Of a stretch of DNA of 64,000 nt, positions 1-64,000 are shown in pieces. The notes beneath the pieces are model-generated. The model had not been told where the DNA came from and made no database searches. It saw only the letters and a program-made list of their open reading frames with translations. The first letter of the stretch is position 1. Each line of letters opens with the position of its first letter. The position numbers and the translations under genes are program-made. This stretch comes from Glycomyces terrestris (GTDB taxonomy: Bacteria; Actinomycetota; Actinomycetes; Mycobacteriales; Micromonosporaceae), in NCBI RefSeq assembly GCF_003933745.1, contig NZ_RSEB01000004.1, forward strand, positions 682,001 through 746,000. The letters are read 5' to 3'.

Positions 1-354
1 CAGTCGACGTCCCTGGTCGGCGTCAGCGCCGCGGGCGGGGCGCTGTGGGGCGGCCTCATCGGCCTGCTGTTCTTCGCGCCGCTGCTCGGCATGGCCGTCG
101 GCGCGGCCGCGGGGGCCGCGGGCGGCGCGCTGACCGACGTGGGCGTGGACGACTCGTTCATGAAGGAGCTCGGCGCCGAGCTCACGCCGGGCTCGGCCGC
201 GCTGGTCCTGCTGGTCGTCTCGGCCACGGAGGACAAGGTCGTCGAGGAGCTCGGCGGTCGGTACCAGGGCCGCCTGCTCCAGACCAACCTGTCCTCGGAG
301 GAGGAGCAGCGGCTGCGCGAGTCCATCGACGCGGTGCAGGCGAACGCCACCTGA
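1..354 (+). CDS. DUF1269 family membrane protein (C-terminal part)
   Basis: The frame is open at the window edge, so the N-terminus is missing and 117 residues are visible. A glycine/alanine-rich hydrophobic stretch (about visible residues 10-45) could form a membrane hairpin. It is followed by GVDDSFMKELG and a PGSAALVLLV core strand, a pattern I associate with the DUF1269 family. The C-terminus is acidic and helical. The function of the family is unknown. A strong hairpin with a T-rich tail follows the stop codon, so this gene ends its transcription unit. Confidence 0.8.
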   Translation, partial: QSTSLVGVSAAGGALWGGLIGLLFFAPLLGMAVGAAAGAAGGALTDVGVDDSFMKELGAELTPGSAALVLLVVSATEDKVVEELGGRYQGRLLQTNLSSEEEQRLRESIDAVQANAT

Positions 355-367
355 GCGCACGGGGCGG

Positions 368-407
368 ACGGCGGCGGCGGCTCCCAGCGCCGCCGCCGTT
401 CGTTTTC
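368..407 (+). terminator. Rho-independent terminator after DUF1269 gene
   Basis: A perfect 12-bp stem (368-379 pairs with 388-399) with an 8-nt loop is followed by TTCGTTTTC. It lies 14 bases after the stop codon at 354. Confidence 0.8.
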
Positions 408-440
408 CCTGTTGGGAACCTTCGCGGCGCGGGTTCTGGC

Positions 441-446
441 TACGCT
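441..446 (+). promoter_or_regulatory. Leaderless -10 box of SpoIIE phosphatase gene
   Basis: TACGCT lies exactly 6 nt before the ATG at 453 and no Shine-Dalgarno is present. This is the spacing expected when transcription starts at the A of the start codon. Confidence 0.6.
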
Positions 447-452
447 CTCGGC

Positions 453-1622
453 ATGAAGCGGGGGGCCAAGGCGGCGGACATGCAGGGCTACATCAGGTCC
501 TATGTCATGCCGGAGGGGCCGTGGGACCGGATCGCGTCGGGCCACCCCGCGTCGGCGCTCCTGCTGCGGCTGCTGCCGCTCCTCCTGCTGGCGGCGACGG
601 TGCCGCTCGCGTTCCTCGTCCCGTCGATGGGGCAGTTCGCCGACTACGCGCTGGTGTTCCTGCCGGCGTTCACGGCGCTGGTGAACGGGCCGGTGGCGAC
701 CCTGGTCGCGACGCTGGCGACGGTGGCGATCGTCAGCTGCGGCGGCGACGCCCTGGGGCTCCTCCCCTATCCGCAGAGCGCGTGGAGCGACCTGCCGCCG
801 CTCATCGCGGTCGGGGTGCTGTGCACGGTCCTGGCGTGGGTGCGGAACCGGATCGTGATGCGGCTGCTCGACATGACGCTGGTGGCCGAGACGGTGCAGG
901 GGGCGATCCTGCCGGAGCTGCCGCCGGAGGTCGGCGGCGTGAAGGTGGCGGTGGCGTACCGGACGCACGCGGGCAGTCCGGGCCTGGTGGGCGGGGACTT
1001 CTACGACGTGCAGGACACCGACGCGGGGATCAGGGCGGTGGTCGGCGACGTGCAGGGGCACGGGCTGAGCACGGTGCACCTGACCGAGGCGCTGCTGGGG
1101 ACGTTCCGGGAGCGGGCGCTCGACGACCCGGACCTGGCGACGCTGTCGGCGCGCCTGGAGCGGCGGGTGCGGCTGCACAACCGGGGGCGCGACGAGTGGC
1201 AGCAGTCGTTCGCGACGGCGGTGCTCCTGGAGATCACGCCGCGGCACGACACGATCCGGGTGGTGCTGTGCGGGCATCCGGCGCCGCTGCTGGTGCGCGG
1301 GTCGGCGGAGCCGCTGTCGGCGAGGCCGACGCCGCCGCTGGGGTTGACGGACTTCGGGTTGCAGCGCACGGAGGTCCGCGAGGCGGCGCTCATGCCCGGT
1401 GACGTGATCGTGGCGTTCACGGACGGGTTCGTGGAGGGGCGCAACGCGGACGGGCAGACGTTCCCGCTCGTGTCGATGCTGAACGCTCACGTCGCCTCCG
1501 GCATCCGCGACCCGGACCGCTTGCACCGCAAGCTGAAGGCGGACTTCCAGGGCGGCGGCTACATGCGCACGGACGACCTGACGGTGCTCATCATGCAGCT
1601 CCCGGGCTCGTCGGCGCGGTGA
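453..1622 (+). CDS. Membrane PP2C-type (SpoIIE) serine phosphatase
   Basis: 389 residues. The N-terminal 140 residues contain about four hydrophobic segments. A SpoIIE/PP2C catalytic domain follows (about 150-385). Visible motifs are GGDFYD and GDVQGHG (metal-binding aspartates), FATAVL, GHPAP, TDGFVEG and a terminal DDLTVLI. Such proteins remove phosphate from serine or threonine, typically on anti-sigma antagonists of the STAS type. The membrane anchor suggests a signal-responsive phosphatase controlling a partner-switching sigma factor, but no anti-sigma or STAS gene lies nearby, so the target is unknown. The start is set by the TACGCT box 6 nt upstream. The gene converges on the lipoprotein gene across a bidirectional hairpin. 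Confidence 0.85.
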   Translation: MKRGAKAADMQGYIRSYVMPEGPWDRIASGHPASALLLRLLPLLLLAATVPLAFLVPSMGQFADYALVFLPAFTALVNGPVATLVATLATVAIVSCGGDALGLLPYPQSAWSDLPPLIAVGVLCTVLAWVRNRIVMRLLDMTLVAETVQGAILPELPPEVGGVKVAVAYRTHAGSPGLVGGDFYDVQDTDAGIRAVVGDVQGHGLSTVHLTEALLGTFRERALDDPDLATLSARLERRVRLHNRGRDEWQQSFATAVLLEITPRHDTIRVVLCGHPAPLLVRGSAEPLSARPTPPLGLTDFGLQRTEVREAALMPGDVIVAFTDGFVEGRNADGQTFPLVSMLNAHVASGIRDPDRLHRKLKADFQGGGYMRTDDLTVLIMQLPGSSAR

Positions 1623-1673
1623 GGTGCGGCCCGCGTCGGCGCAGGTCAGCGCGCCGGACGGCTGGGACGCGAA

Positions 1674-1701
1674 CGGCGGCCCCGCACACGCGGGGCCGCC
1701 G
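1674..1701. terminator. Bidirectional hairpin between convergent genes
   Basis: CGGCGGCCCCGC (1674-1685) pairs perfectly with 1690-1701 around an ACAC loop. It lies between the stops at 1622 (+) and 1720 (-). The identical stem reappears at 55174-55203. Confidence 0.75.
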
Positions 1702-1719
1702 GTGGTCGTGCGGCCGTTG

Positions 1720-2487
1720 CTATTCGGCCGCCGGCTCGTGCGGGGCCTCGAAGTAGGAGCGCTCGCCGGGGGTCTCGGGGGCGCCCATGGGGACCGCGAC
1801 GGTCACGGTCTCGCCGTTGGAGAACGCGAACTCGAGCTCGACGCTGGAGCCCATCTCGACCGCCTCCTTGAGCCCGTCGAGGAGCAGGAAGGAGCCGGAG
1901 GTCGGCGCCAGGCGCAGGTAGTCGCCCGCGGGGATCTCGATGGCGAACACGGACTCGCCGATGATCTCGGCGGTTTCCTCGGGGGACCCGGACTCGCCTT
2001 CGGCCGGTTCGGACTCGCCCGGAGTTCCGGAGGCGTCGCCGCCCGGAGTCGCGGAGGCGTCCGCGCTCGGGCTCTCCTGCTCGGGGCCTTCGGAGCCCTC
2101 GCCGGCGCCGGGGCTCTCGGATTCCTCGCCCTCAGCGGGGCTCCCGGTCTCCTCGGGCCCGACCACGAGGGCTTCGGCGGCGAACAGGACGGTGTCGGCG
2201 TCCGGGCTCGTCACCGCCTCCAGGACCACGGTCTCCTCGCCGTTGTTGCCGATCCAGACCCGGAGCGGGGCCTGCCCGCCCTCGGGGTAGGCGCCGCCGT
2301 CGCCGTAGTCGATCTGGAGGTCGCGCAGGGCCACGGTCCCCGCGTCCGCGTCGACCCCGGAGATGGCCGGCACCATCTCACTCGTCTCGGCGTCCTGCCC
2401 GGCGCCGCACCCCGTCAGGGCCAGCGCCAGAGCCGCGGCCCCGACCACCCCCGCCGCCGCCCGGCGGCCCGTGTCTCGTCTCTCCAC
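1720..2487 (-). CDS. Lipoprotein with PCu(A)C-like fold, low-complexity insert
   Basis: 255 residues from the GTG at 2487. An RRDTGRR n-region, a hydrophobic stretch and the lipobox LTGC predict an exported lipid-anchored protein. Residues about 30-115 and 185-245 look like the beta-sandwich of actinobacterial LpqE/PCu(A)C-type proteins (the LLLDGLKEAVEMGSSVELEF strand pair is characteristic). A long Ser/Gly/Glu/Pro-rich segment (about 115-180) interrupts it. The His/Met copper ligands of true PCu(A)C chaperones are not visible, so copper binding is doubtful. A longer GTG start at 2520 is possible, but TAGGGT 7 nt before 2487 favours the shorter leaderless form. Confidence 0.65.
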   Translation of the reverse strand: MERRDTGRRAAAGVVGAAALALALTGCGAGQDAETSEMVPAISGVDADAGTVALRDLQIDYGDGGAYPEGGQAPLRVWIGNNGEETVVLEAVTSPDADTVLFAAEALVVGPEETGSPAEGEESESPGAGEGSEGPEQESPSADASATPGGDASGTPGESEPAEGESGSPEETAEIIGESVFAIEIPAGDYLRLAPTSGSFLLLDGLKEAVEMGSSVELEFAFSNGETVTVAVPMGAPETPGERSYFEAPHEPAAE

Positions 2488-2494
2488 AAGCGCC

Positions 2495-2500
2495 ACCCTA
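2495..2500 (-). promoter_or_regulatory. Leaderless -10 box of lipoprotein gene
   Basis: On the minus strand TAGGGT sits 7 nt before the GTG at 2487, which argues against the upstream in-frame GTG at 2520. Confidence 0.5.
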
Positions 2501-2604
2501 AGCGCGAAACGCCCCCGCACCCGGCCGCGACATACCGGTGTCGCCGCATTGTCGTACCCCTGCGGCAGGGTGGATTCCGGGGGCCCGCAGGTCGGGTAGT
2601 ACGT

Positions 2605-2626
2605 GATATGTCACATGGCATGCACC
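2605..2626. repeat. Solitary TGTCACATGGCA palindromic element
   Basis: The element ATGTCACATGGCAT sits just downstream of the antiporter stop codon. It is one of at least eight related copies in the window (see findings). Confidence 0.5.
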
Positions 2627-2630
2627 GGGT

Positions 2631-4214
2631 TCACCCGCGGCGGCGGCCGACGGCGCGGTGGTCGAGGGCGGCGATGACGCGGTCGATGAGGGCCGGGTCG
2701 TGCCCCGGCGAGGATCGCATCTGAAGCAGGTGCGCGGTCGAGGCGGCGAGCATCTCGCTCTCGATGCGCTGCATGGCGTCGAACCGCTCGGCCAGGCGCT
2801 CGGTCTCGGGGTCCTCGCGGTCCTCGACGATGGAGGCGACCTGGGCGGCGCGGCGGTCGTACCACTGCTCCATGCGGGCGGCGACCTCGTCGTCGACCTC
2901 GCCGGCCTCACGGAGCTCGCGCAGGCGGCGGGCGGCGGCCCGCCCGGATTCGAGCATGATGGACCGCAGCGCCTCGGTCTCCTTCGCGGTGTCCGCCCTG
3001 ACGCCGAGGAGCGCGATGAGCCCGGGCAGGGTGAGGCCCTGCGCGAGGAGCGTCGCGATCACGACGACCACGGCGAGGAACTGGATCTGCTCGCGGCCGG
3101 GGAACGGCGAGCCGTCCGCGGTCGTCACCGGGAGCGCGAGCGCGGTGACGATCGTGACGACGCCGCGCATCCCCGCCCAGGCCGTGACGACCGCGAGCCG
3201 CGGGTGCTCCCCCAGCTGCTTCCAGCCGATGCCCTTGCGCCCCAGGATGATCGCGAGGCCGAGCCAGAGGGCGCGGACGGCGATCACGGCGCCCGCGACC
3301 GCGAGCGCCTTCCACAGCAGGTCCTCGACGCCGTCGCCGACGGCCTGGATGATGTCGACCAGCTCCATGCCGACGAGTGCGAACGTGAGCGCGTTCAGGG
3401 CGGTCTCGAGGACCTCCCACACCGAGCCCTGCACGAGCCGGCCCTCGTTGTCCTCGGGGTCGTTCGAGCGGGCGACGAGGTAGAACGCGGCGCAGATGAC
3501 GGCGAGGACGCCGGAGGCCCTGGCGCCGTCGGCGAGCAGGTAGGCGATGTAGGGGCCGGTGAGGCCGAGGGCGGTGCTGACGCGCGAGTCGTCCACGAGG
3601 GAGCCCAGCTTGACGAGGATCCAGCCGACGCCGAGGCCGATCGCGACGGCGGCGACGGCGGAGTACGCGAAGAGGCCGGCCGACCACATCGCCGAGACGG
3701 AGCCGGTGACGGTGCCGATGACCGCGACGTTGTAGAGGGTGAGGGCGGTGACGTCGTTGAACAGGCCCTCGCCTTCGAGGATGGTGACGAGGCGGCGGGG
3801 CAGGCCGAGCCGGTCGGCGATGGCGCTGACGGCGGCGGCGTCGGGCGGGGCGCAGATCGCGCCGAGGACGACGGCGGCGGTCAGGGGCAAGGCGGGGCTG
3901 ATGGTCGCGGCGAGGAGGGCGACCGCGGCGGCGGTGACGAAGACGAGGACGACCGCGAGGAAGATGATCGGGCGCCAGTTCGCGGCGAAGTGCCGCCACG
4001 AGTACTTGCGGGCGGCGGCCCACAGCAGGGGCGGGAGGAGGACGGGCAGGAGGTGCTCGGGGTCGAGGTCGAGGGCGGGCATGCCGGGGACGAGGCCGAG
4101 GGCGAGCCCGTAGAGGCAGACGAGGACGGGCGCGGGGATGCGCATCCACTCGGCGGCGGCGGTCAGCAGCAGTCCGCCCACGGTGAGGGCGAACAGGATC
4201 GCCACCAGTTCCAT
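2631..4214 (-). CDS. CPA1 family Na+/H+ antiporter
   Basis: 527 residues. The first about 410 form some twelve hydrophobic segments; the last about 115 are a charged helical cytoplasmic tail. GAICAPPDAAAVSA and GEGLFNDVTAL match the TM5/TM6 signature region of NhaP/NhaK-type CPA1 exchangers, where the ND pair binds the cation. It should exchange cytoplasmic Na+ or K+ for external H+ in pH and salt homeostasis. GGAGG lies 5 nt before the ATG at 4214, and TAAGAT about 30 nt upstream is a likely -10 box, so unlike its divergent neighbour this mRNA has a leader. The divergent MFS gene starts 97 bp away. Confidence 0.9.
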   Translation of the reverse strand: MELVAILFALTVGGLLLTAAAEWMRIPAPVLVCLYGLALGLVPGMPALDLDPEHLLPVLLPPLLWAAARKYSWRHFAANWRPIIFLAVVLVFVTAAAVALLAATISPALPLTAAVVLGAICAPPDAAAVSAIADRLGLPRRLVTILEGEGLFNDVTALTLYNVAVIGTVTGSVSAMWSAGLFAYSAVAAVAIGLGVGWILVKLGSLVDDSRVSTALGLTGPYIAYLLADGARASGVLAVICAAFYLVARSNDPEDNEGRLVQGSVWEVLETALNALTFALVGMELVDIIQAVGDGVEDLLWKALAVAGAVIAVRALWLGLAIILGRKGIGWKQLGEHPRLAVVTAWAGMRGVVTIVTALALPVTTADGSPFPGREQIQFLAVVVVIATLLAQGLTLPGLIALLGVRADTAKETEALRSIMLESGRAAARRLRELREAGEVDDEVAARMEQWYDRRAAQVASIVEDREDPETERLAERFDAMQRIESEMLAASTAHLLQMRSSPGHDPALIDRVIAALDHRAVGRRRG

Positions 4215-4244
4215 GCGGCCTCCGGTCCGGTCGTGCCTGGTGCG

Positions 4245-4250
4245 ATCTTA
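4245..4250 (-). promoter_or_regulatory. -10 box for antiporter gene
   Basis: TAAGAT on the minus strand, 30 nt before the ATG at 4214, leaves room for a leader containing the GGAGG ribosome site. Confidence 0.4.
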
Positions 4251-4298
4251 GGCTGCGGAGGCGGCGGCGGAACCGCGGATTACGGGATGGTTTGCGGC

Positions 4299-4304
4299 TA
4301 TCGT
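4299..4304 (+). promoter_or_regulatory. Leaderless -10 box of MFS gene
   Basis: TATCGT lies 7 nt before the ATG at 4312 and no ribosome-binding site is visible. Confidence 0.5.
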
Positions 4305-4311
4305 TCCGCCT

Positions 4312-6372
4312 ATGAGCACTGTCGACACTGCCGAGCGCGCGGCCGCGGCGGAGCCCGCGCCGCCGGTCCTGGGCAAGTCCCGCCGGAACCTCGTGTTCGT
4401 CACGATCCTGCTGGGCATGCTCATGGCGGCGCTGGACCAGACGATCGTGTCGACGGCGCTGCCGACGATCGTCGCCGACCTCGGCGGCGCGGGCCACATG
4501 GCGTGGGTGGTGACGTCCTATCTGCTCGCCGAGGCGATCGCGTCGGCGATCGTGGGCAAGTTCGGCGACATGTTCGGGCGCAAGGCGATCTTCCAGATCA
4601 GCGCGGTCGTGTTCGTGGGCGGTTCGGCCCTGGCCGGGTTCAGCGACGACATGGTGTTCCTCATCGTGGCGCGCGCGGTCCAGGGGCTGGGCGCGGGCGG
4701 GCTCATGGTCACGGCGATGGCGCTCATCGCGGACGTGATCCCGCTGCGCGAGCGCGGCAAGTACCAGGGCGCGATGGGCGCGGTCTTCGGGGTGACGACG
4801 GTGCTCGGGCCGACGCTCGGGGGCCTGTTCACCGACCACCTGTCGTGGCGGTGGTGCTTCTACGTGAACGTGCCGATCGCGGTCGTGATGATCGCGATGG
4901 CGGCGGCGACGGTGCCGCGGGTGCGGGCGGCCGTGCGGCCGGTGATCGACTACTGGGGGCTGATCTTCGTCGCGGTCGGCACGTCGCTGCTGATCCTGGC
5001 GCTGGAGTGGGGCGGGGACGACTACGCGTGGGACTCGCCGACGATCCTGGGCATGTTCGCCGGGGCGGTGGCGGCGCTGGTGGTGTTCGTGCTGGTCGAG
5101 CGGCGGGCCGCGGAGCCGATCCTGCCGATGTGGCTGTTCCGGAACCCGGTGTTCGCGGTGTCGTCGGTGCTGAGCTTCATCGTGGGGTTCGCGATGCTCG
5201 GGGCGATGACGTTCCTGCCGACGTACCTCCAGTACGTGGACGGGGTGTCGGCGACGGTGTCGGGGTACCGGACGCTGCCGATGGTCGCGGGCATGCTGAC
5301 GACCTCGATCCTGTCGGGCTCGGTGGTGAGCCGCACCGGGCGGTACAAGGCGTTCCCGATCGCCGGGACCGGCGTCATGGCGGTCGGCCTCTACCTCATG
5401 TCCACGATGGACCGGGCGACGAGCGTGTGGCTGGAGTCGCTGTACATGCTGGTGTTCGGGCTCGGTCTGGGCCTGGCGATGCAGGTGCTCACGATCGCGG
5501 TCCAGAACACGGTCCCCTACGCGCAGATGGGCGCGGCGACGTCGGGGGTGACGTTCTTCCGGACGGTCGGCTCCACGTTCGGGACCGCGATCTTCGGGAC
5601 CCTGTTCACCAACCACTCGACGCCGCTGCTGGCGGCGGCGTACGCCGAGGCGGGCGTGGACCCGGCCGCGGTCGCGAGCCCCGCGGCGCTGCACGCGCTG
5701 CCCGAGGCCGTGATCGCCCCGATCGCGGACGCGTACGCGGACTCGATCGACTTCGTGTTCCTCTGGACGGTGCCGGTCGCCGTGGTCGGCTTCCTGGTGG
5801 CGTGGTTCCTCCAGGAGCGGCCGCTGCACGACGCGGCGCGCGGGCGCGCGAACGACATGGGCGAGGGCTTCGCGGCCCCGGACCCGTCACCGTCGGAGGA
5901 GCGGCTCGCGCGGATGGTCGCCGACCTCATGCGGCGCGAGCGGCGCACCGTCTACACCGAGGTGTACGAGGCGGCGGCGGGCGCGAGCGCGCTCGACCGG
6001 GCCGGGACGTGGGCGCTGCGCCAGGTGTACATGCGGCAGGTCGCGGGGGCCGACGCGACGCTCGCGGGGATCGCCGCGGCCCACCGGCTGCCGCCGCAGG
6101 TGCTGCAACCGGTGTTCGTGCAGGCGGTCCGGGAGGGGTACCTGACGGTGAACGCGGGGCGCCTGAGCCTGACGCCGCGGGGCCGCGCCGAGTTCGAGCT
6201 GTTCGTGTCGGCGTGGAAGCGCTGGCTCGACCGGCATCTGGACGACTGGAGCCTCGCCGACCCGCAGGACCGGGAGGTGTTCAACCGGTCGGTCGCCCAT
6301 CTGGCGCGCGACATCGCCGCGCAGGAGTCCTTTGAGTCCTCGGACCGGCGCGACGCGGCGGCCTCGGTGTGA
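4312..6372 (+). CDS. DHA2-type MFS drug exporter with C-terminal winged-helix domain
   Basis: 686 residues. About 14 membrane segments cover residues 25-505. LDQTIVSTALPTI is the DHA2 motif D1, KFGDMFGRK is the MFS motif A loop, and the motif C region GVTTVLGPTLGG is present. It should export toxic compounds using the proton gradient. After the last membrane span come about 150 soluble residues (530-686). Within them TLAGIAAAHRLPPQVLQ, then REGYLTV and LSLTPRGRAEFE, read like a MarR-type winged helix. The extension is in the same frame, with no stop or frameshift. It may sense substrate or bind DNA, which is inference. The gene ends at a 13-bp hairpin. Confidence 0.88.
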   Translation: MSTVDTAERAAAAEPAPPVLGKSRRNLVFVTILLGMLMAALDQTIVSTALPTIVADLGGAGHMAWVVTSYLLAEAIASAIVGKFGDMFGRKAIFQISAVVFVGGSALAGFSDDMVFLIVARAVQGLGAGGLMVTAMALIADVIPLRERGKYQGAMGAVFGVTTVLGPTLGGLFTDHLSWRWCFYVNVPIAVVMIAMAAATVPRVRAAVRPVIDYWGLIFVAVGTSLLILALEWGGDDYAWDSPTILGMFAGAVAALVVFVLVERRAAEPILPMWLFRNPVFAVSSVLSFIVGFAMLGAMTFLPTYLQYVDGVSATVSGYRTLPMVAGMLTTSILSGSVVSRTGRYKAFPIAGTGVMAVGLYLMSTMDRATSVWLESLYMLVFGLGLGLAMQVLTIAVQNTVPYAQMGAATSGVTFFRTVGSTFGTAIFGTLFTNHSTPLLAAAYAEAGVDPAAVASPAALHALPEAVIAPIADAYADSIDFVFLWTVPVAVVGFLVAWFLQERPLHDAARGRANDMGEGFAAPDPSPSEERLARMVADLMRRERRTVYTEVYEAAAGASALDRAGTWALRQVYMRQVAGADATLAGIAAAHRLPPQVLQPVFVQAVREGYLTVNAGRLSLTPRGRAEFELFVSAWKRWLDRHLDDWSLADPQDREVFNRSVAHLARDIAAQESFESSDRRDAAASV

Positions 6373-6383
6373 GCGTCGTCTTC

Positions 6384-6412
6384 GGGCGGGACCGGCCATG
6401 CCGGTCCCGCCC
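6384..6412 (+). terminator. Hairpin after MFS gene
   Basis: Perfect 13-bp stem (6384-6396 with 6400-6412) and a 3-nt loop, 12 bases after the stop; no T-run. Confidence 0.65.
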
Positions 6413-6663
6413 GCTGTCATATCGGGGCGCGGGCCGTGTCGGGGTCTGCGGCGGAGGGCTGTTCGCGTACCGCGCACCGCGTACTGCGCACCGCGTGCCC
6501 GCCGGCCGCGGCGACCATGGCACCGGCACCCGCGGTCACCACTCTCCCCCGAGTCCTCGCCTCCACGGCCGGCTCCACCTCACCGCCTTCCCCCTCGCCC
6601 TCCTCGCCGGACTCACCCCCACCGCCCCGCCGGCCGCACCACCGCCTTGAGGCGCTGAGGGCG
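6413..6663. other. Non-coding stretch between convergent genes
   Basis: No credible gene is seen. It holds a 14-bp tandem duplication (6465-6478 and 6479-6492, differing at one base) and C-rich, codon-free-looking sequence up to the esterase stop codon. Confidence 0.5.
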
Positions 6664-7731
6664 TCACTCCGGTTGCGGCCGTGCGGGGGTGAGGGTCGGT
6701 TCGCCGTCGCCGGCGCGCAGGATCGCGTCGGCGCCGCCGAAGTCGACGTTCGATCCGCCGCCCGCCACGCTGCGATCGTCGCGGGTGTCGGCGCGGGTGT
6801 CGTGGCGGTCTTCGGGGGCGGCGAGGGTGCCGGCGACGAAGACGTACTTGGGGCCGAGGAGGACCGCGACGATGGCGCCCGCGCCGGACCAGGCCAGGTT
6901 CATGCCCGCCATCTCCATGCGGCTCTCGGTGCGTTGCAGGTGAATGTTGTGCGCGAAGACCGCGGTCGGGCCGCGTTCGGCCTCGGTGGCGCGGATGTCG
7001 AGGAGGTTGCGGGCCATGAGGGCGTCGCGCACGCTGGCGAGGCGGCTCCACCGTTCGCTTTCTTCGAGGGGCTGCGCGGCTTGGCGGTGGTAGCGGAGCA
7101 GGCCGAGCGCGGTGGTCGCGTGGATGCGGGCCCGGTCCCAGTCGGTGCGGGAGGTCGCCGCGATCAGACGCGGCGCCTCGGCGTCGAGCGCGGCCAGGAG
7201 GTCGTCGGCGACGACGCGGAGCCGGTGGGCCGCCGGGGTGTCGCCGGGTGAGGCCGCCGGGTCGACGACCGCTTCAGTGCGGCTCCACCGCTCGTCGTCG
7301 CCGCACGGTTCGGTGAGATCGAGGTCGCGGCCGAGGTAGTCGCGGACGTGCTCGAGGTAGGCGCGCGGGCTGGCCGCGGTGAACTCGAGCGGGGCGTCCA
7401 TGCCGTGGAAGGCGACCCGGTCGCGTGGGGCGCGGCCCTCGTTGTGCTCGCGCAGCCATGCGAGGAGGCGCCGGTTGACGTCGAAGGCGCCGAAGCCGTG
7501 CGTGATCCCCTCGGCGGCGGCGGAGTCGAGGGTTCCGGCGCGGCCCTGCACGTAGTCGTCGGCGATGAGCGCGGCCACGCGGTCCGATTCGAACGCGATC
7601 GAGCGGACGCCGCCTTCGACCAGGCGGGTGAACAGTTCGAGGCGGGCGTCGGCGAGCGCGGAGTCGCCGTGGGCGTGCTCGCCGAGCCCGATGAGCTCGT
7701 GGGAGCCGGTGATGCAGTGTCGGTGTTCCAT
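6664..7731 (-). CDS. Erythromycin esterase homologue
   Basis: 355 residues. GLGEHAHGDS near residue 17 (the GE-x-x-HG motif), FESD and HNIHLQR near residue 275 match the EreA/EreB-type fold (PF05139), whose catalytic His and Glu open macrolide lactones by hydrolysis. Many family members act on unknown substrates, so macrolide resistance is only possible. The last 45 residues are low-complexity and family-atypical. It is divergent from a double MerR regulator with 80 bp between starts, filled with inverted repeats, so the pair probably forms an inducible unit. Confidence 0.8.
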   Translation of the reverse strand: MEHRHCITGSHELIGLGEHAHGDSALADARLELFTRLVEGGVRSIAFESDRVAALIADDYVQGRAGTLDSAAAEGITHGFGAFDVNRRLLAWLREHNEGRAPRDRVAFHGMDAPLEFTAASPRAYLEHVRDYLGRDLDLTEPCGDDERWSRTEAVVDPAASPGDTPAAHRLRVVADDLLAALDAEAPRLIAATSRTDWDRARIHATTALGLLRYHRQAAQPLEESERWSRLASVRDALMARNLLDIRATEAERGPTAVFAHNIHLQRTESRMEMAGMNLAWSGAGAIVAVLLGPKYVFVAGTLAAPEDRHDTRADTRDDRSVAGGGSNVDFGGADAILRAGDGEPTLTPARPQPE

Positions 7732-7743
7732 GGGCGCAAACGT

Positions 7744-7808
7744 ATCGTTGAAAGAACGATTGAGACTTCGATCGGGTGCTAGCTCGGGGCAGCACGGTAG
7801 AGTCTCAA
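7744..7808. promoter_or_regulatory. Operator region between esterase and MerR genes
   Basis: Two inverted repeats are seen: ATCGTT-N5-AACGAT (7744-7760), and TTGAGACT (7760-7767) pairing with AGTCTCAA (7801-7808). They occupy the whole divergent promoter and are likely sites for the double MerR protein. Confidence 0.55.
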
Positions 7809-7811
7809 ACG

Positions 7812-8525
7812 ATGGTGAACTTGCGGCCTTCTGATCTCGCGCGGGAGCACGGCCTGTCGGCGCAGGCGGTGCGCAATTACGAGCGCGACGGGTTCCTGCC
7901 GCCGGCCGAGCGCACCGCGAGCGGGTACCGGGTGTACACGGAGGTGCACGCGGCCGCGCTGCGGGCGTACCTCGCGCTGGTGCGCGCGTACGGGCACGCG
8001 ACGGCGGGCGAGGTCATGCACGCGGTCCGGGACGGGAGCGTGGACGACGTCCTGATGGTGATCGACCGCGGCCACGAGCAGCTGCTGCGGGACCGGGCCA
8101 CGCTCGACTCGGTGCGGGTCGCGGTGGGGCGGTTGACGGGCGGGGCGGTCCCGGAGCCGTCGCGGTCGACGGCGCCGTTCACCGTGGGCGAGCTCGCGCA
8201 CCGGCTGCGGGTCACCCCGGCGACGCTGCGGAACTGGGAGGAGGCGGGCGTCCTCGCGCCCGAGCGGGACCGCGCCACCGGGTACCGGCGGTACGGTCCG
8301 GCCGACGTGCGGGACGCGGAGCTCGCCCATCTGCTGCGGCGCGGCGGGTATCCGCTGGAGCATGTGGCAGCGGTGGTGCGGCAGGTCCGCACGGCGGGCG
8401 GCACCGAGGCGCTCGCGGCGTCGCTCGAGGACTGGGGGCGGCGACTGACACGCCGGGGCCTGGCGATGCTGGAGGCGGCCGCGCAGCTCAGCGGCTACTT
8501 GGCGCTCCTCGGTGAATCGGGGTAG
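7812..8525 (+). CDS. Double-domain MerR regulator (TioE-like)
   Basis: 237 residues from the ATG at 7812. Two MerR DNA-binding domains occur in one chain: residues about 4-70 (LAREHGLSAQAVRNYERDG, then SGYRVY) and 125-195 (ELAHRLRVTPATLRNWEEAG, then TGYRRY). Classical MerR proteins have one HTH and dimerise; here a monomer could cover both half-sites. The arrangement recalls the TioE group from antibiotic clusters. No conserved cysteines for metal sensing are visible, so a small organic ligand is more likely. Expected target: its own promoter and the divergent esterase gene. Confidence 0.8.
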   Translation: MVNLRPSDLAREHGLSAQAVRNYERDGFLPPAERTASGYRVYTEVHAAALRAYLALVRAYGHATAGEVMHAVRDGSVDDVLMVIDRGHEQLLRDRATLDSVRVAVGRLTGGAVPEPSRSTAPFTVGELAHRLRVTPATLRNWEEAGVLAPERDRATGYRRYGPADVRDAELAHLLRRGGYPLEHVAAVVRQVRTAGGTEALAASLEDWGRRLTRRGLAMLEAAAQLSGYLALLGESG

Positions 8526-8569
8526 GCGGACACGCGCGGTGCGGCGGCCCCGGTGTCGGGGCCGGGCCT

Positions 8570-8575
8570 CATACT
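8570..8575 (+). promoter_or_regulatory. -10 box for GntR gene
   Basis: CATACT, about 37 nt before the ATG at 8613. A TGTCAC motif (part of the recurrent palindrome family) lies in the leader at 8588-8594. Confidence 0.4.
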
Positions 8576-8612
8576 GGGTGGCCGCCATGTCACACAGCAC
8601 TGAGGAGCTACG

Positions 8613-9299
8613 ATGCCCGCCCGAGTCGCCCGGCCGGACACGCCCATGACCCTGCCCGAACTGGACGGCCGCCGCGCCAGCTACCGGGAGCGCGTCGGCG
8701 AGGCCCTGCGGGCCGCGATCATCGCCGGACAGCTGAGCCCCGGGAAGGTGTACTCGGTGCCGGCGCTCGCCGAGCAGTTCGGGGTCTCGGCCACGCCGGT
8801 TCGCGAGGCCATGCTCGACCTCGTCAAGGAGGACCTGCTGGCCCCGGTGCCCAACAAGGGGTTCCGGGTCACGGTGGTCTCGGAGGAGCGGCTCGACGAG
8901 TACACGCGGCTGCGCGAGCTCATCGAGATCCCCACGGTCGTCGCGCTCGCGGAGTCGGCGGACCCGGTGGAGGTGGAGGCGCTGCGGCCGCTGGCGCAGG
9001 CGATCGTCGACGCGGCGGCCGAGGAGGACCTGCTCGCGTACGTCGAGGCCGACATGCGGTTCCACCTGGCCCTGCTGTCACTGTCGGGCAACGGAACACT
9101 GGTGGAGACGGTCCGGAACCTGCGGTTGCGCTCGCGCCTCTACGGCTTGACGGCGCTGATGGAGCTGGGCGAGCTGGAGGAGTCGGCGGTGGAGCACCTC
9201 GAGATCGTGGAGTGCCTGCTGGCGCGCGACGCGGCGGCGACCCAGCGGGTCATGGAGCTGCACCTGAGCCATGTGCGGGGCAAGTGGGCCCAGCCCTGA
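8613..9299 (+). CDS. GntR family regulator, FadR/FCD subfamily
   Basis: 228 residues. An N-terminal winged helix spans about 25-90, with AEQFGVSATPVREAMLDL as recognition helix. An all-helical FCD ligand domain follows (95-225) with DMRFHLALLSLSGN and HLSHVRG, whose Asp/His residues commonly bind a metal that holds a carboxylate ligand. It likely represses genes for an organic acid or sugar-acid pathway, but no enzyme gene sits beside it. GAGGAG lies 7 nt before the ATG. The neighbour downstream is a repeat array. Confidence 0.88.
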   Translation: MPARVARPDTPMTLPELDGRRASYRERVGEALRAAIIAGQLSPGKVYSVPALAEQFGVSATPVREAMLDLVKEDLLAPVPNKGFRVTVVSEERLDEYTRLRELIEIPTVVALAESADPVEVEALRPLAQAIVDAAAEEDLLAYVEADMRFHLALLSLSGNGTLVETVRNLRLRSRLYGLTALMELGELEESAVEHLEIVECLLARDAAATQRVMELHLSHVRGKWAQP

Positions 9300-9304
9300 C
9301 GGGG

Positions 9305-9510
9305 CGGCGGTGGCATGTCACATGCCGCCTATTGAGTCCCGGGTGGAATGTCACGCACAACCGGTTGAAGGGCCGGTGGAATGCCACGCTTTACCAGGCC
9401 TGGAACTCGGTGGAATGCCACGCACCCCCCGGGCCGGTAATCCAGTGGAATGCCACGCGGTACCGGAAGGTCACGCGCTACCGGCTGGAACCCAGGTCGA
9501 ATGTCGCGCG
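9305..9510. repeat. Degenerate tandem array, 14-bp core every 33-35 bp
   Basis: The core GTGGAATGCCACGC or a close variant starts at 9310, 9343, 9376, 9410 and 9445, with decayed copies near 9465, 9496 and 9526. Between cores are about 20 bp of variable CCGG-rich sequence. The first copy forms a palindrome, GGCATGTCACATGCC, just after the GntR stop codon and may double as its terminator. The repeats are too short and the spacers too uneven for CRISPR. Confidence 0.75.
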
Positions 9511-9621
9511 TGAGCACTGCCTTCGACGGCATGTCGCATTCGCTCGTCGGGACCAGGTGGTGCGGTGGTGCGCTATGGCGTCTTGCACTGGAACCCAGTA
9601 GTGCGTCACGCATCGCCTGCG

Positions 9622-9648
9622 GCGGCCGCGGGCTGGACTCGCGGCCGC
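9622..9648 (-). terminator. Hairpin after histidine-rich gene
   Basis: GCGGCCGCG (9622-9630) pairs perfectly with 9640-9648 around a 9-nt loop, 15 bases beyond the stop codon at 9663. Confidence 0.55.
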
Positions 9649-9662
9649 TGCGAGGTCGCGTG

Positions 9663-9956
9663 CTAGTGGTCGTCCCAGTGGCCGGCGTGGGCGGCGTGGC
9701 GGTGCCCGTCGTGGACGTAGTCGGTGTGGTCGCCGTGGGCGACGGCGAGGTGTCCGCAGTCCTTGCCGTGCTCGTGGCTGTGGCCGTCGTGCACGTGGTG
9801 GCCCTCGGGTTCGCATTCATCCACGTGGTCGCCGTGAACGCGGTGCAGGTGCCCGTCGTGGGCGTAGTCCGTGTGGTCGCCGTGCGGCACCGCGGTGTGG
9901 CCGCAGTCCTTGCCGTGCTGGTGCGTGTGTGCGGTGTGTTCCTTGTGTGCGGCCAT
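9663..9956 (-). CDS. Histidine-rich metal-binding protein with internal duplication
   Basis: 97 residues, roughly a quarter histidine. It consists of two copies of one unit, HGKDCGHTAVPHGDHTDY and HGKDCGHLAVAHGDHTDY, each followed by a HDGH motif and more histidines. The pattern HGKDCGH...HGDH suggests zinc or nickel chelation in the cytoplasm; there is no signal peptide or membrane segment. Similar small proteins occur in actinobacteria, sometimes annotated as zinc transport-related, but I know of no proven role. GAGGAGGG lies a few bases before the ATG at 9956. No transporter gene is adjacent. Confidence 0.8.
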   Translation of the reverse strand: MAAHKEHTAHTHQHGKDCGHTAVPHGDHTDYAHDGHLHRVHGDHVDECEPEGHHVHDGHSHEHGKDCGHLAVAHGDHTDYVHDGHRHAAHAGHWDDH

Positions 9957-10054
9957 GTCGCCGCCCTCCTCAGTCTTGCGGTGTGCCGAGCCGGCGCCGC
10001 GGGCGCGGCTCGATCGTCACCGTAGACCCCTGCGGGTGCCGCTGCGGGGTTTCG

Positions 10055-10078
10055 GCGAACCGGGCGGGACGGGTTCGC
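10055..10078 (-). terminator. Weak hairpin after HAD gene
   Basis: GCGAACC pairs with GGTTCGC (7 bp), 16 bases beyond the stop of the HAD gene at 10094. Confidence 0.35.
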
Positions 10079-10093
10079 GACAGTCGGGCCGTT

Positions 10094-10738
10094 TCAGGCG
10101 TTCGCGGCGTGGTCGATGGCCTCGACGACCGTGTCGGCGGTGTGGGTGGGCCGGTAGTCCGGCGCGGTCCAGGTGCGGCCGAGGTGGAGCCAGACGCTGG
10201 GGACGCCGAGGCGGTGGGCACCGAGGATGTCGGCGTCGTCGCGGTCGCCGATCATCCATGCGTCGGCGAGGGAGCCGCCGACGGCGGCCGCGGCGGCGTG
10301 GAAGACCGCCGGTTCGGGCTTGTCGGTGCCGATGGCGCCGCTGACGATGGACGCGTCCACGAGGCGGTCGAGTCCGGCGTTGCGGATCTTGCCGGTCTGA
10401 CTGGGAACCGGGCCGTTGGTGACGATGACGACGCGATGCCCGGCGGCGCGGGCGCGTTCGATGGCGGCGGCGGTCTCGGGGGCGAGGCGGGCGTTGTCGC
10501 GGGAGCAGGCGATGAGGGCCGTGATGAGGTCGTCTTCGGTGAGGCCGAGGTCGAGGCGGTCGAGCATGGCCTTGGCGACGACGGGCCGGGGTGTGTACCC
10601 GCGCTGGTCGATCTCCATGATCCAGTCGGCGTGCTCGGCCGGAAGGCCGCGGTCGTCGAGGAGGGCGAGCAGGCCGGTGCGGAAGCCGGCGTCGCGGTCG
10701 ATGAGGGTGTTGTCGAGGTCGATCATCAGGAGCGTCAC
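10094..10738 (-). CDS. HAD superfamily hydrolase (IA type)
   Basis: 214 residues from the GTG at 10738. Motif I is MIDLDNTLID, with the nucleophilic and acid/base aspartates. Motif II is VIVTNG, the conserved lysine is in TDKPEPAVF, and motif III is MIGDRDDADILGA. A helical cap lies between residues 15 and 90. It should hydrolyse a small phosphate ester, substrate unknown. Fold and length resemble phosphoglycolate phosphatase or YjjG-type nucleotidases. TACCCT 7 nt before the GTG supports this start as leaderless. An upstream reading frame ends in a GTGA overlap with the start (see the possible remnant at 10735-10875). Confidence 0.8.
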   Translation of the reverse strand: MTLLMIDLDNTLIDRDAGFRTGLLALLDDRGLPAEHADWIMEIDQRGYTPRPVVAKAMLDRLDLGLTEDDLITALIACSRDNARLAPETAAAIERARAAGHRVVIVTNGPVPSQTGKIRNAGLDRLVDASIVSGAIGTDKPEPAVFHAAAAAVGGSLADAWMIGDRDDADILGAHRLGVPSVWLHLGRTWTAPDYRPTHTADTVVEAIDHAANA

Positions 10739-10875
10739 GGCTGTGAGGGTAGCCGGGGTCGGGCGCGGCGTCGAGGGTGAGCGGGCGTCGAGGGTTGGCG
10801 GGCGTCGCGGATGGCGACGGCGGCGAGTCCGAGGGCGAGGGCGCCGGTCAGGGCGGCGCTGCCGGTGTCGGTGAC
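10735..10875 (-). pseudogene. Possible 3' remnant of a membrane-protein gene
   Basis: On the minus strand a frame with uniformly GC-rich third positions reads VTDTGSAALTGALALGLAAV and then AIRDAR, like the last membrane helix of a protein. It ends in a TGA overlapping the GTG start of the HAD gene. No start codon or upstream domain is found, and a short tandem repeat (about 10766-10800) lies inside. It may be a deletion remnant or chance. Confidence 0.2.
10746..10751 (-). promoter_or_regulatory. Leaderless -10 box of HAD gene
   Basis: TACCCT on the minus strand, 7 nt before the GTG at 10738. Confidence 0.45.
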
Positions 10876-11061
10876 GTGCGGTGGTCCTGGAGGATAAGAG
10901 GTTGGTCCTGGATACGCACTTCGCGGTGCCGGTCTTGCACGATCGGGTCATCCTGAGGCGAGACTGTGACCTGAATGTGATCTATTGAGGACGCCAGCAG
11001 GAGCGAAGTAGTCAGTGGGCTTGCCGCTCGCGGTGCCTCGCTTCTCGCTGCTCCCGCTCCC
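10876..11061. other. Non-coding stretch before minisatellites
   Basis: I see no gene here. It is slightly less GC-rich than its surroundings and may hold promoter-like sequence, but nothing I can define. Confidence 0.3.
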
Positions 11062-11148
11062 GTCTCCGGGAGGGCTCCGCTGCTGTCTTCGGGTATGCCC
11101 CGCTCCGGTCTCCGGGCAGGCCCCCGGATCCGGGCAGGCTCCGCTGCC
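11062..11148. repeat. Degenerate 23-bp tandem repeat
   Basis: Units beginning GTCTCCGGG start at 11062, 11085 and 11108, with a decayed fourth copy, giving a 23-bp period. It adjoins the 7-bp array. Confidence 0.55.
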
Positions 11149-11157
11149 GTCTCGGTC

Positions 11158-11234
11158 CGGCTCCCGGCTCCCGGCTCCCGGCTCCCGGCTCCCGGCTCCC
11201 GGCTCCCGGCTCCCGGCTCCCGGCTCCCGGCTCC
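11158..11234. repeat. Heptanucleotide microsatellite, 11 copies
   Basis: Eleven perfect copies of CGGCTCC in tandem (77 bp), flanked by partial units. Perfect identity implies recent slippage. The period is not a multiple of three, consistent with non-coding DNA. Confidence 0.95.
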
Positions 11235-11370
11235 GAAAGATGAAACCATCGAAACCTTGTCGTCGCCCTTCAAAACGGACACCGTTGGGCCCCCGGCGCA
11301 AGGGTGGCATGAGGGACCGACAGTCCTTCCGGGTCCGGACCCGGCCGCTGCGGGTCAAGCGTGCCGGGCC

Positions 11371-11578
11371 CGCCGCGGGCGGATGCGCCCCGCTCAGACC
11401 CGCCCCGGGCGGGTGCGTCCCACCTGGACCCGCCCCGGGCGGGTGCACCCCGCCCCGACCCGCCGCAGACGGAAGCGCCCTGCCCGGACCTCCGCGGGCG
11501 AATGCGCCCCGCCTCAACCCGCCGCGAGCGGGTGCACCCCGCCTCGACCCACCGCAGGCGGATGCGCCCTGCCCCGCG
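11371..11578. repeat. Seven tandem 30-bp palindromic units
   Basis: Units start at 11371, 11401, 11431, 11461, 11491 (29 bp), 11520 and 11550. Each carries an inverted repeat of the type CCCGCC-N-GGGCGGG followed by a TGCGCCCC-like tail. The array lies directly downstream of the Old Yellow Enzyme gene stop codon (minus strand), so a transcript through it would fold into a row of hairpins. Confidence 0.85.
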
Positions 11579-11592
11579 GCGGCTCGCGTGTC

Positions 11593-12672
11593 TCAGGCGC
11601 GGCGGTACGGGGCCGGGACGGGGACCTCGTCGCCGAGTTCGCGGGCGGCGTGGAGGGGCCAGTAGGGGTTGCGGAGCAGTTCGCGGCCGATGAAGACCGC
11701 GTCGGCGTCACCGTCGGCGAGGATCTTCTCGGCTTGGCGGGGCTCGGTGATGAGGCCGACCGCGCCGGTCGGGAGGCCGGTCTCGCGGCGCACCCGCGCG
11801 GCGAACGGCACCTGGTAGCCGGGCGCGGAGGGGATGTCGGCGCGCGGGACGCTGCCGCCGCTGGAGACGTCGAGCAGGTCGATGGCGTGCTCGCGGAGGA
11901 CCGCGGCGAGGCGCACGGTCTCGTCGGCGGTCCAGCCCTCGGGTTCGATCCAGTCGGTGGCGGAGACGCGGAAGAACACGGGGACGCGGTCGCCGACCTC
12001 GGCGCGGACGGCGTCGGCGATCTCGACGGCGAGGCGGGTGCGGTTCTCGAAGGAGCCGCCGTACTCGTCCTCGCGGCGGTTCGAGACCGGGGAGAGGAAC
12101 TCGTGGAGGAGGTAGCCGTGGGCGCCGTGGATCTCGACGACCTCGTAGCCGGCGTCGAGGGCGCGGCGGGCCGCGGCGGCGAACGCGGCGACGACCTCCT
12201 GGATCTCGGCGGCGGTGAGGGCGTGCGGGACGGGCCGGGACGAGCTGAACGGGACGGCGCTGGGCGCGACCGGGATCCAGCCGCCTTCGCTCGGGTCGAG
12301 GGCGCGGCCGCCGTTGAACTCGAGGTCGGAGGTGGCCTTGCGGCCGGCGTGGGCGAGCTGGATGCCGGGGACGGTGCCGTGGGCGCGCATGAGGGCGGTG
12401 AGGCGGCGGTGGGCTTCGACCTGGGTGTCGTTCCAGATGCCGAGGTCGCCGATGCTGATACGGCCTTCGGCGGTGACCGCCGTGGCCTCGACGAGGATGA
12501 GGCCGGCGCCGCCGACGGCGCGGGAGCCGTAGTGCTGGACGTGCCAGTCGTTGGGGGCGCCGGTGCCGGGACCGGTCGTGTCGGCGCTGTACTGGCACAT
12601 CGGGGCCATCCAGGCGCGGTTTGGGAACTCGGTGCCCCGGATGGCGAGGGGCGAGAACAGGTTGCTGGTCAC
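11593..12672 (-). CDS. Old Yellow Enzyme family NADH:flavin oxidoreductase (YqjM type)
   Basis: 359 residues forming one TIM barrel. Cys26 in APMCQYSA is the redox-tuning cysteine of the thermophilic-like YqjM class. QLAHAGRKA, IHGAHGYLLHEFLSP and EYGGSFENR are the FMN- and substrate-binding signatures. It should reduce activated C=C bonds of enones or other electrophiles with NAD(P)H, a detoxification role. The GTG at 12672 is preceded by AAGGAC. It heads the redox group of three minus-strand genes, though terminator-like hairpins separate them. The seven-unit palindromic array follows its 3' end. Confidence 0.9.
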   Translation of the reverse strand: MTSNLFSPLAIRGTEFPNRAWMAPMCQYSADTTGPGTGAPNDWHVQHYGSRAVGGAGLILVEATAVTAEGRISIGDLGIWNDTQVEAHRRLTALMRAHGTVPGIQLAHAGRKATSDLEFNGGRALDPSEGGWIPVAPSAVPFSSSRPVPHALTAAEIQEVVAAFAAAARRALDAGYEVVEIHGAHGYLLHEFLSPVSNRREDEYGGSFENRTRLAVEIADAVRAEVGDRVPVFFRVSATDWIEPEGWTADETVRLAAVLREHAIDLLDVSSGGSVPRADIPSAPGYQVPFAARVRRETGLPTGAVGLITEPRQAEKILADGDADAVFIGRELLRNPYWPLHAARELGDEVPVPAPYRRA

Positions 12673-12723
12673 GGGCGGGTCCTTCTGCGGTCGGGCGGTC
12701 TTCGAGGTGGGCGGCGGGCGGGC

Positions 12724-12747
12724 GGGGCCGCCGGTCCCGGCGGCCCC
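12724..12747 (-). terminator. Hairpin after DJ-1/PfpI gene
   Basis: Perfect 10-bp stem (12724-12733 with 12738-12747) with a GTCC loop, 11 bases beyond the stop at 12758. Confidence 0.6.
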
Positions 12748-12757
12748 AAGCGTACGT

Positions 12758-13453
12758 CTATCCGATGAGTTTCAGCAGCTCGTCGGCCGCCTGGTGTGAC
12801 GACTGCGGGTTCTGGCCGGTGACGACGGTGCGGTCGACCACGACGTGCGGCGTGAACGGCTCGGCGGCCTCGAAGTGCAGGCCGGCCGCTTCGAGGCGGG
12901 TCTGGAGCAGCCACGGGGCCCGGTCGGCGAAGGCGCCGAGGCGCTCCTCCCGGTCGGTGAAGCCGGTGATGCGGTAGGCGGCGAAGGCGTTGCCGCCGTC
13001 GGGCTCGGTGGCGGGCAGGAGCGCGGCGAGGCCGTGGCAGACGAGGCCGACGGGCTTGCCGGAGGCGAGGGCGTCGGCGAGGATCACGCCGGCGCGCTCG
13101 TCGACGGCGAGGTCCTCCATGGGGCCGTGGCCGCCGGGGACGTAGACGGCGTCGTAGTCGGCGAGGTCGACGTCCGCGAGGTCGAGCGGCGCGGCGAGCT
13201 CGGGGGCGGTGGCGACGGCGTCGCGGTACCGGGCGGCGGGCTCGGGGCCGCCGGCGGCGTCGGGCTCGAGGCTCACGGGGTCGACGGGCGGGACGACGCC
13301 GCCGGGCGTGGCGACCTCGACCCGGTGGCCGGCGGCCTTGAACGCGTCGAGCGGGACGACGGCCTCCTCGGCCCAGTAGCCGGTGGTGTGGGTGGTGCCG
13401 TCGTTGAGCGTCCACTCGCTCGCGCCGGTCATGATGAACAGGATCTTCGCCAT
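12758..13453 (-). CDS. DJ-1/PfpI (Hsp31-like) class I glutamine amidotransferase-fold protein
   Basis: 231 residues. The nucleophile elbow is VGLVCHGLAALL, with Cys139-His140, and VPGGHGPMEDL (residues 105-115) carries the conserved glutamate. Length and the N-terminal FIMTGASEW resemble Hsp31-type glyoxalase III or stress chaperones rather than intracellular PfpI proteases. Likely role: repair or detoxification of reactive carbonyls. It lies between Old Yellow Enzyme and a dehydrogenase on the same strand, opposite a MarR regulator, fitting an electrophile-stress group. The ATG at 13453 has GAGGAG about 12 nt upstream. Confidence 0.82.
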   Translation of the reverse strand: MAKILFIMTGASEWTLNDGTTHTTGYWAEEAVVPLDAFKAAGHRVEVATPGGVVPPVDPVSLEPDAAGGPEPAARYRDAVATAPELAAPLDLADVDLADYDAVYVPGGHGPMEDLAVDERAGVILADALASGKPVGLVCHGLAALLPATEPDGGNAFAAYRITGFTDREERLGAFADRAPWLLQTRLEAAGLHFEAAEPFTPHVVVDRTVVTGQNPQSSHQAADELLKLIG

Positions 13454-13496
13454 GGCGTGTGTCTTTCTCCTCGTGGTGGTCCGGTGTCCGGCCTGG

Positions 13497-14372
13497 TTAC
13501 TCCTCGAAGCTCGCGAAGTAGCTCGCGGCCATGTCCTCGTCGCCGTGGCCCTGACCGGAGGCGCGCCGGAAGCGCTCGGCGCCGGCTTCGGCGAGGTCGA
13601 GGCGGACGCCGCTCGCGCGGGCGGCCTCGACGATGAGGCGGGCGTCCTTCAGGGCGGTGTCGAGGCCGAAGCTGGTGTTCCCGGTGGCGCCCTCGAGGAT
13701 GAGGCCGCCTTTGGCGTGGGCGTAGCCGGCGTCGAGGGGGCCGCCGGAGATGAGGTCGAAGAAGCCCTTCGGATCGACGCCGAGTCCTTCGGCGAGCGCG
13801 AGGACTTCGCCGATGCCGTGGGTGAGGACGAAGACCCAGCTGTTGGCGACGAGCTTGAGGCGGGAGGCGGCGCCGTCGCGGCCTTCGGCGCCGGTCCAGA
13901 CGGTCCGGGCGCCGACGGCGTCGAACACGGCGGTGGCGACCGGGTCGTCGGCGGGGCCGGAGGCGAGGACGGTGAGCTGTCCGGCTTCGGCGGGGGCGCG
14001 GGTGCCGAGGACGGGGGCGTCGAAGTACAGGAGTCCGTGCTCGTCGGCGAGGGCCGCGAGTGCGGCGGCGCCGTCGGGGCCGGCGGTGGTGGACTGGATC
14101 CACCGGGCGCCGGGTGCGAGGCCCGGGGCCGCCTGGGCGATGACCTCGGCGACGGCGGCGCCGTCGTAGAGCATGGTGAGGACGGCGTCGGCGCCCTCGA
14201 CGGCCTCGGCGGGGGTGCCGGCGACGGCGATGCCGTCGGCGGCGAGGGGTTCGGCCTTGTCGCGGCTGCGGTTCCAGGCGGTCACGCGGTGTCCGGCGCG
14301 GGCGAGGTTGCGGGCCATCGCGGCCCCCATGATGCCGGTGCCGAGCACGGCGACGTGGAGCTGGTCGCTCAT
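13497..14372 (-). CDS. NAD(P)-dependent beta-hydroxyacid-type dehydrogenase
   Basis: 291 residues. The N-terminal Rossmann motif is LGTGIMGAAMARNLARAGH, followed by AWNRSRDKAEPL. An all-helical C-terminal domain holds the family lysine in KLVANSW (the GxxGxxxKxxxN region). It belongs to the 6-phosphogluconate/3-hydroxyisobutyrate dehydrogenase superfamily, close to imine reductase or GLYR-like members. The substrate is not predictable. AAGGAGGA before the ATG at 14372 fixes the start and rejects an in-frame extension upstream. It is divergent from a MarR gene across an operator-like inverted repeat. Confidence 0.85.
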   Translation of the reverse strand: MSDQLHVAVLGTGIMGAAMARNLARAGHRVTAWNRSRDKAEPLAADGIAVAGTPAEAVEGADAVLTMLYDGAAVAEVIAQAAPGLAPGARWIQSTTAGPDGAAALAALADEHGLLYFDAPVLGTRAPAEAGQLTVLASGPADDPVATAVFDAVGARTVWTGAEGRDGAASRLKLVANSWVFVLTHGIGEVLALAEGLGVDPKGFFDLISGGPLDAGYAHAKGGLILEGATGNTSFGLDTALKDARLIVEAARASGVRLDLAEAGAERFRRASGQGHGDEDMAASYFASFEE

Positions 14373-14424
14373 CGGGTCCTCCTTGGGTTCACGGGCGCGG
14401 GTTCCCGGTGTCGCGCCCACGATA

Positions 14425-14449
14425 CTTGCAGACGCGGGTTAATTGCAAG
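14425..14449. promoter_or_regulatory. Candidate MarR operator
   Basis: CTTGCA (14425-14430) and TTGCAAG (14443-14449) form an inverted repeat in the divergent promoter of the dehydrogenase and MarR genes. The local sequence is AT-richer than its surroundings. Confidence 0.5.
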
Positions 14450-14523
14450 CGATGGTTATTTGCGTGTTGCGTATATCGCCGTACGCTAGGATAGAAGTTC
14501 GCCCGAGCCCGAAGGAGGACCAC

Positions 14524-14976
14524 GTGAGCGCGGCCCCGCAGACCACGACGGCCCTGGCGCAGCACTGGTGCGCCCTCTCGGCCCTGCACGAGCGCATCGC
14601 CGAGCGGATCGGGCGCCGGCTCGAGGCCGAGCACGACCTGAGCGTGCGCGAGTTCTCCCTCCTCACCGTCCTCAGCCGCCAGCGCGAGGGCTCGGGCGGG
14701 CACTTGCAGATGCGCGAGGTCGCCGAGGCGATCGTCCTGAGCCAGAGCGCGACCACGCGCCTGGTGACCAGGATGGAGGACCGGGGGCTGCTGGCGCGCA
14801 CGATCTGCAAGGACGACCGGCGCGGGATCTACACGAACGTGACCGAGGCGGGGCGCCGGCTGCTGGCGGCGGCGCGGCCGACCCATGACGGGGCGCTGGC
14901 CGAGGCGCTCGGCGAGGCGCGGGCGAACCCGGATTTCAAGCCGCTGGTGGAGGCGCTGGAGCGCATCGGCGCGTGA
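14524..14976 (+). CDS. MarR family transcriptional regulator
   Basis: 150 residues from the GTG at 14524, which is preceded by AAGGAGG. The winged helix spans about 45-115: LQMREVAEAIVLSQSATTRL is the recognition region, and RMEDRGLLAR with DDRRGIYTNVTEAGRRLL forms the wing. One cysteine (LARTICKDD) sits in the wing and could sense oxidants or electrophiles, a known mode in OhrR-like MarR proteins, though this is inference. It probably represses the divergent dehydrogenase and itself through the repeat at 14425-14449. Confidence 0.88.
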   Translation: MSAAPQTTTALAQHWCALSALHERIAERIGRRLEAEHDLSVREFSLLTVLSRQREGSGGHLQMREVAEAIVLSQSATTRLVTRMEDRGLLARTICKDDRRGIYTNVTEAGRRLLAAARPTHDGALAEALGEARANPDFKPLVEALERIGA

Positions 14977-15028
14977 CGGCGCGGCCGCGGTGCGGTTCGC
15001 ATTGGAGCGCAGGCGGACGGCGGGTTCG

Positions 15029-15054
15029 GCCGCTCGTGTGCGGCTAGGAGCGGC
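15029..15054. terminator. Hairpin between convergent genes
   Basis: GCCGCTC (15029-15035) pairs with GAGCGGC (15048-15054) between the MarR stop at 14976 and the stop at 15168. Confidence 0.4.
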
Positions 15055-15167
15055 TCGACGGCCTCAAGTCCCCCGTGGTCGTCCTCGGTGATCGGGGCGG
15101 CAGGGGGCACCACTGTAGGGGTGCATGGAGTGGGGTCGACGGGTCTCTGGGCTGGTGGCGGCCGGGG

Positions 15168-15470
15168 TCAGGACTTCCAGAACTTGACGGCGATGTGGGC
15201 GAGGCCGTCGCGCTGGGGGCGGGTCTTGAGGACCTTCTCGAACTTGTGGTTGAGGTAGAGGCCGGGGGGTTCGGAGTCGACGCGGAAGACGTTGCCGACC
15301 CAGCCGACGGGGCGGTCGCCGTCGAGTTCCCACAGCTCCACGATGCGGTCGCCGGGCTTGATCGTCATTCTGATGTGGAGTCCGAGGTACTCGGCGTCCC
15401 CGGTCCGGAGCCAGCCGACTTTCTCGGGGTCGGGGTACCCCTTCGGGAGCGGGGTCTCGGGTCCGTTCAT
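15168..15470 (-). CDS. Hypothetical protein, about 100 residues
   Basis: I do not recognise this protein. From the ATG at 15470 it has 100 residues with no signal peptide or membrane span. It is rich in Trp, Gly and charged residues (ELWELDGDRPVGWVGNVFRV and a KFEKVLKT segment), like a small beta-rich domain. The frame stays open well upstream, but codons before 15470 have AT-rich third positions (GAT, GGA, ATT, AAT), unlike those after it, so coding most likely starts here; a GTG at 15527 is the alternative. TACTAT at 15579-15584 (minus) is a possible -10 box. Confidence 0.5.
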   Translation of the reverse strand: MNGPETPLPKGYPDPEKVGWLRTGDAEYLGLHIRMTIKPGDRIVELWELDGDRPVGWVGNVFRVDSEPPGLYLNHKFEKVLKTRPQRDGLAHIAVKFWKS

Positions 15471-15687
15471 TCCGGGCCAGCCATTCCATGCATTGATGAC
15501 AATCCGGTCTCCATCATCGCAGACCACGGTATGCACGCAACTGCCGCACAGAGTGACACCGGGTCTGCAACGACCAGGATAGTAGGCGCTTCCGGCGGTG
15601 CGGTCGGACGGAGTGGGCGTTCGGGGGCGGGGACGTGACCAGCGTCCGGAGGGGCGCGCCCGGTATGTCCGGGCGGCGGGGAGGCCG

Positions 15688-15693
15688 GATACT
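15688..15693 (+). promoter_or_regulatory. Leaderless -10 box of SCO4848-type gene
   Basis: GATACT lies 6 nt before the ATG at 15700. Confidence 0.5.
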
Positions 15694-15699
15694 GGGCGC

Positions 15700-15954
15700 A
15701 TGAAGCTCAGTCGCGGCGTCTCGGTGTTCCTGCTCGCGTTCGGCGTGTGGTCGTGGTTCATCTGGATCACGTTCGTGAAGAACCTGTTTGCGGACGTCAG
15801 CGGCCTGGCGTTCGACGGCGCGGGCGATCCGACGCCGTACTTCTGGGTGCATCTGGCGCTCGCGGTGGCGTCGTTCGGGCTCGGGACGGCGGTCGGGGTG
15901 GTCGGGTTGCGGGGGCTCCTGGCGAGCCGCCGCACGGGTCGCGGCGATTCCTGA
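15700..15954 (+). CDS. SCO4848 family membrane protein
   Basis: 84 residues with two membrane helices (about 7-28 and 45-72). FGVWSWFIWITFVKNLFAD and the DPTPYFWVHLALAV segment match the small SCO4848 family, conserved in actinobacteria and of unknown function. The protein begins MKLSRGVSVFLLAFG. GATACT 6 nt upstream indicates leaderless transcription. A small hairpin with TCTTTTT follows. Confidence 0.8.
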   Translation: MKLSRGVSVFLLAFGVWSWFIWITFVKNLFADVSGLAFDGAGDPTPYFWVHLALAVASFGLGTAVGVVGLRGLLASRRTGRGDS

Positions 15955-15996
15955 AAGGACCGTTCGACTCGTTGGCGACTCGCCCGTGAGTCGGAA

Positions 15997-16015
15997 ATCC
16001 GACGCGGATCTTTTT
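15997..16015 (+). terminator. Short rho-independent terminator
   Basis: ATCCG-ACG-CGGAT stem followed by CTTTTT, 43 bases after the SCO4848-type gene; a second small stem lies at 15976-15993. Confidence 0.6.
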
Positions 16016-16052
16016 CACCCGTTCGGGACGGAAAGCGTTTGATTCGGAAGGC

Positions 16053-16082
16053 GGGCCGCCGGGCTGGAGATCCGGCGGTCCC
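16053..16082 (-). terminator. Hairpin after APH(6)-like gene
   Basis: GGGCCGCCGG pairs with CCGGCGGTCCC with one bulged base, ending next to the stop at 16084. Confidence 0.45.
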
Positions 16083-16083
16083 C

Positions 16084-17010
16084 TCAGGCGTCCTCGAGTT
16101 CGCGCATGGCCTTCGAGGCGGTCTCGAGGTCGCGTTCGTCGGCGGTCTCGGCGAGGTGGTCGGTGAAGCGGAGCAGGGCCCAGGCGCGGACGCGCTCGGT
16201 GTCGGCCCCGAGTCCTTCGGCGACGGCGCGGAGGAGTTCGGCGCCGGAGTGGGGGCCGTGGAGCTGCTGCATGAACAGGAAGTAGCCGCCGTCGAAGGCG
16301 CGTTCGGCGAGGTAGGGCTTGGGGTCGATGACCAGCCACGGTTCGCGTTCGGCGGAGACGATGTTGCCCAGGTGGGTGTCGCGGTTGGCGATGCCGAGCT
16401 CGGGCGGGTCGGCGAGGGCGTCGCAGAGGGCGAGGGCGTCGCGGAGGCGCTCGTCGCCGACGCGGTAGCGCAGGTCGGGGCCGGCGTCGGCGTACTCGGC
16501 GCGCCAGGTGTCGAGCAGCCCGGTGGCGGCGGGCGGCTCGGGGTAGCCGGCCTCGGGTTCGTACGGGCGCCACAGCCGCCGGTAGAGGCCGGTGGCGATC
16601 CCGATGCGGCGCCAGGCGGCCGCGGGGGTCTTGTGGCCGAAGAACCTGGTGGACTTCAGCCGGTTGCCGGGGACGGCGCGCTCCATGAGCATCGCCCCGG
16701 TCTCGGGGTCGTAGTCGTGGAGGCGGACCGCGCCCTCGCCCCGGTACTGGCGCAGCGCGGTCGGTTCGGCGGCGTTCTCGTCGTCGCGGTAGATCACCTT
16801 GAGGACGGCCGGGGTGCCGTCGTCGTGGAGCACCGGGACGACGTACGAGTGCGATCCGCCGTCGTAGGGCGGTCCGTCGATCCGAAGCGACCACGCGCGC
16901 TTGAGGCTCCAGACCGTCTTGGGGAGCGCGTCGAGCCACGCCTGGCCGGCGGCGCCATGCCAGTTGAGGACGTCGCGGCGGACAGAGGAAGGAACCACAC
17001 CAAATCGCAT
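16084..17010 (-). CDS. APH(6)/hydroxyurea phosphotransferase family kinase
   Basis: 308 residues. The fold of the streptomycin 6-kinase family (PF04655) is recognisable: VLKVIYRDDENAAEPTAL carries the ATP-anchoring lysine and glutamate (about 71-83), NRDTHLGNIV (209-218) is the catalytic loop with Asp211 and Asn216, and WLVIDPKPYLAERAFD holds the magnesium-binding Asp229. The loop begins Asn-Arg-Asp, where HGD is usual, so the first histidine is missing. It may phosphorylate an aminoglycoside, hydroxyurea or an unrelated small molecule. GATACT lies 6 nt before the ATG at 17010, giving a leaderless start. Confidence 0.75.
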   Translation of the reverse strand: MRFGVVPSSVRRDVLNWHGAAGQAWLDALPKTVWSLKRAWSLRIDGPPYDGGSHSYVVPVLHDDGTPAVLKVIYRDDENAAEPTALRQYRGEGAVRLHDYDPETGAMLMERAVPGNRLKSTRFFGHKTPAAAWRRIGIATGLYRRLWRPYEPEAGYPEPPAATGLLDTWRAEYADAGPDLRYRVGDERLRDALALCDALADPPELGIANRDTHLGNIVSAEREPWLVIDPKPYLAERAFDGGYFLFMQQLHGPHSGAELLRAVAEGLGADTERVRAWALLRFTDHLAETADERDLETASKAMRELEDA

Positions 17011-17016
17011 CGGTAC

Positions 17017-17022
17017 AGTATC
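17017..17022 (-). promoter_or_regulatory. Leaderless -10 box of APH(6)-like gene
   Basis: GATACT on the minus strand, 6 nt before the ATG at 17010. Confidence 0.5.
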
Positions 17023-17092
17023 GAGCACTCCGTTTCGGCGACGCAATCCGCATATGCGTTTGTGGCGGGCAGTCAGGCCACTGCGGACGGTG

Positions 17093-17773
17093 TCAGGTTC
17101 CGGTTGTGAAGGCCGCCACGGCATCCGCGACGGGGTCGTCGCCGCCGCGCAGCTCGAGGACCTTGCGGGAGACCGCGGGGGTGCGCAGGAGCTCGGCGAG
17201 GACGGCCGCGACGTCGGCGCGGGTGACCTGCCCGCGGCCGAGCGGGGGCTCGCCGAGCTGGACGGTGCCGGTGGGGTCGTCGTCGGTGAGCGCGCCGGGC
17301 CGGAGGATGACCCAGTCGAGGTCCCTGGCGCGCAGGTCGTCCTCGGCGGCGGTCTTGGCCTCGATGTAGGCGGCCCAGACCTCGTCGCGGGACGGGTCGG
17401 GGGCGGTGCCGGCGCCCATGCTGGAGATCTGGAGGAAGCGGCGGATGCCCGCGCGCTCGGCGGCGTCGGCGAGGAGCACGGACGCGGCGCGGTCGACGGT
17501 GTCCTTGCGAGCGGCGCCGCTGCCGGGGCCGGCGCCCGCGGCGAAGACGACGGCGTCGACGGCGTCCCCGGTCTCGGAGGCGAGGAGCCCGGCGAGGTGC
17601 TCGGCGTCGGCCTGCTCGAGGTCGATGACGATCGGGCGTCCGCCGATCGCGGCGATGTCCTCGGACTGCTCCGGTTTGCGGATGAGCCCGGTGACGGAAT
17701 GTCCTTCGGCGGCCAGGATCTCGGTCAGGAGCAGCGCGATCTGTCCGTGCCCTCCGGCGATGACGACATGCAT
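17093..17773 (-). CDS. NAD(P)H-binding atypical SDR protein
   Basis: 226 residues. The N-terminal VVIAGGHGQIALLLTEIL is the glycine-rich nucleotide loop of the NAD(P)-binding (PF13460-like, NmrA/atypical SDR) group. A typical second strand is GLIRKPEQ, and VVFAAGAG lines the cofactor site. FLQISSMGAG and the YIEAK segment place Ser, Tyr and Lys much as in active SDRs. Likely a cytoplasmic reductase, isomerase or redox sensor; the substrate is unknown. TAGGGT 7 nt before the ATG at 17773 marks a leaderless start. Confidence 0.8.
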   Translation of the reverse strand: MHVVIAGGHGQIALLLTEILAAEGHSVTGLIRKPEQSEDIAAIGGRPIVIDLEQADAEHLAGLLASETGDAVDAVVFAAGAGPGSGAARKDTVDRAASVLLADAAERAGIRRFLQISSMGAGTAPDPSRDEVWAAYIEAKTAAEDDLRARDLDWVILRPGALTDDDPTGTVQLGEPPLGRGQVTRADVAAVLAELLRTPAVSRKVLELRGGDDPVADAVAAFTTGT

Positions 17774-17780
17774 ACGGCCC

Positions 17781-17786
17781 ACCCTA
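17781..17786 (-). promoter_or_regulatory. Leaderless -10 box of SDR gene
   Basis: TAGGGT on the minus strand, 7 nt before the ATG at 17773. Confidence 0.5.
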
Positions 17787-17990
17787 GCCCGGTCGGCGGC
17801 GCGGCGGGGCGGTCCGTGCCCGATCGCGGCCGGGGCCGCGCCCCGGCGCCTCCGATGGTGCGCCCCCGAACCTGAAGCCTCGCTGAAGCCGCCTGAAGCG
17901 GACTTCAGGAGCGGCGGCCGCCCGGTTGCGGGACCGGTGCGGGCCGGGTAGCGTGGGCGGCTCCGTTCGCCCGTGCTGAAGGGACACTGG

Positions 17991-18770
17991 ATGGCCGTCG
18001 ACGTCGAGCGCACGATGGACAACTACCGCGACGCGGGGAACCTGCGGGCCCGCGTGAGCGTCTACCGGTACCGGGAGCCGCGGTTCGACCCCGAGACGCT
18101 CGCGCTCGAACTGCTGCCGGACGACCTCGGGTATGTCCTCGATGTCGGCGCCGGTTACGGGAGGTACGCGAGGCGCCTCCGCGCCGCGCACCCCGAGGCG
18201 GTGGTCGTCGCCGTCGACAAGTCCCCCGGCATGCTCGCCGAGGTCCCCGAACCGGCAATGGTCGCCGACGCGCAGGCGATCCCGTACCCCGACGGCAGCG
18301 TCGACGCGGTCCTGGCGATGCACATGCTCTACCACGTGCCTGACGTGGCGAAGGCGGTCGCCGAGTTCCGGCGCGTCCTCAGACCCGGTGGGACGCTGCT
18401 CGTCTCGACCAACGCGCACACCGACATGACCGAGCTGTACGACCTGTGGGACCGCGCGGTCGCGACCGTTCCGGATGCGGTCGGCTCCACCGGCGCCGCG
18501 ACCGTCGCGCACTTCGACTCGGCGAACGCGCCCGGGTACCTGGAGACCGCGTTCGACTCGGTCGAGGCCTTCGAGCGGCGCGGCGTCGTGGCCGTGCCGG
18601 AGGCCGGGCCGCTCATCGACTACCTGCGGTCGGCGCGGTCGTTCTTCGCCTGCGGCGACGACGCGTTCGCAGCGATCGTCAGCGAGGTCGAACGGCGGCT
18701 GGCCGAGCACTTCGCGGCGCACGAGACGTTCGACTTCCAGAAGACCGCCGTCTTCTACCGGTGCCGGTGA
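17991..18770 (+). CDS. Class I SAM-dependent methyltransferase
   Basis: 259 residues. VLDVGAGYGRYARRL (about 48-62) is the SAM-binding motif I, VAVDKSPGML is motif II, and DGSVDAVLAMHMLYHVPD with FRRVLRPGGTLLVS are motifs III and post-III of the UbiE/Methyltransf_11 group. The substrate is unknown. AAGGGA about 9 nt before the ATG at 17991 decides against the in-frame ATG at 17973. A kinase-like gene overlaps its stop codon by GTGA, so the two are translationally coupled and may act on the same small molecule. Confidence 0.85.
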   Translation: MAVDVERTMDNYRDAGNLRARVSVYRYREPRFDPETLALELLPDDLGYVLDVGAGYGRYARRLRAAHPEAVVVAVDKSPGMLAEVPEPAMVADAQAIPYPDGSVDAVLAMHMLYHVPDVAKAVAEFRRVLRPGGTLLVSTNAHTDMTELYDLWDRAVATVPDAVGSTGAATVAHFDSANAPGYLETAFDSVEAFERRGVVAVPEAGPLIDYLRSARSFFACGDDAFAAIVSEVERRLAEHFAAHETFDFQKTAVFYRCR

Positions 18771-19351
18771 CGACGCCGGAGCCGCCGCGGCTGATCCTGC
18801 TCAACGGCGCGCCGGCGGTCGGGAAGTCGACGCTGGCGCGGCGGTACGCCGAGGAACGCCCGCTGGCGCTCGTGCTCGACCTGGACGTGCTGCGGCGCAT
18901 GCTCGGACGCTGGCGCGACGACCCGGCCGCCGCCGGGGCCCGGATCCGCTCGGTCGCGCTCGCCGCGGCGCGCGAGCACCTCGCGGCCGGATTCGACGTG
19001 GTGGTGCCGCAGCTGGTGGGCCGGGTCGAGTTCATCGAACGGCTCGCGGCGGCCGCGGCCGCATCGGGGGCGCGGTTCGACGAGGTCTTCCTGCTGGACG
19101 GCGAGGAGAACGTGGTACGCCGCTTCGCCGCACGCACCCGGGCCGCCGCCGATCCGACGCACGTCGAGGCCCACGAGCTGCTGTCGGGCGGGGAGCAGGC
19201 GCTGCGCGACTGGCACGGGCTGATCGACCGGCTCGCCGCCGAACGGCCGCAAGCGGTCACGGTCGCATGCGTTCCCGGCGACGTCGAGGCGACCTACCGG
19301 GCCCTACTCGCGGCGATCGGCGTCGAGTCGCCTGCGGCGCAGCCGGATTGA
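18767..19351 (+). CDS. P-loop kinase-like ATPase (AAA_33 type)
   Basis: 194 residues from the GTG at 18767, whose GTGA overlaps the stop codon of the methyltransferase. Walker A is LNGAPAVGKSTLA near residue 15, and ALVLDLDVL carries the second acidic site. VVVPQLVGRVEFIERL and RRFAARTRA resemble the base and lid of small-molecule kinases (AAA_33, chloramphenicol- or gluconate-kinase-like). Likely phosphorylates an unidentified small molecule. Translational coupling makes a shared pathway with the methyltransferase plausible. A long repeat tract follows. Confidence 0.75.
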   Translation: MTTPEPPRLILLNGAPAVGKSTLARRYAEERPLALVLDLDVLRRMLGRWRDDPAAAGARIRSVALAAAREHLAAGFDVVVPQLVGRVEFIERLAAAAAASGARFDEVFLLDGEENVVRRFAARTRAAADPTHVEAHELLSGGEQALRDWHGLIDRLAAERPQAVTVACVPGDVEATYRALLAAIGVESPAAQPD

Positions 19352-19399
19352 GGAGACGCGCGGGCCGTCGGGGGCGGGCGTTGGGCGCGGGTCGCTCGG

Positions 19400-19765
19400 C
19401 CAGCCGAGATCGGGAGCCGGGCCGGGCGAGGCCGGGAGCCGGCCGGTCGGGGCCGGAGAAGACGGGCCGGGCGAGGTCGGGAGCCAGGCCGGTCCAGGGC
19501 GGAAACGGGGCCAGGCGAGGGCCGGGAGCCGGTCCCGCCGAGTCCGGAAGCCGGCCGGTCAAGGCCGGAGAAGACGGCCGGTCGAGAGGCTGGGAGCGGG
19601 GCCGGGCGAGGCCGGAAGCCGGGGCGAGGCCGGGAGCCGAGCCGGGCCATGCTGGAAGCCGGCCGGTCGAGGCCGGGAGCCGGGTCGAGGCCGGGAGCCG
19701 GTCCAGCCAAAATCGGAAGCTGTGCCGGTCAAGGCCGGAAGCCGGCCGGTCAAGGCCGCCACTCG
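19400..19765. repeat. Degenerate GC-rich minisatellite
   Basis: About fifteen imperfect copies of a roughly 20-bp unit of the form GGCCGGGAGCCGGCCGGTC, interspersed with GGAGAAGACGG variants. The whole 19352-19845 gap holds no gene I can support. It separates the kinase from a convergent HAD gene. Confidence 0.65.
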
Positions 19766-19845
19766 TCTCGCGGACCTCGCCGGGCACGACGGCAGAGCGG
19801 ACTCGATGACGAGCGGAAGCGGTCGAGAAGGCCTGTGGCAGCGGG

Positions 19846-20655
19846 CTAGGTGAGGTCGAGGACCGCTTCGATGATCTGGGCGACGCCGTCCTCGGCCGCG
19901 GGGCCGGTGCGGCCGGTGGCCGCGGCGGCGGCGTCGGGGTGGGCTCCGGCGACCGCGAAGGAGCGGCCGGCCCAGGCGAGCATGGAGACGTCGTTCGGCA
20001 TGTCGCCGAACGCGATCACGTCCTCGGCGCCGATGCCGCGATCAACGCACCAGGCCGCCAGCGCGGCGCCTTTGGCGGCCTCGGCCGCGGTGCACTCGAT
20101 CTCGGGGAAGCTCCCCCAGTGCCAGAGCTTCACGCCGGGGAGGTCGATGTCGCGGACGGCCTCGTACATGGCCTCGCCGGTGGAACCGGGGACGCGGACG
20201 ACCAGCTCGGCGACGGCGTCGGCCGCGCCGATGAGGTCGTCGTCGGGGTCGAGGAGGATCCAGGGGTCGTTGAGGAGGACGCCGACCTGGTGGAAGGTCG
20301 ACTGGGTGAAGCGGCGCTCGCCGGTCTCGACGGCGAAGACCGCGCCGGGGAGGGCGGCGCGGAGGCGGCCGTGGAGGTCGCGGGCGACGGGGAGCGGGAC
20401 CGGGCGGAGGAGTTCGGCGGTCTGGGAGGCGGTGTCGTAGACGACCGCGCCGTTGCAGCAGATCGCGGCGTCGAGGACGGGCGCGAGTTCGGGGATGCGG
20501 TATGCGGCGCGGGGCGGCCGGGCGGTGACGGCGACGGTGAGGACGCCGTGTTCGCGGGCGGACTGGAGGGCCTTCTGGTTGCGGGTGGAGAGTCGGCCGT
20601 CGCGGCCGAGGAGGGTTCCGTCGAGGTCGGTGGCGATCACCTTGGGGGCAGGCAC
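19846..20655 (-). CDS. Cof-type HAD-IIB phosphatase
   Basis: 269 residues from the GTG at 20655. ATDLDGTLLGRDG is motif I, VTARPPR motif II, and AFGDMPNDVSMLAWAGRSFAV motifs III-IV of the Cof/YbiV/SupH family. The large C2B cap lies between residues 85 and 185. Such enzymes dephosphorylate sugar phosphates or cofactors such as FMN and PLP; the actual substrate is unknown. A close paralogue lies at 22722-23540. GATACT 6 nt upstream supports a leaderless start and excludes the longer open frame upstream, which runs through the 58-bp repeats. Confidence 0.85.
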   Translation of the reverse strand: MPAPKVIATDLDGTLLGRDGRLSTRNQKALQSAREHGVLTVAVTARPPRAAYRIPELAPVLDAAICCNGAVVYDTASQTAELLRPVPLPVARDLHGRLRAALPGAVFAVETGERRFTQSTFHQVGVLLNDPWILLDPDDDLIGAADAVAELVVRVPGSTGEAMYEAVRDIDLPGVKLWHWGSFPEIECTAAEAAKGAALAAWCVDRGIGAEDVIAFGDMPNDVSMLAWAGRSFAVAGAHPDAAAAATGRTGPAAEDGVAQIIEAVLDLT

Positions 20656-20661
20656 GGTCTG

Positions 20662-20667
20662 AGTATC
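20662..20667 (-). promoter_or_regulatory. Leaderless -10 box of HAD-IIB gene
   Basis: GATACT on the minus strand, 6 nt before the GTG at 20655; the same box and spacing occur at the paralogue (23547-23552). Confidence 0.55.
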
Positions 20668-20685
20668 GGGGGCGGGGCCCCGGGG

Positions 20686-20853
20686 GGGCAAGCCGGTAAG
20701 GGCGGTGTCACATGGCACTGGCGGTAGGGCCGGGGCCCCGGGCGGGCATGCCGGTAGGTGCCGTGTCATATGGCACTGGCGGTGGAGGCGGGGCCGTGGG
20801 CGGGCAAGCCGGTAAGCGCCTTGTCACATGGCACTGGCGGTAGGGGCGGGGCG
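20686..20853. repeat. Three tandem 58-bp repeats carrying TGTCACATGGCAC
   Basis: GGGCA at 20686, 20744 and 20802 and the palindromic core TGTCACATGGCACTGGCGG at 20706, 20764 (one change) and 20822 mark three copies with an exact 58-bp period. They lie downstream of the lapA-like gene and upstream of the HAD-IIB gene. Confidence 0.85.
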
Positions 20854-20881
20854 GCGGGGCGGTCGCCGTACGGCGCGGGGT

Positions 20882-21121
20882 TCAGGCGCGCTTCTTGGTG
20901 GAGCGGCGGCGGAGGAGGGCGCCGACCGCCCAGCCGGCGGCGAAGACGGCGGTGAGCATGATCCACATCGGGGTCTCGACCTTGACGACCCAGAGTTTGA
21001 CGCCGACCTCCTCGGTGTTGGCGAGGACGAACCAGACGGCGAGGGCGATGATGACGGCGGCCGTGATGAGGCGGCGCAGGCCCCTGCCGGACTTCGGGCC
21101 GGATTCGTCTCCAGTGGACAT
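20882..21121 (-). CDS. LapA-domain (DUF1049) membrane protein
   Basis: 79 residues with two membrane helices (about 20-37 and 52-70). The AVWFVLANTEEVGVKLWVV segment and a basic C-terminal tail after the second helix are typical of LapA/DUF1049 proteins, which in Gram-negatives help lipopolysaccharide assembly. Actinobacteria lack that pathway, so the role here is unknown. GAGGGGAG lies 7 nt before the ATG at 21121. Confidence 0.8.
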   Translation of the reverse strand: MSTGDESGPKSGRGLRRLITAAVIIALAVWFVLANTEEVGVKLWVVKVETPMWIMLTAVFAAGWAVGALLRRRSTKKRA

Positions 21122-21199
21122 GGTCCGCTCCCCTCTCGTGTGCCGGAGGGCCAGTATGGGCGGGGTGCGGCGGGAGCGGCGGCGCTTTCGGGAAACGGG

Positions 21200-21232
21200 C
21201 CGGTCCCGGCGAGCGGCGCCCGCCGGGACCGG
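21200..21232 (-). terminator. Hairpin after M14 peptidase gene
   Basis: Perfect 12-bp stem (21200-21211 with 21221-21232), 5 bases beyond the stop at 21237. Confidence 0.65.
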
Positions 21233-21236
21233 CGGG

Positions 21237-22574
21237 TCAGCCGGCGTACGGGGCGGCCGCGGCCTGGGCCGCGGTCATGAGGGCGCCCCGGTTCTCGGGC
21301 CAGAGCGTGTCCTCGACGCACGAGAACGCCGGGAGGAACCCGCCGCAGTTCCCGAAGTCGGGGCTGACCTCGAACGTGAAGGCGGCGACGCCGAGTTCAC
21401 CGTAGGCCATGTCGTCGGTGGTGCCGCTGGTGCTGTAGCCGACGGTGTCGCCGTTGGTGCCGACGAGGTAGCCGTTGGACTCCGCCATGGCCTCGCCGAG
21501 GGCGCGCAGCCGCGCGTCGTTCGGGGCGGCGTTCTCGGTGTAGCCCCACGGGATGATGATGTACTCGCCGTAGGAGTGGAGGGTCACGAACACGTCGCGG
21601 GCGTCGGCGGGCGCGGGGTCGTCCTCGGCCTCGCCGCGCTGGTCGGGGTGGAGGGCGCGCAGCCACTCCTCGACCGCGCGCGTCTCCGGTTCCGATGCGG
21701 CCGTGGTGCCCTGGTAGGTCTCCGCGCACGGGTTGGTGGAGTCGGCGCCCCACTCGTAGGAGGAGTTGCGGTTGAGGTCGACGCCGAGGCGGGCGCCGCA
21801 GTTCCCGGCGGAGTCGTTGGCGTTCTTGCGCTGGAGCACCGGGTCGTCGCCGCCGGAGGCGACGATGTCGACGCCGTCGGGGTTGACGACGGGCACGACC
21901 CACACTTCGGTGGTGTCGAGCAGGTCGGTGGTCGCGGCGTCGGTGCCGTAGCCGGCGACGAGGTCGTCGATCCAGCGGAGTGCGATCTCGCCGGTGGCGA
22001 TCTCGCGGGCGTGGATCTGCGCGATGAGCGAGAAGCGGGGCTTGGTCGAGTCGGGGTCCTGCTCGCAGTCGCCGGCGGCGATCGCGGTGACGCACACGGC
22101 GTAGATGTCGTGGCCGCCTTCGCCCTGCGTCTTGAGCCAGGAGTCGCCGATGTCGTACAGGCGGGCGAGGGACGGGTGGGCGGCGGCCACGTCCTGGAGG
22201 TGGGCCTCGATCGCGTCGACGGTGCGGTAGCCGCCGTAGTAGGTGCCCTCCTGCTGGGCGGTGGCGGCGACGTCCTTGTAGACGGTGTCGAAGAACTCGG
22301 GGTCGTGGCCGAGGGCGCGCAGGTCGTCGGCGACGGCCTGGTCGCCGATGATCTGGGCCTCGCCGCCGTGGTCGTGGGCGACGTCGAAGCCGAGCTGCTC
22401 CAGTTCGGCGACCTCGGTCTGGGAGAGTCCGTCGACGGTCCAGGTGACGGGCTCGGCGGCGGCGGGGGACGGGGCGGCCGGGTCGGCCTGTGCGGTGAGG
22501 GCGGCGGCGCCGGTGGTCGCCGCGGCGACTCCGAGCGCGACGCCGGCGGCGACGAGCCTTCGCTTCATATGCAT
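21237..22574 (-). CDS. Secreted M14 family zinc carboxypeptidase
   Basis: 445 residues. An N-terminal Sec signal (KRRLVAAG, hydrophobic core, AQADPA) is followed by a propeptide-like region (40-115). The catalytic domain has zinc ligands His188 and Glu191 in QIHAREIATGE and His333 in TLHSYGEY; GVDLNRN carries the substrate-binding Asn/Arg, and Glu402 in FTFEVSP is the general base. It should remove C-terminal residues from peptides outside the cell, like the carboxypeptidase T group. The start is either of two near ATGs, 22574 or 22568. An AT-rich upstream region probably holds its promoter. Confidence 0.9.
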   Translation of the reverse strand: MHMKRRLVAAGVALGVAAATTGAAALTAQADPAAPSPAAAEPVTWTVDGLSQTEVAELEQLGFDVAHDHGGEAQIIGDQAVADDLRALGHDPEFFDTVYKDVAATAQQEGTYYGGYRTVDAIEAHLQDVAAAHPSLARLYDIGDSWLKTQGEGGHDIYAVCVTAIAAGDCEQDPDSTKPRFSLIAQIHAREIATGEIALRWIDDLVAGYGTDAATTDLLDTTEVWVVPVVNPDGVDIVASGGDDPVLQRKNANDSAGNCGARLGVDLNRNSSYEWGADSTNPCAETYQGTTAASEPETRAVEEWLRALHPDQRGEAEDDPAPADARDVFVTLHSYGEYIIIPWGYTENAAPNDARLRALGEAMAESNGYLVGTNGDTVGYSTSGTTDDMAYGELGVAAFTFEVSPDFGNCGGFLPAFSCVEDTLWPENRGALMTAAQAAAAPYAG

Positions 22575-22640
22575 GTGTCCGTTCCGTTCTCGGGCCGCCG
22601 AGGGTGACGACAGCCCGAAGGGGCGGTCAAAGGGAGCCTA

Positions 22641-22646
22641 ATCATA
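22641..22646 (-). promoter_or_regulatory. Putative -10 box of M14 peptidase gene
   Basis: TATGAT on the minus strand within an unusually AT-rich patch (22638-22685) about 65 nt before the start codon; ATGATT is directly repeated there. Confidence 0.35.
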
Positions 22647-22721
22647 CAATCATTTGACAAGTCCCGATAGTTCCGGCAAATCCGGACACAGTGGATGAAG
22701 TTATGGAGTCCTCAAGGGACG

Positions 22722-23540
22722 TCAGGCCGCGGCGGCCGTGTCCCCCGCGAGCAGGGCCTCGATGACCTGGGCCACGCCGTCCTCGGCGTTGGTCGCGGTG
22801 CGGTCGGTGGCGGCCTGGACGGCCTCGGGGTGGGCGTCGCCCATCGCGTAGGAGCGGGCGGCCCAGGCGAGCATCGGGGCGTCGTTGGGCATGTCGCCGA
22901 AGGCGACCACGCTTTCGGGCCCGATCCGGCGGTCCTTGCACCAGGAGGCGAGGCCGAACGCCTTGTCGGCGCCGCGGGCGTTGAAGTCGAGCATCCCGAA
23001 GTCGCCCCAGTGGCACATCGACAGGCCGCCGAGGTCGGCGCCCTCGACGGCGGCGGCCATCTCCTCGCCGGTGCGCCCGGCGCAGTACACCTTGATCTTC
23101 ACGGCCCGCTTGGCGCGCTTGAAGACCGCGTCGACGTCGGGCACGAAGTCCCAGTTCGAGGCGCCCACGAGCGGCCGGTACGCCTCCTCGCCGACGATGC
23201 CGGTGCCGGTCTCGACGGCGAACACCGCGTCGGGCAGGCGCGCGGCGATCGCCGCGGCCACGCGGCGGCCCGGACCGATCCGGATCGAGCGCAGGACGCG
23301 GATGCGGCCGGTCTCGGGGACGTAGTCGATCGCGCCGTTCGCGCAGATCGCGCCGTCGAGGAGCGGGAGGAGGTCGGGGAGCATGTCGACGCCGTAGGGG
23401 GTGCGGGCGGTGACGGCGACGACCGCGACGCCCTCGGCGCGGGCGGCCGCGAGGGCCTCGCGGGTCCGCTCGGAGAGCGTGCCGCCCGGGGAGAGCAGCG
23501 TGCCGTCCAGATCGGAGGCGATCACAAGGGGTTTGAGCAC
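22722..23540 (-). CDS. Cof-type HAD-IIB phosphatase, second copy
   Basis: 272 residues from the GTG at 23540. IASDLDGTLLSPGG, VTARTPYG and AFGDMPNDAPMLAWAARSYAM are the HAD motifs, with a C2B cap between. It is clearly paralogous to the protein at 19846-20655 (the AVETGxxx cap strand and CHWGDF/LWHWGSF region correspond), but the intervening M14 and LapA genes show it is not a simple tandem duplication. Substrate unknown. GATACT 6 nt upstream marks a leaderless start, identical in layout to the paralogue. Confidence 0.85.
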   Translation of the reverse strand: MLKPLVIASDLDGTLLSPGGTLSERTREALAAARAEGVAVVAVTARTPYGVDMLPDLLPLLDGAICANGAIDYVPETGRIRVLRSIRIGPGRRVAAAIAARLPDAVFAVETGTGIVGEEAYRPLVGASNWDFVPDVDAVFKRAKRAVKIKVYCAGRTGEEMAAAVEGADLGGLSMCHWGDFGMLDFNARGADKAFGLASWCKDRRIGPESVVAFGDMPNDAPMLAWAARSYAMGDAHPEAVQAATDRTATNAEDGVAQVIEALLAGDTAAAA

Positions 23541-23546
23541 CGCTCT

Positions 23547-23552
23547 AGTATC
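23547..23552 (-). promoter_or_regulatory. Leaderless -10 box of second HAD-IIB gene
   Basis: GATACT on the minus strand, 6 nt before the GTG at 23540. Confidence 0.55.
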
Positions 23553-23671
23553 GCCCGGCCCGGCAAGGGCGGCAACCGGCGAGACAGGCAGCGGACACCG
23601 CCCGTTCGTACTGGATCGGACCGGTTCGGCCCCAAGAATTCCGGTGAGGCGGACCGGTATCGGACCCTTTG

Positions 23672-23701
23672 TTGACCCATGAGTCAAGAATGGGGTAGGG
23701 T
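23672..23701 (+). promoter_or_regulatory. TetR promoter with overlapping operator
   Basis: TTGACC (23672-23677), an 18-bp spacer and TAGGGT (23696-23701) form a promoter whose -10 lies 7 nt before the ATG at 23709. The 16-bp near-palindrome TTGACCCATGAGTCAA (23672-23687) overlaps the -35 and shares the TTGA-N8-TCAA form with the SDR operator at 24324-24349. Confidence 0.65.
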
Positions 23702-23708
23702 TCGGGGC

Positions 23709-24284
23709 ATGGGCAGACCGAGGGAATTCGAGCCGGAGGCCGTCGTCGCGCAGGCGATGGAGGCGTTCTGGACCGGCGGGTACGCGGGGACCTCCCCCGC
23801 CGACCTCGCCGAGGCCACCGGCGTCGGCAAGGGCAGCCTGTACCACGCCTTCGGCTCCAAGCGCGAGCTGTTCGGCAAGGCCCTCGACCTGTACGAGCGC
23901 GGCGGGTCCGAGCTGACCGAGGCGTACCTGAACGAACCGGGCACGGCCAAGGAGCGCATCCGGGCCTACCTCGAGTTCCTCGTGGACGTCGACCTCGACG
24001 GACCGGTGCGCCGCGGCTGCCTCGCCGCCAACACCGCGCTCGAACTCGGCGGACGCGACTCCGAGGCGACCGAGGCGGTGCGGCGCATGACCGACAGAAA
24101 CGTGGCGCTCGTGGCCGAGCGCCTGCGCCGCGGCCAGCGCGACGGCGACGTGCCGGCCGGCGTGGACCCGGACGCGCAGGCGCTGCTGCTGATGAACACC
24201 CTCCTCGGGCTGCGCGTCATGGCGCGCACCCACGACCGCTCGACCCTCCACGCGATCATCGAGTCCGCGCTCGCGGGCTTCTGA
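23709..24284 (+). CDS. TetR family repressor
   Basis: 191 residues. The HTH (about 20-50: TSPADLAEATGVGKGSLYHAFGSKREL) is that of TetR proteins; the rest is a helical ligand and dimerisation domain with one Cys (RRGCLAANTALEL, a motif frequent in TetR_C_16-like members). It likely represses the SDR gene 90 bp downstream and itself, since both promoters carry TTGA-N8-TCAA palindromes. An ATG at 23679 is in frame but lies inside the operator and -35/-10 spacer, so it is rejected as start. A classic terminator follows. Confidence 0.88.
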   Translation: MGRPREFEPEAVVAQAMEAFWTGGYAGTSPADLAEATGVGKGSLYHAFGSKRELFGKALDLYERGGSELTEAYLNEPGTAKERIRAYLEFLVDVDLDGPVRRGCLAANTALELGGRDSEATEAVRRMTDRNVALVAERLRRGQRDGDVPAGVDPDAQALLLMNTLLGLRVMARTHDRSTLHAIIESALAGF

Positions 24285-24292
24285 GACCACCG

Positions 24293-24315
24293 CGCCCTCG
24301 CTCGAGGGCGTTTTT
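24293..24315 (+). terminator. Rho-independent terminator after TetR gene
   Basis: CGCCCTCG-CT-CGAGGGCG perfect 8-bp stem followed directly by TTTTT. It separates the repressor transcript from the SDR gene. Confidence 0.85.
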
Positions 24316-24323
24316 CTCATCCC

Positions 24324-24349
24324 GATTTTTGACTTCGAGTTCAAAAATC
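24324..24349. promoter_or_regulatory. 26-bp palindromic operator upstream of SDR gene
   Basis: A near-perfect inverted repeat, GATTTTTGA at one end and TCAAAAATC at the other (24 of 26 positions symmetrical), lies 25 bp before the SDR start. Its core TTGA-N8-TCAA matches the TetR promoter site. Confidence 0.7.
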
Positions 24350-24374
24350 GACCACCTGATGAAAGGCGAACACC

Positions 24375-25163
24375 ATGGAACTGGGACTCACCGGCAAGAC
24401 CGCGCTCGTCACCGGCGCGGGCCGGGGCATCGGCCTCGCGATCACCGAAGCCCTTGCGGCCGAAGGCGTCCGCGTCGTCGGCGCCTCCCGCACGATCACC
24501 CCCGAACTCGAGAAGGCCGCGGCCGCGACCGTCGCAGCGGACCTGTCCACCCGCGAGGGCGCGGTCGCGATCGTCGAGGCCGCGGCCGAGGCGGTCGGCG
24601 GCATCGACTTCCTGGTCAACAACGTGGGCGGCGGCGATGCCGACAAGATCGTCGCCGCCGGGTTCCTCGACGTGCCCGACGAGCAGTGGCGGCAGATCTT
24701 CGACCTCAACCTGTTCAGCGCGGTCTGGACCACGCGGGCGGCGCTGCCGGGGATCGTGGAGCGCCGCGGCGCGATCGTCAACGTGTCGTCGGTGAGCGGG
24801 CGCGTCCCCACGGGCGCGCCGGTCGGGTACGCCGAGGCGAAGGCGGCGCTGACGATGTTCTCCAAGCGCCTCAGCGAGGAGGTCGCACCGCTCGGGGTGC
24901 GGGTCAACACGGTCTCGCCGGGCGTCGTCGGCTCGCCCATGTGGCGCGACGCGGACCGCCTCGGCGGCAAGCTCGCCGAGACGCTCGGCGTCGCGCATGA
25001 GGACCTGCTGGCGGGCATCCCGGCGCAGTTCGGGATCGCGTCGGGCCGCATCAGCGAGCCCGAGGAGGTCGCGGACCTGGTGGCGTTCCTGCTGTCGGAC
25101 CGGGCGGCGAACATCCACGGCGCCGACCACGTCATCGACGGCGGGACCCTGAAGGCCGCGTAA
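24375..25163 (+). CDS. Short-chain dehydrogenase/reductase under TetR control
   Basis: 262 residues, a classical SDR: TGAGRGIGLAI (residues 14-24) binds the cofactor, NNVGG stabilises the fold, Ser in NVSSVSGR and Tyr/Lys in YAEAK form the catalytic site, and SPGVVGSPMW follows. It oxidises an alcohol or reduces a ketone with NAD(P)H; the substrate is unknown but is probably also related to the inducer of the TetR protein. An AAAGG site lies 9 nt before the ATG. A 15-bp hairpin ends the unit. Confidence 0.88.
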   Translation: MELGLTGKTALVTGAGRGIGLAITEALAAEGVRVVGASRTITPELEKAAAATVAADLSTREGAVAIVEAAAEAVGGIDFLVNNVGGGDADKIVAAGFLDVPDEQWRQIFDLNLFSAVWTTRAALPGIVERRGAIVNVSSVSGRVPTGAPVGYAEAKAALTMFSKRLSEEVAPLGVRVNTVSPGVVGSPMWRDADRLGGKLAETLGVAHEDLLAGIPAQFGIASGRISEPEEVADLVAFLLSDRAANIHGADHVIDGGTLKAA

Positions 25164-25177
25164 GGAAACCACGACGA

Positions 25178-25212
25178 GGACGGCGGGCGCGGCAAGACCG
25201 CGCCCGCCGTCC
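25178..25212 (+). terminator. Strong hairpin after SDR gene
   Basis: Perfect 15-bp stem (25178-25192 with 25198-25212) and a CAAGA loop, no T-run. Confidence 0.7.
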
Positions 25213-25215
25213 AGC

Positions 25216-25352
25216 GCGCGGAGGCGCGGGCCCGAGGGCGGAGCGGCCGGCGTGCGGGCCGGGACCGGGCGGTGGTTCTGAAGCGGGGCTTGCGGAGGTT
25301 GTGGGCCCGAAGGCAGGGCTGTCGGCGTGCGAGGGCTGGGACCGAGCGGGAG
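25216..25352. repeat. Degenerate 75-bp direct duplication
   Basis: GCGGAGG...GGGCCCGA...CGGCGTGCG...GGGACCG recurs with a 75-bp offset (for example GGGCCCGA at 25228 and 25303). The 25213-25490 gap holds no gene I can support. TACCTT near 25492 is a possible -10 box for the next gene. Confidence 0.45.
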
Positions 25353-25520
25353 ACGGGGCAGGCGCAGGGGCTGGGGACGGCGTTTCGTCGGACCCCGGTG
25401 TCACGGTTGGGTCACAGCCGCAACCGGCGGGGCCGGGCGGTCGTCAGAGGTCCCGTGACCGCAGCGATTCGCAGCCTCGTCCTACCTTGGACGAACAACA
25501 CCCGTCGAAGGAGCCCCGTC

Positions 25521-26057
25521 ATGAACTACAACCCGCCCCAGCACTACAGTTTCGGCGATCCGGAGCCGCAGCAGCCGCAGAGCGGGCCGCCCTCCTACGG
25601 GCCGCAGAGCGCGCCGCCGGCGTACTCCCCCGCGCCGCCCGCCCCGGCCGGGTACGTGCCGACGCAGCCGGCGCCGCCGATGCCGACCCAGCCGATGATG
25701 GCGGCGGGTCCGCCGCCGCAGCGGCGGTCCCCGATCGTGCCGGTGCTGGCCGTCGCCGCGGTCGTCGGGTTCGCGGGGGCCGCGGTGTCGCTGGCGCTGT
25801 GGCTGCGCACCAGCGGCGACCTCGAGGACGCCAACGCGCAGCTGGACGACCGCGACGCGGAGGTCGCGCAGCTCCAGGAGGACCTCGACGCCGCCGAGAC
25901 GCAGGTGAGCGAGCTCGAAGTGGAGGCCGCGGACGCGGAGTCGATGCGGTCCTGCCTGGACGACCTCGCGTGGTACTACGCGACCGAAGCGGGCTCCGAG
26001 GAGGAGACGCAGGCGGAGCTGGCGCTCCAGGAGAGCTGCGCCACCTGGCTCTGGTAG
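25521..26057 (+). CDS. Proline-rich single-span membrane protein with coiled coil
   Basis: 178 residues, not recognised as a named family. Residues 1-65 are Pro/Gln/Tyr-rich and probably cytoplasmic and disordered. RRSPIVPVLAVAAVVGFAG leads into a single membrane helix (about 70-92). Residues 97-135 are a heptad-like coiled coil (SGDLEDANAQLDDRDAEVAQ and on). A short tail has two cysteines (SCLDDL and ESCATW) that could form an extracellular disulphide. Such layouts are common in actinobacterial surface proteins of unknown role. AAGGAG precedes the ATG at 25521. Confidence 0.7.
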   Translation: MNYNPPQHYSFGDPEPQQPQSGPPSYGPQSAPPAYSPAPPAPAGYVPTQPAPPMPTQPMMAAGPPPQRRSPIVPVLAVAAVVGFAGAAVSLALWLRTSGDLEDANAQLDDRDAEVAQLQEDLDAAETQVSELEVEAADAESMRSCLDDLAWYYATEAGSEEETQAELALQESCATWLW

Positions 26058-26063
26058 CCGCGT

Positions 26064-26100
26064 CCGGGCCCGCCCGCCGCGCGGCGGGCGGGGGCCCGGG
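26064..26100. terminator. Bidirectional GC palindrome between convergent genes
   Basis: CGCCCGCCGC/GCGGCGGGCG (26071-26090) is a perfect palindrome, extended on both sides by GGGCC and GGCCC arms. It lies between stops at 26057 (+) and 26104 (-). Confidence 0.65.
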
Positions 26101-26103
26101 CCG

Positions 26104-27270
26104 TCAGCGCTCGCCGCGGTGGCGGGCGAAGGCGGCCGGGATGCGCATCCCGTGCCCGCGGAACAGGTCGAGGCCCTCGGCCTCCTCGCGGGTGATCCAG
26201 CGGGCCTCGGACGCCTCCAGCTCGGCGAGCCGCAGCGGCTGCGCCGGGTCGAGGGCGCGGGCGGTGAAGCTCATGATCATCGGCATGCGGTCGTCGCCGA
26301 GTTTGGTGTCCCGCTTGTCGAACGCCCAGGACAGGCCGGTGAGCTCCACGTCGAGCCCGGTCTCCTCGAAGGCCTCGCGGACCGCCGCGAGGCCCACCGG
26401 CTCGCCGACCTCGGCGGCGCCGCCGGGCACCGCCCACTGGCCGGTGTCGGTGCGGCGGATGACGAGCAGGCGCCCCGCCTCGTCGAATACCGCGGCGTCG
26501 CAGCCGGTCGAGACGCACTCCGCGGTGAGGTCGCCGCAGTCGATGCGGGGGTACTCGACCCCGGTCTCGACGGCGTCCTCGCACAGCGCCGCGATCCGGT
26601 GCTGGCGTTCGCGCTCGTAGAAGTCCGCCGACTCGGCGAGCGACTCCTTCGCGAGCGCGGCGACGGCGTCGAGGAGCTGCTTGACGACCGGCGCGACCGG
26701 GAGCGGGCCGCGGTCGGGGGCGACGGCCGTCGCGGACGGGTTCAGGCTCGGGACGTCGCCTTCGAGGTCGGGCTCGGACGGCTCCAGGAGCGCGGCCGCG
26801 TCGGCCGCGTCGAGGTGGGTCTCGAGTTCGTAGACGAGCAGGTAGGTGTGGGGGCAGGGCAGGCCCGCGAGGTCGGTGTCGGCGATGGCGACCGGTTCGG
26901 CGGGGGCGCGGGTGCGCAGGGCGGCGGCGACGGCCTCGAGGCGCTGGCCGAGGGTCCCGGAGGTGCGGCTGAGGCGGCGGCGCCGGATGAGGCGCGTGCC
27001 GTCGGCGCAGTCGATGCGGAGCTCGGTGCCCGGCATGGGGGTGCGCAGGCCGGTGTCGGCCTCGTAGGCGGCGAGGATCGTCTCGTAGGGCCGGTGGTCG
27101 ACCTGGGCGAGGAGCGCGGCGGCGAGTTCGCGCAGGCGGCGCAGGCGGGCCTCCTCGGCGGGGCCGGTGCCCCAGAAGAGGCCGTTGGCGGCCTCGGCGC
27201 GGAGGATCCCGGAGAGGCGGGCGAGGCCGCGGGCGGCCTGCCCGTTCGCGTCGGCGGTGTCGATGGCCAT
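26104..27270 (-). CDS. NUDIX hydrolase with long N-terminal extension
   Basis: 388 residues from the ATG at 27270, which has AAGGAG just upstream. The NUDIX domain is C-terminal (about 255-385). Its box GGAAEVGEPVGLAAVREAFE continues into ETG and fits the consensus with all catalytic glutamates. FYERERQHRIAALCEDA before it matches the short helical Nudix_N region of nucleotide-hydrolysing members. The first about 230 residues are unusual: a helical, Arg/Ala-rich region I do not recognise, with a conserved-looking RLIRRRRLSR patch, perhaps a separate sensor domain. The role is likely cleavage of a nucleoside diphosphate derivative. The TPR gene upstream is only 30 bp away on the same strand, suggesting one operon. 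Confidence 0.8.
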   Translation of the reverse strand: MAIDTADANGQAARGLARLSGILRAEAANGLFWGTGPAEEARLRRLRELAAALLAQVDHRPYETILAAYEADTGLRTPMPGTELRIDCADGTRLIRRRRLSRTSGTLGQRLEAVAAALRTRAPAEPVAIADTDLAGLPCPHTYLLVYELETHLDAADAAALLEPSEPDLEGDVPSLNPSATAVAPDRGPLPVAPVVKQLLDAVAALAKESLAESADFYERERQHRIAALCEDAVETGVEYPRIDCGDLTAECVSTGCDAAVFDEAGRLLVIRRTDTGQWAVPGGAAEVGEPVGLAAVREAFEETGLDVELTGLSWAFDKRDTKLGDDRMPMIMSFTARALDPAQPLRLAELEASEARWITREEAEGLDLFRGHGMRIPAAFARHRGER

Positions 27271-27300
27271 GGCGCTCCTTCGCATCGGTTCCCGGGGCGG

Positions 27301-27837
27301 TCAGATCGTACGCTGCCCCACGGCCGCGCGGGCGAGGCTCAGCGCCTCCTGTGTCGAGGCGATCAGGGCCGGGTCGCCGAGGCGTTCGCGGATCTGGAGG
27401 ACCTCGGTGAGGACGTCGACGGCGAGGTGGGGGCGGCGGGCGTCGATGAGGTGCTTGCCGTAGTGCTGGAGCGTGTAGTGGACGAGCTCGGGGCAGCGGG
27501 TGCGGGCGAGCTCGATGGCCTCGCGGTAGACCGGTTCGGCGGCGTCGAGGGCGCCGGGGTAGCGGTGCGCGTCGCCGAGGTTGACGAGGGCGGCGACCTT
27601 CTGGTTCGGGGTCTCGGCGCGCTCGACGGCGGCGGCGAGGACCCGCTGGGCCGCGGCGTAGTCGCCGAGGGCGATGAGGCCGACGCCGGCCTGGCGCAGC
27701 TCGGGCTGCGGGAGCCGGGGTTCGCGGGCGAGCTCGAAGTGCACGAGGCGGCGGAGCCGGTCGGGCTCGGTGGCGTACATGCGGCCGTCGTTGCCGGTCG
27801 CGATGAGTTCGGCGATCTGGTGGCGCTCTGCTGACAA
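27301..27837 (-). CDS. TPR-like helical repeat protein
   Basis: 178 residues from the TTG at 27837 (AAGGGGG 9 nt upstream). Residues 45-170 form about three TPR-like helix pairs: GLIALGDYAAAQRVLAAAV, NLGDAHRYPGALDAAEPVY and HLAVDVLTEVLQIRERLGD. TPR proteins are protein-interaction scaffolds; in actinobacteria such short forms often sit near regulators. It is cotranscribed with, and 30 bp before, the NUDIX gene, so the two products may interact. No catalytic motif is present. Confidence 0.7.
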   Translation of the reverse strand: MSAERHQIAELIATGNDGRMYATEPDRLRRLVHFELAREPRLPQPELRQAGVGLIALGDYAAAQRVLAAAVERAETPNQKVAALVNLGDAHRYPGALDAAEPVYREAIELARTRCPELVHYTLQHYGKHLIDARRPHLAVDVLTEVLQIRERLGDPALIASTQEALSLARAAVGQRTI

Positions 27838-27931
27838 CGCGCGTCCCCCTTCCGGGCCTGGAGCCGCTGCGAGGCGGTCTCAGGTGAGGATAGAGCCGGA
27901 ACGGGCCGGTTGCCCAGGGCCGATCGCGCGG

Positions 27932-27954
27932 CGCGGGCCGGAGCGGGGCCCGCG
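27932..27954 (-). terminator. Hairpin after methyltransferase gene
   Basis: CGCGGGCC (27932-27939) pairs with GGCCCGCG (27947-27954) 23 bases beyond the stop at 27977. Confidence 0.45.
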
Positions 27955-27976
27955 GGGCGGCCGGTGCCGTTGCGGC

Positions 27977-28588
27977 TCACCGGTTCCGCAGCACGAGGCC
28001 CTGGTACTCGCCGATCGTGCCGGCGACGGGGATGCGGGCGGCCTCGACGAGCGCGAAGTGCTCCTGCGCGAGGGCCTCGATGCGGTCGGCGGTGAAGAAC
28101 GAGAAGAACCGCTTCGGCTCGTACGCGTCGGACTCCCAGACGCCCTCGGAGTCCTCGCCGCCGTACTGTCCCCAGTAGAACAGGCCGCCGGGGGCGAGGA
28201 CGCGGGCGATCCCGGCGAGGACGGCGGGGAGGTCGGCCTTGGGGACGTGCAGGAGGCAGTTCATGCCCCAGACCGCGTCGAAGGCGGCGTCGGGGAAGTC
28301 GAGGCGCGCGAAGTCCATGACGCGGGCGTCGAGCCCCTTGGCGCGGCAGTGCGCGACGAGGGCCGGGGAGAGGTCGGTGCAGGTGACCGCGAAGCCCGCG
28401 TCGGCGAAGTGCCTGCCGCTGACCCCGTGGCCGGCGCCGATCTCCAGGAGGGCGGCGCCGGGGCGCAGGTGCGCTGCGAAGCGGGCGCGCTCGGACCGCT
28501 TCCAGGGGGCGTCGTCCATGACCTCGCGGGCGTCGGCGCCCGCGTCGTAGGCGGCGCGCAGGTCGGTCTTCACGTCGTCGTATCGCAT
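27977..28588 (-). CDS. Class I SAM-dependent methyltransferase
   Basis: 203 residues. LLEIGAGHGVSGRHFADAG (about 46-64) is motif I, DLSPALVAHC motif II, AFDAVWGMNCLLHVPKADL and GIARVLAPGGLFYWGQYGG the later motifs of the Methyltransf_11/25 group. The C-terminal half (YEPKRFFSFFTADRIEALAQ) is like tellurite-resistance TehB or cyclopropane-synthase-like relatives. Substrate unknown. No ribosome site precedes the ATG at 28588; CATCAT 7 nt upstream may be a leaderless -10. It follows the def-like gene by 32 bp on the same strand. Confidence 0.8.
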   Translation of the reverse strand: MRYDDVKTDLRAAYDAGADAREVMDDAPWKRSERARFAAHLRPGAALLEIGAGHGVSGRHFADAGFAVTCTDLSPALVAHCRAKGLDARVMDFARLDFPDAAFDAVWGMNCLLHVPKADLPAVLAGIARVLAPGGLFYWGQYGGEDSEGVWESDAYEPKRFFSFFTADRIEALAQEHFALVEAARIPVAGTIGEYQGLVLRNR

Positions 28589-28620
28589 GGGGCTGATGAT
28601 GCCCGCGGGGTGCGACAGGA

Positions 28621-29175
28621 CTAGCGGAGCCCGGCTTCGGCGAGCATCCGCTTGCGGGTCCGAGCCGGGAGGCGGTCGACGTAGACGGTGCCGTCGAGGT
28701 GGTCGCTCTCGTGCTGGAGGCAGCGGGCCAGGGTGCCGGTGCCCTCGATGCGGACCGGGTTCCCGGCGGGGTCGAAGCCCTCGACGACGGCGGTCGACGA
28801 CCGGGGCGTGTCGGTGAACGGGCCGGGGACGGACAGGCAGCCCTCCTCGCCGACCATGAGCTCGCGCGGCGGCGGGGGCAGGACGAGCACGGGGTTGACG
28901 ACCGCGGCGACGGTGCGCACGCCCTCGGCGTCCTCGCAGTCGAGCACGAACACGCGGGCGTCGACGCCGATCTGGTTGGCGGCCAAGCCGACCCCGTTCG
29001 CGGCGTACATGCTCGCGAACATGTCCTCGACCAGGTCGGCCAGCGCGGCGTCGAAGGACTCGACGGGGCGGCAGGGGCGGTGCAGGACGGGGTCGCCGTA
29101 GCGGACGATGGGTCGGGCCGTGCCGGTGTCGCCCGGGTTCGGTCCGGCGTCCGCGGCGGTGTCGTCGGCGCTCAA
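28621..29175 (-). CDS. def: Peptide deformylase
   Basis: 184 residues. All three deformylase motifs are intact: GVGLAANQIG (residues 61-70), EEGCLSVPG with the metal-binding Cys113, and QHESDHLDG with metal ligands His155 and His159 and catalytic Glu156. It removes the formyl group from nascent protein N-termini at the ribosome exit. The first 20 residues are a disordered extension. The TTG at 29175 is chosen because GAGGAG precedes it. GATACT (29237-29242, minus) is a plausible -10 box. Actinomycetes often carry several def copies, so this may not be the sole or essential one. Confidence 0.92.
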   Translation of the reverse strand: MSADDTAADAGPNPGDTGTARPIVRYGDPVLHRPCRPVESFDAALADLVEDMFASMYAANGVGLAANQIGVDARVFVLDCEDAEGVRTVAAVVNPVLVLPPPPRELMVGEEGCLSVPGPFTDTPRSSTAVVEGFDPAGNPVRIEGTGTLARCLQHESDHLDGTVYVDRLPARTRKRMLAEAGLR

Positions 29176-29370
29176 CGGTGCTCCTCGGTCTCCCGCGGCC
29201 CCGGTCCGGGGCCGCTTGTTGCAAGTCTATGGCAACAGTATCCGGGCCGGTGCCGGATCCCTCCCGATCGATAGCGGTTCGTCTCCGGGTCGTTACGCGG
29301 CGTCGGGAGCATTGGAGGCGGCGGCGGATCCCTGGCCGCCACCTCTCCCCACCCCTTTGCGAGGCAGCAT

Positions 29371-30306
29371 ATGCGTGAGTTCAGGATATCCATTGTGGCC
29401 GCCGCGGCGGCGCTGCTGCTGTTCGGCTGCGCCGACGCCGGCACTGACGGCGGCGGCTCGCAGGCCGTGCCGGAGGCCGCGGACGAGGGCGCGGTGAACG
29501 GGGGCTCGGTCGATGACGGGGCCACCGCCGCGGCCGACCCGCAGTTCGATTCCGGGAACCGCGACGTCATCTATGAGTCGGCGCTCGAGGTGGCCGACCC
29601 CGATCCAAACCGGGTCGCGGAGGAGGCGTGGAACCTGGCCGAGTCGCTCGGGGGGTTCGTGGGCGCCGACCAGCGCGATCTGTTCACTGTGGACGGCTCG
29701 GTGCAGGGCCGGGCGCACCTGGTGATGCGGATCCCGTCCGAGCGGTTCCAGGAGGCGATGGACGGGCTCACCGCCTTGGCCGAGAGCGAGGTCCACCGGT
29801 CGGTGACCACTGAGGACGTCACGGAGGCCGTGGTCGACCTGGAGTCGTACATCGCGACCAAGGGCGCGAGCGTCGCCCGCGTCCGCGAGCTGCTGGCCGA
29901 GGCCGACTCGGTGAGCGCGATCCTGGAGCTGGAGACCGAGCTGGCCGAGCGGGAGGGCGAGCTCGCCTCGCTCCAGCAGCAGCTCGCCGACCTCGAGGAC
30001 CGGGTGGCCCTGTCGACCATCGAGTTCACCGTCGCCGCACCGGAGGTGGAGTCCTCGGTCGAGTCCGGGTACGACGGTCCGGACAGTTTCTGGGACGGGC
30101 TCGTGGCCGGGTCCAGGGGTGCGCTCGCGGTCCTGGTCGGGCTGTCGGTGGTGGTGGGCGTGCTCCTGCCGTTCCTGCCGATCGCCGCGCTCGCGGCCGC
30201 CGCCGTGGTGGTGCCGCTGCGGTGGCGGGCCCGGCGGCGGGCGGCCGCGTCGCCGGTGTCGCCGCCGCAGGTCGGGGCCCCTGCCGTGCCGCGCGAACGC
30301 GTTTGA
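29371..30306 (+). CDS. DUF4349 lipoprotein
   Basis: 311 residues. A signal peptide with lipobox LFGC anchors the N-terminus outside the membrane. YESALEVADPDPNRVAEEAW starts the DUF4349 domain (about 70-235), which includes RIPSERFQEAMDGL and a coiled-coil segment (AILELETELAEREGELASLQ). A hydrophobic helix (about 250-285) and a basic tail follow, so both ends are membrane-attached. The family is widespread and functionally undefined. A GCGAGG site precedes the ATG. It ends at a 13-bp hairpin. Confidence 0.85.
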   Translation: MREFRISIVAAAAALLLFGCADAGTDGGGSQAVPEAADEGAVNGGSVDDGATAAADPQFDSGNRDVIYESALEVADPDPNRVAEEAWNLAESLGGFVGADQRDLFTVDGSVQGRAHLVMRIPSERFQEAMDGLTALAESEVHRSVTTEDVTEAVVDLESYIATKGASVARVRELLAEADSVSAILELETELAEREGELASLQQQLADLEDRVALSTIEFTVAAPEVESSVESGYDGPDSFWDGLVAGSRGALAVLVGLSVVVGVLLPFLPIAALAAAAVVVPLRWRARRRAAASPVSPPQVGAPAVPRERV

Positions 30307-30308
30307 GG

Positions 30309-30340
30309 CCCGGGCGGCGGGTGGCCGCCCGCCGCCCGGG
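30309..30340 (+). terminator. Hairpin after DUF4349 gene
   Basis: CCCGGGCGGCGGG (30309-30321) pairs perfectly with 30328-30340 around a 6-nt loop, immediately after the stop. Confidence 0.7.
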
Positions 30341-30410
30341 GCGGTGTCCGAACGCCACTGTGAGAGACTGGCTCGCGTTCGTTCCGCCGCCCGAGGAGAG
30401 GACGTCCCCT

Positions 30411-31613
30411 ATGCGCCGCGTCGCCGGCTGGGTCAAGCCCCTGAACACCGCCATGGCCCCCGCGCTCGCCCGCGCGGTCCGGGACCCGGACGCGACGTTC
30501 GAGAGGATCCTGGGGAAGGCCGAGGCCGGCGCGGGCGTCGGCGCGGACATCGACCGCGCGTTCGTCGAGGACTACCGGGCGCTGCTGCACCGGTTCGCGG
30601 CGGTCCGCGACCTCTCCTACCTGGGTTGGACCGCGACGTCCTCCGAGTTGCAGATGCGGATGGAGAACCGGCTGCGGATCCGGCGCCTGCACGCCGAGGA
30701 CCCCCGGATCGGGGCCGAGCCGATCGACCGGCCGATCGTCGTGGTGGGCCTGCCCCGCACCGCGACGACCTTGGCGCACAAGGTGATCGCGGCGCCGGAG
30801 GGGAACCGCGCGCCGCTGATGTGGGAGTTCCACCACGCCGACCGGTTCGACGTCGACCCGAAGCTGCGCGAGCGGCGCATCGCGAAGGCGCGCAAGATCT
30901 CCGCGGCGGTCAACCTGATCACCCCGATCTGGGAGACGATCCACCCGAGCACCGCCGAGACGCCCGAGGAGTGCGTGCTCGCCCTCCCCCACGGCCTCCA
31001 GTGGGGCACCCGGTTCAAGCTCCCCGGCTACCGGGACTGGCTGGCGCAGCACGACTTCGTGCCGGACTACCAGTACCTCAAGGAGTTCCTGCAGGTGCTC
31101 CAGGCCGGCGACCGGCCGCGGCGCTGGGTGCTGAAGTCGCCGTTCCACCTGTACAACCTGGACGCGCTCCTCAAGGTCTTCCCCGACGCGCACATCCTGT
31201 GGACGCACCGCGACCCGCAGACGGTCATGGGCTCGTGGTGCTCCCTCGTGGAGACCGGGACGGCGCTGTGCAACCGCCGCTACGACACCCGCGAGATCGG
31301 GAGCGAGTGGCTGGACTCGCTGTCGTGGATGGTGGAGCAGGGCCGCCTGGCGCGCCTGGGGGTGCCGCCCGAGCGCATGGTCGACGTGTCGTACCACCAG
31401 CTCACGGCCGACCCGTACGGGCAGCTGCCGCGCATCTTCGAGCGGCTCGGGCTCACGTGGAGCCCCCGCGAGGAGGGGAACCTCGAGCACGTCCTCGCCC
31501 GGCCGGGCATGCGCCGCAACCACGAGTACACGCTCGGGCGGTACGGCCTCGACCCCGAGGCGGTCGACCGGGCGTTCGGCGACTACACCAAGCTCGTCGC
31601 CGCGATCCGCTAG
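30411..31613 (+). CDS. Sulfotransferase family protein
   Basis: 400 residues. VVVGLPRTATTLAHKVIAA (about 104-122) is the 5'-phosphosulfate-binding loop of PAPS-dependent sulfotransferases (PF13469 type). The later RRWVLKSPFHLYNLDALLKV and ILWTHRDPQTVMGSWCSL contain the 3'-phosphate-binding Arg and Ser. It should transfer sulfate from PAPS to a hydroxyl of an unknown acceptor, often a lipid or polyketide. GAGGAGAGGAC precedes the ATG at 30411. The last four bases overlap the stop of the convergent ROK gene. Confidence 0.85.
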   Translation: MRRVAGWVKPLNTAMAPALARAVRDPDATFERILGKAEAGAGVGADIDRAFVEDYRALLHRFAAVRDLSYLGWTATSSELQMRMENRLRIRRLHAEDPRIGAEPIDRPIVVVGLPRTATTLAHKVIAAPEGNRAPLMWEFHHADRFDVDPKLRERRIAKARKISAAVNLITPIWETIHPSTAETPEECVLALPHGLQWGTRFKLPGYRDWLAQHDFVPDYQYLKEFLQVLQAGDRPRRWVLKSPFHLYNLDALLKVFPDAHILWTHRDPQTVMGSWCSLVETGTALCNRRYDTREIGSEWLDSLSWMVEQGRLARLGVPPERMVDVSYHQLTADPYGQLPRIFERLGLTWSPREEGNLEHVLARPGMRRNHEYTLGRYGLDPEAVDRAFGDYTKLVAAIR

Positions 31614-32839
31614 GGCCCCAGGGGGTTTCGCGGCGGGACGGGGTCGAGGTCCATCGCGCGGGCGCGCACGATCTCGAGGGCGCGGGTGACCGCGCCGAGG
31701 CTGACCACGCCGCCCCCGAGCGTGGAGGCCACCAGCTCGGGCGCGGGCGGGTGCGTGAGCTCGTCGAGGCGCTGCGCGGCCCGTTCGAGGACCGGGTCGA
31801 GGGACTCGGCCACCGCGCCGGCCAGGACGATCCGCTCCACGTCGAGCAGGCCGCCGAGGACCGCGCAGATCCGCGCGAGGCGCTCGGCCATGCGCTCGGC
31901 CAGCGCGAGCGCGGCGCCGTCCCCGGCCTCGGCGGCGCGCAGGACGAGTTCGGCGCCGAGGCGGTCGGCGGGGGCGGTCATGAGCGGGCTGGCGGGGTCG
32001 GCGTCGCCGGCCTCGCGCACCTCGAGCGCCCAGCGGCGCAGGAGGTTCCCGATGCCGTGGGTGGAGCCGACGCCTTCGACGAGGGTGAGCAGGCGCAGTT
32101 CGCCGGCGGCGCCGCGGCGGCCGCGCACGAGGTGGCCGTCCACGACGTAGCCGGCGCCGAAGCGCTCGCCGGAGACGAGTGCGATGTAGGAGGAGGCGCC
32201 GGCGCCCGCGCCGAGGGCGCCTTCGGCGATGGCGGCGAGGTTGGCGTCGTTCTCGACCTCGGTGAGCCAGCCGCGGGCGCGGAAGTGGGCGGCGTAGCCG
32301 GGGTTCATGCGCTCCCAGAAGCGCTGCTCGCCTTCGGGTGAGGCGCCGTCGAGGCCGGTGGGGGCGGGCACGCCGACGGTGATGCAGAGGACGGCCGCGG
32401 GCGGGGCGCCGGCGCGGTCGAGGGCGGTCGCGACGGCGGCGTCGGCGGCCGCGAGGCGGGCGGCGGGGTCGGCGCCGTCGGGGTCGGTCTCGGTGCGGGC
32501 GCGGGCGAGTTCGCGGCCGCGGAGGTCGGCGGCGATGGCGGTGGTGCAGTGCTGGCCGGCGTCGACGCCGAGGACGACGCCGGCGTCGGCGCGGAGCTCG
32601 TAGCGGCGGGCGGGGCGGCCCTTGCGGTACTCGCCGCCGGCGGCGCGGGCGTTGGGGAGCTCGGCGAACCAGCCGCGGTCGACGAGCTCGTCGCAGAGCG
32701 CGATCACGGTGGAGCGCGCCAGCCCCGTGGCGGAGATCACGTCGCTGGCGGTGAACGCCGCGGCGTCCCAGGCGCGGTCCAGGACGGCGGCCGCGTTGAG
32801 GCGCCGCTGGGGGTGGGTGCGGTCCTCGTGCTCGGTCAT
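31610..32839 (-). CDS. ROK family transcriptional repressor
   Basis: 409 residues from the ATG at 32839. The N-terminal winged helix (about 10-75: SDVISATGLARSTVIALCDEL) is followed by a ROK sugar-kinase-like domain. LGVDAGQHCTTAIAADLRG is the phosphate loop, and GRRGAAGELRL takes the place of the ExGH zinc-site region. The usual CxCGxxGCxE zinc motif is absent (VEGVGSTHGI instead), so zinc binding seems lost. It most likely represses the divergent alpha-glucosidase gene in response to a sugar. A GTG at 32851 is an alternative start. Confidence 0.85.
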   Translation of the reverse strand: MTEHEDRTHPQRRLNAAAVLDRAWDAAAFTASDVISATGLARSTVIALCDELVDRGWFAELPNARAAGGEYRKGRPARRYELRADAGVVLGVDAGQHCTTAIAADLRGRELARARTETDPDGADPAARLAAADAAVATALDRAGAPPAAVLCITVGVPAPTGLDGASPEGEQRFWERMNPGYAAHFRARGWLTEVENDANLAAIAEGALGAGAGASSYIALVSGERFGAGYVVDGHLVRGRRGAAGELRLLTLVEGVGSTHGIGNLLRRWALEVREAGDADPASPLMTAPADRLGAELVLRAAEAGDGAALALAERMAERLARICAVLGGLLDVERIVLAGAVAESLDPVLERAAQRLDELTHPPAPELVASTLGGGVVSLGAVTRALEIVRARAMDLDPVPPRNPLGP

Positions 32840-32880
32840 GGTCCTTGACACCTCGGCTCGGCGGGTTCAGTATGGAGCGA

Positions 32881-32905
32881 ATTGATTTTCTCTCTGGATT
32901 TAATC
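32881..32905. promoter_or_regulatory. AT-rich divergent promoter, candidate ROK operator
   Basis: A markedly AT-rich patch in GC-rich DNA, containing GATTTAATC (32897-32905; symmetric GATT-A-AATC on the other strand) and a second GATTTT. It lies between the ROK and alpha-glucosidase genes. Confidence 0.4.
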
Positions 32906-32965
32906 ATGGGAACGTTCGGGTCCGCGCCGCGGGCGCGGCCCGCCACCACCGAAAGGCATCCGAAG

Positions 32966-34615
<1,650 letters not shown>

Positions 34616-34621
34616 GGAACC

Positions 34622-34647
34622 GGGCGGGGCGCCGCGGCGCCCCGCCC
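34622..34647. terminator. 26-bp perfect palindrome between convergent genes
   Basis: GGGCGGGGCGCC and its exact complement form a perfect palindrome between the stops at 34615 (+) and 34650 (-). Confidence 0.7.
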
Positions 34648-34649
34648 GC

Positions 34650-36101
34650 CTACTCGAGGTGGTTGCCGTGGTCGCCGCCCACCGTGAACGGCGTCGAGAC
34701 GCCCTCGTACATCAGGTGGGCCGACAGTCCTTCGAGGACGTGCGACAGGTTGTGGCAGTGGTCCATCCAGATGCCGGGGTTGTCGGCGGTGAAGGCGATC
34801 TCGTACTCCTCGTCGTCGGCGACGTTCAGCGAGTCGATCCACCAGGGACTCCCGGTCGCGGCCACGCCGTCGCGCGAGAGGACGAGCGCGTGGTGGCCGT
34901 GCAGGTGCATCGGGTGGACCTCGCCGCTGCCGTTGGCGATGCGCATGACCACCAGGTCGCCCTCGGCGACCGTGTACATCGGCACGTCGGGGTACAGGCC
35001 GCCGTTCACGGTCCACCACAGGCCCGGCCGGCCGTCGAGGAACCCGGGGCGGCGGCCGATCGCGTACTCGAACACGCGGTCGGCGTCCTCGGCGCTGAGC
35101 GCGGGCGCGGGGGGCGCGGTCCCGTAGTGGAGCGGGTCGAGGATCGCCGCCGGGACGGGGCCCGGCTCGTCGGGGGCGTCGCCGAAGAGCAGGTCCGCGC
35201 CGCCGAGTCCGACGCGCGCGCCGCCCTCGGGCACGGTGAACTCCAGGTCGGCGCGCCCGCCCGCGGTCACGGTGACCGACACGTCCTCGACCTCCTCCGG
35301 GCCCGCGAGGTCGGTGCCGTCGACGGCGGCCAGCCGGAACGGCGCGCCCTCGACCCACGTCTGCATCGGGCCCGCGTCGGTGTTCACCACCCGCACGCGC
35401 ACCCGGTCGCCCGGGGCGGCCGCGACCGCCGTGTCCTCGTCGAGGCCGTTCACGGTGCGGCCGCCGGGGAAGAGGTGCACCACGGCGAGCGCGTCGACCT
35501 CGACCGGGCGCGCCTCGGCGGCCGGGGCGACGACGAGCGCGCCGAACAGGCCGCCGCGCACCTGCTCGTGCGCGACCTGGTGCGAGTGGTACCAGTACGT
35601 GCCCGCCCGGTCGGCGTAGAACCGGTACGTGAACTCCTCCCCCACCGCGACCGCGTTCTGGGTGACCCCGGCGACGCCGTCCATGCCGCCCGGCACGTCG
35701 ACGCCGTGCCAGTGCAGGGTCACGCCGTCGCCGACCGACTCGTTGACCAGGCGCACCTCGACCAGCTGGCCCTGCTCGGCCTCGATCACCGGGCCCGGCG
35801 ACGAGCCGTTGACGCTGTAGCCCTCGACGCGGCGGCCCGAGGGGAGCGTGAACGGGCCCTGCTCGGCGGTGAGGACGACCGACACGTCCGGTGCGGCGCC
35901 GGCGGGCGGGACCAGGGCGTCCACCGGCACGGACACGCCGGCGTGGTGGGCGGGCCCGCCGCCGTGGTCGGCGTAGCCCAGGTCGGTGACCGAGTAGGCG
36001 CCCGGGACCAGGCTCGAGGCCCAGAACCAGGCGAGCGGAGCGAGGACCGCCAGGGAGGCGGCCGCGGCGAAGGCGGTGCGGACGCCTCTACGCGTAGGCA
36101 T
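34650..36101 (-). CDS. Multicopper oxidase
   Basis: 483 residues. An N-terminal hydrophobic helix (about 10-30) anchors or exports it. All four copper-site motifs are visible: HWHGVD, YWYHSH, HPMHLHGHH and HCHNLSHVLEGL, so the type 1 and trinuclear sites look complete. The enzyme oxidises an organic or metal substrate with O2 outside the cell. It is a three-domain laccase/CueO-like length with no Met-rich copper-sensing loop. Its ATG overlaps the 3' end of the upstream small membrane protein gene by 14 bases and has no ribosome site, so translation is probably coupled. Confidence 0.9.
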   Translation of the reverse strand: MPTRRGVRTAFAAAASLAVLAPLAWFWASSLVPGAYSVTDLGYADHGGGPAHHAGVSVPVDALVPPAGAAPDVSVVLTAEQGPFTLPSGRRVEGYSVNGSSPGPVIEAEQGQLVEVRLVNESVGDGVTLHWHGVDVPGGMDGVAGVTQNAVAVGEEFTYRFYADRAGTYWYHSHQVAHEQVRGGLFGALVVAPAAEARPVEVDALAVVHLFPGGRTVNGLDEDTAVAAAPGDRVRVRVVNTDAGPMQTWVEGAPFRLAAVDGTDLAGPEEVEDVSVTVTAGGRADLEFTVPEGGARVGLGGADLLFGDAPDEPGPVPAAILDPLHYGTAPPAPALSAEDADRVFEYAIGRRPGFLDGRPGLWWTVNGGLYPDVPMYTVAEGDLVVMRIANGSGEVHPMHLHGHHALVLSRDGVAATGSPWWIDSLNVADDEEYEIAFTADNPGIWMDHCHNLSHVLEGLSAHLMYEGVSTPFTVGGDHGNHLE

Positions 36102-36546
36102 CCTGGGCCGCCGACGGCTCGGCCGCCGGTCTCCTCGCGCGCACGCCGGTCCAGACGGCGACGGAGAACAGCACGAGCGCGTTGAGGCCGTGGAGCATGC
36201 CGAAGAACGCCGCCTCGTGCCCGAAGATCCCCAGGAAGATCTGGAGCGCCACCAGGGCGGCCACGATGAGCGCGAAGACGACGCCGCGCGGGACCTTCGC
36301 GAAGAACGAGGCGATGAGCAGGAGCAGCGCGATCACGGGGATGACCATCATGCCGTTCATGCCGTGGAGCATGAAGCCGACGACCTCGGGGAACGCGAAC
36401 TCGTCGCTCTCCATGACGGCCTTGTCGAGGACGCCGCCCTCCTGCACCCAGATGCCGAGCCCGGCCACGGCGTACACCATGACGGCGGCCTGGATCGCGA
36501 CTTCGGCGGCGATGACGAAGGCGAGGATGCGGTAGGTGAGTCTCAT
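36088..36546 (-). CDS. Four-span membrane protein coupled to multicopper oxidase
   Basis: 152 residues from the ATG at 36546. Four predicted membrane helices lie at about 5-30, 60-85, 88-108 and 112-135. Polar and metal-friendly residues are clustered: GFMLHGMNGMMVIP and IFGHEAAFFGMLHGLNAL contain His and Met that could bind haem or copper. The repeated xLHGxN motif in two helices suggests an internal two-fold repeat, as in small haem/cytochrome b-like proteins. I do not recognise a named family for certain (possibly DUF6220). It overlaps the multicopper oxidase start, so the two probably work together. Confidence 0.7.
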   Translation of the reverse strand: MRLTYRILAFVIAAEVAIQAAVMVYAVAGLGIWVQEGGVLDKAVMESDEFAFPEVVGFMLHGMNGMMVIPVIALLLLIASFFAKVPRGVVFALIVAALVALQIFLGIFGHEAAFFGMLHGLNALVLFSVAVWTGVRARRPAAEPSAAQDAYA

Positions 36547-36643
36547 GGTGCTGCCCCCAGGGCCTGGACGCGATTCGCTTCTCTGTCCGAATCTACGCCC
36601 GATCACGGCCCTGGTCTGGGGTTTCACCGGCCCCGGCCGGTCC

Positions 36644-36671
36644 GCGGGCGGGCGCGTTCGCGCCCGCCCGC
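36644..36671 (-). terminator. Hairpin after Hsp70-WD40 gene
   Basis: Perfect 13-bp stem (36644-36656 with 36659-36671) and a TT loop, 6 bases beyond the stop at 36677. Confidence 0.7.
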
Positions 36672-36676
36672 CGCGC

Positions 36677-39163
36677 CTACTGGAGGGCCCAGATCTGGAC
36701 GGCGCCGAGCGCGGCGCCGGTGACGGCGACCTTGGTGCCGTCGACCTCGGCGAACACGGCCGACTGGATGAGGTCCTCGCCCTCGTGCGGGGCGAAGATC
36801 TCCCCGAACTGCCGCCCGGTGGACAGGTCGAACATGCTCAGGCCCCGGCTGCCGTGCATGACGGCCACGGGCACCCCGTCGACCTCGGTCACGCCGACCG
36901 CGGTGACCTCCTGGAGCAGCTCCTGGCCCGCGGTGCCGTACGGCTCCCCCGCGGCGAGGTCCCAGGCCTGGACCGAGCCCTCGGCGGTGACCGTGACGCC
37001 GAGGTCCTTCCCGGCCGCGGTGCCGGCCCCGAAGGCGACGACCTCGTAGCTCAACTGGTCGAAGGTGGCGCCGACCGGCTCGCCGGTGGCGAGGTCGGCC
37101 ACGAACACGCGGTTCTCGTAGGTGCCGACGTGGCGCAGGACGCCGCCGACCGCGGCCATGCCGGTGAGGTCGGCGTACGCGGTCGTGACCGAGCCGATGT
37201 CGGCGCCCGTGTAGAGCTGGCGCACCTCGTAGTCGGTGAGGTAGGCGGGCACGCCGTCCCACAGGCCGACCCAGTAGATCGTGTCGTAGCCCGACTCGCG
37301 CTCGTTCACGGGCGCGGCGGGGTCGGCGAGGGGCCAGACGGCCTCGGTCGTGCCGTCGCGGCTGAACGCGATCCACTCGCCGTCGTACTCGAACACCGAG
37401 AGGTGGTCGATCGGGTTCTGGTGGCCGCGGTACTCGTCGATCTTCTCGCCGGTGGTGAGGTCCCAGATGCGGATGATGGCGTCCTCGCCGGCGGAGACGG
37501 CGACCGGGACGGTGCCGATGAACCCCGTGCGGACGGCCGTGACCGCGCCGGTGTGCGCTCCGGCGACGTCGAAGACGAGGTCGCCCTGCTCGGCCTCGGC
37601 GAGGGGCACCGGGCCGCTGCCGCCGCCCGCGTCGGAGGCGGCGTCGCCGCCGCCGTCGTCGGAGGACGCGCCCTGGTCCTCCTCGCTGCTGTGCTCGCTC
37701 GACGGCTGCCCGTCCTCGGCGAGGTCGGCGGAGCCGTCCTCGCGCAGGTACTGGACGCCGATGAGGAGGGCCAGCGCGACGACCACGGCCGCGGCGCCCG
37801 CGCCGACGGTGGTCAGGCCCTGCTTCGTCCTGATCCACGGCGTCGGCGGCGGCGCGGGGTATCCGGGGGCCTGCGGCGGGTACGGGCCGGTCGGCGCGCC
37901 GGGCGGGACCATGGCGGGCTGGGTGACCGGGCCGGGCGCGCTCGGGACCGCCTGCGGCGTGCGGGGCGCGGACGGCGGCGGGAGCGGCATCGTCTGGTTC
38001 GTCGCGGGCACCGGCGAGGGCGCGGGGGCCGGCGGCGCGGTCTGCGGGGGCAGGGCCGGGCTGGGGACCGAGACGGGGGTGCTGACGGTGTGCTGGGCGA
38101 CCAGGCCGCCTTCGGAGACGGCGAGTTCGGGCTGCTCGATGGCGGCCGCGGCGATGCCGAGGTCGCGGTGCAGCTGGGTGGCGACCAGGGGCATGCGGCT
38201 GGCGGCGCCGACGAGGAAGAGGCCGGCGATCTGCTCGGGGCCGAGCCCGGACTCGCGGACGACGCCCTGGGTGACGCGGATGGTGCGGGCCACGAGCGGG
38301 GCGCAGACGCGCTCGACCTCGTCGCGGGTGAGGTGGGCGTCGACGTCGAGGAGGGGGATGGTCAGGTCGGTGGAGGCCGAGCGGGACAGGCGCTCCTTCG
38401 CTTGGCGCACCTCCTCCATGAAGGCGGTGCGGTGGCGCAGGTCGGCGGGCTCGGTGGGGGCGGTGAGGCGGGTCCAGCGCTCGTCGCCGGGCTGGACGCT
38501 GGCGGCGAGGTGCTCGGCGAGGGCCTGGTCGAAGTCGAGGCCGCCGAGGTCGTCGGCGCCGTCGACGGCGAGGACGTCGAAGCCGGTCGCGCTGCGGCGC
38601 AGGACGGTGGCGTCGACGGTGCCGCCGCCGAGGTCGTAGACGACGACGCCGGAGCCGGGCGGGACGTCGGCGCCGAGGGTCTCCACGAAGTAGGACGCGG
38701 CGGCGACCGGTTCGGCGACGAGGTCGACCTGGCCGAGGCCGGCGGCCGCGGCGGCGTCGGCGACGACGTGGCGGCGGGTCGGGCCCCAGGCGGCGGGCAC
38801 GGTGACGGTGACCGGGCCGAGGGCGCCGAGGGTGTGCTCGCACTCGCGGGCGACGCGGGCGAGGACGGCGGCGATCACGCTCGTCACGGGGATCTCGGTG
38901 TCGCCCAGGAGGATCGACTCGTCGTCGATGCGGCGCTTCGGGTTGGGCTCGAACCGCTCCGGGCGGCGGCGTCCGGAGTGGACGGCGTCGGCGCCGACGA
39001 CCGGGCCGCCCTCGTCGTCGATGAACACCGCGCTGGGCAGCTGCGGCGAGCCGTCGAACAGCTGCTGGTGGACCCGGCCGTCGGCGCGCCGGATGGTCGC
39101 GACCGTATGGGAGGTGCCGAAGTCGACGCTGATCGCGGCGGGTCGGGGGCTGGAGAAGGACAT
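36677..39163 (-). CDS. Hsp70-like ATPase fused through a membrane span to a WD40-like propeller
   Basis: 828 residues. Residues 1-360 form an actin/Hsp70 ATPase: VDFGTSHTVATI (phosphate 1), VVYDLGGGTVDATVL (phosphate 2) and GLFLVGAASRMPLV (adenosine). No Hsp70 substrate-binding domain follows. Residues 365-460 are Pro-rich; about 463-483 is a membrane helix (VGAGAAAVVVALALLIGVQ); a Ser/Asp/Glu-rich spacer follows. Residues 530-828 are beta-propeller-like, with repeats such as AVSAGEDAIIRIWDLTTGE and AWDLAAGEPYG. The ATPase should be cytoplasmic and the propeller outside. Function unknown; a transmembrane sensor or scaffold is inference. It is divergent from a two-component system 89 bp away. 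TAGAGT 6 nt upstream marks a leaderless start. Confidence 0.85.
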   Translation of the reverse strand: MSFSSPRPAAISVDFGTSHTVATIRRADGRVHQQLFDGSPQLPSAVFIDDEGGPVVGADAVHSGRRRPERFEPNPKRRIDDESILLGDTEIPVTSVIAAVLARVARECEHTLGALGPVTVTVPAAWGPTRRHVVADAAAAAGLGQVDLVAEPVAAASYFVETLGADVPPGSGVVVYDLGGGTVDATVLRRSATGFDVLAVDGADDLGGLDFDQALAEHLAASVQPGDERWTRLTAPTEPADLRHRTAFMEEVRQAKERLSRSASTDLTIPLLDVDAHLTRDEVERVCAPLVARTIRVTQGVVRESGLGPEQIAGLFLVGAASRMPLVATQLHRDLGIAAAAIEQPELAVSEGGLVAQHTVSTPVSVPSPALPPQTAPPAPAPSPVPATNQTMPLPPPSAPRTPQAVPSAPGPVTQPAMVPPGAPTGPYPPQAPGYPAPPPTPWIRTKQGLTTVGAGAAAVVVALALLIGVQYLREDGSADLAEDGQPSSEHSSEEDQGASSDDGGGDAASDAGGGSGPVPLAEAEQGDLVFDVAGAHTGAVTAVRTGFIGTVPVAVSAGEDAIIRIWDLTTGEKIDEYRGHQNPIDHLSVFEYDGEWIAFSRDGTTEAVWPLADPAAPVNERESGYDTIYWVGLWDGVPAYLTDYEVRQLYTGADIGSVTTAYADLTGMAAVGGVLRHVGTYENRVFVADLATGEPVGATFDQLSYEVVAFGAGTAAGKDLGVTVTAEGSVQAWDLAAGEPYGTAGQELLQEVTAVGVTEVDGVPVAVMHGSRGLSMFDLSTGRQFGEIFAPHEGEDLIQSAVFAEVDGTKVAVTGAALGAVQIWALQ

Positions 39164-39169
39164 GCGGTC

Positions 39170-39175
39170 ACTCTA
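39170..39175 (-). promoter_or_regulatory. Leaderless -10 box of Hsp70-WD40 gene
   Basis: TAGAGT on the minus strand, 6 nt before the ATG at 39163. Confidence 0.55.
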
Positions 39176-39252
39176 ATGACCTGGGGCCAGCGCGAATCCG
39201 CTAGGGAACCCTGGAGTCCCCTGCGGCCGGAGGGGGCTGCGAGAATTCCTCA

Positions 39253-40386
39253 GTGGGGATTCAGACGCAGCTGCGCCGCGCGAACACGGTGTTCCGGTTC
39301 GTCGCCCTGGGCTACCCGGTCCTGTTCGGGGCGCTCGCGTTCGACGCGCTCGCGCGCCCCCTGTGGGCGGCGCTGCTGGTGGCGGTGCTGCTCGGCTGGA
39401 CGTGGCTGGCGACCGAGTGGTACCGGCGGCGCGGGTACGAGGCGGCGGCGCTGTACGCCGACCTCGGGGTGACCGTGGCCGCGGTGGCGGCCTCGGCGTG
39501 GGCGCTGGACGCGGGCGGCGAGGTGCCGATCTCGGTGGGGCCGTGGATGGCCGGGGCGGTGCTCGCGTGGGCGGCGGCCTGGGGCCGGCGGTCGGGCGCG
39601 ATCGCGGGCGCGGTCGTGTCGGTCGCGGGGATGCTCTTCAGGGGCGGCGTGCACTCCAGCACCGTGAACGAGACGGTCCTCCTGGTGCTCACCGGGTTCG
39701 CGGCCGGGCACCTGGTGCGGCTGGGGGTCGCGGCGGAGCAGCGGATGCGGGAGGCCGCCGAGCGCAGTGCGGCGGCGCGCGAACGAGAGCGGCTGGCCCG
39801 CGACATCCACGACTCGGTGCTCCAGGTGCTGGCGCTGGTGCAGCGGCGCGGCAGCGAGATCGGCGGCGAGGCGGCCGAGCTGGGGCGGCTCGCCGGGCGC
39901 CAGGAGGAGGCGCTGCGGGCGCTCGTGCGCTCCGCGTCGTACCGGCGGCCGCTCGACGGGCAGCGGGACCTGCGCGAGCTGCTCGGGCGGCACGAGGGGC
40001 CGGAGGTGACCGTGGCGGCGCCGGCGACGCCGGTGCTGCTGCCGGCCGAGACCGCGCGGCAGTTCGCGGCCGCGGTGGCGAGCGCGGTCGACAATGTGCG
40101 GGAGCACTGCCCGGAGGCGACCCGGGTGTGGCTGCTGGTCGAGGACGAGGGGGACGCGGTCCAGGTGAGCGTGCGCGACGACGGTCCCGGGTTCGCGCCC
40201 GGGCGGCTGGAGGAGGCCGCGGCCGAGGGGCGCCTCGGTGTGGCGCAGTCGATCCGGGGCCGGATCAGGGAGCTGGGCGGCGCGGTCGGGATCGTCTCGG
40301 CGCCTGGAGCGGGCACGGAGGTGGAGATGCGGGTGCCGCGGACCGCGGGGGGAGGTGCCGGTGGCGACGCTCGTCGTGGTCGATGA
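39253..40386 (+). CDS. MacS-type sensor histidine kinase
   Basis: 377 residues from the GTG at 39253. Residues 15-160 hold about five membrane helices (DUF5931-like sensor with very short loops). The HisKA_3 segment RERERLARDIHDSVLQVLAL contains the phosphorylated His186. The HATPase domain (about 245-365) has DNVREHCPEATR (an N-box variant with Asn), RDDGPGF and GLG-like features reduced to RLGVAQSIRGR. It should autophosphorylate and pass phosphate to the response regulator, whose start lies inside this gene. The signal is unknown; membrane or cell-envelope state is likely, as no external domain exists. Confidence 0.88.
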   Translation: MGIQTQLRRANTVFRFVALGYPVLFGALAFDALARPLWAALLVAVLLGWTWLATEWYRRRGYEAAALYADLGVTVAAVAASAWALDAGGEVPISVGPWMAGAVLAWAAAWGRRSGAIAGAVVSVAGMLFRGGVHSSTVNETVLLVLTGFAAGHLVRLGVAAEQRMREAAERSAAARERERLARDIHDSVLQVLALVQRRGSEIGGEAAELGRLAGRQEEALRALVRSASYRRPLDGQRDLRELLGRHEGPEVTVAAPATPVLLPAETARQFAAAVASAVDNVREHCPEATRVWLLVEDEGDAVQVSVRDDGPGFAPGRLEEAAAEGRLGVAQSIRGRIRELGGAVGIVSAPGAGTEVEMRVPRTAGGGAGGDARRGR

Positions 40387-40999
40387 CCATCCTATTTGGA
40401 GAGAGGCGATCAGCCGGGACCTGACGGGGGCCGGGCACCGGGTGCTCGCCGTGTTCGGGGAGGGCCGGGCCGCGCTGGAGGGCATCCGCTCGCTGCGCCC
40501 CGACGTGGCGATCCTCGACCTCCAGCTGCCGGACCTGTCCGGGGTGGCGGTGCTCCAGGGCCTGGGCGAGGACTGCCCGACCGCGGTGCTGGTGCTGTCG
40601 GCCAGCGGCGAGTCCTCGGACGTGCTGGAGGCGATCAAGGCCGGGGCGCGCGGCTACCTCGTCAAGTCGGCCTCGCCCGCCGAGCTCGCCGAGGCGGTCG
40701 AGCGGGTGGCGGCCGGGGACGCGGTGTTCACGCCCGGCCTGGCCGGCCTCGTCCTCGGCGAGTACCGGCGGCTGGCGAACGCGCCCGAGCCCGAGGAGCG
40801 CCCGCGCCTGTCCGACCGCGAGACCGAGGTGCTGCGCCTGGTGGCGAAGGGCCTGGGGTACAAGGAGATCGCCGCCCGGCTGACGCTGTCGCCGCGGACC
40901 GTGCAGAACCACGTGCAGCACATCCTCTCCAAGCTCCAGCTGCACAACCGGGCCCAGCTGGTGCGGTACGCGATCGAGCAGGGCATCGACGGGGACTGA
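40361..40999 (+). CDS. NarL/LuxR-type response regulator
   Basis: 212 residues. The receiver domain has DD8-9 (VVVDDHPIWREA), phosphoacceptor Asp53 in AILDLQLPD, and Lys in GYLVKSASP. The LuxR HTH (about 140-205: LSDRETEVLRLVAKGLGYKEI and LSPRTVQNHVQHI) binds DNA. The GTG at 40361 has GGGAGG 5 nt upstream and lies 26 bases inside the kinase gene, giving tight co-translation. The ketosynthase-fusion gene begins 71 bp downstream on the same strand and may be its target or part of the same operon. Confidence 0.9.
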   Translation: MATLVVVDDHPIWREAISRDLTGAGHRVLAVFGEGRAALEGIRSLRPDVAILDLQLPDLSGVAVLQGLGEDCPTAVLVLSASGESSDVLEAIKAGARGYLVKSASPAELAEAVERVAAGDAVFTPGLAGLVLGEYRRLANAPEPEERPRLSDRETEVLRLVAKGLGYKEIAARLTLSPRTVQNHVQHILSKLQLHNRAQLVRYAIEQGIDGD

Positions 41000-41070
41000 G
41001 TACTTTCGCCCCCGCGAAATGAGCGATCCAGCCGATGCGCCGCGACGGCGGCATGGGGCTGAATGGAGGC

Positions 41071-42930
41071 ATGAACGCCTTCATCACCGCCGCCGGGGCG
41101 TACCTCCCCGGGGACCCGGTCGGCAACGACGAGATCGCCGCGCGCCTCGGCGGCGTGGACGCGCGCGGGGACCGGCTGCGCCGGCGCATCCTCGCCGCCA
41201 ACGGGATCGCCAAGCGCCACTACGCGCTCGACGAGCGCGGCCGCACCACCGAGCTGAACGAGGAGCTCGCCGCGGCCGCCCTGAAGTCCATGCTGGACGA
41301 CCGCGGGCTGGCCCCCGCCGACCTCGACATGCTCGCCACCGCGACCACCCAGGGCGACCTCCTCGTCCCCGGATTCGCGTCGATGGTCCACGGCCGCATC
41401 GGCGGCGGGCCGATGCAGCTGCTGTCCGCCGCGGGGGTGTGCGCCTCCAGCCTCGCGGCCCTCGACGCCGCCGTCGCGAAGGTCCGCCTCGGCGACCGGG
41501 AGCGCGCCGCCGTCGTCGGCAGCGAACTCGCGTCGCGGTGGCTGCGGGCCTCCCGGTTCAACGGCGCGCCCGCGAAGGGCGGCGGGGGCGGCGACACCGA
41601 CGCGCACTTCCTGCGGTGGATGCTCTCGGACGGGGCCGGGTCGGTCCTGGTCGAGTCCCGGCCGCGCGCCGACCGGCCCTCCCTGCGCGTGGACTGGGTC
41701 CGCACCGTCTCGCTCGCGCACGAGCACGAGGTGTGCATGCGCGCCGGCACCGCCGACGCCGGCACCCCCGCCGCCGGGCGCACCTGGCAGGACATGGGCA
41801 GCGCCGCCGCGGCCGAGCAGGCCGGGATGATGCTGCTGCGCCAGGACACCTCGGCGCTCGGCGCGCTCGCCGAAGCGGGCCTGAAGGAGTTCGCGTCCCT
41901 CGCGCGGCAGGGGCTCATCGATCTCAAGCGCCTCGACCACGTCCTGTGCCACTACTCGACGAACGCGTTCCGCGACATCGTCTTCGACCAGCTCGCCGCC
42001 ACCGGCGCGCAGATCGACACCGGCCGCTGGTTCTCGAACCTGGAGACGCGCGGGAACACCGGGGCCGCCTCGATCTTCATCGCCCTCGAGGAGTGCTGGC
42101 GGACCGGGCGGTTCGAGCCGGGCCAGACCGTGCTCCTCGCCGTCCCCGAGTCGGGCCGGTTCTCCTTCGGGTTCGCGCACCTGACGTGCGTGGCGCCCGA
42201 AGCGGCGCAACCGGTCCAGGTCCAGGTGCCGGAGCGGGCGGCCGCGCCCGTCCACGAGCCGGTCCCGACCTCGGACGGGAACGTGTTCGCGCGCCTCGAC
42301 GCGGTGTGGGAGGACTTCGAGCGGCGCCTCGACGCCGTCCCGGTCCTGCGCCGCCTCCACGCCGGGGAGTCCACACTGGAGGACTACCTGCGGCTGCTGT
42401 TCAACCTGCGCCAGCAGGTCGCCGACGGGGCCCGGTGGATCTCCCGCGCCGCCTCGAACTTCTCGGTCGACCTGTTCGACCTGCGCAGCGCCGCCATCGG
42501 GCACGCCGCCGAGGAGCACCGCGACTTCATGATGATCGAGCGCGACTACGCCGCCTGCGGCGGCTCGATCGAGGCGATCCGCGCGGGCCGCAAGAACATC
42601 GGGTCCGAGGCGCTCTCGGCGTACATGTTCCACGCCGCCTCGCAGCCCGACCCGATCGGGCTGCTCGGGGCCATGTTCGTCATCGAGGGCCTCGGCACCG
42701 GCAAGGCCGCCGCCTGGGCCGCGCAGTTCAAGGAGCAGCTCGGCCTGCGCGACGACCAGGTGAGCTTCCTGGCCTACCACGGGGAGGCCGACGACGACCA
42801 CTTCGCGAAGCTCCAGGCGATCCTCGCCTCCCCGCGCGTCGACGCCGCCGCGGCCGACGCGATCGTCTCCACCGCGAAGGTGGTGGCGCGCCTGTACGCG
42901 CTCCAGCTCGAAGAACTCGACAATGTCTGA
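41071..42930 (+). CDS. Ketosynthase III fused to a haem-oxygenase-like di-iron protein domain
   Basis: 619 residues from the ATG at 41071. Residues 1-375 are a beta-ketoacyl-ACP synthase III (FabH/OleA-like) with an apparently complete Cys-His-Asn triad: Cys124 (AAGVCASSL), His294 (VLCHYSTNAF), Asn329 (GNTGAAS). After a Pro-rich linker (380-402), residues 405-615 are all-helical and resemble TenA/haem-oxygenase-like iron-containing redox enzymes. Candidate iron ligands lie in GHAAEEHRDFMMIE (478-490), FVIEGLG (Glu539) and AYHGEADDDHF (569-578). Condensation of acyl thioesters followed by oxidative tailoring is plausible, but unproven. The overlapping downstream gene is its obvious partner. 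The start is uncertain: GGAGG is only 1 nt before this ATG, and ATGs at 41053 and 41035 are in frame. Confidence 0.8.
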   Translation: MNAFITAAGAYLPGDPVGNDEIAARLGGVDARGDRLRRRILAANGIAKRHYALDERGRTTELNEELAAAALKSMLDDRGLAPADLDMLATATTQGDLLVPGFASMVHGRIGGGPMQLLSAAGVCASSLAALDAAVAKVRLGDRERAAVVGSELASRWLRASRFNGAPAKGGGGGDTDAHFLRWMLSDGAGSVLVESRPRADRPSLRVDWVRTVSLAHEHEVCMRAGTADAGTPAAGRTWQDMGSAAAAEQAGMMLLRQDTSALGALAEAGLKEFASLARQGLIDLKRLDHVLCHYSTNAFRDIVFDQLAATGAQIDTGRWFSNLETRGNTGAASIFIALEECWRTGRFEPGQTVLLAVPESGRFSFGFAHLTCVAPEAAQPVQVQVPERAAAPVHEPVPTSDGNVFARLDAVWEDFERRLDAVPVLRRLHAGESTLEDYLRLLFNLRQQVADGARWISRAASNFSVDLFDLRSAAIGHAAEEHRDFMMIERDYAACGGSIEAIRAGRKNIGSEALSAYMFHAASQPDPIGLLGAMFVIEGLGTGKAAAWAAQFKEQLGLRDDQVSFLAYHGEADDDHFAKLQAILASPRVDAAAADAIVSTAKVVARLYALQLEELDNV

Positions 42931-43732
42931 CCTCGCCGGGCCGCCGCTGTGGGACGCGGTCACCGCCGACCCGTCCCTCGCGCTCGACCGCGAGACGGCC
43001 CTGAAGATCGCCGCCGACCAGCGCCGCTGGACCCGCACCTGGCTGTACCCGCTCGCGCGGCCGGTCTCGCGGGTCCTGGCGCTGGTCATCGTGGCGCTCA
43101 AGCGGATCACGCCGGTGCGCTGGACCGCGCACCGGCTCATGGACGCGCTCTGCATCTGGTTCCTGCGCCGCTTCGTGTCCCCGCTCGCGGTCGAACTCCT
43201 CATCCGCCACTTCGTGATCGAGACGAACCTGCTCAACTTCATCGTGCGCAACACCGACACCGCGATCGAACCGGTCGCGCTGCGGCCCACCGACCTCGCC
43301 GGGCTCGGCGACAACGCCGTCATCGAGCACGACGTCAACGTGTACGTGGTGCTCGCCGGGCTCGGACCCGTCTCGCGGCGCGAGCGCATCGACTACTCCG
43401 GGCTCGACATCCCCGAGCTCGACCCCGAGCCCGAGCGGTTCCGCCTGGCGCACTTGGACATCCAGACCGCGCTGTGCCTCATGAACCTGCCGTTCGCCGC
43501 GTGCCTGACACCCGAGGAGTACCGCCGTGCCGTCCACTCGATGCGATTCGACGACTCGATCCTGGCGATCCTCGCCGAGATCACCGGCGACCCGACGTTC
43601 CTGCGGTGGTGCAGCGGCGACCTGTCGGTGCGGGTCGACTCCAACACGGACGTGCCGCACGCGGTGTACCGCCATGCCGTGATCTGCGAGTACGCCCACG
43701 AGCACCTGCGCCGGGCGGCGGCGCGGGCCTGA
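42923..43732 (+). CDS. Uncharacterised partner of the ketosynthase fusion (possibly DUF6999)
   Basis: 269 residues. The ATG lies 8 bases inside the upstream gene, so translation is coupled. Residues 40-120 are hydrophobic amphipathic helices (ARPVSRVLALVIVALKRITP, ALCIWFLRRFVSPLAVELL), suggesting membrane association. After these comes FVIETNLLNFIVRNT, and the second half is charged with His-containing segments (IEHDVNVYVVLAG, YRHAVICEYAHEHL). I recall a DUF6999 family of this form, but cannot confirm it. It has no recognised catalytic motif. Position implies a role in handling or modifying the fatty-acyl product of the fusion enzyme. Confidence 0.65.
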   Translation: MSDLAGPPLWDAVTADPSLALDRETALKIAADQRRWTRTWLYPLARPVSRVLALVIVALKRITPVRWTAHRLMDALCIWFLRRFVSPLAVELLIRHFVIETNLLNFIVRNTDTAIEPVALRPTDLAGLGDNAVIEHDVNVYVVLAGLGPVSRRERIDYSGLDIPELDPEPERFRLAHLDIQTALCLMNLPFAACLTPEEYRRAVHSMRFDDSILAILAEITGDPTFLRWCSGDLSVRVDSNTDVPHAVYRHAVICEYAHEHLRRAAARA

Positions 43733-43828
43733 AGGCCGCGCGTCGGGAAAACCGAGTGCGCCCGGCGGGCCGGGTCCGGGCGGCCTGGACGGTTGCGTCC
43801 CACCGACGTCAAGAACCCGTCAAGGATG

Positions 43829-43842
43829 TTGACGCAGGTCAA
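43829..43842. promoter_or_regulatory. TTGAC-N4-GTCAA inverted repeat
   Basis: TTGACGCAGGTCAA upstream of the four-span protein gene; two more GTCAAG copies precede it at 43808 and 43819 (11 bp apart). The TTGACG may also act as a -35 box. Regulator unknown. Confidence 0.35.
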
Positions 43843-43892
43843 TCGCGGTGGTGCGCTGGAAGTACCAAGCGGATCGCAACCGGAGGTGGATG

Positions 43893-44357
43893 ATGGAGCG
43901 CACTCCCTCGACCCCGTACTCCCGCGCCGGCGGCCTGGCCGCCCTCGGCGGTTCCATGCTCGTGGCCGGCTCGATGTTCCTCCCGTGGGCCGACGCCGGC
44001 GGAGGGACGGTGAACTTCTGGGGCCTCGCGGACGTGGAGGCCGTCAGCGCCGACGCCGCCACGTACGGGCTCTCGCTGGCCCTGATCCCGCTGCTCGTGC
44101 TGTGGTGCGCGCTGTTCTTCGCGTGGCGCACCCACGAGGTCCGGATGGCCTGGGCCTTCGGCGGGTTCACCGGGGCGATGCTGCTCTACGGCGGCGACCT
44201 GCGCCTCAGCGAGGACCTGCCCGCCGCCGGGCAGGGCGCCGGCGAGGTCGTGGCCGCGGTCGGACTCCTGCTGCTGGCCGCGGGCTGCGTGCTCGCGCTG
44301 GCCGCGAACGTGCCCGAGCCGGCCGGGTCCCGCGCGGACTGGAAGGGCTCGCTCTGA
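43893..44357 (+). CDS. Four-span membrane protein, unknown family
   Basis: 154 residues from the ATG at 43893, placed 6 nt after GGAGG (the adjacent ATG at 43890 is too close). Four hydrophobic helices are predicted (about 10-30, 48-72, 80-100, 115-140), the first preceded by a short polar end. No catalytic motif or named family is recognised; FLPWADAGGGTVNFWGLAD between helices 1 and 2 resembles loops of small actinobacterial membrane proteins. The last 21 bases are part of a 58-bp tandem duplication, so the C-terminal DWKGSL codons are repeated just after the stop codon. Confidence 0.65.
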   Translation: MERTPSTPYSRAGGLAALGGSMLVAGSMFLPWADAGGGTVNFWGLADVEAVSADAATYGLSLALIPLLVLWCALFFAWRTHEVRMAWAFGGFTGAMLLYGGDLRLSEDLPAAGQGAGEVVAAVGLLLLAAGCVLALAANVPEPAGSRADWKGSL

Positions 44358-44452
44358 GCGAGTGAACGCCGCGGGCGGTGCCATGTCACATACGGACTGG
44401 AAGGGCCTCTCTGAACAGGTGCACGCCGCGGGCGGTGCCGTGTCACGCGTGA
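44337..44452. repeat. 58-bp tandem duplication covering a gene end
   Basis: GACTGGAAGGGC at 44337 and 44395 begins two copies with an exact 58-bp offset; each ends in GCCGCGGGCGGTGCCrTGTCAC. The first copy contains the last codons and stop of the membrane protein gene. The second copy runs into the terminator hairpin. Confidence 0.8.
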
Positions 44453-44472
44453 TGTGTGACACGGCACCGCCC
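44430..44472. terminator. 17-bp hairpin carrying the TGTCAC palindrome
   Basis: GGGCGGTGCCGTGTCAC (44430-44446) pairs perfectly with 44456-44472 around a 9-nt loop, between the convergent stops at 44357 (+) and 44480 (-). Confidence 0.75.
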
Positions 44473-44479
44473 TTGGCGG

Positions 44480-45355
44480 CTACTGCTCGTCGAGGAGGCG
44501 GCGCTTCGCCGCCTCGAACTCCTCCTGGGTGAGGCTGCCGTCGGCGCGCAGGGCCGCGAGGCGCTCGAGCTCGGTGGCGATCGAGACGGGGTGCCCGTGC
44601 GCGGCCAGGTGGGTCGTGGTCGCGTTCGTGGAGGTCAGGATCTTGCCGGGGGCCTTCGCGCGGCGGAACCACGGCCGGGCGAGGCGGGCCTTCTCGGGGC
44701 TGGTGTCGCGGAAGACCGCGAACACCGGGTCGAGGTGCCAGTGGCTGCGGGCGGGCACCCGGATGCGGTGGCGGCTGCCGTGGTGGGTGAAGGTCAGGTC
44801 GGCCATGCCGAAGCCGCTCTTGGCGAGCGTCTCCGCGGAGGTGCGGCCGTAGTCGCCCTCCCCCGCCTTGAAGTCGGTGAGCGTGGCCCGCACGCGCTGC
44901 GCGCCCAGGAGCCGGGCGCCGTAGCCGGTGACCTTCAGGTCGAGGAGCAGGCCGAGGACCGCGACCGCCGCGCCGACGACGGCCACCGCGAACCAGAACT
45001 GCTGCCCGCCGGCGACCTCGGCGGCCGGGACGCCGTCCGCGACCGCCTGCTCGGCGCCGCTCACCGCGGCGTACGGGCCCAGGGCGAGGGACAGGCCGAA
45101 GCCGGTGACGCGCACCGACTTCGTGAGGAGGACGAGGACGACGACGTTGCAGGCGATCCCGGCGACCGGCAGGAGCGCCCGCGGGTCGTCGGTGGAGCAC
45201 TCGCCGCCCCAGCACTCCCAGGCGACGGCGTCGCTCACGCGCACCCCCTCCTCGATGAGCCACCAGGCGGCGGCCGCGAACGGGAGGGCGAGGAGGAGCA
45301 GCACGAGCGGCGAGGACCCGCGGGTCCGGGCTTCGGTGTTCGGGGTGTCAGGCAC
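44480..45355 (-). CDS. Membrane protein with C-terminal SHOCT domain
   Basis: 291 residues from the GTG at 45355. Helices at about 15-35, 62-80 and 120-142 place it in the membrane. A soluble beta-rich domain follows (about 145-250), with HGSRHRIRVPARSHWHLDPV resembling DUF-type ion-channel-like modules. The C-terminus ELERLAALRADGSLTQEEFE is a SHOCT (short C-terminal) domain, an oligomerisation module. Two cysteines (ECWGGEC) lie in an external loop. Function unknown. CATACT 6 nt before the GTG suggests a leaderless start. Confidence 0.75.
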   Translation of the reverse strand: MPDTPNTEARTRGSSPLVLLLLALPFAAAAWWLIEEGVRVSDAVAWECWGGECSTDDPRALLPVAGIACNVVVLVLLTKSVRVTGFGLSLALGPYAAVSGAEQAVADGVPAAEVAGGQQFWFAVAVVGAAVAVLGLLLDLKVTGYGARLLGAQRVRATLTDFKAGEGDYGRTSAETLAKSGFGMADLTFTHHGSRHRIRVPARSHWHLDPVFAVFRDTSPEKARLARPWFRRAKAPGKILTSTNATTTHLAAHGHPVSIATELERLAALRADGSLTQEEFEAAKRRLLDEQ

Positions 45356-45361
45356 GAGACC

Positions 45362-45367
45362 AGTATG
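45362..45367 (-). promoter_or_regulatory. Leaderless -10 box of SHOCT gene
   Basis: CATACT on the minus strand, 6 nt before the GTG at 45355. Confidence 0.45.
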
Positions 45368-45425
45368 GAGCGCGGAAGGCCGGAGCGGGGACCCGCCGAA
45401 CGGCCGAGCCGCCCCGACGCGCGAT

Positions 45426-45456
45426 TTGACCTCGAGTGCACTCGAAGTTCTACGCT
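45426..45456 (+). promoter_or_regulatory. MerR-type promoter with 19-bp spacer
   Basis: TTGACC (45426-45431) and TACGCT (45451-45456) are separated by 19 bp, and the perfect palindrome TCGAGTGCACTCGA (45432-45445) fills the spacer. This over-long spacing with a central operator is the hallmark of promoters activated by MerR-family proteins. TACGCT is 6 nt before the ATG at 45463. Confidence 0.7.
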
Positions 45457-45462
45457 CGGTCC

Positions 45463-46440
45463 ATGAGCACTCCGCAGCAGAGCATCAACTCCGGATTCGG
45501 CGCGACCACCACCGCCGCCGACGTCCTCGACGGCGTCGACCTCGCCGGGAAGCGCGTCCTCGTCACCGGCGGCTACTCCGGGATCGGCCTCGAGACCACC
45601 CGGGCGGCCGCCGCCGCGGGCGCGCAGGTCGTGGTCCCGGCCCGGCGGCCCGAGGTCGCCGAGAAGGCGCTCGCCGGGATCGCCGCCGAAGGGAAGGGCA
45701 CCGGAGGGAAAGGCACCATCGAGACGGACGCGCTCGACCTCGCCGACCTCGCCAGTGTCGAGTCCTTCGCCGGCCGGCTCCTGGACGCCGGGGCCCGCTT
45801 CGACGCCGTCATCGACTCCGCCGGCGTCATGGCCTGCCCCGAGACCCGCGTCGGCCCCGGCTGGGAACTCCAGTTCGCCGTCAACCACCTCGGCCACTTC
45901 GCGCTGGTGAACCGCTTGGCGCCCTTGCTGAACGAGGGCGCGAGGGTCGTCGCCGTCTCCTCCGGCGGGCACCGGCGCTCGGGCATCCGCTGGGACGACC
46001 CGCACTTCGCGCGCGGCTACGACCGGTGGGAGGCGTACGGGCAGTCCAAGACCGCGAACGTCCTGTTCGCCGTCCACCTCGACCGGCTCGCGCGGGACCG
46101 CGGGATCAGGGCGTTCGCGCTCCACCCCGGCGGCATCCTCACCCCGCTCCAGCGGCACGTCTCCCGCGAGGACCAGGTGGCGCTCGGCTGGGTCGACGAG
46201 GACGGCAACCCCGTCGCCGACTGGCTCAAGAGCCCCGAGCAGGGCGCGGCCACCCAGACGTGGGCGGCGTTCTCCCCGCAGCTCGACGGGCTCGGCGGCG
46301 TCTACCTCGAGGACTGCGACGTCGCCGAGGTGAGCGAGGACGGCCGCGGGGTCGCGCCGCACGCCGTCGACCCCGAGCAGGCCGCCCGGCTCTGGGACTA
46401 CTCGGTCGAGCTCACCGGCGTCGACGGGTTCCGCGGCTGA
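45463..46440 (+). CDS. SDR family oxidoreductase (retinol-dehydrogenase-like)
   Basis: 325 residues. TGGYSGIGLET (residues 37-47) is the cofactor loop with a TGGxxGIG form, DSAGVMACP the NAG-like motif, VAVSSGGHR carries the catalytic Ser, and YGQSK the Tyr/Lys pair. Length and FAVNHLGHFALVNRL fit the extended WW-oxidoreductase/retinol dehydrogenase type of SDR. It probably reduces an aldehyde or ketone. The MerR-type promoter immediately upstream predicts induction by a small electrophile or drug; the regulator is not adjacent. Confidence 0.88.
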   Translation: MSTPQQSINSGFGATTTAADVLDGVDLAGKRVLVTGGYSGIGLETTRAAAAAGAQVVVPARRPEVAEKALAGIAAEGKGTGGKGTIETDALDLADLASVESFAGRLLDAGARFDAVIDSAGVMACPETRVGPGWELQFAVNHLGHFALVNRLAPLLNEGARVVAVSSGGHRRSGIRWDDPHFARGYDRWEAYGQSKTANVLFAVHLDRLARDRGIRAFALHPGGILTPLQRHVSREDQVALGWVDEDGNPVADWLKSPEQGAATQTWAAFSPQLDGLGGVYLEDCDVAEVSEDGRGVAPHAVDPEQAARLWDYSVELTGVDGFRG

Positions 46441-46462
46441 CGCCGGTCCCGCGCGATAGTTT

Positions 46463-46496
46463 CGAACGGCCGCCCGGGGACCCGGGCGGCCGTTCG
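46463..46496 (+). terminator. 16-bp hairpin between SDR and DinB genes
   Basis: Perfect 16-bp stem (46463-46478 with 46481-46496). GATAGT (46455-46460) just before it could be a -10 box, in which case the hairpin would form the 5' leader of the DinB gene and abut its GAGGAGAGG ribosome site. It may equally be the SDR terminator. Confidence 0.5.
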
Positions 46497-46512
46497 AGGA
46501 GAGGGACACCGG

Positions 46513-47022
46513 ATGGAGATCAACGAGCTGCTGGCAGACGCCTTCGGGCGGGTCCTGGAGGACGTGCGCGCCGTCGCCGACGGCCTCGCGCAGGAGGACC
46601 TCGACGCCCGGCCAGGACCGGAGGCGAACTCGATCGCCTGGCTGGTGTGGCACATCGCCCGCGTCCAGGACGACCACGTGTCCGAAGTGGCCGGACGCGA
46701 GCAGGTGTGGACCGCGGACGGCTGGGCCGAGCGGTTCGGCCTGCCGCTGCGCGAGGGCGACATCGGATACGGGCACACCAGCGAGCAGGCCGGCGAGGTC
46801 AAGGGCGTCCCCGGCGCGGAGCTCGTCGCGTACTACGAGGCGGTGCACGCCCAGACCCTCGCGTACGTCGCCGGGCTCACCGCGCCCGACCTCGACCGGA
46901 TCGTCGACCGGAACTGGACGCCGCACGTGACGCTCGGCGTGCGCCTGGTCAGCGTCGTCAACGACAACCAGCAGCACGTCGGCCAGGCCGCGTACGTGCG
47001 CGGGCTGCTCGAACGCGGGTGA
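46513..47022 (+). CDS. DinB/DUF664-like metal-dependent thiol transferase
   Basis: 169 residues, a four-helix bundle of the DinB family. SIAWLVWHIARVQDDHVSEV (residues 35-54) and NDNQQHVGQAAYVRGLL near the end carry the three histidines that bind the metal. In actinobacteria, this group (DUF664-like) includes mycothiol-dependent S-transferases that detoxify electrophiles; that assignment here is inference. GAGGAGAGG precedes the ATG at 46513. It converges on the LacI gene with 8 bp between stops. Confidence 0.82.
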   Translation: MEINELLADAFGRVLEDVRAVADGLAQEDLDARPGPEANSIAWLVWHIARVQDDHVSEVAGREQVWTADGWAERFGLPLREGDIGYGHTSEQAGEVKGVPGAELVAYYEAVHAQTLAYVAGLTAPDLDRIVDRNWTPHVTLGVRLVSVVNDNQQHVGQAAYVRGLLERG

Positions 47023-47030
47023 CCCCGGGT

Positions 47031-48032
47031 TCAGGCGCTGTCGCGCACGACCAGCTCGGTCGGGAGGATCACCGGTTCGACCTCGCGCTCGTCGAGGAGG
47101 TCGATGAGGAGCCGCACCGTCTCCTCGGCCACCTTGTCGAGCGGGTGGCGGACCGTGGTCAGGGCCGGGCGGGTCGCCGCGGCGATCACCGAGTCGTCGA
47201 AGCCGCCCACGGCCACGTCGTCGGGGACGCGCCGGCCCGCCTCGTGCAGGGCCTGGAGCGCCCCGGCGGCCATGAGGTCGGAGGCGACGAACACCGCGTC
47301 GAGGTCCGGCACGGCCTCCAGGAGGCGGCGCATCGCGGCCTCCCCCGCGGCCTGCGTGTAGTCGCCGTGGACGATGAGCTGCTTGGCGGCCTTGCGGCCC
47401 AGCACGCCCGTGAACCCTTCGAGGCGCAGCGCGCCGCCGGGCGTGTCGAGCGGGCCGGTGATCATGCCGATCCGGCGGCGGCCCTGGTCGACCAGGTACT
47501 GGGTCATCGCGCGGGCGCCCCCGCGGTCGTCGGCGGCCGCGTACGGGATCACCGACTCGCGCCCGAGCACCGCGCCGCACGCGACGGCCGGGATGCCGGA
47601 GCGCTCGATCTCGTCGAGCAGCGGGTCCCCCGCGTGCGTCGACACCAGCAGCGCCCCGTCCGCGTGGCCGCCGCGCAGATACCGGGCGACGCGGTCGCGG
47701 CCGCGGTCGTCCCCGGCGATCATGAGCACCAGCGACATGTCGCGCTCGGCGAGCTGGTTCGTGGCCACCCGCATGAGGACCGAGAAGTTCGGGTCCTCGA
47801 ACAGGCGCTCCTGCGGCTCGGAGAGCACCATGACGATCGAGCCGGTCCGGCTGGTCACCAGGCTGCGCGCCGCGCGGTTGACGACGTAGCCGGTCTCGGC
47901 CACGGCCCGGCGCACCGCCGTCTCCGCCGACAGCGAGACGTTCGACTTGCCGTTGAGGACCCGCGAGACCGTGCCGCGCGAGACGCCCGCGGCGTCGGCG
48001 ACGTCGTGGATCGTCGGTCGTTTCCGTGCCAA
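47031..48032 (-). CDS. LacI family regulator of the galactan locus
   Basis: 333 residues from the TTG at 48032 (AAGGGAGAG 9 nt upstream). The HTH is TIHDVADAAGVSRGTVSRVL plus the hinge-helix region AARSLVTSRTG. The periplasmic-binding-protein-like core includes VASDLMAAGALQALHEAG and GFDDSVIAAATRPALTTVRH, typical of sugar-responsive LacI proteins. It is the last gene on the minus strand after the GH53/transport operon and most probably represses it and the divergent GH42 gene via the operators at 52996 and 53156; galactose, galactobiose or a relative would be the inducer. Confidence 0.88.
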   Translation of the reverse strand: MARKRPTIHDVADAAGVSRGTVSRVLNGKSNVSLSAETAVRRAVAETGYVVNRAARSLVTSRTGSIVMVLSEPQERLFEDPNFSVLMRVATNQLAERDMSLVLMIAGDDRGRDRVARYLRGGHADGALLVSTHAGDPLLDEIERSGIPAVACGAVLGRESVIPYAAADDRGGARAMTQYLVDQGRRRIGMITGPLDTPGGALRLEGFTGVLGRKAAKQLIVHGDYTQAAGEAAMRRLLEAVPDLDAVFVASDLMAAGALQALHEAGRRVPDDVAVGGFDDSVIAAATRPALTTVRHPLDKVAEETVRLLIDLLDEREVEPVILPTELVVRDSA

Positions 48033-48068
48033 GTTGCTCAGCTCTCCCTTGTGTCTCAGTCATTATGT

Positions 48069-48147
48069 CCCCGCCCGGCGAGCGGGCGGGGCCGCAGCCC
48101 GGAGGACCGCGGGAGGGGAGGCCGCCCAAGGGGAAGGCCGCCTCCCC
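48069..48147 (-). terminator. Two hairpins between GH53 and LacI genes
   Basis: A near-perfect stem (48115-48147, one C-C mismatch) just beyond the GH53 stop codon and a perfect 9-bp stem (48069-48091) nearer the LacI gene. They probably end or attenuate the transport operon before lacI. Confidence 0.6.
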
Positions 48148-48153
48148 GCGCGT

Positions 48154-49278
48154 TCACCCGGCGTCGCCGCCGAGCGCCCGCAGCGACGGCAGCGCCTCGC
48201 CGCCGAAGTCGAACAGGGCCTGGTTCGCCCACGAGCTGCCGGCCTCGTCCACCACGTCGTCGCCGTACTCCATGCCGGCCCGCGACGCCCAGGTGGTGCC
48301 GTCCACCGGGAGCCACGCCGGCTCCCAGTAGACGATCCCCAGCCCGCGGCCGTGCGGGACGGCGGCCACGGTGGCGTACAGGTCGCGCAGGAACGCGGCC
48401 TGGCCCGCGGGCGACACCTCGTAGCCGCAGCCCTCGGCGAGCGCCGCGGTGAAGACCTGGTGGTGGCCCTCGGGCCGCGCGTCCGTCCACGCGTAGGCGG
48501 TCTCGACCACGACGAGGTCCTTGCCGTAGCGCAGGGCGAGGTCGTTCAGGTTGGCGCCCAGGTCGTCCAGGGTCCCGTGCCAGTACGGGTAGTACGACAG
48601 GCCGATGACGTCGTAGTCGAGGCCGCGGACCGTGGCCTGGTCGAACCAGCCGCGGTACAGCTCGTTCGCGCCGCCGCAGTCGAGGTGGAGCATGACCCGC
48701 GCGGCCCCGGACTCGCGGACCGCGGCGGCGCCGGCCGCGAGGAGCCCGGCGAGGCGGTCGAACGCCGCCGGGTCCTCGGCCGCGAAGCGGCGCTCGGCGT
48801 CGAGGAACCTCGGGATGCGGCCCTCGGGCCAGAGCATCCCGTTGGTGATCTCGTTGCCGACCTGGACCATGTCCGGGTACGCGCCGGCGTCGGCGAGCGC
48901 GGCCAGGACCTCGGCGGTCCAGTCGTGCACGCGCGCCCGGAGGGCCTCGCCGGCGAGGCCGCGCCACGACTTCGGGACCGACTGCTTCTTCGGGTCGGTC
49001 CAGAAGTCCGAGTAGTGGAGGTCGAGCAGGAGCCGCTGGCCCGCGGCCTTCGCCCGGCGGGCCAGCGCGATCGTGGTCGCGAGGTCGTTGGTGCCGCCCA
49101 TGTACGGCTCGCCGGACTCGTCGCGCGGGTCGACCCACAGGCGCAGGCGGATCCAGTTGACGCCGGTCTCCGCCAGGAGTTCGAAGAGGTCGCGTTCGGC
49201 GCCCGCGGCGCGGAAGACCGCGCCGCGCGCCTCGATCTCGGCGGTCATGGACACGTCGGCGCCTCGGATGGGCGGCAT
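48154..49278 (-). CDS. GH53 endo-beta-1,4-galactanase without signal peptide
   Basis: 374 residues. The GH53 clan-A barrel is clear: LRLWVDPRDESG, LLLDLHYSDFWTDP, acid/base Glu143 in VQVGNEITNGMLWP, and nucleophile Glu259 in LVVVETAYAWT. It starts MPPIRGADVS with no signal peptide, unlike the other two GH53 genes here, so it should act in the cytoplasm, perhaps on imported galacto-oligosaccharides too long for GH42. Secretion by another route is not excluded. It starts 5 bp after the permease stop codon, the fourth gene of the transport operon. Confidence 0.88.
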   Translation of the reverse strand: MPPIRGADVSMTAEIEARGAVFRAAGAERDLFELLAETGVNWIRLRLWVDPRDESGEPYMGGTNDLATTIALARRAKAAGQRLLLDLHYSDFWTDPKKQSVPKSWRGLAGEALRARVHDWTAEVLAALADAGAYPDMVQVGNEITNGMLWPEGRIPRFLDAERRFAAEDPAAFDRLAGLLAAGAAAVRESGAARVMLHLDCGGANELYRGWFDQATVRGLDYDVIGLSYYPYWHGTLDDLGANLNDLALRYGKDLVVVETAYAWTDARPEGHHQVFTAALAEGCGYEVSPAGQAAFLRDLYATVAAVPHGRGLGIVYWEPAWLPVDGTTWASRAGMEYGDDVVDEAGSSWANQALFDFGGEALPSLRALGGDAG

Positions 49279-49283
49279 TCGGT

Positions 49284-50174
49284 CTATCCCTTCTCGGCGC
49301 CGGCGCTCGCGCCGGTCACCAGGTAGCGCTGGAGGACGATGTAGAGGACGGTGATCGGGACGGCGAGGATGACCGCGCCGGCGGCGAAGGTCGTGAACGC
49401 GTTCTGGTAGACGTCCTCGATCATGGCGAACAGGCCGAGCGCGACGGTCTGCTTCTCGGGGCTCTGGAGCAGCAGCGCCGGGAGGATGAAGTCCATCCAC
49501 GGCATCGTGAACTGCGTGATGGCCACGAAGGTGAGCATGGGGCGCATGAGCGGGAGGACGATCTTCACGAAGATCGTCCAGCGGCTCGCGCCGTCGATGG
49601 CGGCGGCCTCGTCCAGGCTGGCGGGCAGGTTGTCGGTGTAGCCCTTCATGAGCCAGGTGTTGTAGGGCAGGGCGGCGGCGATGCTCACGAGGGCGAGGCC
49701 GGTGAGGGAGTCGAGCAGTCCGAAGTTGAGGAACAGCATGTAGACGGCGATGGCGGTGAGGAAGGTCGGGAACATCTGGAGGATGAGGATGCCCAGGAGC
49801 CCGGCCTTGCGGCCCTTGAAGCGGATGCGGGAGAACACGTAGCCGCACAGGGCGGAGAGGACGACGGAGCCGACCGTGTTGAGGACGGCGACGTAGAGCG
49901 AGTTGAGGTACCAGCGGCCGTAGTCGGTCTCGGTGAAGAGGCTGACGTAGTGGTCGAGGGTGGCGCCGTCGGGGACGGGCTCGGCGTCCATGAGGCCGTC
50001 GCCGGGGCTGAAGGAGGCGCCGACGATCCACAGGAGCGGGAAGACCACGATGATCGCGACGACCAGGAGTTCGAGGTGGAGGAAGGCGCTCGCGAGGCGC
50101 TCGCCGCGGGGTGCGGCGGGGCGGCGCTTGCGGGCTGCGCGGGCGCGGGCGGTTGCGTCGAGTGTTGCGGTCAT
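49284..50174 (-). CDS. ganQ: Sugar ABC transporter permease (MalG/GanQ type)
   Basis: 296 residues with six predicted membrane helices. The EAA loop is LDEAAAIDGASRWTIFVKIV (about 195-214), which docks onto the ATPase. It belongs to the MalG/CUT1 group and pairs with the next permease; the gene symbol is by analogy with Bacillus ganSPQ. It imports galacto- or arabinogalacto-oligosaccharides with the binding protein. Gaps of 4 and 5 bp to its neighbours show one operon. No ATP-binding subunit is encoded in the locus; a shared MsiK/MsmX-like ATPase elsewhere would have to energise it. Confidence 0.85.
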   Translation of the reverse strand: MTATLDATARARAARKRRPAAPRGERLASAFLHLELLVVAIIVVFPLLWIVGASFSPGDGLMDAEPVPDGATLDHYVSLFTETDYGRWYLNSLYVAVLNTVGSVVLSALCGYVFSRIRFKGRKAGLLGILILQMFPTFLTAIAVYMLFLNFGLLDSLTGLALVSIAAALPYNTWLMKGYTDNLPASLDEAAAIDGASRWTIFVKIVLPLMRPMLTFVAITQFTMPWMDFILPALLLQSPEKQTVALGLFAMIEDVYQNAFTTFAAGAVILAVPITVLYIVLQRYLVTGASAGAEKG

Positions 50175-50178
50175 TGGT

Positions 50179-51549
50179 TCACAGCTCCCGAATCGCCTTG
50201 GAGCGGTTGAGGTTCCACACGGAGATGGTGCCGACGATGACGAAGATGAGCATGCTCATCACGGCGCCGATGTTGTAGAGGCGGTTGTCCAGGGTGAGGT
50301 TGAACAGCCAGGTGATGAGCAGGTCGGTGCTACCGGCGAAGCGGTAGTCGGCGTTGTCGGGTCCGCCCTGGGTGAGGAAGTAGATGACGCCGAAGTTGTT
50401 GAAGTTGGACACGAACGCGAGGATGAGCAGGGGCGAGACGGTGCGGTGGACCACCGGGAAGGTGATGTGCCGCAGCTGCTGGAGGGGGCCGGCGCCGTCC
50501 ATGCGGGCGGCCTCGTAGTAGCTGTCGGGGATGTTGGTGAGGACGCCGCCGACGAGCGCCATGAAGAACGGGAAGCCGAGCCACAGGTTGACCAGGAGGG
50601 CGACGCCGCGGGCGAGGTTGGGGTGGGACGGGTCGGTGAACCAGTAGACGCGCTCGTCGGTGAGGCCGATGTCCATGAGCCACTGGCTGATCGGGCCGAA
50701 CTGGCCGTTGAACATGGAGCGGAAGACGAGGGCCGAGACGATGCCGGGGACGGCCCACGGGAGCAGGAACACCGAGCGCCACACGCGCGGGAACCTGACC
50801 TTCCGGTTCGCGAGGAGGACGGCCTGGAGGAACCCGGCGGCGTAGGTGGTGGCGGTGGCGACGACGGCCCACACGAAGGTCCAGCCGAGGACGCCGAGGA
50901 ACGTCGCGGTCCAGGAGGGGACGGCGAAGACGGTCGCGAAGTTCTCGAAGCCGACCCAGTTGACGAGGTTCTTGGGGGGCAGGTTGTCGCGGTTGTAGTC
51001 GGTGAAGGCGACGAGGATGCCGAAGAGGACCGGCAGGACGGACATGAAGACGATGAGGACCAGGCCGGGCGAGAGGACGATGTAGGCGAAGGCGCCTTCC
51101 CAGACCCGCTTGAAGTAGGCGCGGGAGGTCTCGTGCGGGGCGCCGGCGTTGCGGGCGCGGCGGTGCCCGAGGGCGTCGCGGATGCTCCAGACCCACACGA
51201 TCGCCAGGAGCGCGAGGGTGAGGAGGGCGATGAGGCCGTTGGCCATGAGGACGATGGAGTTGTCGCCGTCGGTGAGGCCGGTGACGGTCATCTGGCGCGG
51301 CTGGGTGCCGAGCGTGAACAGGCCCCACAGGCCCTTGACGAAGAAGCCGCCGTTGCCGCGGGCGTCGTAGTCCATGCCGGCGTAGTAGTTGCCGGTGCCG
51401 ATCTCCCAGCCGATGAGGGCGGCGAAGAAGGCGAAGAAGAACGCGGCCTTGCCGGCCTGGCGGTTGAGCAGCTGGCCGGCGCCCCACACCAGTGCCGAGG
51501 CGAGGCCCGGCACCGGTGCGGGTAGGCCGCCCTTGTGAGCGGTGCGCAT
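50179..51549 (-). CDS. ganP: Sugar ABC transporter permease (MalF/GanP type)
   Basis: 456 residues. The MalF-like layout includes an N-terminal pair of helices, a large external loop (about 60-105), and the core with EAA loop SYYEAARMDGAGPLQQLRHI. MalF-type permeases are longer than MalG partners, and this length fits. It forms the transmembrane channel with GanQ. The ATG at 51549 is 23 bp after the binding protein stop codon; AAGGGA lies upstream. Confidence 0.85.
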   Translation of the reverse strand: MRTAHKGGLPAPVPGLASALVWGAGQLLNRQAGKAAFFFAFFAALIGWEIGTGNYYAGMDYDARGNGGFFVKGLWGLFTLGTQPRQMTVTGLTDGDNSIVLMANGLIALLTLALLAIVWVWSIRDALGHRRARNAGAPHETSRAYFKRVWEGAFAYIVLSPGLVLIVFMSVLPVLFGILVAFTDYNRDNLPPKNLVNWVGFENFATVFAVPSWTATFLGVLGWTFVWAVVATATTYAAGFLQAVLLANRKVRFPRVWRSVFLLPWAVPGIVSALVFRSMFNGQFGPISQWLMDIGLTDERVYWFTDPSHPNLARGVALLVNLWLGFPFFMALVGGVLTNIPDSYYEAARMDGAGPLQQLRHITFPVVHRTVSPLLILAFVSNFNNFGVIYFLTQGGPDNADYRFAGSTDLLITWLFNLTLDNRLYNIGAVMSMLIFVIVGTISVWNLNRSKAIREL

Positions 51550-51572
51550 TGCGTCTGTATCCCTTGGCGCGG

Positions 51573-52928
51573 TTAGAGTCCGGCGAGCTCGTCGTAGCCG
51601 GCGACGGCCGCGGCGGCGGCGTCGGCGGAGGACGAGAGGTCGTCCCAGACGGCGACGGTCATCTCGTTGGCGGTGGACCAGAAGTACTCGGGCAGCTGCG
51701 GGAACAGGTCGGCCTGGGCGCCCTGGGCGACGATGCCGGCGACGTGCGGGTCCTCGGAGAGGCCGGCGATGTTCGCGAGCAGGTCGGGGTTGAGGGCCGG
51801 GATCTGGCCGGTGGTGGCGTAGAGGGCGGCGGCGCCGGCGTCGGAGGCCATGAAGTTGGCGAAGACGCGCGCGGCGGCCGGGTACTTCGTGTACGCGGAG
51901 ACGGCGATGACGTGCATGCCGGCGAAGGAGGACGCGGGGTCGCCGGAGGCGGCGGCCGGGATGGTGGTGACGCCGTACTCGAAGCCGTGCTCGGCGGCGC
52001 CGGCGTCGAAGGCGGAGAACGCCCACGGGCCGGTGATGATGTACGGGGTGTTGCCGGCGGCGAACTCGGCCTCGACGGTCTCGGGGGTGGCGTCGGCGGA
52101 GGGCACGTTCCAGACCTCGCGCAGGCCCTTGTAGTACTCGAGGGCCTCGGCCAGGGCCGGGTCGTCGAAGCCGGGCTCGGCGACGTCGCCGTCCGGGTAC
52201 GCCTGCCAGCCCATGGAGGAGAGCACCGAGTAGGAGTAGTAGATCTCGCCGGGGACCCAGCGGATCGTCCACTTGTTGGCGGCCGGGTCGTTGTAGGAGG
52301 CGGCGAGGGCCTTGATGTCCTCCCAGCTCGCGGCGGGCTGGTCGGAGCCGGTCTCGGCGGCGAGGAGCGTCTTGTTGTACATGAGCGCGATGGACTCGGT
52401 GGTGACGGGCACGGCGTACATCTGGCCGTCCTCGCCCGAGACGGCGCCGGTGAAGTTCTCGGCCATGCGTCCCTTGAGGACGGACTCGTATTCGCCGAGG
52501 GGCGCGGCGGTGCCCTCCTCGATGGCGCGGGCGACCTGGTCGTAGAAGCTCATGAAGACGTCGCCGCCGTTGCCGGCCTCGCCGGCGAGGGACATCTCGT
52601 TGACGGCGTCGTTCTGGGCGACCAGCTCGTACTCGAACCGGATGTCGGGGTAGACGTCCTTGAACGCCTCCTTGAACGCGGCGATCTGGGCGTTCGCGAG
52701 GTCCTCGTTCTCGAACCAGAGCTTGAGGGGGGCCTCGCCGGAGGCGATCTCCTCCTCGATGACGTACTGCTGGGCGTCGGCGTCCCATTCGAGGCCGCCG
52801 GAGGCCTGCTCCTCCGCCTCGGGGCCGCCGCAGGCGGCGAGGGCCCCGGCCGCGGCGACGCCGCCGCCCGCGGCGAGGAGGTGGCGCCGGTTCATCGAGG
52901 GTCCCGCGTAAGCACCGTTGCTGCGCAT
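51573..52928 (-). CDS. Extracellular sugar-binding lipoprotein of the galactan transporter
   Basis: 451 residues from the ATG at 52928 (AAGGA 7 nt upstream). A twin-arginine-like n-region (MNRRHLLAAGGG), a hydrophobic stretch and the lipobox LAAC predict an exported lipid-anchored protein; an ATG at 52895 just before NRRHLL is an alternative start. The mature part is a CUT1-type solute-binding protein (LKLWFENEDLANAQIAAFKE, then GVTTIPAAASGDPASSFAG). It captures galacto-oligosaccharides for the permeases. It is the first gene of the minus-strand operon, downstream of the LacI operator at 52996. Confidence 0.88.
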   Translation of the reverse strand: MRSNGAYAGPSMNRRHLLAAGGGVAAAGALAACGGPEAEEQASGGLEWDADAQQYVIEEEIASGEAPLKLWFENEDLANAQIAAFKEAFKDVYPDIRFEYELVAQNDAVNEMSLAGEAGNGGDVFMSFYDQVARAIEEGTAAPLGEYESVLKGRMAENFTGAVSGEDGQMYAVPVTTESIALMYNKTLLAAETGSDQPAASWEDIKALAASYNDPAANKWTIRWVPGEIYYSYSVLSSMGWQAYPDGDVAEPGFDDPALAEALEYYKGLREVWNVPSADATPETVEAEFAAGNTPYIITGPWAFSAFDAGAAEHGFEYGVTTIPAAASGDPASSFAGMHVIAVSAYTKYPAAARVFANFMASDAGAAALYATTGQIPALNPDLLANIAGLSEDPHVAGIVAQGAQADLFPQLPEYFWSTANEMTVAVWDDLSSSADAAAAAVAGYDELAGL

Positions 52929-52995
52929 GTCAAGTCCTTGTCTCGGTGAGAGGGTGTCCGGCGCGCGCTGGGCTGAGTTCGGCGTGCCGCCAGAC

Positions 52996-53009
52996 TGTGA
53001 ACGTTTACA
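52996..53009. promoter_or_regulatory. LacI-type operator, transporter side
   Basis: TGTGAACGTTTACA, a near-perfect palindrome around CG (one mismatched pair), 68 bp before the binding-protein start codon. Confidence 0.7.
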
Positions 53010-53155
53010 CGAATCTAGCGACTCACGTCGCACTTGGCAACGTATTTTTGTCCGTTCACATCCGTTTCACGTGGAACGCACTTCATGAAACGATCACAAT
53101 TTCGAAACGAGCACCGACTGAAGCACAGGTTGCAGGGCCGATAAGCGTGCGGTAC
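53010..53155. promoter_or_regulatory. Divergent promoter region of galactan locus
   Basis: AT-richer than the rest of the window, no gene visible. It holds further TTCACA-like half-sites (about 53054-53062) and, with the two flanking operators, controls both divergent operons. Confidence 0.5.
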
Positions 53156-53169
53156 TGTGCACGTTCACA
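53156..53169. promoter_or_regulatory. LacI-type operator, GH42 side
   Basis: TGTGCACGTTCACA, symmetrical around CG apart from one pair and extended by flanking C and G. It matches the site at 52996 in 12 of 14 positions and lies 35 bp before the GH42 start. Confidence 0.7.
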
Positions 53170-53203
53170 GGCATTGACGCAAGGAACCCCACAGGAGACC
53201 GCG

Positions 53204-55168
53204 GTGCAGACCATTCGCTACGGAGGCGACTACAACCCCGAACAGTGGCCGGAGGAGGTCTGGCGGGAGGACGTGCGCCTCATGCGCGAGGCGGGCGTCA
53301 ACCTCGTCAGCCTCGGGGTCTTCAACTGGGGGATCATCGAACCCGCCCCGGGCGAGTACGACTGGCGGGGCCTCGACGAGGTCGTCGGCCTGCTGCACGA
53401 GGGCGGGATCGGGGTGAACCTGGGGACCCCGACCTCCTCGCCGCCGGCGTGGCTGCGCAAGGCGCACCCCGAGATCCGCCTCGTCGACGCCGAGGGCCGC
53501 ACCCTCGCCGGCGGCTCGCGCCACGGCGTGTGCCCCTCCTCCCCGGCCTACCGCGACGCCTGCGCCTCCATCGTGGAGCAGCTGGCGGCCCGGTACGGGA
53601 GGCACCCCGCGGTCGAGCTGTGGCACGTGCACAACGAGTACGGCTGGGCCAATGTGGAGTGCTACTGCGAGGCGTCCGCCGCGGCGTTCCAGGACTGGCT
53701 CGCGGCGAAGTACGGCGACGTCGACCGGCTCAACGACGCCTGGGGCACCGCGTTCTGGGGTCTGGTGTACCGGTCCTTCGACCAGGTCGAGGCCCCCGCG
53801 GCCGCGCCGCCGGGCGTCAACCCCGCGCTCCTGCTCGACTGGAAGCGGTTCTCCAACGACGAGCACATCGCCAACTACCGGCTCCAGCGCGAGATCATCG
53901 CCCGCCACTCCCCCGCGCCGGCGACCACGAACTTCATGATCCCCAACTGCGAGGGCATGGACTACCGGCGCTGGGCCCCGGCCGTGGACGTGGTCGCCAA
54001 CAACCACTACCTCATCGCCGAGCGCGAGGACCACCACATCGAGCTGTCGATGAGCGCCGACCTCACCCGCGCCGTCGCCGGCGGCCCGTGGATGGTCATG
54101 GAGCACTCCACGTCCGCGGTGAACTGGCAGCCGCGCAACATCGCCAAGACCCCCGGCGAGCTGCGCCGCAACTCGCTCGCGCACGTCGCGCGCGGCGCCG
54201 ACGGCCTCATGTTCTTCCAGTGGCGGGCCTCCCGGGCCGGCGCCGAGAAGTTCCACTCCGCGATGGTCCCCCACGGCGGCACCGACACCGAGGTGTGGCG
54301 CGACGTCGCCGCGCTCGGGAACGACCTCAAGCGACTGTCCGAAGTGGTCGGATGTGAGGTCGAGGCCGAGGTGGCGGTCCTGTGGGACTGGGAGTCCTGG
54401 TGGGCGCTCGAACTCGAGTGGCGGCCCTCGGTCGACCTGCGGTACCGCGAGCGCGTCGAGGCGTACTACGCGGCGCTGTGGCGCCAGCACGTCACCGTCG
54501 ACTTCGCCCACCCCGAGGCGGACCTGTCGGACTACCGGCTCGTCGTCGCCCCGTCGTCCTATGTGCTCACCGACGCGGCCTCGAAGAACCTGCGCGGCTA
54601 CGTCGAGAACGGCGGGCACCTGGTCGTCTCGTACTTCTCGGGGATCGTCGACGAGCACGACACCGTGCACCCCGGGCCGCACCCCGGCGCGCTGCGCGAG
54701 ACGCTCGGCCTGTGGATCGAGGAGTTCCACCCGCTCCACGAGGGCGAGGCGGTGGCGCTCGACGCGGGCGCCGGCCTCGGCGGCGCCGCGGCGGGCCGGA
54801 TCTGGTCCGAGCACGTGCGCCTCGACGGGGCGGAGGCCGTGGCGCGCTTCGCGTCCGGGCCCGACGCGGGCCGCCCGGCGCTGACCCGGCACGACCTCGG
54901 CCGGGGCACCGCCTGGTACGCCGCGACCGCGCTCGACGAGCCGACCGGCCTGCGCGAGCTGCTCGCCACCGCCATGGACGCCGCCGGTGTCGAACGGCCC
55001 CAAGGCGTCCCGGAGGGCGTCGAGGTCGTCCGCCGCGGCGGGCACCGGTTCCTCATCAACCACACCGGCGACGACGCCGAGGTGCCCGGCGCGGGCGTGA
55101 ACGCGCTCGACGGCACCGCGTACGACGGCCGCGTCCCGGCCGGCGGGGTCGTGATCGTCGCCGACTAG
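53204..55168 (+). CDS. ganA: GH42 beta-galactosidase
   Basis: 654 residues from the GTG at 53204 (AGGAGA 8 nt upstream). Residues 1-390 are the GH42 barrel: GGDYNPEQWPEEVW at the start, acid/base Glu145 in WHVHNEYGW, nucleophile Glu300 in MVMEHSTSAVNWQ. Cysteines in CYCEAS (about 153-155) are part of the usual GH42 zinc-site region. The trimerisation domain (390-600) and a small C-terminal beta domain follow. It releases galactose from beta-1,4-galacto-oligosaccharides in the cytoplasm. Earlier in-frame starts would lie within the operator and are rejected. The symbol is by analogy with Bacillus. Confidence 0.92.
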   Translation: MQTIRYGGDYNPEQWPEEVWREDVRLMREAGVNLVSLGVFNWGIIEPAPGEYDWRGLDEVVGLLHEGGIGVNLGTPTSSPPAWLRKAHPEIRLVDAEGRTLAGGSRHGVCPSSPAYRDACASIVEQLAARYGRHPAVELWHVHNEYGWANVECYCEASAAAFQDWLAAKYGDVDRLNDAWGTAFWGLVYRSFDQVEAPAAAPPGVNPALLLDWKRFSNDEHIANYRLQREIIARHSPAPATTNFMIPNCEGMDYRRWAPAVDVVANNHYLIAEREDHHIELSMSADLTRAVAGGPWMVMEHSTSAVNWQPRNIAKTPGELRRNSLAHVARGADGLMFFQWRASRAGAEKFHSAMVPHGGTDTEVWRDVAALGNDLKRLSEVVGCEVEAEVAVLWDWESWWALELEWRPSVDLRYRERVEAYYAALWRQHVTVDFAHPEADLSDYRLVVAPSSYVLTDAASKNLRGYVENGGHLVVSYFSGIVDEHDTVHPGPHPGALRETLGLWIEEFHPLHEGEAVALDAGAGLGGAAAGRIWSEHVRLDGAEAVARFASGPDAGRPALTRHDLGRGTAWYAATALDEPTGLRELLATAMDAAGVERPQGVPEGVEVVRRGGHRFLINHTGDDAEVPGAGVNALDGTAYDGRVPAGGVVIVAD

Positions 55169-55173
55169 AGCCC

Positions 55174-55203
55174 CGGCGGCCCCGCACCCCCGCGGGGCCG
55201 CCG
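55174..55203 (+). terminator. Hairpin between GH42 and GH53 genes
   Basis: CGGCGGCCCCGC (55174-55185) pairs perfectly with 55192-55203; the same 12-bp stem sequence as at 1674-1701. It may partly terminate the GH42 transcript before the galactanase genes. Confidence 0.65.
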
Positions 55204-55231
55204 CCCCCTCGAACCGAACAGGGAGATCTCA

Positions 55232-56341
55232 ATGAAGAGAAGAACCGCCCTCACCGCCGCGGTCGCCGCCCCGGCGCTCGCCGTCCTCGGCGGCGGCACC
55301 GCCGCCTCGGCGCAGACCGCGTTCGCGCGCGGGGCCGACATCTCCAGCCTCGCCAAGTCGGAGGCGCTCGGCGGCGTCTACATGTGGCCCGACGGCTGGC
55401 GCGAGGACGCCGTCTGGATCCTCCAGAAGAGCGGCGTCAACTGGATGCGGCTGAAGGTGTGGGTGAACCCCGCCGACGGCTACAACAACAAGACCCACGT
55501 GGTGAACATGGCCAAGCGCGCCCGGGCCGCGGGGCTCAACGTGCTCGTCGACTTCCACTACTCCGACTCCTGGGCCGACCCCGGCCAGCAGACCAAACCC
55601 GCCGCGTGGCGCGGCTACAGCTTCGCGCAGCTGCGGACCGCCGTGTACGACCACACCGCGGATGTGCTCGGCGCGCTCGCCGCCGCGGGCGCGACCCCGC
55701 AGATGGTGCAGGTCGGCAACGAGCTCAACGGCGGGATGCTGTGGCCCGAGGGCCGCTACGACCAGCTCGACCAGCTCGCGCAGTTCCTCATCTCCGGCGC
55801 GAACGCCGTGTACGCCAAGGCGCCCGGCGCGAAGGTCATGCTGCACCTGGCCGAGGGCGGCAACAACTCGGTGTTCCGGTGGTTCTTCGACGCGATGAAG
55901 GCACGCGGCGTGTGGTGGGACGCGATCGGCGCCTCCTACTACCCGTACTGGCACGGCTCGCTCGCGGGCCTCCAGTCGAACCTGAACGACATGGCGTCGC
56001 GGTACGGGAAGCCGGTGTACGTGGTCGAGACCGCGTACCCGTTCACGGCCGCGGACTCGGACGGGCACGCGAACGTCGTCTCGGCCGCGACGCCGGTGTC
56101 CGGCTACCCGGCGAACACGACCGGGCAGTCGAACATGCTCAAGGCGATCGCGAACGTCGTCAAGAACGTGCCAAACGGCCGCGGCGCCGGCGTGTTCTGG
56201 TGGGAGCCCACCTGGACCGCGGTGCGCGGCAACGGCTGGGACCCGGCGGACCCGAGCAGCGGCAACGCCTGGGAGAACCAGGCGCTGTTCGACTTCGCGT
56301 GGAAGGCGACGCCCGCGCTGAAGACCCTCGGAACGCTCTAG
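55232..56341 (+). CDS. ganB: Secreted GH53 endo-beta-1,4-galactanase
   Basis: 369 residues. A signal peptide (MKRRTALTAA, hydrophobic core, ASA cleavage site near residue 27) directs export. The GH53 domain has VLVDFHYSDSWADPG, acid/base Glu164 in QVGNELNGGMLWPEG and nucleophile Glu266 in VYVVETAYPFT. It should cut internal beta-1,4-galactosyl links of arabinogalactan type I or pectic galactan. GGGAG precedes the ATG. It follows GH42 and a hairpin, so expression may come from the LacI-controlled promoter, perhaps attenuated. Confidence 0.92.
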   Translation: MKRRTALTAAVAAPALAVLGGGTAASAQTAFARGADISSLAKSEALGGVYMWPDGWREDAVWILQKSGVNWMRLKVWVNPADGYNNKTHVVNMAKRARAAGLNVLVDFHYSDSWADPGQQTKPAAWRGYSFAQLRTAVYDHTADVLGALAAAGATPQMVQVGNELNGGMLWPEGRYDQLDQLAQFLISGANAVYAKAPGAKVMLHLAEGGNNSVFRWFFDAMKARGVWWDAIGASYYPYWHGSLAGLQSNLNDMASRYGKPVYVVETAYPFTAADSDGHANVVSAATPVSGYPANTTGQSNMLKAIANVVKNVPNGRGAGVFWWEPTWTAVRGNGWDPADPSSGNAWENQALFDFAWKATPALKTLGTL

Positions 56342-56424
56342 CACTCCCCCGGTGGGGCCGGTCCCCTCGGCGCGCCGAATGGGCCGGCCTCCTACCCCGA
56401 TTCCCCTCTCGAGAAAGCGAACAC

Positions 56425-57567
56425 ATGAAACGCAGAACCGCCATCACCGCCGCGGGCGCGGGCGCCCTCGCCGTCGCAGCGGCCGCCGCGACCCCGGCGC
56501 TCGCCGAGGCCGTGGGCGACGACCAGGGCCGCCCGAAGCCGGAGAGGTTCGTGCGCGGCGCGGACGTCTCGGGGCTGCCGAAGAACGAGGACTTCGGCGC
56601 GGTCTACCGGAAGGCCAACGGCCGCACCGGGGACGCGCTGAAGATCCTCGCCGCCTCAGGCGTCAACACGATCCGCGCGAAGGTCTGGGTCGACCCGGCC
56701 GACGGCTACAACACGAAGGAGCGGGTGGTCGAGCTCGGCCGGCGCGTCGAGCGGGCCGGGATGGACCTCATGGTCGACTTCCACTACTCGGACACCTGGG
56801 CCGACCCCGGCAAGCAGTTCAAGCCGGCCGCGTGGGCCGAGCTGCCGTTCGAGGAGCTGACGGCCGCGGTGTACGACCACACCGCCGACGTCCTCGGCGC
56901 GCTGCGGGACGCCGGGGTGCGGCCGACGATCGTGCAGGTCGGCAACGAGACCAACGGCGGCCTGCTGTGGCCGGACGGGCGCTGGGATCAGCTGGAGCAG
57001 ATGGGCCGGCTCCTCGCCGCCGGGTGCGACGCCGTGCACGACACCGCCCCCGGGGCGAAGGCGATGCTGCACCTGGCCGAGGGCGGGAACAACGGCGCGT
57101 TCACCTGGTTCTTCGACAACGCGATCGCGAAAGGCGTCGAGTTCGACGCGATCGGGGCCTCGTACTACCCGTTCTGGCACGGGCCGATCAGCGGGCTCGA
57201 GGCGAACCTGAACGACCTGGCGACCCGGTACGGGAAGCCGCTGTACGTGGTCGAGACCGCGTACCCGTTCACCACCGCGGACTCGGACGGGCACCCGAAC
57301 ATCGTCACCGACCCCGAGCCGGTGGCCGGGTACCCGTCGAGCCCCGAGAACCAGGTGCACTGGCTCGAGCGGATCGCCGAGGCGGTGCGGAACGTGCCCG
57401 ACGGGCTCGGCCGCGGCGTCATCTGGTGGGAGGCCACCTGGACCGGCGTCGAGGGCGCGGGCTGGGACCCGGCCGACCCCGCGAGCGGAAACGGCTGGGA
57501 GAACCAGGCGCTGTTCGACTTCGACGGGAAGGCGCTGCCGGGGTTGCGGGCCCTGGGCAAGCTGTAG
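56425..57567 (+). CDS. Second secreted GH53 endo-beta-1,4-galactanase
   Basis: 380 residues. Signal peptide MKRRTAITAA with ALA cleavage region near residue 27, then a short linker. The catalytic residues are Glu175 in VQVGNETNGGLLWPDG and Glu278 in LYVVETAYPFT, with LMVDFHYSDTWADPG. It is clearly paralogous to the gene 83 bp upstream, with a shared start (MKRRTA), the same signal-peptide layout and a matching WENQALFDF end, so the pair arose by tandem duplication. Differences at GVNTIRAKVWVDP and in the loop before the nucleophile may give different chain-length preference. Confidence 0.92.
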   Translation: MKRRTAITAAGAGALAVAAAAATPALAEAVGDDQGRPKPERFVRGADVSGLPKNEDFGAVYRKANGRTGDALKILAASGVNTIRAKVWVDPADGYNTKERVVELGRRVERAGMDLMVDFHYSDTWADPGKQFKPAAWAELPFEELTAAVYDHTADVLGALRDAGVRPTIVQVGNETNGGLLWPDGRWDQLEQMGRLLAAGCDAVHDTAPGAKAMLHLAEGGNNGAFTWFFDNAIAKGVEFDAIGASYYPFWHGPISGLEANLNDLATRYGKPLYVVETAYPFTTADSDGHPNIVTDPEPVAGYPSSPENQVHWLERIAEAVRNVPDGLGRGVIWWEATWTGVEGAGWDPADPASGNGWENQALFDFDGKALPGLRALGKL

Positions 57568-57672
57568 AGACCTCGAACATCCCTGAGGACGGCCACGCCG
57601 TCCGGCCGAACCGCCCCGGTGGGGTCAAGCACCAGTGGCGGCGGGCCGGGCGGCGCGGCCCCGGACTGCGGT

Positions 57673-57690
57673 GGCGCGTCACGTGTGACG
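57673..57690. repeat. TGTCAC-family palindrome between convergent genes
   Basis: CGTCACGTGTGACG, a near-palindromic variant of the recurrent element, between the GH53 stop (57567) and the LysE stop (57702). Confidence 0.45.
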
Positions 57691-57701
57691 TACTACCCGG
57701 T

Positions 57702-58349
57702 TCAGCCGGTGGCGAGCTTGGCGGCGAAGCCGATCATGACGGCGCCGACGAGGCCGTTGCCGGCCGCGGCGAGGCGGCGGCGCCGCCGGAAGGTCTGGGC
57801 GAGGCCGTCCCCGGCGAGGATGAGCGTGGTCAGGTAGGTCATGGACAGGACCTGGATGATCACGAAGAGGACGCCGTAGCTGAGGACCGGGTAGGCGTAG
57901 TTCGGGTCGACGAACTGGACGAAGAACGAGACGAAGAACAGGATCGCCTTCGGGTTGAGCAGGCTCGCGATGAAGGCGCGGGTGAACGGACGCTCGTTGG
58001 GCGAGACCGCGGCCGCGGGGGCCTCGACGGCGGCGCCGCGGCGGGCGGCGCGCCAGGACCTGACGCCGCCGCGGATGAGCCCGAACGCGAGGTAGGCGAG
58101 GTAGACGACGCCGGCCCAGCGGACCAGGTTGTAGATGAGCGGCGAGGTGGCGAAGACCGAGGCGAGGCCGGCGGCGGTGGCGATCATGAGCACCGAGTCG
58201 CCGCAGAAGACCGCGGCCGCGGCCTTGAACCCGTCGCGCCGTCCGCGCCGGGAGGCGACGGACAGCACGTAGAGGGAGTTCGGTCCGGGCAGCAGGATGA
58301 TGAGGACGGAGGCGACGACGTAGGTCCACAGGTCGACGGTGCCGAACAC
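57702..58349 (-). CDS. LysE/RhtB family amino-acid exporter
   Basis: 215 residues with about six membrane helices, the usual RhtB/LeuE size. LPGPNSLYVLSVASRRGRRDG (start of the domain) and FCGDSVLMIATAAGLASVF are characteristic, as is LLNPKAILFFVSFFVQF in helix 4. It should export an amino acid such as leucine or threonine by proton antiport. The GTG at 58349 has GAGAGGAAAG upstream. It is 95 bp after the chaperone-like operon on the same strand, with a small hairpin between. Confidence 0.88.
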   Translation of the reverse strand: MFGTVDLWTYVVASVLIILLPGPNSLYVLSVASRRGRRDGFKAAAAVFCGDSVLMIATAAGLASVFATSPLIYNLVRWAGVVYLAYLAFGLIRGGVRSWRAARRGAAVEAPAAAVSPNERPFTRAFIASLLNPKAILFFVSFFVQFVDPNYAYPVLSYGVLFVIIQVLSMTYLTTLILAGDGLAQTFRRRRRLAAAGNGLVGAVMIGFAAKLATG

Positions 58350-58419
58350 GGGCGCTTTCCTCTCGGGGGGTGGGGCCGGGCGGGGTTTCGGCGCGGGGCC
58401 TCAGCAAGCGTACGGTCCG

Positions 58420-58434
58420 GGCGGGCGTCCCGCC
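58420..58434 (-). terminator. Short hairpin after chaperone-like operon
   Basis: GGCGGG-CGT-CCCGCC stem, 11 bases beyond the stop at 58445. Confidence 0.4.
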
Positions 58435-58444
58435 AAGGTCCGTC

Positions 58445-60223
58445 TCAGGGCAGGCGGTCGAGGCGGCGCAGCAGGTCGGCCGCGCCGCGGTGGTCGGGGT
58501 TGTAGGCGAGGGCCTGGCGCAGGACCTCGCGTGCGGCGCTGATGCGGCCGAGGCGGCGCAGGTCGCCGGCGTGGAGGTAGGCGCGTTCGGCGAGGAGGTC
58601 GAGCAGGCGCGGGTTCCCGAGGTCGTGGTGGTAGGCGCAGGTGAGCCAGGCGTGCTGGCGCTCGTAGTCGTCGGCGGTCGGGTGCTCCATCGCGGCGTCG
58701 ACGTGGACCTGGATCATCGCGTCGAGCAGGTCGGGGTCGTCGCCGCCGCGGGCCCAGGCGCGGTGGGCGATGCTCAGGGCCTCCTCGGGACGGCCGGCGG
58801 CGAGGTGCTTCCCAGCGGCCTCCAGGAGCAGGGCGGCCCTGGAGCGGCGCGAGGCGGCGGCGCGGTCGGCCCGGAGGTCGGCGAGCATCCGCTCGGCCGC
58901 GGCGATGAGGTCGGTGAGGGCAGCCTCGGCCTCGTCGGTGCGCCCGGCGGCGATGAGGTCGGCCGCGGCATCGAGGCCCGCGGACGGCGGGTCGGGGACG
59001 GCGCTGCCGCTGGCGGAGGGGCTCCCGGTTCGGCCGGTGCCGGCGGGGTTTCCCGGGCGGCCCGCAGCGGGTGGCTGGTCGGAGGCCGTGCGGCCGGTAG
59101 CGGCGGGGTTCCCGGTGCGGCCCGCCGCAGGGTTTCCTGAGCGGTCCGCCGCGGACGGCAAGTCGGGGACGGTGCGGAGGGGCGTGGTGCGACCGGTGGC
59201 GGTGCCTGTGCGACCGGTAGCGGATGCGGCGGTGCGGCCCGCACCGGGGCCGGGGTCGAGGGCGGCGTGGCGGAGGGCGCCGAGGGCGAGCGCGCGGGCG
59301 GAGGCGCGGGTGACGGGGACGCCGCGGGAGGCGGCGGCGTCGGCTGCGAGGGCGGCCGACCCGCCGTAGAGGAGGACGCCTCGGATGCGGTCCCAGCCGC
59401 CGCCGAGCTCGTCGACGAGGGCGTCGGCCCGGGCCATGGCGGTCGTGACGAGGCCGGCGGCGAGCCGGCCGAAGGCGTCGACGGCGGCGCGGTCGGCGTC
59501 GAGGCGCCTGCCGATGTCGGGCAGGGCGATCCGGGTGTCGCCGGCGGCGAGCGCCCGCTTGATGTCCTCGGCTGCCTGGCGCAGGCGCCGCCATGCGGCC
59601 TCGCCCGCGGGCGGGCGGGCGTCCTCGCCGCGCGTGTCGAGGTACCAGCGGGCGACGAGGGCGTCGAGGTCGGCGCCGCCGCCGGAGGTCTCGCCGTCGT
59701 AGCCGAGGGCCCGGCAGCGGGGGCCGGAGGCGTCGATCAGGGCGAGTTCGAATCCGGTGTAGCCCATGCCGAAGGCGAGCAGGAGGCCGGCGGGGGCGTC
59801 GGCGGGCCGGCCGCCGGCCGCGGCGAGGGAGTCGCCGAGGAGGCCCGCGTCGTCCAGGCCGGCCGCGGCGGCGGCGCGGAGCAGGGCCTCGCGCTGACGG
59901 GTCTCGAAGCGGGCCGGGACGGCGATGACGGTGCGCCGCACGGGGGCCGCGGCGGCCTCGGCGACCCGGTCGCGGAGGTCGCCGAGGGCGCGGGCGAAGA
60001 CCGCTTCGGGGTCGTCGCCCGCGCCGGCGGTGCCGAGGCGGCTCTTCCAGGTCGGGAACGCGGCGGTCCCGCCGGGGTCGCGCGGCGGCTCGTAGCCGAG
60101 CCACGGCCACCGCGCGCCCTCGAGCCCAGTGAAGCCGCGGGCTTCGCCGCGGACCCCGTACGCGGCCCGGATGCCGGTGCCGCCCAGGTCGATGCCGAGG
60201 TCGACGAAGCGATCGGCGCTCAC
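58445..60223 (-). CDS. Hsp70-like ATPase with disordered linker and TPR-like tail
   Basis: 592 residues from the GTG at 60223. Residues 1-330 form an actin-fold ATPase: GIDLGGTGIRAAYG (phosphate 1), LLAFGMGYTGFELALID (phosphate 2, with Gly-Met-Gly in place of Gly-Gly-Gly), VLLYGGSAALAADAA (adenosine). The Glu/Asp of canonical Hsp70 motifs are partly changed, so ATPase activity may be weak. A Thr/Gly/Pro/Asn-rich repetitive linker (about 330-430, units such as GRTGNPAATGRT) leads to a helical TPR-like tail (430-590). There is no peptide-binding domain. It is the last of the chaperone-like operon, 13 bp after the DnaK-like gene, and may dock onto the other members. Confidence 0.8.
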   Translation of the reverse strand: MSADRFVDLGIDLGGTGIRAAYGVRGEARGFTGLEGARWPWLGYEPPRDPGGTAAFPTWKSRLGTAGAGDDPEAVFARALGDLRDRVAEAAAAPVRRTVIAVPARFETRQREALLRAAAAAGLDDAGLLGDSLAAAGGRPADAPAGLLLAFGMGYTGFELALIDASGPRCRALGYDGETSGGGADLDALVARWYLDTRGEDARPPAGEAAWRRLRQAAEDIKRALAAGDTRIALPDIGRRLDADRAAVDAFGRLAAGLVTTAMARADALVDELGGGWDRIRGVLLYGGSAALAADAAASRGVPVTRASARALALGALRHAALDPGPGAGRTAASATGRTGTATGRTTPLRTVPDLPSAADRSGNPAAGRTGNPAATGRTASDQPPAAGRPGNPAGTGRTGSPSASGSAVPDPPSAGLDAAADLIAAGRTDEAEAALTDLIAAAERMLADLRADRAAASRRSRAALLLEAAGKHLAAGRPEEALSIAHRAWARGGDDPDLLDAMIQVHVDAAMEHPTADDYERQHAWLTCAYHHDLGNPRLLDLLAERAYLHAGDLRRLGRISAAREVLRQALAYNPDHRGAADLLRRLDRLP

Positions 60224-60236
60224 CGTCGGGACCGTC

Positions 60237-62372
60237 TCAGGGGCGGTGGCGGAGGATGCCGCCGAGGTCGTCGGCGTCCTCGATCTGCTGGACGCCGGCG
60301 TTCTCCCGGTAGACCCGGTTGATCATGGTCTTCAGGGCGCGGGCCTGGTCGTGGACGACGGCGTCGCTGCCGCGGGTGTGGGCCTCCTGGATCTTCGCGA
60401 TGGACTCGTTGATGCTGTCGGCGTCGCGCTTGCTCGCCTGGCTGGCGGCCCGCTCGGCGAGGTAGAGCTGGGTCGCCAGGCCGGAGCCGAAGATGTCGCG
60501 GTTGAGCACGTCGACCATGCGGCGGCACTCGTCGGGGTTGTCGATCATGAGCGCCTCCTCGGCGCGGTCGAGGTCGCTGCGGATCTTCGCGGCCTGCGGC
60601 ACGGCGATGTACTGCTCGTACACCTCCAGGAAGCGCCGGGCGCCGTCCATGGTGGACATGAGGACGTCGCGGTAGTCGTCCTCGGGCTCGTCCTCGACGA
60701 GCTCGGGCCGGGCGGCGCGGGCGCGCTCCTGGTCGACCTGGAGCCGCATGGTCTCCTCCAGGCCGACGCTCGGGACCGAGACGGTGACGTGCAGGATGCG
60801 GTCCTTGTCGAGGAACATGCCCACGTCGACGGCGGCGTGCATCTCCACGCCCGGCGGGAGGGCGACCTCGAACAGGCCCTGCTCGTGGTTCTCGCTGGCG
60901 ACGGTGCTGTTGCCCTCGTAGACGGGCATGCGGATCTTCGCGGTGTCGGTGACCTCGAAGGAGCCGTGCATCGGCTCGCTCAGCGGGTACGGGGTGTTGC
61001 GCGGGATGATCGGCACGAACGCGTCGGCGCTGGAGCCCTTGACCGCGGCGACGCCGAGCGCCATCCCGGTCACGTCGTACACGTTCGTGTCCCGGCCGAC
61101 GCTGCGGGCCCCGGCCAGGCTCGCCCCGCACTGGGTGCACTCCTGCGCGGCGTCGTCGTTGACGGCCTTGCACTCCTGGTTCGGGCACTCCACGCCCTCG
61201 AGCGTGTCGGCGAGGATCGCCGCGCCCAGCGCCACGCACTCCATGGGGTCGATCTGGCGGCGGACCTTGCCGGCGCCGAACACCTCGGCGACCGCGGCGC
61301 GCACCCGCGGCACCAGGGTGGAGCCGCCCACCAGGATGACGTCGGTGATCTGGTCGGGCACGAGCTTCTCGTTGCCGAGCGCCTCGTGCACCAGGTCGAG
61401 GGTGCGGGAGACGAGCGGCTCGATCATGGCGTCGAACTCGGCCCGGGTCAGCTCCATCTCGACGTCGCCGAGGCCCCCGGCGTCCTGGAAGGCCCCGCCG
61501 ATGTAGATCTCCGCGCTCGGCGCCTCGGTCAGCTCGAGCTTGGCCTTCTCGGCGGCGCGCTTGGCGAGGAACAGGAACCGGGCGTCGCCGGCGGGGTCGA
61601 CGCCGAAGTTCGAGCGCACCCAGGCGACGATGCGGTCGACGATGAGCTGGTCGAAGTCGTCGCCGCCGAGCCAGTTGTCGCCGGTGTAGGAGAGCACCTG
61701 GAAGTGGTTGCGGCCCTGGCCGTCCCGGACCGAGTTGAGGATCGAGATGTCGAAGGTGCCGCCGCCGAAGTCGTAGACGAGGACGCGGCGCTGCTCGCCT
61801 TCGCGCTGGTCGAGGCCGAACGCGATCGCGGCGGCCGTGGGCTCGTCGATGATCCGCTTGACGACCAGTCCGGCCGCCTCCCCGGCCTTGCGGGTGGCGG
61901 CCCGCTGGGCCTCGCGGAAGTACGCCGGGACGGTGATCACGGCGTGCGTGACCTCCTCCCCCAGCTTGTCGGACGCGCCGGAGCGGAGGTGGCGCAGGAT
62001 CATCGTGGAGACGTCCTCGGGCGTGTAGGGCCGGTCGCCCATGACCACGTGCGCGCGGGCGTCGTCGCCCTCGCCGGGGACGATCGCGTAGGGCCGCCGG
62101 TCGGCGGCGTCCCGGACGGCCTGGTCGTCGAAGTCGCGGCCCATGAGGCGCTTGACCGACTGGATGGTGTTCTTCGGGTCGCGCTCGGCGACGTTCAGCG
62201 CGAACGTGCCGATCAGGAACTCGGCGTCCTGGCCCGCGCGCTTGCGCAGCCCCACCACCGAGGGCGTGCTCGCCTTGCCGTGGATCTTCACCACTTCGAC
62301 GTCGGCGCGGTCGCTGTCGCGCCGGGCCACGACCGAGTTGGTCGTGCCGAGGTCGATGCCGATGGCCGTCAT
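60237..62372 (-). CDS. DnaK-like ATPase with inserted zinc-ribbon
   Basis: 711 residues from the ATG at 62372 (AAGGAG upstream). The ATPase (1-385) is close to true DnaK: GIDLGTTNSVVA, VPAYFREAQRAATRKAGEAA, VYDFGGGTFDISIL and VILVGGSTLVPRV. At about 395-420 four cysteines in CPNQECKAVND and CTQCGASL form a zinc-ribbon-like insert not found in DnaK. Then comes a beta-domain like the Hsp70 substrate-binding domain (PIIPRNTPYPLSE to DKDRILHVTVSV), and a helical tail of about 170 residues. The ATG overlaps the stop codon of the GrpE-like gene by 4 bases. The role is unknown; a chaperone for a specific client complex is inference. Confidence 0.88.
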   Translation of the reverse strand: MTAIGIDLGTTNSVVARRDSDRADVEVVKIHGKASTPSVVGLRKRAGQDAEFLIGTFALNVAERDPKNTIQSVKRLMGRDFDDQAVRDAADRRPYAIVPGEGDDARAHVVMGDRPYTPEDVSTMILRHLRSGASDKLGEEVTHAVITVPAYFREAQRAATRKAGEAAGLVVKRIIDEPTAAAIAFGLDQREGEQRRVLVYDFGGGTFDISILNSVRDGQGRNHFQVLSYTGDNWLGGDDFDQLIVDRIVAWVRSNFGVDPAGDARFLFLAKRAAEKAKLELTEAPSAEIYIGGAFQDAGGLGDVEMELTRAEFDAMIEPLVSRTLDLVHEALGNEKLVPDQITDVILVGGSTLVPRVRAAVAEVFGAGKVRRQIDPMECVALGAAILADTLEGVECPNQECKAVNDDAAQECTQCGASLAGARSVGRDTNVYDVTGMALGVAAVKGSSADAFVPIIPRNTPYPLSEPMHGSFEVTDTAKIRMPVYEGNSTVASENHEQGLFEVALPPGVEMHAAVDVGMFLDKDRILHVTVSVPSVGLEETMRLQVDQERARAARPELVEDEPEDDYRDVLMSTMDGARRFLEVYEQYIAVPQAAKIRSDLDRAEEALMIDNPDECRRMVDVLNRDIFGSGLATQLYLAERAASQASKRDADSINESIAKIQEAHTRGSDAVVHDQARALKTMINRVYRENAGVQQIEDADDLGGILRHRP

Positions 62373-62965
62373 TCGGATGCTCCTTCTCCTGACGCTGCGA
62401 TGACCACCGCGGGCCGCAGCAGCTCTCCCCGGTACCGGACCCCGCGGGCCCAGACCTCCAGAACCGTGTCCTCGTCCTTGCCCGGCTCGTGCCGGACCTC
62501 GCGCCACTCGTGGGTCGCGGGCTTCGCGGTCTCCCCGACCCGGCCGAGCAGCTCGGCGCGGCCGGAGGCGACGACGAGCTTCTCCAGCCGGGCCGACAGG
62601 GCCTTGAAGCGGTCGCGCTGCTGGGCGGCGTCGGCCGCCTCGTCGAGCGCCCACCGGTCGACCTGGTCCATGACGTCGGCGATGCCGTTGAGCAGGCCCG
62701 CGGTCTCCTTCTCCGTCTCGGGGTCGCGCTCGCGGGCGCGCACGGCCCGCTCGATGTTCAGGAAGCCCCGGAGCATCGCCGTCAGCTGCTCGCGCTGGGC
62801 GTCGACGTCCTGGGCGAGGCCGAGCGTCGCCTCCCGCGCGGCGGCGAGCGCGGCCGCCACGTCGGCGTCGGAGCCGGGCTCGGGCGGCGGGGGCCGGCGG
62901 GCCTCCCGGTCCGGGGCCGGGCGGGCCGGCTTCTTGCGGGGCTTGTGCTGGTTCCTGCGGCTCAT
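62369..62965 (-). CDS. GrpE-like nucleotide-exchange factor
   Basis: 198 residues. A basic Pro-rich N-terminus (1-35) is followed by a long coiled-coil region (36-130) and a small C-terminal beta domain, THEWREVRHEPGKDEDTVLE followed by VWARGVRYRGELLRPAVVI, matching the end of GrpE (EVxxxGYxxxxRxLRPAxV). GrpE speeds ADP release from Hsp70. This one is more divergent than the housekeeping GrpE and is translationally coupled to the DnaK-like gene by an ATGA overlap, so it probably serves that protein alone. Confidence 0.75.
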   Translation of the reverse strand: MSRRNQHKPRKKPARPAPDREARRPPPPEPGSDADVAAALAAAREATLGLAQDVDAQREQLTAMLRGFLNIERAVRARERDPETEKETAGLLNGIADVMDQVDRWALDEAADAAQQRDRFKALSARLEKLVVASGRAELLGRVGETAKPATHEWREVRHEPGKDEDTVLEVWARGVRYRGELLRPAVVIAASGEGASE

Positions 62966-62973
62966 CGGGTTCC

Positions 62974-63426
62974 TTACTGGTCGAATCGGATCAGGGTGTC
63001 GAGGAGGTGGCGGGGCGGGAACGCGGCCAGCTCGGCGGAGACGTCGACCGGCGGGGCCGGCCGGGCCTCCACCGGGGGCAGGTCGTCGCCGATCGAGGCG
63101 AGGAGTTCCAGGGCGGTCTCGCGCTGGGGCGGCACGGGTGGCGGGGCGGCGGCCTCGGCGCGCTCGCGTTCGAGGCGGGCCCGCGCCTCGGCGACGGCCG
63201 CGGGGAGGTCCACGTCGTACAGGAGGGCGTCGGCGAGGAGCCGCTTGGGGACCTCCCGCAGCTCGTCCCAGGCGGCCTGGGTGGCGGCGTTCATCAGGCC
63301 GCTGGTCATGAGGGTGAAGGAGGCGTTCTCGACCTCCTCCTGGGTGGAGTGGGGGCCGATGCCGGCGGGTTCGAGGGCCTCGTAGGGGTACCGGCCGTCC
63401 CAGGCGGGGCGCGGGTCGCGGATCAC
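62974..63426 (-). CDS. J-domain-like small protein
   Basis: 150 residues from the GTG at 63426. Residues 12-70 (RYPYEALEPAGIGPHSTQEE followed by VENASFTLMTSG and RLLADALLY) have the layout of a J domain or J-like fold (NPYEVLGV...SxEEIxxAY), but the HPD tripeptide that activates Hsp70 is absent. The rest is Pro/Ala-rich and disordered, ending in a helix. The GTGA overlap with the upstream gene and 8-bp gap to the GrpE-like gene place it in the operon. A docking subunit that no longer stimulates ATP hydrolysis is a reasonable guess; the fold call is tentative. Confidence 0.55.
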   Translation of the reverse strand: MIRDPRPAWDGRYPYEALEPAGIGPHSTQEEVENASFTLMTSGLMNAATQAAWDELREVPKRLLADALLYDVDLPAAVAEARARLERERAEAAAPPPVPPQRETALELLASIGDDLPPVEARPAPPVDVSAELAAFPPRHLLDTLIRFDQ

Positions 63427-64000
63427 GGTTCGCTCCTTCCTTCCGCGAGTTGGGCTTTCAGGACGCCGATGAGGGCGCGCGCGGCGCCGCCGGAGCCCGG
63501 TTCGAGGAGGACGGCCCGCACGAGGTCGTCGGCGGCGCGGGTGAGGTCGCCGGCGAGGGTGCGGGACTCGGCGCGCGCGGTGAGCGAGCGGGCGGTGTCG
63601 TGCTCGCTGTAGGAGTCGACGATCGCGGAGATCTCGGCGACGGAGAGGCCGGCGAAGTTGGCGTCCTTGATCTCGTCGACGACCTCGACCAGGGAGGACC
63701 GCACCCGGTTGTTGAGGCCGCCGGCGCTGACGCGGGCGTCGATGTGCTCGAGCGCCTCGGTGAGGAGTTCGAGCCGGGCGGCGGGCCGGTCGGCGGGGGT
63801 GCGGTCGGAGGCGATGACGAGGAACCGGGCGTGGCTCTCGACGGCGCGGTCGGCGGCGGGGTCGAGCGAGAGGGCGCGGCGCATGTCGGGCAGGAGGGCG
63901 GCGACGGGCGCGGTGCGGTCGGCCGACCAGCGGTAGAGGGCGCGGTCGACGAGGCGGCGGGCGAGCTCGCGGTCGAGTTCGGCGACGCCGACGGGTCCGG
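63423..64000 (-). CDS. Helical repeat protein, first visible gene of the chaperone-like operon (incomplete)
   Basis: The frame is open to the window edge; 191 residues are visible at the C-terminal end. The sequence is all-helical with TPR-like pairs (ARFLVIASDRTPADRPAARL, TARAESRTLAGDLTRAADDL, AARALIGVLKAQLAEG). No catalytic motif is visible in this part. It ends in a GTGA overlap with the J-like gene, so it belongs to the same operon. Its N-terminus, possibly with another domain, lies outside the window. Confidence 0.65.
   Translation of the reverse strand, partial: GPVGVAELDRELARRLVDRALYRWSADRTAPVAALLPDMRRALSLDPAADRAVESHARFLVIASDRTPADRPAARLELLTEALEHIDARVSAGGLNNRVRSSLVEVVDEIKDANFAGLSVAEISAIVDSYSEHDTARSLTARAESRTLAGDLTRAADDLVRAVLLEPGSGGAARALIGVLKAQLAEGRSEP

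Follow-up and report, generated by a model that had tools for sequence, protein, structure and literature searches.

How might a ketosynthase III operate in the same chain as a haem-oxygenase-like (HO) oxidase domain, and with which partners? The question is raised by positions 41071 to 43732 of the window, by which we mean the whole 64,000-nucleotide stretch of Glycomyces terrestris DNA analysed here, taken from a genome of 5.24 Mb.

A ketosynthase III fused to an HO-like domain

The fusion gene occupies 41071–42930 of the forward strand and encodes 619 amino acids, with GGAGG preceding the ATG at 41071 and the stop codon at 42928–42930. The open reading frame listing gives a start at 41035; we took 41071 as the start because sister loci repeat its context. 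Pfam places ACP_syn_III_C (E 6.3e-11) and Haem_oxygenas_2 (PF14518; E 8.7e-11, 42.4 bits against a gathering cut-off of 28.9) in one chain, and the fusion described in the original prediction is thus real. The ketosynthase domain (residues 1–374, 41071–42192) is separated from the HO domain (residues 408–619, 42292–42927) by a Pro/Ala-rich linker (approximately residues 375–407, 42193–42291) that is variable in the alignment between the two conserved parts. Each half already has known relatives, and our searches of the open-licence literature found no paper on the combination or on DUF6999, the family of the partner protein.

The catalytic triad that had been read from this chain, Cys124, His294, and Asn329, is present at each position in 53 of 53 aligned ketosynthases, and Glu152 is likewise invariant in all 53. 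The best NCBIfam model was StlD/DarB (NF005293; E 1.2e-98, 330.7 bits, or 332.3 in a second run), although its curated cut-off of 450 bits was not reached and the product may therefore differ. The nearest solved relative was StlD (5gk0; E 2.7e-63, 217.6 bits), to which the domain is roughly 35% identical; identity to the FabH-like protein of the same genome is 28%. The structure 3fk5, which we take to be OleA, scored 25.7 bits, far below StlD, ruling out OleA as the nearest relative and displacing it as the precedent once proposed for this half. We conclude from these sequence comparisons that the ketosynthase is related to StlD and DarB, the cyclohexanedione/resorcinol ketosynthases. In a tree whose root is unsure, it groups with StlD, two Bacteroidota plasmid ketosynthases, and three actinobacterial ones that adjoin a carrier. 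In addition, StlD/DarB-like ketosynthase genes on Prevotella and Bacteroides plasmids (L113, L114) immediately follow a gene for a TetR or helix-turn-helix regulator, and the adjoining annotation names no other evident pathway gene.

The second half had been called a TenA/HO-like helical domain, and its predicted model (pLDDT 93.8) agrees with that description, having the seven-helix bundle of the HO-like fold and matching 3dde, CADD, and UndA (TM 0.74 to UndA 6p5q). Candidate metal ligands are E482, D485, E539, H570, D574, and H577. We judged their superposition by alignment to a solved oxidase, MboA, together with the whole-fold match rather than by distances in the model. Five of the six MboA di-iron ligand positions are kept (E482, E539, H570, D574, and H577) in an alignment that is itself weak (E 0.39), and none of the five varies among the 53 aligned sequences. 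The sixth, His89 of MboA, is Asp485 here and in all 53, and E482-x2-D485 is invariant across two phyla. E-x2-D thus replaces the E-x2-H of the canonical three-His/three-carboxylate set, and metal binding is therefore not assured; the expectation of a plausible metal site is nevertheless supported, with one of its ligands altered. In addition, H478 occupies the place of MboA Tyr82. According to one account, HO-like oxidases form an expanding class of enzymes, for which mostly amino-acid substrates have been described (PMC13185094).

The DUF6999 partner and the distribution of the set

The 269-residue partner, correctly predicted to overlap the fusion gene by 8 bases, lies at 42923–43732 on the forward strand and belongs to DUF6999 (PF22523; E 6.4e-80, 268.6 bits against a Pfam gathering cut-off of 27). 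Its predicted model is all-helical (pLDDT 81.6), and from it we found no structural relative; the sequence contains hydrophobic stretches and nine invariant His/Asp/Glu residues. Pfam searches of the window neighbors on both sides of the set found no acyl carrier protein or ketoreductase, in line with the earlier reading: the next gene, at 43848, has no Pfam family over cut-off, and one has to go 1.7 kb downstream, to 45436, for the start of the nearest SDR-type reductase. On the reverse strand, the product of 36677–39163 has an Hsp70-type ATPase domain (5.1e-35) with WD40/beta-propeller-like repeats after it, and relatives of this gene are found next to the set in several Glycomyces loci; 34650–36101 encodes a multicopper oxidase that is, as far as we have seen, unrelated to the set.

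The ketosynthase, HO domain, and DUF6999 lie in this order on one strand in 49 of the 49 loci fetched with DUF6999, as found by a contig scan with a DUF6999 alignment and peptide patterns from five actinobacterial sequences, which therefore favors close relatives. A more independent test of association is given by 296 genomes of the phylum: PF22523 occurs in three, the HO subfamily (E 1e-8) also in three, and these are the identical genomes. In a plasmid collection, DUF6999 matched a single record, from Pseudoalteromonas, so that the set spans two phyla; this record is annotated with a ketosynthase III, an iron-containing redox enzyme, and a hypothetical protein in the same order, and its HO member has no Pfam match at E 0.01. 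These data show that co-occurrence of the three parts exceeds chance, and they bear out the partnership proposed for the fusion and the downstream gene. Neither of the two outcomes that would have overturned the original prediction, a C-terminal domain devoid of a plausible metal site or a partner gene that fails to accompany the fusion elsewhere, was observed.

Of 51 loci counted, 20 encode ketosynthase and HO domain as one chain and 31 as separate genes, counts that exclude the window (fused) and the Pseudoalteromonas locus (split). Fused forms occur in Glycomyces, Phytomonospora, Dactylosporangium, and Trebonia, with a doubtful addition in Brachybacterium squillarum (L067, 6134–8552), where the matches to the two enzymes run into each other within a single frame and DUF6999 is matched in two pieces; this copy is therefore shortened or misread. 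That the parts are fused in some lineages and adjoining in others argues for one pathway. Clustering of neighboring genes across genera revealed no conserved exporter or other neighbor beyond the three. The compact two-gene system originally envisaged survives insofar as the partner goes with the fusion, but it has to be widened to three functions, carried by three genes in many genomes and joined in Glycomyces by a two-component system of their own.

A two-component system and a TGAGTA repeat

Directly upstream, where a two-component system had been noted, Pfam names a DUF5931 histidine kinase (39253–40386, forward strand; PF19354 7e-17, HATPase_c 1.6e-11) and a LuxR-type response regulator (40352–40999, forward strand, start inferred; Response_reg 8.7e-23, GerE 2.7e-20). 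Among 22 genomes of the genus, 18 have the HO subfamily; a kinase orthologue (E 1e-60) is present in 16 of these 18 and in none of the four genomes without the set. At the locus level, 15 of the 17 loci L019–L035 have kinase and regulator orthologues ahead of the set (the kinase gene of L020 being cut by the contig end), the exceptions being L026 and L031; in Trebonia they are found downstream. We conclude that, in this genus, the set and the two-component system belong together.

Comparison of sister loci further revealed a direct repeat, TGAGTA ... TGAGCG (40997–41025, forward strand), which we propose as an operator. The first copy is TGAGTA behind the regulator in the window and in all 15 loci with the system upstream, and it overlaps the regulator stop codon in the window but not in several sister loci. 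The second copy is TGAGTA in 10 loci, TGAGCG in four and the window, and a variant in L033. L032 has an extra gene (4932–6209, carboxypeptidase-like by eye) between the repeat and the ketosynthase, the repeat keeping its place behind the regulator. Across 35 other loci (L036–L067, L017, L026, and L031), TGAGTA occurs upstream of the ketosynthase only in Dactylosporangium and Trebonia; L026 and L031, both without the kinase, have no such site there. The strict form of the paired pattern has a single occurrence in the 5.24-Mb genome. The regulator may thus bind this repeat, but because the pattern was fitted to the very loci described, and intergenic DNA is shared among related species, we regard it as a footprint and not proof.

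A possible pathway, its alternatives, and known systems

We tentatively favor, at a little under an even chance, a compact regulated pathway to an oxidised acyl-derived metabolite, in which the HO oxidase would replace the aromatase of dialkylresorcinol-like synthesis. An acyl thioester would be loaded on Cys124 and condensed with a beta-ketoacyl thioester as in DarB/StlD, with a housekeeping ACP or CoA as carrier, to give, by analogy, a 2,5-dialkylcyclohexane-1,3-dione or close relative. The HO domain, using O2 at a two-metal site formed by its six candidate ligands, would then dehydrogenate or hydroxylate this product, taking the role that DarA has in darABC. As a guess, DUF6999 could be a second tailoring enzyme or a substrate- or electron-delivery partner, perhaps at the membrane, and in Glycomyces the two-component system would control the set through the TGAGTA repeat. 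A bolder and rather doubtful version posits a new class of lipid-signal synthases, in which the cyclic product of an StlD/DarB-related ketosynthase is oxidised in cis at a rearranged, carboxylate-rich two-metal site of the HO domain, DUF6999 is a second, helical metalloenzyme that finishes it, and the two-component system senses as well as controls.

A linear beta-keto product, from OleA/FabH-like condensation followed by UndA-like oxidative removal of carbon to an alkene or shorter ketone, would suit both the fold match to UndA and the range of ketosynthase III chemistry; the bit scores for 3fk5 and StlD and the replacement of MboA's E-x2-H by E-x2-D make it improbable, and the alkene or ketone originally suggested is less likely than a cyclohexanedione/resorcinol-type product. 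Somewhat less remote, though still unlikely, is that the set serves a housekeeping or membrane lipid modification instead of making a secreted or signaling metabolite, the product being acted on by DUF6999 at the membrane: the hydrophobic stretches of DUF6999, the lack of a conserved exporter or other neighbor beyond the three genes in the clustering, and the frequency of the set in the genus (18 of 22 genomes) speak for it, against its patchy rarity in the phylum (3 of 296) and the two-component system tied to it.

We consider it very unlikely that the HO domain has lost its di-metal site and serves the ketosynthase as a structural or substrate-binding domain. The HO fold does include metal-free enzymes such as TenA, and all 53 sequences have Asp in place of the ligand His, but the other five positions do not vary among them, E482-x2-D485 is constant across two phyla, and the 31 split loci keep a separate HO gene. 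The favored reading, with its HO-catalysed oxidation, would provide a new oxidative partner for DarB-like ketosynthases and place DUF6999 in a pathway. The interest of the system lies in an HO-like oxidase sharing its chain with an acyl-condensing enzyme: the subfamily-wide ligand change is directly testable, expression of just two genes offers a way to look for the product, and the kinase and operator-like repeat make regulation testable.

Among HO-like di-metal oxidases, MboA, UndA, and CADD share the fold, with five MboA ligand positions matched; the domain here differs in its E-x2-D, its ketosynthase link, and H478 at the Tyr82 place. The nearest other HO oxidases, on gammaproteobacterial plasmids, are 25–28% identical to it but keep E-x2-H, and their six annotated stretches list no ketosynthase III or DUF6999. 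Eight records matched, the remaining two being the set's own and one without annotation. In six of six annotated records these oxidases adjoin AMP-binding enzymes (fused in one), which points to acyl substrates. The plasmids (L099–L104; Citrobacter, Vibrio, Pantoea, Alteromonas, and Pseudoalteromonas) carry a conserved cluster of a thermostable-hemolysin-family protein, AMP-binding enzyme, HO-like oxidase, and SDR, to our knowledge of no known function; in Pseudoalteromonas shioyasakiensis the oxidase and the AMP-binding enzyme share one chain, and response regulator and kinase-type genes follow in two records.

Three actinobacterial clusters, L015, L016, and L112 (a Streptomyces plasmid), have StlD-like ketosynthases about 40% identical to the one here and are apparently another resorcinol-type cluster. 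They differ in having their own carrier protein (by Pfam in L015, annotated in L112, by eye in L016) and a FAD monooxygenase (annotated in L112, by eye in L015 and L016), and no HO or DUF6999 match was found in L015 or L016 or in the annotation of L112.

In Azoarcus, one source lists darB as DAR-cyclase and darA as DAR-aromatase (PMC3949708), and resorcinol production by Pseudomonas chlororaphis is described as abolished in darA and darB mutants and as persisting to some extent in darC mutants (PMC6403133). Compared with darABC (DarB/StlD ketosynthase, DarA aromatase, DarC carrier), the set here has no adjoining carrier gene, its ketosynthase falls below the family cut-off at roughly 35% identity to StlD, and an HO oxidase and DUF6999 accompany it. 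What the two share is a related ketosynthase, encoded together with an oxidative partner in a compact operon; darABC products, with cyclohexanediones as intermediates of the dialkylresorcinols, are reported in one account to include signals of both kinds (PMC4414361).
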